A stretch of 30,135 nucleotides of DNA, taken from positions 1-30,135 of IMG/VR virus record IMGVR_UViG_3300033571_003447. One strand, written 5' to 3'. The stretch is from a virus. Made by a program: the position numbers and the translations under genes. Shown piece after piece: positions 1 to 30,135 of this stretch (within the stretch, counting starts at the first letter, position 1; each line of letters starts with the position of its first letter). The notes under the pieces are model-generated. The model saw only the letters and a list, made by a program, of their open reading frames with translations, was not told where the DNA came from and searched no databases.

Positions 1-1130
1 AAGTACGGGAAGTGCGTCATGGTGCTCTGGAAGGTCCCCAAAATAGTAGCAATACGTACTTTCTTGGCGAGAGAGTCCATTGTATCTTCTGCACGAACCA
101 CGCAAGTGCTCAGGTTACAGAATTGATACGGGCGCAAAATAATCTCAGAGCAAGGGTTGGTTCCCCACTCTTTGTCCAACATACGGCGTCCATTCTTACC
201 CGCCTGCTTCTCAGAAGCATAGCGATTGAAGATACCACGCTCACCAGAGTGTGATTCATAGATGTTTGACCACTCACGCATAAACTGACTAACAGACGGC
301 TTAACATCGTATACAGCAGAGTTATTAGCCAAAGCTCGTTGGCCATTACCTTCCCACCAGTTGCCTGCTTTGGCGTGAGCCATGCGGTCATCTGAGAGGT
401 CAGACAAACTGATCATTGCACTGCGGCGCACTCCACCAACAACGACAACTTCCCCGATCTTACAGAGAATGTCATGACACTCAAGGGTGTATAGTTTACG
501 CCCAGCAGCCCCTTTGAATTTAGAGACAACATACTTGAACAACTCGACGAGCGGCTCAGGCCCTGATGCCCGACCACCGAATGTCTTAAGCCGAGTTCCG
601 GCAGGCCGTACAGCAGATACGTCCCATTTCGGAATCTCTCCAGCGTATAGCAGTGCAATAACTTGGCGAAGAGCTTTTGCCCATCCCTCTTTGGAGTCTT
701 TGACAACGATAACTGTGCTGCTATCGTACAGTTTCTCAGGAATCTCAGGAAGTTTGTTAACATACTTTTGCTCCACGCTAAAGCCTACACCAGTGCCGCA
801 CAACAGGATGTACATCGCCTCATCAAAGGCTTTGGGATCATCAATAGGCAGATATGAACAGTTATAGCCAGCGATATTCTGTCGCTCAAGAGCCTCCCCT
901 GCGGTCATGATCGAGCGCATTGACGGCATAACTTCCAGATTAGTCACTGCATCTTGCAATTCGCTCCGCAATTCAGTAGTCAACTCATAGTTCATCTTCT
1001 CCTTCAGGTGCTTCTGCATGAAGTCAAAATATCGATTCACAGTTTCAGGCCAGTGTTCTCGACGTTGCTTGTCATCCAAGAAACGGGAATAACGGCTTTT
1101 TGAAATGTATGTTTGGTACGGTGTCATCAT
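1..1130 (-). CDS. Class II (adenosylcobalamin-dependent) ribonucleotide reductase, N-terminal part; runs off the left edge
   Basis: The leftward frame starting at 1130 stays open to the window edge and gives 376 residues. It reduces ribonucleotides to deoxyribonucleotides for phage DNA synthesis. Visible family motifs are NCS (Cys91), CGTGVGFSVE (111-120), RPAGTRL (175-181), VGGVRRSAMIS (231-241), and NPCSEI with Cys327 and Glu329, followed by FCNLS with Cys338. These match the Cys408-x-Glu410 and Cys419 active-site set of the monomeric Lactobacillus RTPR type. The C-terminal Cys pair lies outside the window. The start ATG at 1130 overlaps the stop of the DUF3310 gene (ATGA) and sits behind an AGAAGGA ribosome site. 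No NrdB-like partner is seen, consistent with class II. The protein would need host cobalamin. The assignment is from motifs only. Confidence 0.9.
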   Translation of the reverse strand, partial: MMTPYQTYISKSRYSRFLDDKQRREHWPETVNRYFDFMQKHLKEKMNYELTTELRSELQDAVTNLEVMPSMRSIMTAGEALERQNIAGYNCSYLPIDDPKAFDEAMYILLCGTGVGFSVEQKYVNKLPEIPEKLYDSSTVIVVKDSKEGWAKALRQVIALLYAGEIPKWDVSAVRPAGTRLKTFGGRASGPEPLVELFKYVVSKFKGAAGRKLYTLECHDILCKIGEVVVVGGVRRSAMISLSDLSDDRMAHAKAGNWWEGNGQRALANNSAVYDVKPSVSQFMREWSNIYESHSGERGIFNRYASEKQAGKNGRRMLDKEWGTNPCSEIILRPYQFCNLSTCVVRAEDTMDSLAKKVRIATILGTFQSTMTHFPY

Positions 1131-1384
1131 TTTCCTTCTTCTAGTTCAATCAGTTTTTGTAAATAATGGATGGCTTTTCGTAGATCATCCACTCCCCCTT
1201 TATCTTTCCAGCGGGACACGTATTTTACACAATTCCCTTCAAAATAGCCAAGGTTATTTGAATAAATATAGTCCCAAGGCTGTATTTCTTTGTCACGATA
1301 GTGACTACCTCCAACTTGGACTCCATTGGAGCCTTGCTCTTGAATACTTTTGATGTATTCAGCCAATGTTACTTCCTTGTCCAT
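1127..1384 (-). CDS. DUF3310 family protein
   Basis: This is an 85-residue protein with the DUF3310 signature: VGGSHYRDKEIQPWDYI, then EGNCVKYVSRWKDKGG, then a helix DLRKAIHYLQKLIE. The family is widespread in phages, usually sits among nucleotide-metabolism genes and is often labelled a nucleotide kinase-like (SaV) protein, but its activity is not firmly known. A longer frame reaches a TTG at 1405. I prefer the ATG at 1384 because GGAG lies seven bases upstream. The gene overlaps the end of the metallophosphoesterase gene by 26 bases and is coupled to the ribonucleotide reductase through ATGA, which supports a role around dNTP supply (inference). Confidence 0.85.
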   Translation of the reverse strand: MDKEVTLAEYIKSIQEQGSNGVQVGGSHYRDKEIQPWDYIYSNNLGYFEGNCVKYVSRWKDKGGVDDLRKAIHYLQKLIELEEGK

Positions 1385-2138
1385 ACTTTTTCTCCAGATA
1401 TTCAATACTCAGGAACATTTCATCAAAGTGGCCATCTTTGACCTCATTCATGACCAAAAGCCCCCGCCAGTGTCTGTTACTAAGCTGATCCATGTAGCTT
1501 TCATCGTGAAGATAATAACTGCCCACAACGATAGCAGTAATAGGCACTCCATCAGCCCTTTTACCATACGCCACGGCCTTACCTTGCTGATGTCCAGCAA
1601 TACATGACATATGTAGCTTGCTGATAATAGTTGCAGGAGATGCGGCAGGTCTTCCCATTGCGCCCACAGGCCAATAGTGATTGAAGCCAACACCATTGAT
1701 GAAAACAGGACGAAGGAACGGATGAACCTCCCAGTCTTTCTCATAGTTCAAGTCCTTTACTGAAATGAGACCCTCAAGTGTGGGATTGTTGTTTACCGCC
1801 CTGTCAATTCTATTTTCATGGTTTCCCAACGTCAACACCATATAAGGCTTGTAAACCTTTTCTTTGTTCTTACGCTGGCGGTATTGCAAGTCACGAAGTG
1901 GCTTTAGAAGCATCTGCATGGCTTTGTGAACAACCTCGACATCTTTCTTATAACGAAGGCCCTCAAAGTATTTGGAACCTTTGATGTCGTGGCTGCTAAG
2001 ACTAGGCATATCTGCGAAGTCTCCAATGTTGACAACAACATCAGGACGATATTCACAGATAGCCTCGCCTGCCCATGAGAGGTGATCCAAAGGAACACCC
2101 TCACGTACTTGACAATCAGGAATCACTAGGATTCTCAT
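1359..2138 (-). CDS. Calcineurin-like metallophosphoesterase
   Basis: A 259-residue protein with the ordered motifs of metal-dependent phosphoesterases: PDCQ (Asp8, Gln10; many relatives have His in place of Gln), NIGDFAD (Asp40), LGNHEN (Asn106, His107, Glu108), NHYW (His154) and AGHQQG (His183). The family hydrolyses phosphomono- or diesters using two metal ions. The substrate here is unknown; nucleic acid ends or nucleotides are possible given the position between MazG-like and ribonucleotide reductase genes. An extended frame begins at 2168, but the motif-proximal ATG at 2138 gives the usual short N-terminus (MRILVIPDC). It overlaps the preceding gene's end by 23 bases. Confidence 0.85.
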   Translation of the reverse strand: MRILVIPDCQVREGVPLDHLSWAGEAICEYRPDVVVNIGDFADMPSLSSHDIKGSKYFEGLRYKKDVEVVHKAMQMLLKPLRDLQYRQRKNKEKVYKPYMVLTLGNHENRIDRAVNNNPTLEGLISVKDLNYEKDWEVHPFLRPVFINGVGFNHYWPVGAMGRPAASPATIISKLHMSCIAGHQQGKAVAYGKRADGVPITAIVVGSYYLHDESYMDQLSNRHWRGLLVMNEVKDGHFDEMFLSIEYLEKKYGQGSNIG

Positions 2139-2475
2139 CGCTCTCAGGCTCCTCATCATTGAAATCAAAGTTACGCACAGGGATCAAGTCTTTATGGTGT
2201 TTCTTAAGAAGTTTCTCAAACGTTTCTCTATCCATCTCACGACCCGATGCCAATGAAGAATTTTCATCATTCATAGGCCATGCAAGATTATAATACACCT
2301 GATTACGTATCCTATAACCATATAGTGTCTCAAGGAAGGTTAAGAAACGTTCTACAACGTTGATCCATGTTTCTCCATCTTCGAATAAAAGCTCAAGTTT
2401 GTTTTGGATTTTTGGATAATGAGCTATAGGATCATTATTGTCCTCATAAATGAATGTATATTTATTGGTCGTCAT
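2116..2475 (-). CDS. Hypothetical protein, acidic C-terminus
   Basis: A 119-residue protein of no family I recognise. The start at 2475 is fixed by a perfect GGAGGT ribosome site five bases upstream; a longer frame to 2541 has no such signal. The sequence has an aromatic-rich middle (YRIRNQVYYNLAW), then a charged part, REMDRETFEKLLKKHHKDL, and ends in an acidic tail (NDEEPESDENPSD). Its start lies inside the end of the MazG-like gene and its end inside the metallophosphoesterase gene, so it belongs to the same translationally coupled nucleotide-metabolism cluster. No signal peptide, membrane segment or catalytic motif is seen. Confidence 0.75.
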   Translation of the reverse strand: MTTNKYTFIYEDNNDPIAHYPKIQNKLELLFEDGETWINVVERFLTFLETLYGYRIRNQVYYNLAWPMNDENSSLASGREMDRETFEKLLKKHHKDLIPVRNFDFNDEEPESDENPSDS

Positions 2476-2785
2476 TACTACCTCCAAATTGGTTACGTTG
2501 TTTACGGTCTTCAAGTTTGTCGATGTTAGCAACAGCCACATCTTCCAGCTTCAAATTAAACTGTTGAGCAATCATGGAGATAAACCAAAGACAGTCACCC
2601 AGTTCTTTTTTCATGTCTTCCTTCAGAATTGAATTATCTCTGAAGTGTGCATCTCGCAAGTATTTCGCCCACTTGCCTGCCACTTCGCCTGCCTCCGCTG
2701 CTAGGCCGGGGATAAGATACATCAATCCTTTAGCCGAGGACAATGCGTAAGTCTCTGCTCGATCTTGATATTCATTTAATTTCAT
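2462..2785 (-). CDS. MazG-like nucleotide pyrophosphohydrolase
   Basis: A 107-residue all-helical protein with the MazG metal-binding pattern: EAGE (Glu31, Glu34) in the first helix pair and ELGD (Glu61, Asp64) in the next, followed by the conserved WFISMIAQQF helix and a LEDVAVANIDKLEDRK segment. The family hydrolyses NTPs or dNTPs to the monophosphate and pyrophosphate. In phages it is thought to clean the nucleotide pool or blunt host alarmone signalling. The length suits single-domain phage MazG-like proteins. The 3' end overlaps the next gene by 14 bases and the 5' end overlaps thyX by 14 bases. Confidence 0.88.
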   Translation of the reverse strand: MKLNEYQDRAETYALSSAKGLMYLIPGLAAEAGEVAGKWAKYLRDAHFRDNSILKEDMKKELGDCLWFISMIAQQFNLKLEDVAVANIDKLEDRKQRNQFGGSNDDQ

Positions 2786-3419
2786 CCATGACCTCCTTCA
2801 CTGATGGGTACAATTCAAAGATGATATCACGACATTGATCAGCTACCTCACGATGTTCCTTCTGTGTTGCTTTATCACAACGAATCTGGATGTAATGAAG
2901 CCAGCTACGAAGAGTCCCGTTCATATACATCCTACTCATTGTCAAACCTTCAGGCAGCAAAGCCCTAGCAACCTCTTTGGCAATACCTTTGTCCAACGCC
3001 TGAGCATATAGACTACTGGCTTTACCGACCATCTCTGATTGTGCATCTTTCCAAAATTGATGCAATTCTCCGTTATCCGTAGATAAGCTGTTTTGTCGAT
3101 TCAACAAATCCTGTGTGCGACACTCACGAGAGGTAAAACCTTCAGCAACAGCATATCTCTGGCTAAACTCTTGGAAACTAAAACTACGATGTCTCAGAAT
3201 CTGACGAGCAATGTCTCTGGTAGTTTCAATCTCCATACAGACATTAACCATCTCAAACGGACTCCAATGCTTATTTTTAACCAAGTACTTGAGAAGTCTT
3301 GAAGCTGTCGCTTGACTGTGTTGATTGGACGGGTTGCTCACCCGAGCCATATACGCCACCATGTTCTCCCCCGTTGGCGTCCCCCACACTAGGCTCACCT
3401 TCGATAGACGCTGGATCAT
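2772..3419 (-). CDS. thyX: Flavin-dependent thymidylate synthase
   Basis: A 215-residue protein carrying the diagnostic RHRX7S motif (Arg76, His77, Arg78, Ser86) followed by QRY (87-89), an N-terminal VAYMARVSNP segment (21-30), and a C-terminal RSWLHYIQIR-type substrate-site stretch. ThyX makes dTMP from dUMP using FAD, NADPH and methylene-tetrahydrofolate. The ATG at 3419 is preceded by GGAAGG; a frame extension to 3437 lacks this. The gene sits in the nucleotide module with ribonucleotide reductase and MazG. Its first 143 bases are overlapped by the preceding small gene in another frame, which is unusually long for this genome. Confidence 0.95.
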   Translation of the reverse strand: MIQRLSKVSLVWGTPTGENMVAYMARVSNPSNQHSQATASRLLKYLVKNKHWSPFEMVNVCMEIETTRDIARQILRHRSFSFQEFSQRYAVAEGFTSRECRTQDLLNRQNSLSTDNGELHQFWKDAQSEMVGKASSLYAQALDKGIAKEVARALLPEGLTMSRMYMNGTLRSWLHYIQIRCDKATQKEHREVADQCRDIIFELYPSVKEVMDEIK

Positions 3420-3558
3420 ATTTCTTTCCTTCCTCAATTGCTTTTTGTAACAACAGTATTAAACCACAACGCATCAAATCATTCTGTTCTTGGGCGGTTA
3501 AATCAATATGATAATCAGCCGATCCATCAGGATTATCTTTAATCAGTGTTAGTTGCAT
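3277..3558 (-). CDS. Small hypothetical phage protein with long tail overlapping thyX
   Basis: A 93-residue protein. The first 45 residues look like a compact domain (MQLTLIKDNPDGSADYHIDL, then a helix with LMRCGLILLLQKAIEEGKK) of the kind seen as small conserved proteins in other phages. The rest is a low-complexity Gly/Ser/Glu tail that coincides exactly with the overlap onto thyX in a different frame. The start overlaps the end of the nuclease gene by 20 bases, which supports translation. The function is unknown. The tail may be an accidental extension after loss of an earlier stop codon. Confidence 0.65.
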   Translation of the reverse strand: MQLTLIKDNPDGSADYHIDLTAQEQNDLMRCGLILLLQKAIEEGKKYDPASIEGEPSVGDANGGEHGGVYGSGEQPVQSTQSSDSFKTSQVLG

Positions 3559-3889
3559 TTCTAAACTCCTTTATGAAATACTCTGCATCCACAATTGCTA
3601 GAGGCTTACAACCGTTTTGTTTGATGAAGACAACAGGTTCATGTGTCCCATGTGAGCAGGCTTGATTGTAGAAATCATAGACAGCTATACGAGCATAACT
3701 TTTGCACTCGATCTGCCACGGATAAATTCTACGAGCCGCTGGAGAGAGCATTACGTCCTCTCCGCCTGCACCCATTGAAGTAGACTTGATGTCGTCACCT
3801 TCAAGCTCCTTGGCTGCATTATCCAGCATCCTTGAAGCCACCCACTTTTGTAGGTTTCTACCCTTTGCTTTCGCTGATGATGTCTTCAC
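3539..3889 (-). CDS. Putative PDDEXK-fold nuclease
   Basis: A 116-residue basic protein. It begins with a helical MKTSSAKAKGRNLQKWVASR segment and then shows GEDV (Asp45), LSPAARRIYP, and IECKSY (Glu61, Lys63), a D-(x)n-E-x-K arrangement typical of small PDDEXK nucleases and Holliday-junction-resolvase-like phage proteins. The later PVVFIKQNGCKPLAIV strand fits the same fold. In a replication module such an enzyme could resolve branched phage DNA or degrade host DNA (inference). The start ATGA overlaps the stop of the metallopeptidase gene. The fold call rests on motif spacing only. Confidence 0.7.
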   Translation of the reverse strand: MKTSSAKAKGRNLQKWVASRMLDNAAKELEGDDIKSTSMGAGGEDVMLSPAARRIYPWQIECKSYARIAVYDFYNQACSHGTHEPVVFIKQNGCKPLAIVDAEYFIKEFRNATNTD

Positions 3890-4170
3890 TGTTTCGTTTT
3901 CTCGTACTGGTGTAACAAAGAGCCGAATGCATCGGTAAACTCTTCGTCGTGGTTAGTCTTACCCATCGTGAACAATATCGCATGAACCAACTCATGACAC
4001 AGCGTCTGATCTGTGATCTGCTTGTTCATTCCTGCTCGGATGAGAATCTCTTGCGATGCTGGATTACAGGTTCCAAAGTCAGCCAAGCCTTCAATGTACC
4101 TGATTGTCCAATCAAACCCGGCTAACTGGAAGGTTGTGACCAAACTTGCTGTGGGGTTCTTAGGAGCCAT
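3886..4170 (-). CDS. Small HExxH zinc metallopeptidase (SprT-like)
   Basis: A 94-residue protein with a clear zinc-peptidase helix, LCHELVHAI (HExxH), and a downstream HDEEF that could supply the third ligand. Strands with ILIRAGM precede the motif. This matches the compact SprT/ImmA-like peptidases found in some phages. The target is unknown; a DNA-protein crosslink protease or a host-factor protease are both possible. A GGAGG ribosome site lies five bases before the ATG. The gene lies between exonuclease and nuclease genes, overlapping the former by 49 bases and joined to the latter by ATGA, so it is co-expressed with replication enzymes. Confidence 0.78.
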   Translation of the reverse strand: MAPKNPTASLVTTFQLAGFDWTIRYIEGLADFGTCNPASQEILIRAGMNKQITDQTLCHELVHAILFTMGKTNHDEEFTDAFGSLLHQYEKTKQ

Positions 4171-4814
4171 AGAAGCCTCCCGTTCTCCAACACACGTTCC
4201 TCATCACCTTCATAAGCTTTAAGACACGCATCGTATAATTCCTTTTCAGTTTTGCAGTCTTGTAAGAGCTTCGCAGCCTTAACAGGCCCTACACCTTTCA
4301 AGCCCTGCACATTGTCAATTCTGTCACCAGTTAATATCTGGGTGTAAAAACTTACCAATCCGTCCCATTCAGATACCCAGTATTTCTCCCGCTTAACAAA
4401 GTTGTAGTGCCATCCTGTCAACTGATCTAAGTCTTTGTCAATGGAACAAATCCAGTAGTTATCCTTCTGTGCTTCAATGGCAATAGCATCATCGGCCTCC
4501 ATACCTTCAACCTTAATAGCCCCCAACCGTTCAAGATGATCTCTGATGGCTTGATAATGTTGGGGACGTTTTAAGTCTTTACGGTTTCCCTTGTAAGGCA
4601 CAGTCTTGGCCACTTCGTACCGAAAGTTGCCAGAGCCAGTAATGTAAGCTTTGTAGTCCTCGCATTGAAGATCATCGTAGACAATCTGAAACACTAGGTC
4701 TTTCACTCTGGCTAAGGCAAACTTCTCGTCCTCTGTCTCAGATGCAAACCCTACACGATAAGTGATAATGTCTGCATCCAAGAGAGCTACTTTAGGCAGT
4801 TCAGAGGGTGACAT
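4122..4814 (-). CDS. 5'-3' exonuclease (T7 gp6 / Pol I N-terminal type)
   Basis: A 230-residue member of the FEN/5'-nuclease family. Acidic metal ligands appear in order: LLDADI (Asp13, Asp15), EGMEADDA (Glu106, Asp108, Asp109), SIDKDLD (Asp126, Asp128) and TGDRIDN (Asp164, Asp167). These are followed by the helix-hairpin-helix GLKGVGPVKA (171-180) that binds the DNA. In T7-like phages this enzyme removes RNA primers and helps degrade host DNA. The family A polymerase in this window carries only the 3'-5' exonuclease, so this separate gene fits. The start overlaps the SSB gene's 3' end by 14 bases. Confidence 0.92.
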   Translation of the reverse strand: MSPSELPKVALLDADIITYRVGFASETEDEKFALARVKDLVFQIVYDDLQCEDYKAYITGSGNFRYEVAKTVPYKGNRKDLKRPQHYQAIRDHLERLGAIKVEGMEADDAIAIEAQKDNYWICSIDKDLDQLTGWHYNFVKREKYWVSEWDGLVSFYTQILTGDRIDNVQGLKGVGPVKAAKLLQDCKTEKELYDACLKAYEGDEERVLENGRLLWLLRTPQQVWSQPSS

Positions 4815-5217
4815 CTTCCTCTTCTTTGGCGTCAGGTACGTAGGTTTTCACCTCAGTAATGTATACCTTCTGGATCGAAGGAGCATTACCATGCTTTGCA
4901 GACAGCTTATGCTTGTATGCAGACACAATAGCGTTACACTTTGAACCGTTACCAAGCAGGTCGATAGGCACGATAGAGCCGTCAGAGGCTTCAGGGTTGA
5001 ACAAATACTTGCTCTTACCGACAATGAAGTTACCCATAGACTCTTTATACTTTACCTTGATGCCAAGGGCGGTCAACTTTGCCACATCGTCATCACTGAT
5101 GTTGCCAATGGTGCATTCATAGCGATCATTGGCTTCGTTGAAGGCTTTGTTAAACTCAGCCATCCACTTAGTCCAAAACAATTCACCAGAGATTTTGACG
5201 GGTTTCAAATCACTCAT
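4801..5217 (-). CDS. Single-stranded DNA-binding protein (T7 gp2.5-like), probable
   Basis: A 138-residue protein with a predicted beta-rich body (KVKYKESMGNFIVGKSKYLF, then NAIVSAYKH and VYITEVKTYV strands) and a short acidic tail, DAKEEEDVTL. The arrangement resembles the OB-fold plus acidic C-terminus of phage SSBs that recruit polymerase and helicase. Its place between DNA polymerase and 5'-3' exonuclease matches T7-like replication clusters. The start is set at the ATG at 5217, seven bases after AGGA; a TTG two codons upstream is less likely. I see no diagnostic active-site motif, so the call rests on overall pattern and context. Confidence 0.7.
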   Translation of the reverse strand: MSDLKPVKISGELFWTKWMAEFNKAFNEANDRYECTIGNISDDDVAKLTALGIKVKYKESMGNFIVGKSKYLFNPEASDGSIVPIDLLGNGSKCNAIVSAYKHKLSAKHGNAPSIQKVYITEVKTYVPDAKEEEDVTL

Positions 5218-5243
5218 TTTCAATTCCTTTGAAAGTTAAAATA

Positions 5244-5255
5244 CTGCTTTCGCAG
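5244..5255 (-). other. Short hairpin with GNRA-type loop between genes
   Basis: On the leftward transcript CTGC-GAAA-GCAG forms a four-base-pair stem with a GAAA tetraloop, followed by TATTTT. It lies between the stop at 5260 and the SSB start at 5217. It may be a weak terminator or RNA-processing site. The stem is short, so it may also be chance. Confidence 0.3.
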
Positions 5256-5259
5256 CGGG

Positions 5260-5430
5260 TTATTGTAGAGCTCCTTTGTTTTCGGAACCCTCCAAATCGA
5301 GATATTCTAATGCATAATACAAGATCGCAGCAACATCTTCTTTGAACAGTGTGTTGCTGTAGTACAACATAAACTCATCATCGTAGATGTCAATGATAAT
5401 TTTTTCTCTAGGTTCTTCAGTGCGTTTCAC
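5260..5430 (-). CDS. Small hypothetical protein (56 residues), GTG start
   Basis: This is a short leftward frame starting at a GTG inside the last codons of DNA polymerase (14-base overlap). AGGGG lies nine bases upstream. The product starts KRTEEPREKIIIDIYDDEF and continues with a helical, Tyr- and Leu-rich segment, ILYYALEYLDLEG. It fills the only gap between polymerase and SSB. A TAG lies just upstream in the same frame, so the GTG is the only standard start there. I do not recognise the family. The protein is acidic, with no membrane segment. Confidence 0.6.
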   Translation of the reverse strand: MKRTEEPREKIIIDIYDDEFMLYYSNTLFKEDVAAILYYALEYLDLEGSENKGALQ

Positions 5431-7129
5431 GCCAATTCGCCCCTATCTTGTATTCACCATCCAAGGGACAGCGAAGGTTGAAATGCTCTCCTGCTTCCAC
5501 GATAGACATTCTAGCAGCTTTTCCAGCCTCTTCAGAGATATCTTGAGGACATTCAAACTGAAATTCATCATGGACATTTGCAACTAATTTTACAGGCCAT
5601 TGATTAACCCTGATCTTATCATGGAAAAGAATCAAAGCCTTCTTCATAACAATTGCGCCAGCTCCTTGAAGTAGCGTATTGAGAGCGGCGTGCTCCGAGC
5701 GTACCCAAATCTTGCGACCATCCAACCCGGGGACATAACCCTTGTCCGCATACTTGGCAACAGTGTTACGTAGCGTCTGCAACGAGGGAGTTGAGGAAAG
5801 AAACTTGTTGATAAGCTTGGTTCCAGTAGATGCGTCACCACCAACGATGGAGCCGATCTTCGACGGCCCCGCACCGTAGAGGAAGGCATAAATAAACGTC
5901 TTCGCATCATCTCGAGTTGGTAACCCCGCAGCTTTTTGGTTGAGGGTATGAACATCTGTTCCATCCTTTGAGCTTCCTTCGCAGACTGTTTTGACATAGG
6001 TTTCATCCTTCATGTAATGAGCCAACATACGCAATTCAAGACCAGAGGCATCACAACCGACAAGAACATTACCGGAGTCAACAGTCCAACACTGACGGCA
6101 CTCAGGGCCATACAAGCTGCCTGAGTTGGGTATCTGAGCCATGTTAGGCTTGAAGTGTGTCATGCGTCCTGTAACTGCTCCGTTGGTGTTCACACGTCCG
6201 TGTACTCGTCCATCGTCTTTGACTTCATCAATCCATGATTCAATCTGAGCGATACGTTTTTGTACCAGCAGATACTCTGCAATCACCTTTGCTTCAGGGA
6301 TATCAACGGCCATTAACGTGGCTTCATCAACCATTGGTTGTCCAGTCTCTGTGAATTTCTTAGGTTTCCACCCAAGCTCCATCAACTTTTCTCCAATTTG
6401 CTTTCGAGAGCCGGGATTAAAGACAATAGTCTCATCCTTGAGTTGCTTTCCTGTTTTTTCTGAGAATCTTGAAACGGAATACGGAGGCCATCGTTGCTGC
6501 ATTTGCTCATTGATTTCTGCCAATCTTCCTTTGAGGTGAGTAAGAAGCATTGTTGCATGAGGAATGTCCAATTTAAAGCCGTTACGCTCTTGTTCATTGA
6601 TGATCATCGATACTCGGTGTTCCAAGTCGATGGACTCTTGAGAGAATTTATTCTTTGTCAACCCTTCTGAAACATGACGATATACGCTAACAAGAACATC
6701 CACGTCACGTATGCAGTAATACTCAAGCAAACCCATAATCGGAGCGTCAAAACACTCACCAGCATACTCTTGGCGTCTGTCATTCATCCACTCCCAAATC
6801 TTTGGATAGTCTACCTTGTTCGTGTTTAAACTCTTTCCGTAGCTTTCCAAGCTGTGTCCGTTCTCTCTCGTAGGCTCTAATAGACGCCCTGCTACCAGTG
6901 TGTCGAATATCTGATTCAAAGTAATCTTCGTTTTCCATAATCTGTTCAAGATCGGAAAATCGAACCCTACTCCGTTGTGAGCGATTATCTGTGTAGCCGA
7001 GCTTAGATAGTCTCTTAGGCCACTGTGATCTTTCCATACAAGGGTCTCCTGTGTGTCAATGTTCTTCGTCACGCACATCCAAATCTTGTCGTGAGCTAGA
7101 TTGGTTTCGATGTCCAGTGCAATTCTCAT
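5417..7129 (-). CDS. Family A DNA polymerase with 3'-5' exonuclease (T7-like)
   Basis: A 570-residue replicative polymerase. Exonuclease motifs: LDIETN (Asp6, Glu8), HNGVGFD (Asn52, Asp57) and YCIRD (Tyr138, Asp142). Polymerase motifs: GCDASGLELR (Asp360, motif A), RDDAKTFIYAFLYG (motif B; Lys410, Tyr414, Tyr418) and VHDEF (His520, Asp521, Glu522; motif C). Tyr414 aligns with E. coli Phe762 and T7 Tyr526, the Tyr type that accepts dideoxynucleotides and is common in lytic phages. It is shorter than T7 polymerase (704 residues). No 5' nuclease domain is present; that activity is encoded at 4122-4814. The start at 7129 lies within the end of a small coiled-coil gene. Confidence 0.96.
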   Translation of the reverse strand: MRIALDIETNLAHDKIWMCVTKNIDTQETLVWKDHSGLRDYLSSATQIIAHNGVGFDFPILNRLWKTKITLNQIFDTLVAGRLLEPTRENGHSLESYGKSLNTNKVDYPKIWEWMNDRRQEYAGECFDAPIMGLLEYYCIRDVDVLVSVYRHVSEGLTKNKFSQESIDLEHRVSMIINEQERNGFKLDIPHATMLLTHLKGRLAEINEQMQQRWPPYSVSRFSEKTGKQLKDETIVFNPGSRKQIGEKLMELGWKPKKFTETGQPMVDEATLMAVDIPEAKVIAEYLLVQKRIAQIESWIDEVKDDGRVHGRVNTNGAVTGRMTHFKPNMAQIPNSGSLYGPECRQCWTVDSGNVLVGCDASGLELRMLAHYMKDETYVKTVCEGSSKDGTDVHTLNQKAAGLPTRDDAKTFIYAFLYGAGPSKIGSIVGGDASTGTKLINKFLSSTPSLQTLRNTVAKYADKGYVPGLDGRKIWVRSEHAALNTLLQGAGAIVMKKALILFHDKIRVNQWPVKLVANVHDEFQFECPQDISEEAGKAARMSIVEAGEHFNLRCPLDGEYKIGANWRETH

Positions 7130-7247
7130 GCTCTTCTTTCAGTTTTTCATGTAAGTTGATTAACTCATGGTATCTGGATTGTAACTCATAATATTTGTCT
7201 TCCAACTCCATAACCCTTCCGATAAGTTGCTCTAGGCTGATAATCAT
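7056..7247 (-). CDS. Small coiled-coil protein upstream of DNA polymerase
   Basis: A 63-residue, strongly helical protein with heptad-like Leu/Tyr spacing across residues 5-42 (LEQLIGRVMELEDKYYELQ and on to HEKLKEEHEN) and a polar tail. It starts by an ATGA overlap with the 92-residue gene before it. It runs 74 bases into DNA polymerase in another frame, so its last 24 residues are constrained by the polymerase sequence. The function is unknown; oligomerisation through the coiled coil is likely. The case for expression rests on the tight start coupling and the coherent coiled-coil pattern. Confidence 0.6.
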   Translation of the reverse strand: MIISLEQLIGRVMELEDKYYELQSRYHELINLHEKLKEEHENCTGHRNQSSSRQDLDVRDEEH

Positions 7248-7522
7248 GTGTTGCGCTCCTTCAACTTTGCTTCAATGGCTTTTGCAAAATTAAAACATTT
7301 TTCAAATGTGTAAAAACCATTTTGTTCATCAAGAATCTTTGATACATCAACATCCGTCAGTCTCTGCCATTCGCGCTTAGGTGGCTCTGATTGTTCCAAT
7401 GCTTGTTTGATAGCGGTTATGGCTTGGTCATAACGGTCACATTGGGGTTCATCATCCAATGGTAAGTACGGAATAAATCCTTCCAACGCCTCCAACGCCA
7501 GTCTCAGTGCTTCATCTTTCAT
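7244..7522 (-). CDS. Small helical protein, tandem paralogue B
   Basis: A 92-residue protein related to the gene just upstream. Both start with a DE-LRLALEALE helix, continue with an AI-IKQAL helix, then a Trp and an LT motif, and end AIEAKLK-RNT. I have the impression that this layout recurs as small accessory proteins in environmental phage genomes, but I know no function for it. It begins at ATGA overlapping the paralogue's stop and ends by ATGA into the coiled-coil gene. The conserved ends and variable centre suggest a binding or decoy role with changeable specificity (inference). Confidence 0.75.
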   Translation of the reverse strand: MKDEALRLALEALEGFIPYLPLDDEPQCDRYDQAITAIKQALEQSEPPKREWQRLTDVDVSKILDEQNGFYTFEKCFNFAKAIEAKLKERNT

Positions 7523-7827
7523 GTATTTCGCCCCTTTAACTTGGCTTCGATTGCTTGATAAATGCGAAGCCTTGATGGTTCAATGTTCATGTCAAACATG
7601 ACCAAGTTGTAACATTCATCCACTTCACGCTCCGTCAACCCAACCCATTTACGCTCATGTTGCGTTTTTTCTATTTTTGCAACATGTTCTTTTGATGTGT
7701 TGCTGTCGGCAACAGATTGTTTCAAGGCTTGTTTAATGATCGGTATGGCTTTTCTTTTGGCGCTCCAATTACCCAAATTCGCCTCCAACGCCTCCAACGC
7801 CAGCCTCAATACTTCGTCTTTATTCAT
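7519..7827 (-). CDS. Small helical protein, tandem paralogue A
   Basis: A 102-residue paralogue of the next gene. Shared blocks are VLRLALEALEAN, IPIIKQALKQS, WVGLTEREVDE and YQAIEAKLKGRNT. The centre, with VADSNTSKEHVAKIEKTQH, is unique. The start is preceded by a strong GAGGGG site seven bases before ATG. The pair arose by duplication: the DNA for the N-terminal helix (near 7482-7520 and 7783-7825) is still visibly similar, including repeated tccaacgcc units. No catalytic motif is visible. Confidence 0.75.
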   Translation of the reverse strand: MNKDEVLRLALEALEANLGNWSAKRKAIPIIKQALKQSVADSNTSKEHVAKIEKTQHERKWVGLTEREVDECYNLVMFDMNIEPSRLRIYQAIEAKLKGRNT

Positions 7828-7840
7828 TCTTTCCCCTCAA

Positions 7841-7990
7841 TTATTTTAGATTGATCCATAAACCCACCTGTGCAAAGGCATACCCAGTCCATATCATTCC
7901 ATTAGGCAAGTCCCCTTTTAGCCACTGTAGCACACCTACAATTAAGTAACCGCAGCCCGTTGCCCCAACGATCAGGTGTTCAATGCTCAT
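7841..7990 (-). CDS. Small membrane protein (49 residues)
   Basis: A short leftward frame, ATG at 7990 and TAA at 7841. The product has two hydrophobic stretches: residues 5-23 (HLIVGATGCGYLIVGVLQW) and 32-48 (MIWTGYAFAQVGLWINL), linked by a short polar KGDLPNG turn. That predicts a helical hairpin in the inner membrane. It fits the gap between two other genes almost exactly, and the strong ribosome site of the next gene follows its stop. The function is unknown; it could act on host membrane proteins or superinfection, but nothing in the sequence decides. Confidence 0.68.
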   Translation of the reverse strand: MSIEHLIVGATGCGYLIVGVLQWLKGDLPNGMIWTGYAFAQVGLWINLK

Positions 7991-7992
7991 TT

Positions 7993-8196
7993 TTACTTTT
8001 TCCAAGGTTTATACAATGTATTGAGAGTTTCAAAGCTACCATCATCAAACTTCTCAACAACAGTGCTCGTCCTTACCGGCCCACATCCACATTTAGGATG
8101 GTCTAAGGCGTAAACATAGGCAACCTCATAAGTTACTCCTTCATACTCGTAAGGAGCAAAATCTGCACCATCAGAAAAATGAACGACAGGTTTCAT
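7993..8196 (-). CDS. Hypothetical small protein
   Basis: A 67-residue protein with an excellent GGAGG site five bases before its ATG; the start overlaps the helicase stop by four bases. The predicted strands (EGVTYEVAYVYALDHP) are followed by a KCGCGP motif and then more strands (TSTVVEKFDDGSFETL). The Cys-Gly-Cys-Gly stretch could bind metal or be a turn. I do not recognise the family. Its position directly after the primase-helicase means it is co-translated with it. Confidence 0.7.
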   Translation of the reverse strand: MKPVVHFSDGADFAPYEYEGVTYEVAYVYALDHPKCGCGPVRTSTVVEKFDDGSFETLNTLYKPWKK

Positions 8197-9794
8197 AGTT
8201 CCTCCAAAGTTACTTCCATCATTCTCCCTGTGTCTGTGTCATATTTTAATTCACAAGCAGGCCCAGTGAGTCCACAGTATCGGTTTTTAGCAACAGAGAC
8301 TTTGGTGATATGCCTCACATTGGGATCATCGGCCATAGAGTTACGCTCCAGTGTAATCACAGCGTCAGACAATTGTGCAATAGCACCTGAGCCACGTAGC
8401 TGACTCAATGACACTGCTTGTCCATCCTCATGGCCTTGATTACCATTAGGCCGCTTCAAGTGACTCACGGCCACAAGAGTTACATTCAATTCCTGCACCA
8501 GAGTACGCAGCCTAGTCATCATCTCATCAATGGCTTTACGCTCATCTCCATTATCTTGTCCAGAAACCACAATGCTGATGTGGTCAAGGAAGATCAACCG
8601 ACAATCACAAGCCTTAACCATGTACCTGATGCGGTTCAGGATGTTGTCAATATTAGTGCTCCCAAAGTGATCAAACAAATAGATTCGATCAGTCCCGAGT
8701 GTAGCATCAAAGGCGTGTTTTAACTCTTCCTCACTTACAAAAGTGTCAGGTAAATGCAACTTCTTATTTGCTTCCAAACTCATAATGCTGCGTGCAGTTT
8801 TCTTAACAGATTCTTCCAAGAACAAACCGCCTATATTCCACTTCGTTGTCTTCAAAACATGAAAGAGAATCTCACGTAAAAACTGACTCTTTCCTAAACC
8901 AGAGCCAGCAGTAACCGTGATCAACTCAGCAGGCCGCAAACCATAGAGCAACTCATTAAGACCTTTGAACGGATACATAGCCTCTGCTGGTTTTTCCGGT
9001 GTGCTTACCTCTTCCCATAACGTTGATCCTGCCACGATCCCATCAGGGACGTAGGTTTCTGCTTTCCACCAGACGGAAGACACAAATTCAGCAGAGAGGC
9101 CAGAAGCAAGGTAATCGCACGCATCTTTTTTATCCTTAATGTGTTTTGCAATCTTGGCCTTAGAACCAAACAACTCAGCCACTTCAGCAGCAGCCTTCCT
9201 GCCCGGCTCGTCAGCATCAAAGCAGATCACTACATTGTCAAAAGAATCTAACCACTCAAAACTAGCTTTACAGTCTTTCAAGGCCGCTTGAGCGCCATTC
9301 CTGATGGACACCACAGGCCATTTGGAACCCAGCATCTGGTAGCACGCCAGTGCGTCCAACTCCCCTTCAACAAGAGTAATGTATTTACCCTTCTTCGGAA
9401 AGAGGTTTTGACCAAACAATTGAGCCTTCGTCCATTGTCCTTCGACAGCGAATGTTTTGTTGGCAACATGGCGCACCTTTGATGCCACAATCATGCCGTC
9501 AGAGTCAGCATACGGATAAATATGTTTTCCATCCACCTGAGAGACTTTGAAAAACTCGCAAGTCTCCCATGTTATGCCTCGGTCAGCAATGGCTTTAATT
9601 TCACCTTGAGTTATCATAGGTATGGTTTTCTTTGGGTTAGATTGTTCTTTGGCAACGGCTTCCTCTAGCGATTCAATCGTGCCACAACTGAAGCAATATG
9701 AGTGCCCGTCAGTATATAGAGCATTGGCATCACTAGATCCACAGTGGCCACACTCTATATGCTTCAAGAACTCACTTTTTGTCTTTGTCAACAT
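8193..9794 (-). CDS. Bifunctional DNA primase-helicase (T7 gp4-like)
   Basis: A 533-residue replication protein. N-terminal zinc finger: Cys15/Cys18 and Cys34/Cys37, which in T7 recognises the priming site. TOPRIM primase: LVEGELDAL (Glu144) and FDADEPGR (Asp193, Asp195). RecA-like ring helicase: AGSGLGKS Walker A (296-303), RLIFLDH Walker B (Asp404), and the HLKRPNG and LRGSGAIAQLSD motifs that sense DNA and nucleotide. It unwinds DNA 5' to 3' ahead of the family A polymerase and makes primers. The length is close to T7 gp4 (566). The start ATG at 9794 follows AAGG and overlaps the upstream 55-residue gene by 23 bases. Confidence 0.96.
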   Translation of the reverse strand: MLTKTKSEFLKHIECGHCGSSDANALYTDGHSYCFSCGTIESLEEAVAKEQSNPKKTIPMITQGEIKAIADRGITWETCEFFKVSQVDGKHIYPYADSDGMIVASKVRHVANKTFAVEGQWTKAQLFGQNLFPKKGKYITLVEGELDALACYQMLGSKWPVVSIRNGAQAALKDCKASFEWLDSFDNVVICFDADEPGRKAAAEVAELFGSKAKIAKHIKDKKDACDYLASGLSAEFVSSVWWKAETYVPDGIVAGSTLWEEVSTPEKPAEAMYPFKGLNELLYGLRPAELITVTAGSGLGKSQFLREILFHVLKTTKWNIGGLFLEESVKKTARSIMSLEANKKLHLPDTFVSEEELKHAFDATLGTDRIYLFDHFGSTNIDNILNRIRYMVKACDCRLIFLDHISIVVSGQDNGDERKAIDEMMTRLRTLVQELNVTLVAVSHLKRPNGNQGHEDGQAVSLSQLRGSGAIAQLSDAVITLERNSMADDPNVRHITKVSVAKNRYCGLTGPACELKYDTDTGRMMEVTLEEL

Positions 9795-9939
9795 CTTCTG
9801 CCTTCTGTTTCAAAGCCCTAGACGCATCCTCAAAGCCGTTATCATACAAATACACTATGCACTGCCACAATTCAGCGTTTCGTGCAAGTTTGATAATGTT
9901 TTCGAAACTCTCAATCCTATCAATGTCATCGGTTTTCAT
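9772..9939 (-). CDS. Small hypothetical protein (55 residues)
   Basis: A leftward frame with ATG at 9939 and TGA at 9772. The start follows GGGAG and lies inside the last codons of the 111-residue gene; the end overlaps the primase-helicase start by 23 bases. The product is helical and charged (MKTDDIDRIESFENIIKLAR, then ELWQCIVYLYDNGFEDASRALKQK, then a Lys/Asp-rich end). The fit between the two flanking genes and the good ribosome site support it. It resembles small phage proteins with a helical LYDNGFEDASRAL-type motif, but I cannot name a function. Confidence 0.65.
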   Translation of the reverse strand: MKTDDIDRIESFENIIKLARNAELWQCIVYLYDNGFEDASRALKQKAEDVDKDKK

Positions 9940-10261
9940 TGTTTCTCCCTATGAAATCCAAAATTTTATACAGATAATCCGCTTCTGCATAGTCTAAACA
10001 AACGTAGTATTCCTGCTCACTCGATGCATAGCTCGGGAAACACGCAATATACCCATTACCCGTGTCTTCTACCACGCACAAATTACCTACACCAGTGTGG
10101 TAGCCTTTACCCGCCTTAAGGGTATGGTAGTTTCCTAAAGATTCATAAATCTCCGAGCACCCATCAACCTCTTCTGTGACAGCACATTCTTGGTGCATCA
10201 TGTCTTTCACCTGAGCTGTCAGTGTGTTTAATTGATCCAAAATCTCTTCGTACTTGTTCAT
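9926..10261 (-). CDS. Hypothetical protein (111 residues)
   Basis: The N-terminal 28 residues form an amphipathic helix (YEEILDQLNTLTAQVKDMM). The rest looks beta-rich, with aromatic residues and Gly turns (YHTLKAGKGYHTGVGNLCVV, YIACFPSY), and it ends in a YLYKILDFIG helix. GGGGAAGAAGG precedes the ATG and the start overlaps the stop of the upstream gene through ATGA. I do not recognise the family. It sits in the early part of the leftward operon, where accessory proteins acting on the host are usual in lytic phages (inference). Confidence 0.7.
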   Translation of the reverse strand: MNKYEEILDQLNTLTAQVKDMMHQECAVTEEVDGCSEIYESLGNYHTLKAGKGYHTGVGNLCVVEDTGNGYIACFPSYASSEQEYYVCLDYAEADYLYKILDFIGRNNENR

Positions 10262-10455
10262 GCCTTCTTCCCCTTAAAATCACGCATCTGAGCGATTATT
10301 TCCTGTAGGACTACCTCCGCTATCATCCCATGCGTTTGATAGCGTTGTAGCATGGTTTTAATCGATTCTAGAAGCATTTGATTATTCACAGCATCAAGCG
10401 CACACTCCGCCAAATACCTGTCTTCTGGCAATGAGTAGTTAAGTTGTAAATTCAT
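10258..10455 (-). CDS. Small helical hypothetical protein (65 residues)
   Basis: A longer frame reaches 10614, but its first part overlaps a better small gene and looks non-coding. The ATG at 10455 follows GGAG with a six-base spacer, so I use it. The product begins MNLQLNYSLPEDRYLAECAL and is almost wholly helical (VNNQMLLESIKTMLQRYQ, AEVVLQEIIAQMRDFKGKK). Its stop overlaps the start of the next gene by ATGA, and its own start overlaps the stop of an 18-codon frame. The function is unknown. Confidence 0.7.
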   Translation of the reverse strand: MNLQLNYSLPEDRYLAECALDAVNNQMLLESIKTMLQRYQTHGMIAEVVLQEIIAQMRDFKGKKA

Positions 10456-10508
10456 GTCAAACTCCATTTTAAAAACGACAAACACAAAGCAATCATAACA
10501 GCACTCAT
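10452..10508 (-). CDS. Possible 18-residue hydrophobic peptide coupled to both neighbours
   Basis: A tiny frame, MSAVMIALCLSFLKWSLT, starts in the ATGA that ends the 56-residue gene and ends in the ATGA that starts the 65-residue gene. It could be a translational coupling device or a small membrane peptide. No separate ribosome site is evident. The double coupling is the only support, so treat it as tentative. Confidence 0.35.
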   Translation of the reverse strand: MSAVMIALCLSFLKWSLT

Positions 10509-10675
10509 GGTTTTTTGTCCCTTTCGTCCCAAATTTCCAACATTCGTTCATAGACATGGACAAAAAAGTGTCTACCCTCTTTGTCCGCAAACATTGTCGC
10601 AACATCATCGACAAGCCCCCAATAGTGGGATTCTTTGATTAACGACAACAATTCATTTTCTGTTTCTTCGTTCAT
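10505..10675 (-). CDS. Small acidic helical protein (56 residues)
   Basis: A leftward frame with ATG at 10675 and TGA at 10505. The product is MNEETENELLSLIKES, then HYWGLVDDVATMFADKEGR, then HFFVHVYERMLEIWDERDKKP: helical, acidic and aromatic. It occupies a region otherwise covered only by a poor-looking extension of the downstream frame. An AAGAAG stretch lies upstream of the start. The gap before it (10676-10722) is AT-rich and includes a six-base-pair hairpin, ATTCTT/AAGAAT, so transcription or RNA processing may be adjusted there. No recognised family. Confidence 0.6.
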   Translation of the reverse strand: MNEETENELLSLIKESHYWGLVDDVATMFADKEGRHFFVHVYERMLEIWDERDKKP

Positions 10676-10722
10676 TTTGGCACACTTCTTGCAATACTAT
10701 AATGATTCTTTAATGTAAGAAT

Positions 10723-10956
10723 TTAAAGATATTTATAATTAAATATATCTTTAATGTCTTCGATGTCTTCATAGTCTTCAGTGGCCTCCGTGTCCGTGTC
10801 ATCGATACTCATCAAGTCTTTTCGTTCAATCACTGGTATGATGTGTTTTACATCGTTAAAACAAGCATTGCACAAATCAACAAATTCAAATGTATTTGCG
10901 TTTCTTCTAGTTGCTTCAAAATCAGTTAACAATGTGTCACAGCATCGACAATGCAT
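10723..10956 (-). CDS. Small zinc-finger protein with acidic tail
   Basis: A 77-residue protein with two CxxC pairs (Cys3/Cys6 and Cys29/Cys32) around TLLTDFEATRRN and FEFVDLC, which makes a treble-clef or ribbon zinc site. This is a recurring small phage protein type found in T7-like and other phages; the function is not known. The C-terminal half is very acidic (SIDDTDTEATEDYEDIEDIKD), like DNA-mimic or protein-docking tails. The ATG at 10956 follows GGAG with a six-base spacer; a frame extension to 10992 is rejected. It overlaps nothing and precedes an AT-rich gap. Confidence 0.75.
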   Translation of the reverse strand: MHCRCCDTLLTDFEATRRNANTFEFVDLCNACFNDVKHIIPVIERKDLMSIDDTDTEATEDYEDIEDIKDIFNYKYL

Positions 10957-10958
10957 GG

Positions 10959-11168
10959 TTATCTCCTTTTTAATTGCTGAACATCCGACCAAGCAGCCAA
11001 GTGTATCACATTACCCGCAAGATCAAGGCAGAATGAATACATCCCATCCAAATGGTCAAAAAACAACACTTCTCCATCACTTAACTGAATGTAACTCTTT
11101 GGTGTTACATCATACAAAGGCTTTACATCCATAGGTTCCCAATCTTTAATGTCAATATCTGATATCAT
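10959..11168 (-). CDS. Hypothetical protein (69 residues)
   Basis: A beta-rich small protein: YIQLSDGEVLFFDHLDGMYS, then FCLDLAGNVIHLAAW, and a basic end (QQLKRR). The pattern of strands with turns suggests a small barrel or sheet. The start is coupled by ATGA to the preceding gene and the stop lies two bases before the zinc-finger protein's start. The family is unknown. Confidence 0.65.
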   Translation of the reverse strand: MISDIDIKDWEPMDVKPLYDVTPKSYIQLSDGEVLFFDHLDGMYSFCLDLAGNVIHLAAWSDVQQLKRR

Positions 11169-11398
11169 GGTAACATGTCCTCTTCAAGTTGTTTACAATA
11201 CGCATCCATGATGCGCTTCAAAGTGCGTTTGTTCAATAATTCTGTGATGTCGTGCTCCCCCAAGTAAACCGATTCTATCTCAGTCTCCGGCACTGTATAG
11301 TGGCCGCTGGAATATGAGTAACAGTCGCTGAAACTCTCTTCCATGACAACCCTCAGGTTTAAACCCGTCCAGTCATCTTCAAAAATGAATTCATCCAT
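11165..11398 (-). CDS. Hypothetical protein (77 residues)
   Basis: An acidic protein with a beta-like first half (EFIFEDDWTGLNLRVVMEES, YSSGHYTVPETEIESVYLG) and a helical second half (ITELLNKRTLKRIMDAYCKQ). An AGGA element lies eight bases before the ATG. The stop overlaps the next start by ATGA. No catalytic motif or known family is seen. It is one of a run of small early-type proteins between the primase-helicase and GP88. Confidence 0.65.
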   Translation of the reverse strand: MDEFIFEDDWTGLNLRVVMEESFSDCYSYSSGHYTVPETEIESVYLGEHDITELLNKRTLKRIMDAYCKQLEEDMLP

Positions 11399-11400
11399 GT

Positions 11401-11460
11401 TTATTTCCTTTTCAGTGTGTTAACGTATTCAATTATGTGCGATTTTTCACATTTTCGCAT
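11401..11460 (-). CDS. Possible 19-residue basic peptide
   Basis: A short frame, MRKCEKSHIIEYVNTLKRK, fills the gap between two better-supported genes. AAGGA is directly against the ATG with almost no spacer, and its last codons carry the ribosome site of the following gene. It may be a leader peptide or simply non-coding. Confidence 0.25.
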   Translation of the reverse strand: MRKCEKSHIIEYVNTLKRK

Positions 11461-11465
11461 ATCCT

Positions 11466-11594
11466 TCAAAATGGCGCCGGTGGCGATTTTTTCAGTTGTT
11501 CATCATTGTAGGCTTTTTCCTGCTGGGGTGTCCACGGCTTCAATGGCCACGATGGAAACGGCCACAATGGGGTTTCAGGGTATGGTTTACTCAT
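11466..11594 (-). CDS. Small proline/tryptophan-rich peptide (42 residues)
   Basis: A frame starting in the ATGA that ends the 84-residue gene. The product MSKPYPETPLWPFPSWPLKP, then WTPQQEKAYNDEQLKKSPP, has ten or more prolines and four tryptophans. The Pro-Trp-rich composition and coupled start make it look like a real short phage protein that binds a partner as an extended peptide, but this is inference. Nothing else fills this space on the leftward strand. Confidence 0.5.
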   Translation of the reverse strand: MSKPYPETPLWPFPSWPLKPWTPQQEKAYNDEQLKKSPPAPF

Positions 11595-11845
11595 GGTTTA
11601 ATCCCTTCGTTTTCTAAATAAAGCTCACTTGCCCATTCTATAGCCAACATTGATTCATTAGACCCGTCAAACTTACGGGCGACATACTCACAGCATCTAC
11701 GTAATTCCTCTTCGTCAATGGGTTTATCAACACTATCTTCTAAGTGTTCTTTTACTTCGTCAATGTCAAGCATGGCAAGGACATACCAGCCCAAATCATT
11801 TAAATACTCTTGAATTTTTTGGATTTTTTCGGCGTTTGTCATCAT
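11591..11845 (-). CDS. Hypothetical helical protein (84 residues)
   Basis: An acidic, wholly helical protein: AEKIQKIQEYLNDLGWYVL, IDEVKEHLED, then EEELRRCCEYVARKFDGS and AIEWASELYLENEG. Two tandem ATG codons follow GAGGG; either could be used. The stop is coupled to the 42-residue Pro/Trp-rich gene. The family is not recognised. It sits in the early-gene region close to the control region. Confidence 0.65.
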   Translation of the reverse strand: MMTNAEKIQKIQEYLNDLGWYVLAMLDIDEVKEHLEDSVDKPIDEEELRRCCEYVARKFDGSNESMLAIEWASELYLENEGIKP

Positions 11846-11852
11846 GATACCC

Positions 11853-12059
11853 TCACTTCACGGCTTTAATAAGGCCATTTTCCATGACTACATTAGCGAA
11901 AAACTCACGGCCTCGCCCGGTAATATGTGGCCGATTGGCGCCCGTTAACATACCGTCATCCCGGTACTCTGCCCCGAATAAGCTTGTTTCAATGTAACGC
12001 AAGGGTTTGCCTACATTCTCTTTTAACTGTTTTTTGCTCTCATAGTTGAAAACTAGCAT
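11853..12059 (-). CDS. Small conserved-type phage protein (68 residues)
   Basis: A 68-residue protein: MLVFNYESKKQLKENVGKPL, RYIETSLFGAEYRDDGMLTG, ANRPHI, then FFANVVMENGLIKAV. This layout (KKxLKxxxGKxLRYxETSxFGAEY, FxAxVxMxxGxI) is, to my memory, a recurring small protein of phages and plasmids, with no known function. Its upstream leader (CTTGTGAAGGATCAACA) closely matches the leader in front of the GP88 gene, so the two may be regulated or initiated alike. Confidence 0.75.
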   Translation of the reverse strand: MLVFNYESKKQLKENVGKPLRYIETSLFGAEYRDDGMLTGANRPHITGRGREFFANVVMENGLIKAVK

Positions 12060-12102
12060 GGTGTTGATCCTTCACAAGTTGACGATGCGACAATGCATCC
12101 AT

Positions 12103-12121
12103 AAGCCCACATCATGGGCTT
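12103..12121. other. Perfect 7-bp stem hairpin downstream of GP88 gene
   Basis: AAGCCCA and TGGGCTT flank a five-base loop in the 76-base gap between the GP88 gene and the next gene. No T-run follows on either strand, so it is not a clear rho-independent terminator. It may stabilise RNA or mark a processing point. Confidence 0.5.
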
Positions 12122-12135
12122 AAAGTTGGATTGTC

Positions 12136-12783
12136 TTATGCTGCTTTTTTTAGCATTATAACCTTGTTCATTTTTTTACCATGAGCAGGGTATGCAATAA
12201 CTGGCACAGATTTATCCCAGCATGCACGACAACCCGAACATTTACCGTCATTTTCATATGCATGGCATAATTTTGCGCCATTGGGGACATTATCGGCGGT
12301 CGGTGTGATAACGCTACCGTGTAACCCGTGCGTATACTCTCCCGTGATACTGTCGCTTGAGAAGCGCACCATGACATTATCAAGTTTTTGCATGTCCTGC
12401 AATACTAGGGCAAACTTCGGAAATTTATGCATTCGTGTGGGTAACCAATGCTTGCACCACGGTGTCCGAACCATTACTTCCAGCATTTTCTCTGCAAGCC
12501 CTAGGGAATACATATCGCCACTATCGAACCATCGAAAATATCGAGAATCGCCTAATGCCTTAACCATATCATCAACCCATTCTAGTCTCTGCCAGTCTTC
12601 CCGATTGTGAATTCTAGGGGCTTTTACATTGGGGTAATTATAGTTACCCGTAGTGGCATAACAGCCCTTACATGCATCCACTAGGACACCGGGCGACGAT
12701 ATCGAACCCGGGCAAGTGTCCAATGCTTGCAGAGACCATGACAGAATCCCGTCAAGTTTCGATGTTTTGCTGAGTTTTACCAT
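12136..12783 (-). CDS. Gene product 88 (GP88) family protein, cysteine-rich
   Basis: A 215-residue protein of the GP88 family known from mycobacteriophages and many other phages. Recognisable stretches are DGILSWSLQALDTCPGS, ACKGCYATTGNY, FRWFDSGDMY, WLPTRMHKFPKF, VRFSSDS and CSGCRACWDK. Cysteines fall in two groups, Cys24/Cys38/Cys41 and Cys182/Cys185/Cys188, which look like metal or iron-sulphur ligands. The biochemical role is unknown. ATG at 12783 follows AAGGA at eight bases; a frame extension to 12801 is rejected. It is third in the leftward operon, so probably an early protein. Confidence 0.88.
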   Translation of the reverse strand: MVKLSKTSKLDGILSWSLQALDTCPGSISSPGVLVDACKGCYATTGNYNYPNVKAPRIHNREDWQRLEWVDDMVKALGDSRYFRWFDSGDMYSLGLAEKMLEVMVRTPWCKHWLPTRMHKFPKFALVLQDMQKLDNVMVRFSSDSITGEYTHGLHGSVITPTADNVPNGAKLCHAYENDGKCSGCRACWDKSVPVIAYPAHGKKMNKVIMLKKAA

Positions 12784-12812
12784 TTTGTTGATCCTTAACA
12801 AGTGATTGAGGG

Positions 12813-12950
12813 TTAAATGAAAAGTATATCAAAATATGACAGTGCGGCAATTGTCAGACACAAAGCGATAACCAGCGCCAATGCATAGTCTAGCAAAGTG
12901 TCGCCAATGCTTTTGCGATCAGTGAAAATGTTTCGGTTAAAATCTTTCAT
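12813..12950 (-). CDS. Small single-pass membrane protein (45 residues)
   Basis: The start is set at ATG 12950 behind GGAG; a frame extension to 13115 would cross the parS site and is judged non-coding. The product has a short charged N-terminus (MKDFNRNIFTDRKS) and a long hydrophobic helix (TLLDYALALVIALCLTIAAL) near the C-terminus. It is the second gene of the leftward operon. It could be an inner-membrane effector; nothing identifies a target. Confidence 0.7.
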   Translation of the reverse strand: MKDFNRNIFTDRKSIGDTLLDYALALVIALCLTIAALSYFDILFI

Positions 12951-13025
12951 GGTTTGATTCTCCGTGTGTTGATAGTTTGATTGTAGCCCTCTTGCGAGGG
13001 CTTGGAATAGGTATTTACCCTTGAG

Positions 13026-13041
13026 TGTTTCACGTGAAACA
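13026..13041. promoter_or_regulatory. parS: parS-like site 1: exact match to universal bacterial parS
   Basis: The palindrome TGTTTCACGTGAAACA matches the 16-base chromosomal parS consensus (TGTTNCACGTGAAACA) at every position. ParB, a CTP-dependent clamp, loads at such sites and recruits SMC condensin. The site sits in the 91-base gap directly after the stop codon of the cysteine-protease-like gene. A chance exact 16-mer in 30 kb is expected fewer than once in 100,000 windows. No ParA or ParB gene is visible here, so host ParB would be the partner (inference). Confidence 0.85.
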
Positions 13042-13482
13042 TTAGTCGAATCGATACACGGCTTGGATGCGTGTACCCGCCGCAAGCGCTCCGCCGTCAT
13101 ACAATTGACGGCCAACTATAGCGAATGCATGGCCTCTCATGATACAGATAAAGCGCCCCATCGGGATCTTTTCGATCAGTTTACCTAAAGTGATACCGTC
13201 AACATGGGGCACGTTTTCCGCATGGTTTGCACGATACCGAGCTCCCTTTGTTGATCCGAAGATCGCCCGAAGCTCTCCGCCATGCTCCGCATATGCGGCC
13301 ACTTGCGTATTGTGACGGGTTCCAGCACCGAAGCGGCGCCCATGTTTTGCCATTGTAGCGTGTGCCTGATCATATGAAATATTAGCGGCGGCCATGAGTG
13401 CCCGTACCGTACAATCGTTTGTTTCACGTGGAACCGTGCGAAGCGCTTGAGTGTTTACCGCCGGATGAATCAATCGTTTCAT
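13042..13482 (-). CDS. Cysteine-protease-like protein (first leftward gene)
   Basis: A 146-residue protein with ETNDCTVRAL around Cys24 at the start of a helix, AHATMAKHGRR, LGKLIEKIPMGRFICIM, and GHAFAIV with His118. The Cys-helix then late GHAF-strand arrangement resembles papain-like or C39-type hydrolase folds and recurs in small phage proteins, but activity is not shown. ATG at 13482 follows AGGA at eight bases; a frame extension to 13563 crosses a palindrome and is rejected. As the first gene of the leftward unit it is likely made early and could cleave or modify a host factor. Its codons 17-21 contain the second parS-like site. Confidence 0.65.
   Translation of the reverse strand: MKRLIHPAVNTQALRTVPRETNDCTVRALMAAANISYDQAHATMAKHGRRFGAGTRHNTQVAAYAEHGGELRAIFGSTKGARYRANHAENVPHVDGITLGKLIEKIPMGRFICIMRGHAFAIVGRQLYDGGALAAGTRIQAVYRFD
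13420..13435. promoter_or_regulatory. parS: parS-like site 2: 15/16 match, inside a coding sequence
   Basis: On the minus strand the sequence is GGTTCCACGTGAAACA, which differs from the Bacillus parS TGTTCCACGTGAAACA only at the first base. It lies 394 bases from site 1 and encodes V-P-R-E-T (residues 17-21) of the cysteine-protease-like protein. Two strong parS matches this close together argue for real ParB binding. Confidence 0.75.
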
Positions 13483-13541
13483 GGTGCTTGTCCTTTGCAA
13501 GTCTGACAAAACCCTTTGCTCTGTCATTGGTTCTAGTATGC

Positions 13542-13556
13542 CACTGTCCGACAGTG
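13542..13556. promoter_or_regulatory. 15-bp palindrome, operator-like
   Basis: CACTGTC and GACAGTG flank a single central C in the leader of the first leftward gene, about 60 bases upstream of its ATG. This is the symmetry of a dimeric repressor or activator site. The half-site spacing does not match the Enterobacteria LexA box. I see no clear minus-strand -35/-10 next to it. Confidence 0.5.
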
Positions 13557-13832
13557 TGCACATTAGGACAAACCCTAGGTATTGGTAACTTTACAATTCT
13601 TTACACTAGACCGATTTAAACGGCCTTGGAGCGATTATTTTGATTTAGGCCACTACACCCTTGACAAAAGATATTAACACCACAAGTAGTAGTTATCCAC
13701 AATCTTGGGTCTTATATAAGACTATAACCTGTGGATAAGTGATACATCATAGGGTATACTTGTCCACACCCTTGGATAACTTGTGGATAACTTTGTATGA
13801 AACTTTAATGAGAATCGTTATCGTTTGCTAGT

Positions 13833-13883
13833 GGTTCTCAGGTGTTACTTGTGCTAAATGATAGAGATTCTCAAGTGGTACTC
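13833..13883 (+). repeat. Imperfect 18-bp direct repeats (iteron-like)
   Basis: Copies at 13833-13850 and 13866-13883 agree at 14 of 18 positions (core TTCTCA-GTG-TACT). They lie 33 bases apart, about three helical turns. An inverted pair, GTGCTAAATGA (13851) and TCATTAGCAC (13882), overlaps them, and TCATTAGCACC recurs at 13988-13998. They sit between DnaA boxes, so an origin-binding role is plausible. Confidence 0.5.
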
Positions 13884-14105
13884 ATTAGCACCTACAACGA
13901 TCTCCCCACTGAAGTTTTCCACAGTTTACCCACAGACACTAAAGACCTACAGTGGACATCCTGTGGATAACTTTACTGACTAGTGAGTCATTAGCACCAT
14001 ATAAGTGCATGCTTATATAAGTAGTTGCTTATATGTTCTTGTGAGTGAGTGCTCACTAGGGGGGAGGGTCGCTTGAGTGAACGTTATTGTTGCTGTAGCC
14101 TCTAA

Positions 14106-14164
14106 AGCACACAAAAAAGTAAAACTAAGAAAACCAAGAGCACACAAAAAAGTAAAACTAAGAA
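14106..14164 (+). repeat. Perfect 26-bp direct repeat, A-rich
   Basis: Two identical 26-base copies at 14106-14131 and 14139-14164 share the core ACAAAAAAGTAAAACTAAG and are separated by seven bases (33-base period). A third, shorter piece, ACAAAAAAGT, follows at 14166-14175. The phased A-tracts may bend DNA or form a duplex-unwinding element beside the DnaA boxes. Confidence 0.7.
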
Positions 14165-14331
14165 GACAAAAAAGTCAGGAAAGTTGACTAATAATTGGGG
14201 ACAGAACAGATTATGTTAAGTTATTGAAAACCAAGAAGAAATAGACAATAAAAGCTATTGAGAATGAATTATCAATAAAGGGGAATCCGTGCACCTGAGT
14301 GGGCCTTTAAAGTGAAGTGTTGAAATAGTTG

Positions 14332-14360
14332 TTGACAAACACCAAGAAGTATGATACATT
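14332..14360 (+). promoter_or_regulatory. Sigma70-like promoter for the rightward block
   Basis: A perfect -35 TTGACA (14332-14337) is followed after exactly 17 bases by TACATT (14355-14360). It points toward the terminase and structural genes, whose first start codon is at 14616, leaving a leader of roughly 250 bases. It implies transcription by host RNA polymerase. Confidence 0.65.
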
Positions 14361-14499
14361 TCAGTCCATGATTATAATATTCTTCTAAGTCACTAGGGAT
14401 GAACTAAGAAGTAATAATAAAGTATACTTTAGCGATCTGCTCATGTAGTTCATTAAACCTTCATATACGTAGTTATTAATCGTTAGTCTTGTTACGGTA

Positions 14500-14544
14500 T
14501 TGTTTACATTATTTGTTTACATCAAAACTACATTAAAGTATATA
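14500..14544 (+). promoter_or_regulatory. Second rightward promoter with repeated TTGTTTACAT
   Basis: TTTACA (14516-14521) and TATATA (14539-14544) are separated by 17 bases. The sequence TTGTTTACAT occurs twice (14500-14509 and 14513-14522), a 13-base period that overlaps the -35 and could be a regulator site. It lies 72 bases upstream of the first structural gene. Confidence 0.5.
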
Positions 14545-14615
14545 GGGGTATAGAAGAAAATTATAATTGTTTGTCTAAAATTTAATGTTTTGTCTATCTC
14601 CAAATAAGGATAAAG

Positions 14616-15020
14616 ATGGAAGAAGTGCAGAAACCGAAGAAAAGGGGTCGTCCCCCTAAAAGCGATCTTGTTGCAGTAAAAAACAAGAATCGTGGGGTCA
14701 TGGGGCGTCCCAAGGGCGATACGGCGATTATCAATGAATACAAGCAACGGATGCTTGCTTCGCCCAAGAGTGCCAAGGTGCTTGAAGCTATTTATGATGC
14801 TGCTTTGAATGATGAGCATAAGAACCAAGCAGCGGCGTGGAAATTGATTGTCGATAGGATTGTGCCTGTGTCTGTCTTTGAGCAGAACAAGGGTGGTGGT
14901 GGAACACCTCAGATCAGCATCAATATCAGTGGTTTAAATTCTCCTACGGTTGAGGCTGAGGAAGTGCAGATGGATATTGTGGACGTAGAACCACGAGAGG
15001 TTGAAGATGACAACGCTTAA
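14616..15020 (+). CDS. Probable terminase small subunit
   Basis: A 134-residue protein directly before the large terminase, overlapping it by 14 bases. The N-terminus carries two AT-hook-like basic motifs (KKRGRPPK and GRPKG) able to touch the DNA minor groove. Next comes a helical region (AIINEYKQRMLASP, VLEAIYDAALNDEHKNQAAAWKLI), then a Gly-rich linker and an acidic tail (DVEPREVEDDN). Small terminases bind the packaging site and hand DNA to the large subunit. Sequence identity among small terminases is low, so the call depends mainly on position. AGGA lies five bases before the ATG. Confidence 0.72.
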   Translation: MEEVQKPKKRGRPPKSDLVAVKNKNRGVMGRPKGDTAIINEYKQRMLASPKSAKVLEAIYDAALNDEHKNQAAAWKLIVDRIVPVSVFEQNKGGGGTPQISINISGLNSPTVEAEEVQMDIVDVEPREVEDDNA

Positions 15021-16266
15021 CTTCTCGTTGTTGAAGTGGCAACAGATGGTCTTCAAGGATAAGACACGATTCAAGGTTGTGGCTGCTGGGCGTCGATGTG
15101 GTAAGTCAAGACTATCTGCGGTAAGTTTGTTGATTGAGGCTTTGAACTGTCCTGATGGTTCCAGTGTAATGTATATTGCACCTACGCTCGGGCAGGCCAG
15201 AACGATTATCTGGGACATGCTCCATGAGCTTGGGCGTCCTGTGATTAAGTCTAGCCACGTCAACAATCTGGAGATCACGCTCGTTAATGGTAGGAAGATT
15301 CTTGTACGAGGCGCTGACAACCCTGACAGTCTTCGTGGTGTGTCTTTAACCTTTGTGGTGTTGGACGAATGTGCGTTTATTAAAGAGGATGTATGGCAGA
15401 AGATCATCCGAGCCTCTTTGAGTGACAAGAAGGGTAGAGCACTGTTTATCTCCACCCCTAGTGGGCGTAACTGGTTCTACGATGTATTTAAGTTAGGTCA
15501 AGAGGGTTCAGACGAAGAGTGGAAGTCTTGGCACTTCACGACTCAAGACAACGAGACCATTGACCCAAAAGAGATCGAGAATGCAAAGAAGACTTTGAGC
15601 AGCTTTGCGTTCAAACAGGAATATTTGTCGAGCTTTGATACCGCTGGTGCGGATGTCTTTAAGGAAGAGTGGTTCAAACTTGCAGCCGAGCCTGACTTTG
15701 GTACTTATTTTGTTGCTGTTGACTTGGCTGGTTTTGAGGATGTAGCCAAGAGTGCTGGTAGTACAAAGAAGAAGCTTGATGAGACTGCAATTGCAATAGT
15801 CAAACTGAAAGAAAACGGAGACTGGTGGGTACATAGCATTGAGCACGGTCGGTGGGACATTCGTGAGACTGCGGTAAACATCTTGAAGGTCATCCGAGAC
15901 TTTCAACCAAGTGGGCTAGGTATTGAGCGAGGAGCCTTGAAGAATGCTGTGTTGCCTTATTTAAACGATTTAATGAGGAAGAACAACATCTATGCACATA
16001 TTCATGATCTCACGCACGGTAATAGGAAAAAGGCTGACAGGGTTATCTGGAGTCTTCAAGGGCGTCTGGAGCATGGTCGAATCAGCTTTAATGAAGACCA
16101 AGACTGGGATGAGTTCTTGGATCAACTCATCATGTTCCCTACCGCTGGCGTGCATGATGACTTAGTGGATGCCTTGAGTTACATTGATCAGTTGGCCATA
16201 GCTAACTACAACGTGGACTACGAGGATGAAGATTATGAAGTTTTTGATCCAATTTCTGGGTACTAA
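15007..16266 (+). CDS. Terminase large subunit
   Basis: A 419-residue DNA-packaging motor and nuclease. ATPase: VVAAGRRCGKS (24-34, Walker A), YIAPTLGQAR (Q-motif-like), FVVLDECAF (Walker B Asp120, catalytic Glu121) and FISTPSG coupling motif. Nuclease: FVAVDLAG (Asp239) and DDLVDALSY near the C-terminus, the acidic pair of the RNase H-like fold. This is the usual layout of large terminases. The ATG at 15007 follows GAGG with a six-base spacer. A frame extension two codons upstream uses TTG and is less likely. It is followed without a gap by a small basic protein gene. Confidence 0.95.
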   Translation: MTTLNFSLLKWQQMVFKDKTRFKVVAAGRRCGKSRLSAVSLLIEALNCPDGSSVMYIAPTLGQARTIIWDMLHELGRPVIKSSHVNNLEITLVNGRKILVRGADNPDSLRGVSLTFVVLDECAFIKEDVWQKIIRASLSDKKGRALFISTPSGRNWFYDVFKLGQEGSDEEWKSWHFTTQDNETIDPKEIENAKKTLSSFAFKQEYLSSFDTAGADVFKEEWFKLAAEPDFGTYFVAVDLAGFEDVAKSAGSTKKKLDETAIAIVKLKENGDWWVHSIEHGRWDIRETAVNILKVIRDFQPSGLGIERGALKNAVLPYLNDLMRKNNIYAHIHDLTHGNRKKADRVIWSLQGRLEHGRISFNEDQDWDEFLDQLIMFPTAGVHDDLVDALSYIDQLAIANYNVDYEDEDYEVFDPISGY

Positions 16267-16425
16267 ATGAAACAAGGCTTGTACGCAAACATCAATGCCA
16301 AGAGGCAACGCATCAAGGCTGGTAGTGGCGAGAAGATGCGTAAACCCGGCACTAAAGGGGCTCCTTCGGCGCAAGACTTCAAGGATGCGGCTAAAACCGC
16401 CAAGAAAGTAAAAAAGAATGGCTAA
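16267..16425 (+). CDS. Small basic conserved-type phage protein (52 residues)
   Basis: This starts on the base after the terminase stop and overlaps the portal gene by eight bases. The product, MKQGLYANINAKRQRIKAGS, then GEKMRKPGTKGAPSAQDFKD and AAKTAKKVKKNG, is very basic and without a hydrophobic core. I recall similar peptides of unknown role next to portal or capsid genes in other phages. It could bind DNA or be packaged in the head (inference). Confidence 0.75.
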   Translation: MKQGLYANINAKRQRIKAGSGEKMRKPGTKGAPSAQDFKDAAKTAKKVKKNG

Positions 16426-18682
16426 AGACCCACGACTGGAGCGAGCAGGCGTATCTGGCTATAACAAGCCCAAACGCACTCCTAACCACCCCACCAAGAG
16501 TCACGTTGTTGTGGCCAAGGATGGTGATGAGGTAAAGACCATTCGTTTTGGTCAACAAGGCGTTTCTGGCTCTCCTGAGGGTAGCGCCCGTAACAAATCT
16601 TTCAAAGCACGCCACGCCAAGAACATCGCCAAGGGAAAGATGAGTGCGGCGTATTGGGCAGACAAAGTTAAATGGTGGGACTTAATGGAAAACGAAAAAG
16701 AATACCACAGCACGGAGTTCGATGAGCCTACTGAGTCTGACAAAGAACTGGTAAGCTTTGTATCCGAGCATATCACCCGTTGGCGTGATTATCGTGACGC
16801 TAATTACGCTGATGCTTGGGATGAGTACGAGCGTATCTTCCGTGGTAAGTGGGATGCTTCTGACAAGACCCGTGAGTCGGAGCGTAGCCGTATTATCTCT
16901 CCTGCCACGCAGCAGGCGGTGGAGACCCGCCACGCTGAGATCATGGAAGCAATCTTTGGTCAAGGGGACTACTTCGACATCAAGGATGATATCCTTGACT
17001 TGAACGGTAATCCACTTGATATTGAACAGATCAAAGCTCAACTCAAAGAAGACTTTGACAAAGACAAAATCAAGAAAGCTATCGATCAGATCGAGTTGAT
17101 GGCTGAAATCTATGGTACAGGCATTGGTGAGATTGTTGTCAATCCTAAGAAAGAGTATGTCCCTGCCACTATGCCGATTCCCGGCGTTGTAGGCCCTGCT
17201 GCTATTGGGGTGCAGGAGAAGGATCGTATCTCTGTTCAGATCAAGCCTGTGAACCCCCGCAACTTCCTGATTGATCCTAATGCAGACAGCATTGAAGATG
17301 CGATGGGTTGCGCTATTGAGAAGTATGTGTCTATCCACAAGGTTGTTGAGAACATTGAGCGTGGTGTGTATCGCAAAGTTGATATTTCGTCTACTTACGA
17401 TGACACAGAGCTTGAGCCAACTCAAGACCCGCAGAACTTTCAAGATAACAAAGTAAAACTCACGACTTACTATGGTCTTGTGCCTCGTGAGTATTTGGAA
17501 GGCGATGAGGCTGAATATGAAGAGCTATTCCCTGAAGGCTCTGAGGGTGACGAATACTGTAACCTTGTTGAAGCCATTGTCGTTATTGCCAATGACAGTC
17601 AATTGCTGAAAGCTGAAGCCAATCCGTACATGATGAAAGATCGTCCTGTGGTGGCTTATCAAGACGATACCGTTCCCGGACGTTTCTGGGGCCGTGGAAC
17701 CGTTGAGAAGGCTTACAATATGCAAAAGGCTATTGATGGTCAATTGCGTGCTCATATGGACTCTGTGGCCCTTACAACGGCCCCTATGGTGGCGATGGAC
17801 GCTACCCGACTGCCTCGTGGCGCTAAGTTTGAGATTAAGCCCGGTAAAGCTATTTTGACCAACGGAAACCCGTCAGAGATTCTGCAACCGTTTAAGTTTG
17901 GTCAGACAGATGGGACTAACATCCAAACCGCCCAAAACTTTGAGCGTTTGTTGTTGCAAGCCACTGGTACGGTTGATGCCTCTGGTATGCCCACCAACGT
18001 TCCTCGTGATGCTGGTGCTTCAGGGATGTCGATGGTATTGGCTGGGATCATCAAGAAGTACAAACGTACTTTGAGTAACTTCCAAGAAGACTTCCTGATT
18101 CCGTTCATCGAGAAAGCTGCGTTCCGGTATATGCAGTTTGACCCTGAGCGTTATCCTTCAACGGACATGAAGTTTATCCCGACAGCTACGTTGGGCATCA
18201 TGGCTCGTGAGTACGAACAACAGCAATTGATTGCTTTGTTGCAAACGCTAGGCCCTGATACTCCGGTGTTGCCTGTTATCCTCAAAGGTATCTTGCAAAA
18301 CTCTGGTCTCTCCAACCGTGGTGAAATGATTGCTATGTTGGAGCAGATGAGTCAACCGAACCCTGAGCAACAAGCGGCCCAGCAACAGGCTATCCAACTT
18401 GATATGCAGATCAAGCAGGCACAGGCTATGGAAATACAAGCCAAAGCACAGAAAGAGCAGGCAGAGGCTCAAAAGGCCACTATCGAGGCTCAATTACTGC
18501 CTGAGAAGCACCAAGTTGATATTATTCAAGCTGCTGCCACGAACATTGATCGTTCAGATGACTTTGACAAGCGCCTGAAACTGGCTGATCGTATGCTTAA
18601 GGAGCGTGAAATTAACCTCAAAGCAGCCGATATAGCCTCTAATGAGCGTATTGCTGGCTTACAAATGCTAAGAAAACAATAA
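16418..18682 (+). CDS. Portal protein with an extra N-terminal small-protein domain
   Basis: A 754-residue protein. From about residue 90 it reads as a podovirus portal: SEHITRWRDYRDANYADAWDEY, NPRNFLIDPNA, the long central wing/stem region with PVVAYQDDTVPGRFWGRGT, and a Gln/Glu/Ala-rich coiled-coil end (630-754). Portals form the dodecameric DNA gate. Residues 1-88 resemble a separate small basic phage protein (RFGQQGVSGS, KSFKARHAKNIAKGKMSAAYW). An internal ATG at 16685 follows GGTGG, so a 665-residue portal could also be made. The C-terminal barrel region is helical, as in P22-type portals. Confidence 0.85.
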   Translation: MAKDPRLERAGVSGYNKPKRTPNHPTKSHVVVAKDGDEVKTIRFGQQGVSGSPEGSARNKSFKARHAKNIAKGKMSAAYWADKVKWWDLMENEKEYHSTEFDEPTESDKELVSFVSEHITRWRDYRDANYADAWDEYERIFRGKWDASDKTRESERSRIISPATQQAVETRHAEIMEAIFGQGDYFDIKDDILDLNGNPLDIEQIKAQLKEDFDKDKIKKAIDQIELMAEIYGTGIGEIVVNPKKEYVPATMPIPGVVGPAAIGVQEKDRISVQIKPVNPRNFLIDPNADSIEDAMGCAIEKYVSIHKVVENIERGVYRKVDISSTYDDTELEPTQDPQNFQDNKVKLTTYYGLVPREYLEGDEAEYEELFPEGSEGDEYCNLVEAIVVIANDSQLLKAEANPYMMKDRPVVAYQDDTVPGRFWGRGTVEKAYNMQKAIDGQLRAHMDSVALTTAPMVAMDATRLPRGAKFEIKPGKAILTNGNPSEILQPFKFGQTDGTNIQTAQNFERLLLQATGTVDASGMPTNVPRDAGASGMSMVLAGIIKKYKRTLSNFQEDFLIPFIEKAAFRYMQFDPERYPSTDMKFIPTATLGIMAREYEQQQLIALLQTLGPDTPVLPVILKGILQNSGLSNRGEMIAMLEQMSQPNPEQQAAQQQAIQLDMQIKQAQAMEIQAKAQKEQAEAQKATIEAQLLPEKHQVDIIQAAATNIDRSDDFDKRLKLADRMLKEREINLKAADIASNERIAGLQMLRKQ

Positions 18683-18690
18683 CAAAAGTG

Positions 18691-18719
18691 TTGACAACTA
18701 ACATTTTTTATGTTAGTAT
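18691..18719 (+). promoter_or_regulatory. Sigma70-like promoter containing an 8-bp inverted repeat
   Basis: TTGACA (18691-18696), 17 bases, then TAGTAT (18714-18719) lies in the gap after the portal gene. The spacer holds ACTAACAT and ATGTTAGT (18697-18704 and 18710-18717) around five T's, so the second arm covers most of the -10. This looks like an operator or an RNA hairpin embedded in a promoter for the scaffold/capsid genes. Confidence 0.6.
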
Positions 18720-18748
18720 CCACTATCTTTGTTAAATAGGTTCTCCGC

Positions 18749-18994
18749 ATGGATAAAGAACTACAGGAATATTACGAAAACACATTCTCGATGATGTCCA
18801 CAAAAGGTTGGGCTCATCTAATTGAAGATTTTACGATTTTGAGAGAAAAGATCAACGATCTGTCAACTGTCTCGGAGCCAAATGAGTTGTATTTCCGGAA
18901 AGGACAGTTAGACATCCTTGGCCTGATCCTTCAAAGGCGTGAAATGTGTGCTAAAGTTTACGAGGAGCTTACAAATGCCACGGCGGATGTTTGA
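18749..18994 (+). CDS. Hypothetical virion-cluster protein (81 residues)
   Basis: A helical acidic protein: LQEYYENTFSMMSTKGWAHL, IEDFTILREKINDL, LYFRKGQLDILGLILQRREM. The pattern (YYE-F-MMSTKGW, then RKGQLDIL) is, as I remember it, that of a small protein of unknown function found between portal and scaffold genes in podoviruses. It has its own upstream promoter. Its last 20 bases overlap the zinc-ribbon gene. Confidence 0.7.
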   Translation: MDKELQEYYENTFSMMSTKGWAHLIEDFTILREKINDLSTVSEPNELYFRKGQLDILGLILQRREMCAKVYEELTNATADV

Positions 18995-19211
18995 TTTCCT
19001 ATGTGAACAAGGACACGAAAACGAGGCTTTAGTGGATACCGAAGTCTTCCAGATCACCTGTAAGGTGTGTGAAGATCCGGCGAAGCGAACAGTCTCTGCT
19101 CCTAGGACATATTTGGAGCCTTTTAGCGGTGCTTTCCCCGGCGCTTATCACGCTTGGAACCGCAAAAGGGCAGAAAAGATGGCCCAAGAGCGCAAAAAGG
19201 CCGACTCGTAA
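18975..19211 (+). CDS. Zinc-ribbon protein (FmdB-like type)
   Basis: A 78-residue protein beginning MPRRMFDFLCEQGHENEALV with Cys10 and His14, then CKVC (Cys29, Cys32), a four-ligand zinc ribbon. RTVSAPRTYLEPFSGAFPGA follows, then a basic helix (WNRKRAEKMAQERKK). I recall phage proteins with this exact order near capsid genes. The role is unknown. GGAG lies seven bases upstream of the ATG at 18975; an earlier start at 18939 is not favoured. A terminator-like hairpin begins within the last codons. Confidence 0.75.
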   Translation: MPRRMFDFLCEQGHENEALVDTEVFQITCKVCEDPAKRTVSAPRTYLEPFSGAFPGAYHAWNRKRAEKMAQERKKADS

Positions 19212-19235
19212 CTGAAAAACCAGCGAGTCATTTTT
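19203..19235 (+). terminator. Probable rho-independent terminator after the zinc-ribbon gene
   Basis: GACTCG (19203-19208) pairs with CGAGTC (19224-19229), with an inner CTG/CAG pair closing an AAAAAC loop and the TAA stop codon bulged out. ATTTTT follows. It could cut back transcription before scaffold and capsid, or protect the mRNA. Confidence 0.65.
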
Positions 19236-19277
19236 AAAACATCCTAGAACCGTTTATACGGCAGGAAAGAGGTAGGT

Positions 19278-20057
19278 ATGGCACTTATTGACAGCGTAAA
19301 CGACGATTCTACTAGCGAAATAGACGCAGAAGAACAGAAACAAGCCGAAGCAACCGAACAGGCTGAGGCACAACCTGATAAACCGAGGGTTCCTTCCAAA
19401 TACGAAGGCAAAACAGTCGATGAAATCATCCAGATGCATCAAGAAGCTGAAAAGCTTATTGGTCGTCAGGCACAAGAGGTTGGTGAAGTTCGACGACTTG
19501 CAGATCAGCTATTAAAACAGAATCTTGCCGCTAAACAAGCAACGCCTGCACCAGAAAAACAAGAGATTGATTTTTTTGAAGACCCTCAAAAGGCCATCGA
19601 AAAAGCAGTGTCGAATCATCCGTCTGTTTTGGCTGCCCAACAAGCAGCGATGCAGATGAAGGCGATGCAGACGCAACAGCAATTGGCAGCTAAACACCCT
19701 GATTTTACTCAGGTGGTTACTGATCCTGAATTCCAGCAATGGGTTAAGGGTTCTCCAATTCGGTTGAACATGTTTGCCTTGGCTGATAGCCAGTATGATT
19801 TTGCTTCTGCCGATGAGCTTCTGAGCACTTTCAAACAGATTCGTTCAGCAAAGGCACAACAAACCGCTGATGCTGGCGATAAAGTGTTGAAAAAGAACCT
19901 ACAAGCTGCCGCAGTAGATGTTGGCGGTACAGGTGAATCTTCTAAGAAAGTCTATCGTCGTGCCGACCTCATCCGGCTCAAGATGACTGATCCCGCCCGT
20001 TATGAGGCGCTCCAGCCTGAAATTATGGCTGCGAATGCTGAGGGCAGGGTCAAATAA
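19278..20057 (+). CDS. Scaffolding protein, probable
   Basis: A 259-residue acidic, helical protein directly before the major capsid gene. The N-terminal 40 residues are Glu/Ala/Gln-rich and probably disordered. A KYEGKTVDEIIQMHQEAEKL helix starts a long coiled-coil region (EVGEVRRLADQLLKQ). Near the middle is a HPDFTQVVTDPEFQQWV segment, and the basic C-terminus (KKVYRRADLIRLKMTDPARY) is typical of scaffolds that contact coat protein. Internal scaffolds guide capsid assembly and then leave. The position and composition are persuasive, but there is no enzymatic motif to confirm it. Confidence 0.82.
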   Translation: MALIDSVNDDSTSEIDAEEQKQAEATEQAEAQPDKPRVPSKYEGKTVDEIIQMHQEAEKLIGRQAQEVGEVRRLADQLLKQNLAAKQATPAPEKQEIDFFEDPQKAIEKAVSNHPSVLAAQQAAMQMKAMQTQQQLAAKHPDFTQVVTDPEFQQWVKGSPIRLNMFALADSQYDFASADELLSTFKQIRSAKAQQTADAGDKVLKKNLQAAAVDVGGTGESSKKVYRRADLIRLKMTDPARYEALQPEIMAANAEGRVK

Positions 20058-20088
20058 TTCAATTTAAACAATTCAAGGAGTTTCAAAA

Positions 20089-20994
20089 ATGCCTCTCGGT
20101 ACAAATCAAGTAACCACCACCACTGCTGCAACGTTCATTCCTGAAGTATGGAGTGATGAGATCGTTGCTGCGTACAAGAAGAACCTCGTTGCTGCGAACC
20201 TCATCAAAAAGATGAACTTCAAAGGCAAAAAGGGTGATGTTGTTCACATGCCTGCCCCCAACCGTGGCTCTGCCTCGGCCAAGGCTGCTAACACCCAAGT
20301 GACCCTGATCGCTGCCACTGAAGGCGAGAAGACCGTCACGATCAACCAGCACTGGGAATATTCCCGTCTGATCGAGGACATCGTGGAAGCCCAAGCTCTG
20401 TCCAGCCTGCGTCAGTTCTACACTGATGACGCTGGTTACGCTTTGGCTCGTCAGGTTGACACCTCTCTGATCCAACTGGGTCGTGCTGCCAACGGTGGCG
20501 ATGGCACTGCCAACTACACTGGAGCCTACTCTGGTGCTGATGGCACGACTGCCTACACTGGCACTGCTGGTGCTCTGACTGATGCTGCCATCCGCCGCAC
20601 CATTCAGCGTTTGGACGACAATGACGTGCCTATGGATGGCCGTTTCCTGATCGTTCCGCCCTCAACCCGCAACACCCTGATGGGCATCGCTCGTTTCACC
20701 GAGCAAGCCTTCGTTGGTGAGGCAGGCAGCTCGAACACCATCCGCAATGGTGAAATCGGCAACGTGTACGGCATCCCCGTGTTTGTGACCTCCAACGCTG
20801 ATGCGGCCACCGATGGTGATCGTATCTGTTTGCTGGCTCACAAAGACTTCGCCGTGCTGGTTGAGCAGATGGGCGTTCGCACCCAGACCCAGTACAAGCA
20901 AGAGTACCTCGGTACGCTGTTCACCGCTGACGTCCTGTACGGCGTTGGTGAGTTGCGTGACAACGGTGCTGTTGCTCTGGCTGTCCCGGCTTAA
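20089..20994 (+). CDS. Major capsid protein
   Basis: A 301-residue protein with features of HK97-fold coats: an N-terminal ATFIPEVWSDEIVAAYKKNL, a FKGKKGDVVHMPAPN strand region, a spine helix (SSLRQFYTDDAGYALARQVD), and late DGRFLIVPPSTRNTLMG and GNVYGIPVFVTSN segments. The DNA is GC-richer and uses a narrower codon set (ctg, gct, ggc) than its neighbours, as expected for the most expressed virion gene. It has a ribosome site AAGGAG before the ATG and ends in a strong terminator. The lineage (P22-like or other) cannot be fixed by eye. Confidence 0.93.
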   Translation: MPLGTNQVTTTTAATFIPEVWSDEIVAAYKKNLVAANLIKKMNFKGKKGDVVHMPAPNRGSASAKAANTQVTLIAATEGEKTVTINQHWEYSRLIEDIVEAQALSSLRQFYTDDAGYALARQVDTSLIQLGRAANGGDGTANYTGAYSGADGTTAYTGTAGALTDAAIRRTIQRLDDNDVPMDGRFLIVPPSTRNTLMGIARFTEQAFVGEAGSSNTIRNGEIGNVYGIPVFVTSNADAATDGDRICLLAHKDFAVLVEQMGVRTQTQYKQEYLGTLFTADVLYGVGELRDNGAVALAVPA

Positions 20995-21007
20995 TAACAA
21001 TAACTCT

Positions 21008-21066
21008 GGCCCTTCGGGGCCTCAAGAGCTTGCACCCTTAAGTCCCCTCTTCGGAGGGGCCTTTTT
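21008..21066 (+). terminator. Rho-independent terminator after the capsid gene, with a preceding hairpin
   Basis: A first hairpin, GGCCC-TTCG-GGGCC (21008-21021), is followed by CCCCTC-TTCG-GAGGGG (21044-21059), CC and TTTTT (21062-21066). Both use the very stable TTCG tetraloop. The second is a textbook intrinsic terminator; the first may stop RNA decay from the 3' side. Confidence 0.92.
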
Positions 21067-21102
21067 AAAAGTTTCAAGTGAGTCTTTTAGAAAGGTAAAC
21101 TC

Positions 21103-21285
21103 ATGGCTAAGTTTAAATGTCTCTCTACTGGTAATATATTTGAGTTTAAATACGAAGTAGACATTATATCGATGCGAAAGCATCCTGAGTATGTTGAGGT
21201 TTTAGAGGATTCGGTGGTTAAAATAATCGAAGAAATTAAGCCCAAACGTAAACATCAACAAAAAAATCAAACACACACTGCTTAG
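21103..21285 (+). CDS. Small virion-cluster protein (60 residues)
   Basis: The product begins MAKFKCLSTGNIFEFKYEVD, then IISMRKHPEYVEVLEDSVV, and ends in a basic Lys/Gln/His tail. A Cys-containing strand, an acidic helix and a HPEY motif make a pattern that I recall after capsid genes in podoviruses. AAAGG lies seven bases upstream of the start. The function is unknown; a head decoration or assembly role is possible. Confidence 0.72.
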   Translation: MAKFKCLSTGNIFEFKYEVDIISMRKHPEYVEVLEDSVVKIIEEIKPKRKHQQKNQTHTA

Positions 21286-21299
21286 ACCTAGGAATAAAC

Positions 21300-23129
21300 A
21301 TGGCTGGAGTACAACTGCAATACGATGAAAATGGAGCAGTCCGCTATTTTGTGGATGTACCATCTGGAAATGTAGATTACGATGGCAATGCCATATATCA
21401 ACGAGTTGAAGTCCCAGCATCATCAGTAAAGTCTGAGACAGTTAATGTTCCGTATGGTGAAGATGGCGGTGGGTCATATCAGCAATACACGGTTTCTTCA
21501 GATGTTTACCAAAAAGCTGTGGAGGCGGTTACGCCACCTCCTGTTCCTAAAGACTATACACGGCCACAAGAAGTATCACAAAGTGCAGTTTTTCAAGATG
21601 TAAATCCGTTCTCGTTTGGGCAACTTGAAAAAATTTATGACAGCATAAACTCCGGTGCATACAAGGTTAGCCCAGATAAATCGCAACTCATTACCCCTTA
21701 TGGAAATTTTGGTTTGCGACCACTTGGTAACAATTTGTATGACATTCCAATTGGCGCACGATCTGGCTCATACAATGTTGCAATTGGCATAACCGATGAC
21801 AATAAAGCCATATTTAATAAAGACTTTATTGACAATGGTGCAGTCCGTTATCAAGGCGGTGCTCCCGGCGGTGCATTAAGTAGTTTTATCCAAGATATCG
21901 GCCCAGTCGGTAATCTTGCTTTGGCAGTTGCTACTGGTGGATTATCAATTCCTGAACAGATTGCTGCACAGACTTTATATAACGCTGCTGGTGGGCAGGA
22001 TCTTGGAACAGCACTTAAAGGCGGTTTACTGACTACAGGTCTTGCTCAAGGCGCTCAAGCTTTGAGTGGAGGCGCTAGCGTTGCTGTTAACCCTGATGCT
22101 GCTTTCTTAGCTGCTGATGCGGCTCAACTGGCTGGTCAAGGTCTTTCCGAGGCCGCTATCGCTCAAAACCTTAGTCAGTATGGTTCCACTGCTGCTGCGA
22201 ACTTAGCAGCTTCAATGGCCTCTAATGGCCTTGCTGAGTCTCAGATTGCTAAATCTTTGACCGATCTTAGCGCCAATACTGGTCTTACGCTTCAGAATTA
22301 TACTGATGCAGACATGATAGCTCAGGACGCAATGAACCTTAAAGGCGCAGTCGGTAATGACTTCGCTGCGATTGAGCAAAACCTTGTAGCTTCTGGTGTT
22401 GATCCTTTGGTAGCTGCTGATGTTTCTCAACAGATTGCATTCAATCCGAATCTGACTGTAGACCAACTGAGCACACAATTGTCTCGTACATACGGCGCTA
22501 ATATCTACGATACTTCTATGTTGGCGCCTACATCAGTTCTTCCGGGAGAAGGTGGGTATATCTCCGACATTGACGCTGGGGCTGCCGCAGGAGCTGTTGG
22601 AGGCGCTGGAGCTGCCGCTGGTGCCGCTGGAGCTGCCGCCGGAGCCGCTGGCGGTTTAGGAGCTAAAGACATATTGACTGCTTTGGTTGGTAGCGGCCTG
22701 CTTACAGGAGGCTTAGGCGCTCTTACTGGCGGTGGCGGCGGTGGAGGTGGTGTCTCTCTTCCGGTTGCTTCAGACCTTAGCGGCACATCAACAGGTATGT
22801 CTCAGTTCTCTCCAGACTACTATCAACGTATTCAGCAATATTACAATGCTTATATGCCTGAACAGCCCAGAGATGTTGCAACTCCTTTGGCTGACTGGTA
22901 TAATTCATCTTTTGGTAATTACAAATCCAGCAACACACCTGTGGGCGCTGGTTTGATGGGTGCTGCAATGCCTGTCTCATCAATCATGGCTCCGGTTGGT
23001 CAAACACAGTCCTTTCCTAACCAAGTTAGCAACACACAGGTAAACCCACAAGCTCCTTCCGTTTTTGCTTCAATGCCTGCACAAGATATTCAAAATATTT
23101 TGTCCTTATTGGGTAATAGAGCTGCTTGA
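21300..23129 (+). CDS. Large Ala/Gly-rich putative virion protein
   Basis: A 609-residue protein. The N-terminal 180 residues are beta-rich (VRYFVDVPSGNVDYDG, YGNFGLRPLGNN, then AIGITDDNKAIF). The middle (200-410) has helical Ala/Gln/Ser segments with loose repeats (LSEAAIAQNLSQYG, LAESQIAKSLTDL, DFAAIEQNLVASG). Residues 425-487 are an extreme Gly/Ala run (AGAAAGAAG repeats, eight Gly in a row). The C-terminus has Tyr-rich PDYYQRIQQYYNAYMPEQ and polar segments. No named domain is seen. Between capsid and fibre genes it could be a tail or DNA-ejection protein (inference). Confidence 0.7.
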   Translation: MAGVQLQYDENGAVRYFVDVPSGNVDYDGNAIYQRVEVPASSVKSETVNVPYGEDGGGSYQQYTVSSDVYQKAVEAVTPPPVPKDYTRPQEVSQSAVFQDVNPFSFGQLEKIYDSINSGAYKVSPDKSQLITPYGNFGLRPLGNNLYDIPIGARSGSYNVAIGITDDNKAIFNKDFIDNGAVRYQGGAPGGALSSFIQDIGPVGNLALAVATGGLSIPEQIAAQTLYNAAGGQDLGTALKGGLLTTGLAQGAQALSGGASVAVNPDAAFLAADAAQLAGQGLSEAAIAQNLSQYGSTAAANLAASMASNGLAESQIAKSLTDLSANTGLTLQNYTDADMIAQDAMNLKGAVGNDFAAIEQNLVASGVDPLVAADVSQQIAFNPNLTVDQLSTQLSRTYGANIYDTSMLAPTSVLPGEGGYISDIDAGAAAGAVGGAGAAAGAAGAAAGAAGGLGAKDILTALVGSGLLTGGLGALTGGGGGGGGVSLPVASDLSGTSTGMSQFSPDYYQRIQQYYNAYMPEQPRDVATPLADWYNSSFGNYKSSNTPVGAGLMGAAMPVSSIMAPVGQTQSFPNQVSNTQVNPQAPSVFASMPAQDIQNILSLLGNRAA

Positions 23130-23202
23130 TGATAAAAGAACGGCTGCAAAAACAGAAGCTACCACACGATAAACAATGCAACGATTAAACTGCGGAGTCT
23201 AA

Positions 23203-24951
23203 ATGGCTACAATCATCACAAAAAACAGTTCTACAGCGTCTGCTGTACCGGCCTCTGGTGATCTTCAGCAGGGCGAGCTTGCTGTTAACGTCACTGACAA
23301 GAAGCTTTTCACTAAAAATGCTTCCAACACTGTTGTTACTGTTGTCGGTACTTTGGGAAACCAAGAATCCAGCAACGTAGCGATCACTGGTGGTACTGTC
23401 GCTGGTGTTGCTCAGACTGGTGGAACAATCAATAACACACCTGTTGGTGCTACAACGGCTTCTACGGTGCGTGGAACCACGGTAACAGCCACGACAGGTT
23501 TCAGCGGCGATCTGACAGGTAACGTGACTGGTAATGTAACCGGTAACGTCACAGGTAACGTGACAGGTAACGTCACAGGAAACTTGACGGGTAACGTCAC
23601 AGCTTCTAGCGGTACATCTTCTTTCAACAACGTGACTATCAACGGCACGTTGGACATGAACTCTGGTACAGCGGGTACGATTACTGGTCTTCCTACGCCC
23701 ACCAACTCTGGTGATGCTGCGCCTAAGAGTTATGTGGACACAGCGATTAGTAACCTAGTCGGCACTGCTCCAGCTACTCTGGATACTTTGGGTGAGATTG
23801 CTGATGCATTGAATGACGATGCTAATATTGCTGCTACCTTGACCAACTCGATTGCCACTAAGGTAAGTAAAGCTGGTGACTCTATGACGGGTGCTCTTGC
23901 GATGGGCAGCAACAAGATCACTGGCTTAGGTACACCTACTGCTGGCACTGATGCATCCACCAAAGCATATGTAGATTCAGTGGGCGATGCTAAGTTGGCC
24001 TTGGCTGGCGGCACGATGACGGGTAATATCACGATGGGGGCTAACAAAGTCACCAGCACTGCTACGCCCACCACGGATGATGATCTGACTCGTAAAGCCT
24101 ACGTTGACAGTATTTTAGGATCTGCAACCTCAGCAGCTACTTCAGCGTCTGCTGCGGCCACCAGCGCCACCAATGCCGCTAATAGCGCCTCTAGTGCCTC
24201 TACAAGCGCTTCTAATGCGGCTGCTAGTGCTTCAGCTGCTGCGGCCTCGTATGACAGCTTTGATGACCGTTATTTAGGCGCTAAAGCTTCTGCTCCTACG
24301 TTGGACAACGATGGTAATGCGTTGTTGACGGGTGCGATCTATTGGAACAGCACTAGCAACACTTTGTGGGTATGGACAGGTAGTGCTTGGTCACAAGCAA
24401 CGTTGACGGCTGGAGGTTTCTTAACTGCTGCCAATAACTTATCTGACGTGGCGAGTGTTTCTACGGCTCGTACAAACCTAGGATTGGCAATTGGTACAAA
24501 TGTACAAGCTTGGGATGCTGATCTCGATACGTGGGCTACAAAAACGGCCCCAACTGGGACTGTTGTAGGTACAACCGACACTCAGACGCTGACCAATAAG
24601 ACCATTGAGGCAGGTACATTTACCAATGGATACACGGAAGAGGTCGCCACTGCCAACACAGGAACTTCTTACACAATTGATCTTGCCAATGGTTCTGTTC
24701 AGATTCTTACGCTGACAGGCAACTGTACTTTTACCTTCCCGACCGCTACTGCTGGTCGCAGCTTCATCATGATTTTGAAGCAAGATGGAACAGGGTCTAG
24801 GACGGTGACTTGGCCAGCTTCGGTGAAGTGGCCTGGGTCTACTGCGCCGACCATTACTAGCACAGCAAGCAAGGCTGACAAGTATGTGTTTACCGCTGAC
24901 AACAACAGCAATTGGGTTGGTTCAACAGGTGGACAAAATTACACGCTGTAA
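23203..24951 (+). CDS. Tail fibre protein with (V/L)TGN repeats
   Basis: A 582-residue fibre. The first 40 residues (TIITKNSSTASAVPASGDLQ, QGELAVNVTDKKLFTKN) resemble the N-terminal attachment region of many tail fibres. Residues 104-131 are seven (V/L)TGN units. Next come repeated KAYVDS...AGDSMTGALAMG/GGTMTGNITMG blocks that form trimeric beta structure, and an Ala/Ser-rich helix (SAATSASAAATSATNAANS). The C-terminal beta domain has TGNCTFTFPTATAGR, LKQDGTGSRTVTWP and NNSNWVG. Fibres bind the host surface. The next gene starts three bases after the stop. Confidence 0.88.
   Translation: MATIITKNSSTASAVPASGDLQQGELAVNVTDKKLFTKNASNTVVTVVGTLGNQESSNVAITGGTVAGVAQTGGTINNTPVGATTASTVRGTTVTATTGFSGDLTGNVTGNVTGNVTGNVTGNVTGNLTGNVTASSGTSSFNNVTINGTLDMNSGTAGTITGLPTPTNSGDAAPKSYVDTAISNLVGTAPATLDTLGEIADALNDDANIAATLTNSIATKVSKAGDSMTGALAMGSNKITGLGTPTAGTDASTKAYVDSVGDAKLALAGGTMTGNITMGANKVTSTATPTTDDDLTRKAYVDSILGSATSAATSASAAATSATNAANSASSASTSASNAAASASAAAASYDSFDDRYLGAKASAPTLDNDGNALLTGAIYWNSTSNTLWVWTGSAWSQATLTAGGFLTAANNLSDVASVSTARTNLGLAIGTNVQAWDADLDTWATKTAPTGTVVGTTDTQTLTNKTIEAGTFTNGYTEEVATANTGTSYTIDLANGSVQILTLTGNCTFTFPTATAGRSFIMILKQDGTGSRTVTWPASVKWPGSTAPTITSTASKADKYVFTADNNSNWVGSTGGQNYTL
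23512..23595 (+). repeat. Seven tandem 12-bp repeats in the tail fibre gene
   Basis: Seven in-frame units of the pattern GTSACAGGTAAC each encode V/L-T-G-N (residues 104-131). Third-codon-position changes between copies keep the amino acids. Unit number could change by slippage or recombination without breaking the frame. Confidence 0.9.
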
Positions 24952-24953
24952 AC

Positions 24954-25595
24954 ATGAAAAAGATTATTGATCTGTCAGGAAAACGCTTTGGTCGATTGAC
25001 TGTAATTGGTCAGGCTGAAGTGCGTGACAAGCATGGTCGTGTTTTATGGAATCTTTTATGTGATTGCGGCAAAGAGGTCTGCTATGAACCTGGACGGTTC
25101 AAGTATGGCAACACAAACTCTTGTGGTTGCTATCGACAGGAAAAGGTTGGTAATGAACATCGCAAACATGGATTGAGCAAAACACCAATTTATCAATGTT
25201 GGGTTGCCATGAAGAAAAGATGCCAGAACCCAAAATCTTCTGATTACTACTTATATGGCGAGCGTGGTATCAAGGTTTGCGAAAGATGGTCAATCTTTGA
25301 GAATTTTTATGCTGATATGGGCGATAAACCAGAAGGCATGACAATTGATCGGATTGATTGCAATGCTGACTACACTCCTGAGAATTGCAGATGGGCATCA
25401 ATTACTGAACAGGCAAGAAATAAGCGCAATACAATCAAAGTCACATTTAATGGTGTGACTAAATCATTGCGTGATTTTTGTGATGAACTTTCATTGAATT
25501 GTGGGACTGTAATGACAAGATTGACTCAACAAAAATGGACTGTAGAGCGTGCATTAACGACTCCGACAGGGAGGTTCTCTAATGTTCAGTTCTAA
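24954..25595 (+). CDS. HNH homing-type endonuclease
   Basis: A 213-residue protein. The N-terminal domain (DLSGKRFGRLTVIG, then Cys36/Cys38 and Cys57/Cys59) looks like a zinc-bound AP2-like reader. The middle has GLSKTPIYQCWVAMKKRC, YGERGIKVCERW, and TIDRID (Asp132) followed by YTPENCRWAS (Asn144), the HNH core. The C-terminal VTFNGVTKSLRDFCDELSL, then RLTQQKWTVERALTTP, is the helix-turn-helix-like specificity domain typical of phage homing enzymes. It is AT-richer than its neighbours and wedged three bases after one fibre gene and 14 bases into the next, as mobile genes are. It spreads by cutting genomes that lack it. Confidence 0.88.
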   Translation: MKKIIDLSGKRFGRLTVIGQAEVRDKHGRVLWNLLCDCGKEVCYEPGRFKYGNTNSCGCYRQEKVGNEHRKHGLSKTPIYQCWVAMKKRCQNPKSSDYYLYGERGIKVCERWSIFENFYADMGDKPEGMTIDRIDCNADYTPENCRWASITEQARNKRNTIKVTFNGVTKSLRDFCDELSLNCGTVMTRLTQQKWTVERALTTPTGRFSNVQF

Positions 25596-27510
25596 CACTT
25601 CGCAAGTTTCCTCTGATGCCACCTTTGTCGAGGATGTTTTTAGCACATACATTTACAAAGGCACAGGCAATCAAAACCAAAACATCATTAACGGAATTGA
25701 TCTTTCTGGAAAGGGTGGTTTGGTTTGGCTTAAAAGCAGAAATGTTACTGGCCTTGATGACAACTGGCTACAAGACACGGCAAGAGGAATACGCAATGGT
25801 CTTATTTCAAACAGCACTGCCGCACAATCAGTAAACGCCGATGTCATTACCGCAACACTATCTAATGGATTTACAGAATCTGTTGGATTTTCAACAACAG
25901 ATAGCATTGCCACATGGACATTCCGCAAACAACCCAAGTTCTTTGATGTGGTGACTTACACGGGGAATGGCGCAAACCGCACGATTGCTCACAACCTTGG
26001 TTCTACTCCTGGTTGCATCATTGTTAAACGAACAGACACAACTGGAAACTGGCAAGTTTATCATAGGGGTTTAACTTCAGCGGCATATGCCATTCAAGTC
26101 AACCTTACTACTGCTCAAACTTTATTGACTGATGTTTGGAATAGTACTGCGCCAACGAGCACTGTTTTTAGCGTGGGAACAAACGCTGGCGTAAACGCAT
26201 CTGGTGGCACTTATGTCGCCTACATATTTGCCCACAATGCTGGTGGCTTTGGTTTGGCTGGCACAGACAATGTGATTTCGTGTGGTGGCGTAACGCTTGA
26301 TTCTGGTGGCGGTGATACAACTGTTAATCTTGGATACGAGCCTCAATGGATTTTGGCTAGGCCGACCAATGTGGCCTCCAACTGGACGATGTTTGACAAT
26401 ATGCGTGGATGGGCAGTCGGCGGCTCACAGCAACGACTTAGAGCTAACCTTTCAAACATAGAAGATACACAAACAAACTGGATAAATATTACGCCAACTG
26501 GGTTTATCATTAGCAATAGTTTTTCAAACCCTAGCGACAATGTTATCTACATCGCCATTCGTCGTGGCCCGATGAAAACGCCTACGAGTGGGACGAGTGT
26601 GTTTAGTCCACTGTCGTTTAATTCGTCATCTTCTGCACAAACGATCAATCCCGGAATCACAACAGATTTGTGTATGCTTGATTTCAGAGATACTACTAAT
26701 GGATTTGAATGGTTTGATAGATTGCGTGGGATTACAAGAACGACTGCTTCTGGGAATCCACAAATTACATCTGCATCTACTGCCGCAGAAGCAAATAGCA
26801 CCGATATTAACGGGGCTGGACAAACAACTCTTGTGGCTGGTGGTACTTTAAATGGATACACGCAAATTGTTGAATGTTTCAGGCGTGCCCCTTCCTTCAT
26901 GGATGTGGTCTGCTACACAGGGAACTCCACAGCAGGAACAACTCAATCACATAATTTAAGTGTTGTACCGCAACTAATTATTGTAAAAAACAGAACTGTT
27001 AATCCGTCAAACTGGGCTGTTTATTCTGAAGCAATAGGTGCATCAAAAGGGATGGCGTTAAACACTACCGCTGGTCAGGGAAGTAACAACCCTTATTTAT
27101 GGAATAGCACAACACCAACAGCCACTGTGTTTTCTTTAGGTGACGATACTAGAACCAACGAAACAGGCTCTAAGTATGTTGCCTATCTTTTTGCCACTTG
27201 TGCAGGGGTTAGCAAGGTCGGCTCATACACAGGCTCTGGTACGACCAAACAAATTGATTGCGGGTTCACAGGCGGTGCAAGGTTTGTCCTCATCAAGCGC
27301 ACCGACAGCACAGGCGATTGGTATGTGTGGGACTCTGCCCGTGGCATTGTGTCAGGTAACGATCCGTATCTGCTTTTGAACAGCACAGCCGCTGAAGTCA
27401 CCAACACCGATTATATCGACACCTACTCTGCTGGTTTCGAGATCAGTAGCACAGCACCAGCGGCAATCAACGCCAATGGTGGAACATTCATTTTCTTGGC
27501 GATAGCGTAA
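25582..27510 (+). CDS. Fibre-like tail protein with repeated DUF7483-type units
   Basis: A 642-residue protein. Related blocks recur: FRKQPKFFDVVTYTGNGANR (from about 115) with GCIIVKRTDTTGNWQVYHRG; FRRAPSFMDVVCYTGNSTAG (from about 434) with LIIVKNRTVNPSNWAVYSEA; and SYTGSGTTKQIDCGF (from about 548) with FVLIKRTDSTGDWYVWDSAR. Each unit also carries a YVAYLFA-type strand. This matches the DUF7483 repeat of phage tail proteins. It probably forms part of the host-recognition apparatus with the upstream fibre. GGGAGG lies seven bases before the ATG, inside the endonuclease gene's end. Confidence 0.8.
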   Translation: MFSSNTSQVSSDATFVEDVFSTYIYKGTGNQNQNIINGIDLSGKGGLVWLKSRNVTGLDDNWLQDTARGIRNGLISNSTAAQSVNADVITATLSNGFTESVGFSTTDSIATWTFRKQPKFFDVVTYTGNGANRTIAHNLGSTPGCIIVKRTDTTGNWQVYHRGLTSAAYAIQVNLTTAQTLLTDVWNSTAPTSTVFSVGTNAGVNASGGTYVAYIFAHNAGGFGLAGTDNVISCGGVTLDSGGGDTTVNLGYEPQWILARPTNVASNWTMFDNMRGWAVGGSQQRLRANLSNIEDTQTNWINITPTGFIISNSFSNPSDNVIYIAIRRGPMKTPTSGTSVFSPLSFNSSSSAQTINPGITTDLCMLDFRDTTNGFEWFDRLRGITRTTASGNPQITSASTAAEANSTDINGAGQTTLVAGGTLNGYTQIVECFRRAPSFMDVVCYTGNSTAGTTQSHNLSVVPQLIIVKNRTVNPSNWAVYSEAIGASKGMALNTTAGQGSNNPYLWNSTTPTATVFSLGDDTRTNETGSKYVAYLFATCAGVSKVGSYTGSGTTKQIDCGFTGGARFVLIKRTDSTGDWYVWDSARGIVSGNDPYLLLNSTAAEVTNTDYIDTYSAGFEISSTAPAAINANGGTFIFLAIA

Positions 27511-27519
27511 GGAAGCATC

Positions 27520-28017
27520 ATGGAAATTCGCATCAAACAATCAGGCGCAGTAGTCACCGATGGTGAGTTTCGTGCCATGTTCCCTAACACGGGATTCCCT
27601 GTTCAACTGACAGAGCAGATCATCAACGACTTTGGTGGTGATGTGGTCTTTGAAGGCCCACAAGCCTCTGGTGGTACGGTCTACCAATATAGTCAGCGTC
27701 AAGGCGTTGAGCAAATTGATGGTAAGTGGTACACAAAATATGTGCTTGGCCCGATCTTTACTGATCGCCCTGCTACTGATGACCAACCCGCTAAGACTGC
27801 TGCTGAACAAGAAGCAGAATACAAGGCTCAAAAAGACGCAGAGCAAGCTAAGTCTGTTCGTGATGACCGCACTAAGCGTTTATCTGAGTGTGATTGGACG
27901 CAACTGGCTGATGCGCCTGTTGATAAAACAGCTTGGGCTAATTATCGTCAAGCCTTGCGTGATGTAACGACTCAAGAGGGATTCCCTTGGTCTGTTTCTT
28001 GGCCTGTTAAGCCTTAA
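27520..28017 (+). CDS. Tail fibre assembly protein / chaperone
   Basis: A 165-residue protein. The N-terminal part (MEIRIKQSGAVVTDGEFRAM, KYVLGPIFTD) is beta-like. A Glu/Ala/Lys helix (EQEAEYKAQKDAEQAKSVRD) leads to the conserved C-terminal block RLSECDWTQLADAPVD, WANYRQALRDVTTQEGFPW and a final WP, which is the hallmark of phage tail fibre assembly chaperones. These help fold or attach the fibres encoded just upstream. The start is nine bases after the previous stop, with AAGGA upstream. Confidence 0.85.
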   Translation: MEIRIKQSGAVVTDGEFRAMFPNTGFPVQLTEQIINDFGGDVVFEGPQASGGTVYQYSQRQGVEQIDGKWYTKYVLGPIFTDRPATDDQPAKTAAEQEAEYKAQKDAEQAKSVRDDRTKRLSECDWTQLADAPVDKTAWANYRQALRDVTTQEGFPWSVSWPVKP

Positions 28018-28021
28018 GTAA

Positions 28022-28522
28022 ATGGAACCATTGACAACAGCTTTGGCTGCGTTTGCGGCTGTTCAAAAGACTGTTCAGGTCATTAAACAAGCCCAAAAGA
28101 CAATCAATGATGTTACCTCTCTTGGGCCTCTAGTTTCTCAGTATTTTGGAGCCAAACAAGAGACCATCAAAGCTGTTGAAGAGGCTAAAAAGAAGGGCGG
28201 ATCGTCCTTAGCTCAGGCGGTAGAATTAGAACTTCAGTTACTATCTCAGGAGAAGTTTGAGAATGAACTAAAAATGATCTTCTTCACCACAGGACACGCT
28301 GATACGTGGGATAAGATCACTAAGCGAGTAGCTGAGGCTGAGAAAGAGGCTAAAGAGGCTCAAAGACGAGCTAGGGATGCTGCGATACAGAAAGCCAAGA
28401 AGACTAAGCAGTTAATTGACACAATCATAGGGGTAGGGTTGGTGGTTGTTCTGGTTCCACCAATTCTACTTGTCTTAATCAACGGAATAATCTTTGCCAA
28501 GGATCAAGGGTGGTTTAAATGA
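28022..28522 (+). CDS. Membrane-anchored coiled-coil protein
   Basis: A 166-residue protein. The N-terminal 55 residues are helical (AFAAVQKTVQVIKQAQKTIN), followed by a charged coiled coil (KRVAEAEKEAKEAQRRARDA) and one transmembrane helix at residues 131-158 (LIDTIIGVGLVVVLVPPILL and following), ending with a short KDQGWFK. It overlaps the next membrane gene by ATGA. Such a pair could serve lysis (holin or spanin-like) or virion membrane contact. No signal peptidase site or lipobox is visible, so a spanin is less likely. Confidence 0.65.
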   Translation: MEPLTTALAAFAAVQKTVQVIKQAQKTINDVTSLGPLVSQYFGAKQETIKAVEEAKKKGGSSLAQAVELELQLLSQEKFENELKMIFFTTGHADTWDKITKRVAEAEKEAKEAQRRARDAAIQKAKKTKQLIDTIIGVGLVVVLVPPILLVLINGIIFAKDQGWFK

Positions 28523-28752
28523 CGGACAATGAAGAAATCAGTCACACTGAAATCTACGAAAGGCTCTTGACAGTGGAGCAAAAAGTTGATAAGATAGACC
28601 GCAATACACAGGATGTGGTTAAAGCTTTTAACGCAGCTTCAGGGGCTTTTACGGTGCTAGAGTGGCTGGCCAAGGCTGTCAAACCACTCCTTATCGTCGG
28701 CGCCTTCTTTGGCGCTATTTATGCCGCTGTATCGCATAAGATACATCCATGA
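28519..28752 (+). CDS. Small membrane protein, possibly holin-like
   Basis: A 77-residue protein with an acidic start, a short coiled coil (IYERLLTVEQKVDKIDRNTQ) and one transmembrane segment at 54-71 (VKPLLIVGAFFGAIYAAV), then a basic KIHP end. The layout resembles XhlA-type hemolysin/holin helper proteins. It is coupled by ATGA to the preceding membrane protein. No endolysin gene is seen in the window, so a lysis role is inferred and uncertain. Confidence 0.6.
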   Translation: MTDNEEISHTEIYERLLTVEQKVDKIDRNTQDVVKAFNAASGAFTVLEWLAKAVKPLLIVGAFFGAIYAAVSHKIHP

Positions 28753-28781
28753 CCACTGTAGCACATAAGGTACATCCATGA
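28735..28781 (+). repeat. Duplicated translation-start segment
   Basis: CATAAGATACATCCATGA (28735-28752) and CATAAGGTACATCCATGA (28764-28781) match at 17 of 18 bases, 29 bases apart. The first ends the membrane protein gene and the second carries the AAGG site and ATG of the DUF6496 gene. A small tandem duplication may have created the present start. Confidence 0.75.
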
Positions 28782-28951
28782 AGAAACCCACACGAGGCGA
28801 ACGTACTGCCAAGAACAAGATCACTAAAGTCATGCGTGAGTACAAAGAAGGTACTCTGCATAGCGGCAAGGGTGGCCCTGTTGTAAAGAATCGTAAACAA
28901 GCAGTAGCTATCGCTTTGAGCGAAGCCAACAAAGCTAAAAAGAAGAAATAA
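28778..28951 (+). CDS. DUF6496 family small basic protein
   Basis: A 57-residue protein: MKKPTRGERTAKNKITKVMR, EYKEGTLHSGKGGPVVKNRK, then QAVAIALSEANKAKKKK. The order KVMxEYKxGxLxSGxGxxVxxxKQAxAIALSEA is the DUF6496 signature, a short lysine-rich family of phages and bacteria with no settled function. High charge suggests nucleic-acid contact. The stop is followed immediately by the next gene's ATG. Confidence 0.82.
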   Translation: MKKPTRGERTAKNKITKVMREYKEGTLHSGKGGPVVKNRKQAVAIALSEANKAKKKK

Positions 28952-29287
28952 ATGCGTGAAGTAAGCGTAGGCTTAAACCTTACTGCTGGCGTAGAGACTA
29001 CTATCTACACGGTTCCTGTTGGCTATTATGCCAAATGGACTTTGACGCATATTACTAACGGTTCTGCCTCTTCTAAGCATATTTCAGTTGTTTGGCGTGA
29101 TTCAAGTGCCAGTGCTAATATTTATCTTCTTGATACATACACAATCAGCACTAAGGATTTTAAACAGATCGACGGCACTGCTTATTTTGTATTAGAAGAA
29201 GGCGACACTGTTAAAGCCACCAGTGAATCAGGAAGCACTTTTAGTATTGTCTGCACTTTTGAAGTGATTAAGAAACAAGGAATTTAA
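28952..29287 (+). CDS. Small beta-rich virion protein
   Basis: A 111-residue protein made of regular strands (VSVGLNLTAGVETTIYTVPV, YYAKWTLTHITNGS, HISVVWRDS, YFVLEEGDTVKATSES, FSIVCTFEVI). This looks like a jelly-roll or immunoglobulin-like sandwich. I recall similar proteins next to tail tubular protein A in podoviruses, where they may decorate the head or tail. The start abuts the DUF6496 stop and the stop is one base before the next ATG. Confidence 0.68.
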   Translation: MREVSVGLNLTAGVETTIYTVPVGYYAKWTLTHITNGSASSKHISVVWRDSSASANIYLLDTYTISTKDFKQIDGTAYFVLEEGDTVKATSESGSTFSIVCTFEVIKKQGI

Positions 29288-29288
29288 G

Positions 29289-29942
29289 ATGAGTACGACA
29301 TACCTTCAGATGGTCAACAATGTCTTGATTCGTCTACGAGAGAGCGAAGTTACCTCTGTTGGGGATACTCCTTATTCATCCTTGATTGGGGTATTTGTTA
29401 ACGATGCCAAGCGTGAGGTAGAAGACGCCTATAATTGGAACGCACTGGAGTCTGAATACGTCTTCAATACTGTTGCTGGACAACGTTCATACACCATTAC
29501 AGGCTCTGGTCAACGCTTCCGTGTCGAACAGATTATGAATGATACCGAAGACGTTACCATGCGTCAAGCCCCCGGTGATTGGATTTCCAGACAATATACA
29601 CTGGCGACTGTTCAGAGTGCTGCTCCGATTTATTACAACTTCCGTGGTGTAGACTCTAATGGAGACACAAAGATGGAGGTTTGGCCTCGTCCTGACACGG
29701 TGTATTCAATCAAAGCTGAGTTGTTTATTCCTCAAGAGGATTTAACGGCTAACGGCGATATTGTCAAGGTTCCTGCCAATGTAGTTCAGCTTCTGGCTTA
29801 CTCCAAAGCCATCGCAGAGCGTGGTGAGGATGGGGGTGTCCAAGCCTCTGAAGCTTACCTGATGTATCGTCTTGCTTTGGCTGATGCAATTGCCATTGAG
29901 AAGAATCGTTACGAGGAATCTACCGTTTGGGTTGATGTGTAA
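29289..29942 (+). CDS. Tail tubular protein A (T7 gp11 / adaptor type)
   Basis: A 217-residue protein beginning STTYLQMVNNVLIRLRESEV, then LIGVFVNDAKREVEDAYNWN, a helical bundle start typical of T7 gp11 and P22 gp4 adaptors. A beta part follows (YTITGSGQRFRVEQIMND, YNFRGVDSNGDTKMEVWPRP) and a C-terminal helical end (VVQLLAYSKAIAERGEDGG, YLMYRLALADAIAIEKNRY). The adaptor ring joins the portal to the nozzle. The stop TAA overlaps the next ATG by one base. Confidence 0.85.
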   Translation: MSTTYLQMVNNVLIRLRESEVTSVGDTPYSSLIGVFVNDAKREVEDAYNWNALESEYVFNTVAGQRSYTITGSGQRFRVEQIMNDTEDVTMRQAPGDWISRQYTLATVQSAAPIYYNFRGVDSNGDTKMEVWPRPDTVYSIKAELFIPQEDLTANGDIVKVPANVVQLLAYSKAIAERGEDGGVQASEAYLMYRLALADAIAIEKNRYEESTVWVDV

Positions 29943-30135
29943 TGGCTGAGAAGATCCTAACAACCTCAATTTCTGCTCCGGGCTTTCTGGGTTTAAATAC
30001 TCAGGATAGCTCGATCTCGCTTGAAAGCGGGTTTGCTACAGTGGCTAATAACTGCGTGATTGACAAGTTTGGACGTATTGGTGCTCGTAAGGGCTGGGAG
30101 CCGATGCACGTGTCTAACGCTGATCTGGGTGAGAA
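29942..30135 (+). CDS. Tail tubular protein B (T7 gp12-like), N-terminal fragment; runs off the right edge
   Basis: The first 64 residues are visible: MAEKILTTSISAPGFLGLNT, then QDSSISLESGFATVANNCVI, DKFGRIGARKGWEP. The GFLGLNTQDSxxxL and ATxAxNCVIDKFGRIGARKGW pattern is typical of podovirus nozzle proteins, which cap the tail tube. Its place directly after tail tubular protein A matches T7-like gene order. The rest of the gene lies outside the window. Confidence 0.8.
   Translation, partial: MAEKILTTSISAPGFLGLNTQDSSISLESGFATVANNCVIDKFGRIGARKGWEPMHVSNADLGE

Follow-up and report, generated by a model that had tools for sequence, protein, structure and literature searches.

The junction between the two gene blocks of an uncultured marine phage carries an array of DnaA boxes which is real, widespread and exchanged between phages. 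The window analysed here, a stretch of 30,135 bases, is part of a larger podovirus-like genome, and the lineage bearing the array is a family of uncultured marine phages. We read the array as a docking site for the host initiator DnaA at the genome junction, most likely used to start or boost replication, and give this reading a probability of roughly 40%; a terminal role other than that of an origin is its close rival.

The boxes lie, as the initial annotation had stated, between divergent gene blocks. The ORF-free gap (13564..14615) separates a leftward block of early and replication genes from a rightward block of packaging and structural genes, a layout shared by the relatives. Exact copies of the box TTATCCACA are found at 13693..13701 (+, B1), 13730..13738 (-, B2), 13782..13790 (-, B4) and 13962..13970 (-, B7), and nowhere else in the 30,135 bases. 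These four copies, in both orientations between 13693 and 13970, had been reported before, together with one single-mismatch copy. The exact copies were found again, and the count of one proved wrong for the single-mismatch variants, of which three are present: B3 (TTGTCCACA, 13760..13768, +), B5 (TTTTCCACA, 13915..13923, +) and, 11 bp behind it, B6 (TTACCCACA, 13926..13934, +). In addition, a weak half-site with two mismatches (TTATCCAAG, 13771..13779, -) stands 11 bp from B4, leaving 2 bp between the two boxes; the 11-bp spacing within the window is limited to this pair (13771/13782) and to 13915/13926. The order kept in the alignment with relatives is B1 (+), the palindrome TCTTATATAAGACT, B2 (-), B3 (+), B4 (-) and the weak box next to B4. 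At the place of B2 the aligned relatives have TTATACACA, TTATGCACA or TTATCAACA, at that of B3 most of them have the exact TTATCCACA, and B6 is exact in L005, a relative with 95% TerL identity. Such clustering, as expected of an oriC-type region, exceeds chance in the window array as well as in those of relatives. When the 1,052 bases of the gap were dinucleotide-shuffled 20,000 times, exact copies averaged 0.015 and never exceeded 2, and in the whole window TTATCCACA and the overlapping AGTTATCCA are the sole 9-mers to reach four copies inside 300 bp.

The gene content places the phage close to T7 in one respect only. The leftward block encodes ribonucleotide reductase, ThyX, a 5'-3' exonuclease, a family A DNA polymerase resembling T7 gp5 (5417..7129, -; PF00476, 2.1e-52) and a primase-helicase resembling T7 gp4 (8193..9794, -; DnaB_C 2.9e-27, Toprim, Helic-prim_T7_N). 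The rightward block starts with a 134-aa ORF in the small-terminase position (14616..15020, +), which lies upstream of the terminase large subunit gene, overlaps it and matches no family, and continues with TerL itself (15001..16266, +; phrog_2, 2e-49), portal, major capsid and tail proteins. Relatives that map circularly measure about 35-38 kb, with end overlaps of 127 bp (G003, G004, G009, G012) or 221 bp (G015), and in them the two blocks point away from each other at the gap and towards each other on the opposite side of the map. A single-subunit RNA polymerase (PF00940) was found neither in the 30-kb window nor in the records of 16 relatives, five of them circular, in a search whose control, HTVC019P, matched at 4e-106. 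Therefore, the Autographiviridae features present are the T7-like primase-helicase and the family A polymerase, the phage's own RNA polymerase was not found, and this is not a true T7-type phage; of the earlier description as a T7-like phage with an added host-type origin, the T7-like replisome stands and the phage type does not. Transcription would probably be carried out by the host RNA polymerase, which fits the sigma-70-like promoters upstream of the terminase genes: the window has a rightward one at 14332..14360 (+; TTGACA-17-TACATT, 10/12, with TG before the second hexamer), and G005 and G009 have the consensus TTGACA-17-TATAAT at the equivalent place. No phage-encoded DnaA gene was found in the window or its relatives, and a TerL search of 84,980 genomes, made to find the host, returned no relative. 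As a separate observation, residues 3-86 of the portal ORF (window 16424-16675) match a small protein that is separate in P12053L, CRP-5 and CRP-4, cobaviruses and related Roseobacter phages. The identity, 83-91%, is far above that of other genes and would reflect either a recent exchange or a strongly constrained module.

Conservation in relatives had been proposed as a check on the array, and of 34 non-redundant relatives, 19 do have DnaA boxes in the same gap ahead of TerL. Within 1.4 kb on the upstream side of TerL, the commonest 9-mer is TTATCCACA itself, with 59 copies distributed over 19 of the 34 non-redundant regions. Moreover, a scan of 2.9 million viral contigs that made no use of homology returned at least 120 stretches with the tandem pattern TTATCCACA-NN-TTATCCACA as against 2 for the reversed pattern; this phage group accounts for 25 of them, 22 of which come with TerL or the ORF before it. 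The array-bearing members span 49 to 95% TerL identity, and among the clusters tabulated the array is always upstream of the terminase genes. The richest array (L207) has 11 exact boxes, 34 distinct spacing signatures were counted, and the orientation relative to TerL shows no conservation across the group. Judged by these sequence comparisons, the array is under selection.

This conservation of place goes together with frequent gain and loss. On the TerL tree, 12 changes in box content were counted against 12.2 for shuffled labels, and identical TerL proteins occur on phages with and without boxes, so the array must be dispensable for some sisters. The explanation lies in the exchange of a cassette made up of the array and the first early genes. 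In the pairs compared, an identity of 87-94% breaks off 836-1027 bases upstream of TerL, either at a conserved core or to its left. Past this breakpoint similarity resumes, where it does at all, only further left (at about -3.5 kb for L081 and G011), the array thus moving as one unit with some 2.5 kb of early leftward genes. In G001, the nearest relative of the window, likeness extends through the array. Among relatives lacking boxes, other repeat arrays are significant in G011, L009, L041, L057 and L082 and not in the others, so that a general replacement repeat is not established; in G011 and L009, repeats of the TATGTCTTA type occupy the position of the array. A phage-encoded initiator was also sought in the cassettes without boxes, and the ten proteins compared with Pfam (eight from these cassettes and two from the window) matched only GP88 and TreK. 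The GP88-family protein (PF17338) of the window lies in the early region at 12136-12801, is present also in the cassette of the box-lacking G011, and has look-alikes in G005 and G014.

As to the nature of the sites, the substitutions that they tolerate are those of DnaA boxes. Single-mismatch variants near exact boxes have their mismatch at positions 3 and 5 in 21 of 26 cases and never at positions 2, 7, 8 or 9, while mismatches in the rest of the genomes are spread over the positions. The DnaA-box consensus TTWTNCACA, which tolerates the same positions (PMC5835720), covers 13 of the 26 variants near boxes as against 24 of 171 elsewhere (Fisher p 9e-5), the variant TTGTCCACA (7 of the 26) falling outside it. 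Furthermore, same-orientation spacings in the group cluster at 11, 19-23 and 29-33 bp, that is, in helical phase; since the 11-12 bp class is enriched by the search pattern itself it was left out of the test, and the phasing holds without it, with none of 3000 random sets matching. The boxes of oriC are arrayed on one face of the helix by the same logic (PMC4451416), and at group level the arrays show this oriC-type feature, one-face phasing with boxes spaced by 2 bp. The flanks, too, favour a G before and a G after the box, as in R1 and R4 of the E. coli oriC record. Taken together, the substitution tolerance, the helical spacings and the oriC-like flanks make it very probable that host DnaA binds the array in vivo. 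That the sites are instead operators of a phage protein, merely resembling DnaA boxes, is highly improbable: flanking bases are partly conserved outside the 9-mer and some box-lacking relatives bear other repeats at the same place, as operators might, but an asymmetric 9-mer with DnaA-like tolerated positions and oriC-like flanks would not be expected of them, nor would the recurrence of these sites in unrelated phages, microviruses and Autographiviridae among them.

The gap holds further elements around the array. The palindrome TCTTATATAAGACT between B1 and B2 (13710..13723) is conserved, also in the box-lacking G005 and G011, and its inner part CTTATATAAG (13711-13720) has a second copy at 14012-14021 and recurs in the gaps of many relatives. 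To the right, a core GGGGGGAGGGTC ... GTAGCCTCTAAAGCACACAAAAAAG (14059..14119, +), just left of which the exchange breakpoints fall, is kept with or without boxes; taken as GGGGGGAGGG...AGCCTCTAAAGCACACAAAAAAG, it is retained in nearly all relatives and is possibly a packaging or terminal signal. Immediately ahead of the array, the relatives' alignment marks a conserved block CCCTTGACAAAAGATATTAACACC (13658..13681, +), the predicted candidate for a physical terminus, and at a comparable place contig ends of sister clades begin with 5'-CCC[TC]A. Six such contig ends, at about -872, -938 and -1021 from TerL, were counted against 0.22 expected; as three of them share one sequence, they represent four lineages, of which two (L342 and L391) have boxes downstream of the end, and the ends of L310/L312/L313 and of L314 are without exact boxes. 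The cobaviruses offer the same layout, their ORF-free region between two modules being a direct terminal repeat (PMC6775973). The initial annotation had left the terminus out of account, and should be amended in that the gap is probably also a genome end: for the window's clade we predict, as a likely arrangement, that the junction is a physical terminus with a direct terminal repeat or concatemer junction.

This brings in the closest competitor of the replication-start reading, namely that the array belongs to the direct terminal repeat and serves the genome end without being an origin; it might, for instance, be a roadblock or a signal during DNA entry, in end protection or bridging, or in concatemer processing. 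A blastn search with one array led to three cultured Autographiviridae that have arrays in their direct terminal repeats: Shigella phage vB_ShiP-A7 (4 exact boxes, L292:22-135), Enterobacter phage phiEap-1 (5 in a 195-bp repeat, L290:71-174) and Klebsiella phage ZK1 (6 in a 292-bp repeat, L291:19-198), and these arrays fill much of the repeats, that of A7, 177 bp long, having been mapped experimentally (PMC8427288). Like the window, the three phages have exact boxes, 4 to 6 in number and in some cases next to near-consensus ones, between terminase and early genes; their boxes share one orientation, with many spacings near 11, 21 or 30 bp. They differ in encoding an RNA polymerase, in having repeats known from their records where the terminus of the window is predicted, and in orientation, which in the window is mixed. 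The literature searched gave no report of DnaA arrays in T7-type terminal repeats, and the A7 paper is silent on DnaA (PMC8427288). Seven boxes of G015 also lie inside its 221-bp end overlap, and the sister-clade ends and the cobavirus layout point the same way, as does the left terminal repeat of T5, whose injection stop signal has been described with repeats, palindromes and DnaA boxes (PMC13250531); T5, however, is an unrelated large siphovirus, likened here by description and weak blastn hits, and the role is putative there too. Nevertheless, the contig ends of the window's own clade, 37 of 67 of which fall within 1.5 kb upstream of TerL, are scattered and pile up at no single point, the orientation of the array relative to TerL is not conserved, and T7, T3, SP6, K1-5 and KP32, like phiYeO3-12, are free of boxes over their first 700 bases. 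Some of the sisters with CCC[TC]A ends bear arrays and others do not. A purely terminal role is a serious possibility, though on balance an unlikely one.

The cobaviruses (SIO1, P12053L) and phages of the HMO-2011 type resemble the window in that two modules meet at an ORF-free gap and in their primase-helicase and family A polymerase, SIO1 also lacking an RNA polymerase (PMC6775973), and the portal of the HMO-2011 types is similar, whereas their terminase and capsid belong to another group. P12053L showed no DnaA-box cluster, nor did HTVC103P and HMO-2011 within their first 50 kb.

Regarding replication itself, the initial proposal of a DnaA-dependent phage origin is supported in part: strongly for the binding of DnaA, and with mixed evidence for the origin step. 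The cumulative GC-skew minimum of the window does lie in the gap, as the proposed check anticipated, but it coincides with the change of gene direction, and sister genomes without boxes have their minimum likewise in or near the gap, for which reason GC skew was rejected as proof of an origin. In common with E. coli oriC, the group has exact R-type boxes whose context is GTTATCCACAG-like, and beside them weaker boxes, in some cases with gaps of 2 bp and on one face; unlike oriC, the arrays are without an AT-rich opening element on the expected side, since neither this nor a DnaA-trio showed any bias to the ACA side (20 of 49 arrays positive), and the AT-rich DNA nearby in the window gap is not directional relative to the array. 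Besides, Autographiviridae with their own RNA polymerase carry arrays too, so that the array is not necessarily the main origin. In favour of a replication start count the orisome-like layout, the unstable DNA in the gap (which holds 4 of the window's 12 least stable 51-mers) and the fact that a phage in which no RNA polymerase was found must begin replication by other means. Within the window, stability is lowest at 10698-10748 and 14534-14584; L009 has an AT-rich element upstream of TerL, of which an inverted copy lies on the early-gene side, about 4.1 kb before TerL. If the array does start replication, DnaA would occupy the exact boxes first and the weaker, helically phased boxes next, and would open or mark the DNA at the ORF-free junction. 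The phage's own primase-helicase would then load there, loading of host DnaB not being expected in a phage so equipped, which is a difference from E. coli oriC, and the family A polymerase would extend, a phage RNA polymerase being dispensable.

Two other uses of DnaA binding are both rather improbable. The array, multiplied by phage copy number, might soak up host DnaA and so halt host initiation, as clustered high-affinity boxes (up to 11 exact, in L207) would allow; strong titration of DnaA is described for the E. coli locus datA, where 2 consensus boxes are joined by 4 one-misfit boxes (PMC5835720) and which, like the array, clusters such boxes outside an origin. Unlike datA, however, the phage array is phased and sited at the phage junction, and sequestration alone would require neither helical phasing nor a fixed site by the terminase genes kept over 49 to 95% TerL identity, the sites moreover numbering merely some 4 to 7 per genome here. 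Alternatively, DnaA in this divergent promoter region could time the early leftward or the rightward genes read by the host RNA polymerase. Bacterial DnaA doubles as a transcription factor (PMC8203912). The rightward promoter within the gap and the joint transfer of the array with early leftward genes would suit such a switch, but the last box is some 360 bp from that promoter and no clear leftward promoter overlaps the boxes. Moreover, known DnaA-regulated promoters need fewer sites than the many phased ones present here.

Marine podoviruses of this sort are common, the origin of T7 is transcript-primed, and we know of no settled account of how T7-like replisomes start in phages without an RNA polymerase. 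An array fixed in place over such a range of terminase identity, yet swapped among near-identical terminases, is a concrete candidate for the replication start. Our tentative proposal, which we regard as possible but doubtful, is that arrays at terminal-repeat junctions are a recurrent, horizontally swapped module, which in phages without an RNA polymerase replaces the transcript-primed origin; if so, unrelated podoviruses, with or without that enzyme, would bring host DnaA to the junction of their genomes. Since cultured enterobacterial phages have such arrays in their terminal repeats, a role in origin, genome end or sequestration can be tested in laboratory strains. Finally, in a microvirus, bajarodmic virus 162, five exact DnaA boxes with 11-12 bp spacing stand directly behind the replication initiator gene (L289:277-331).
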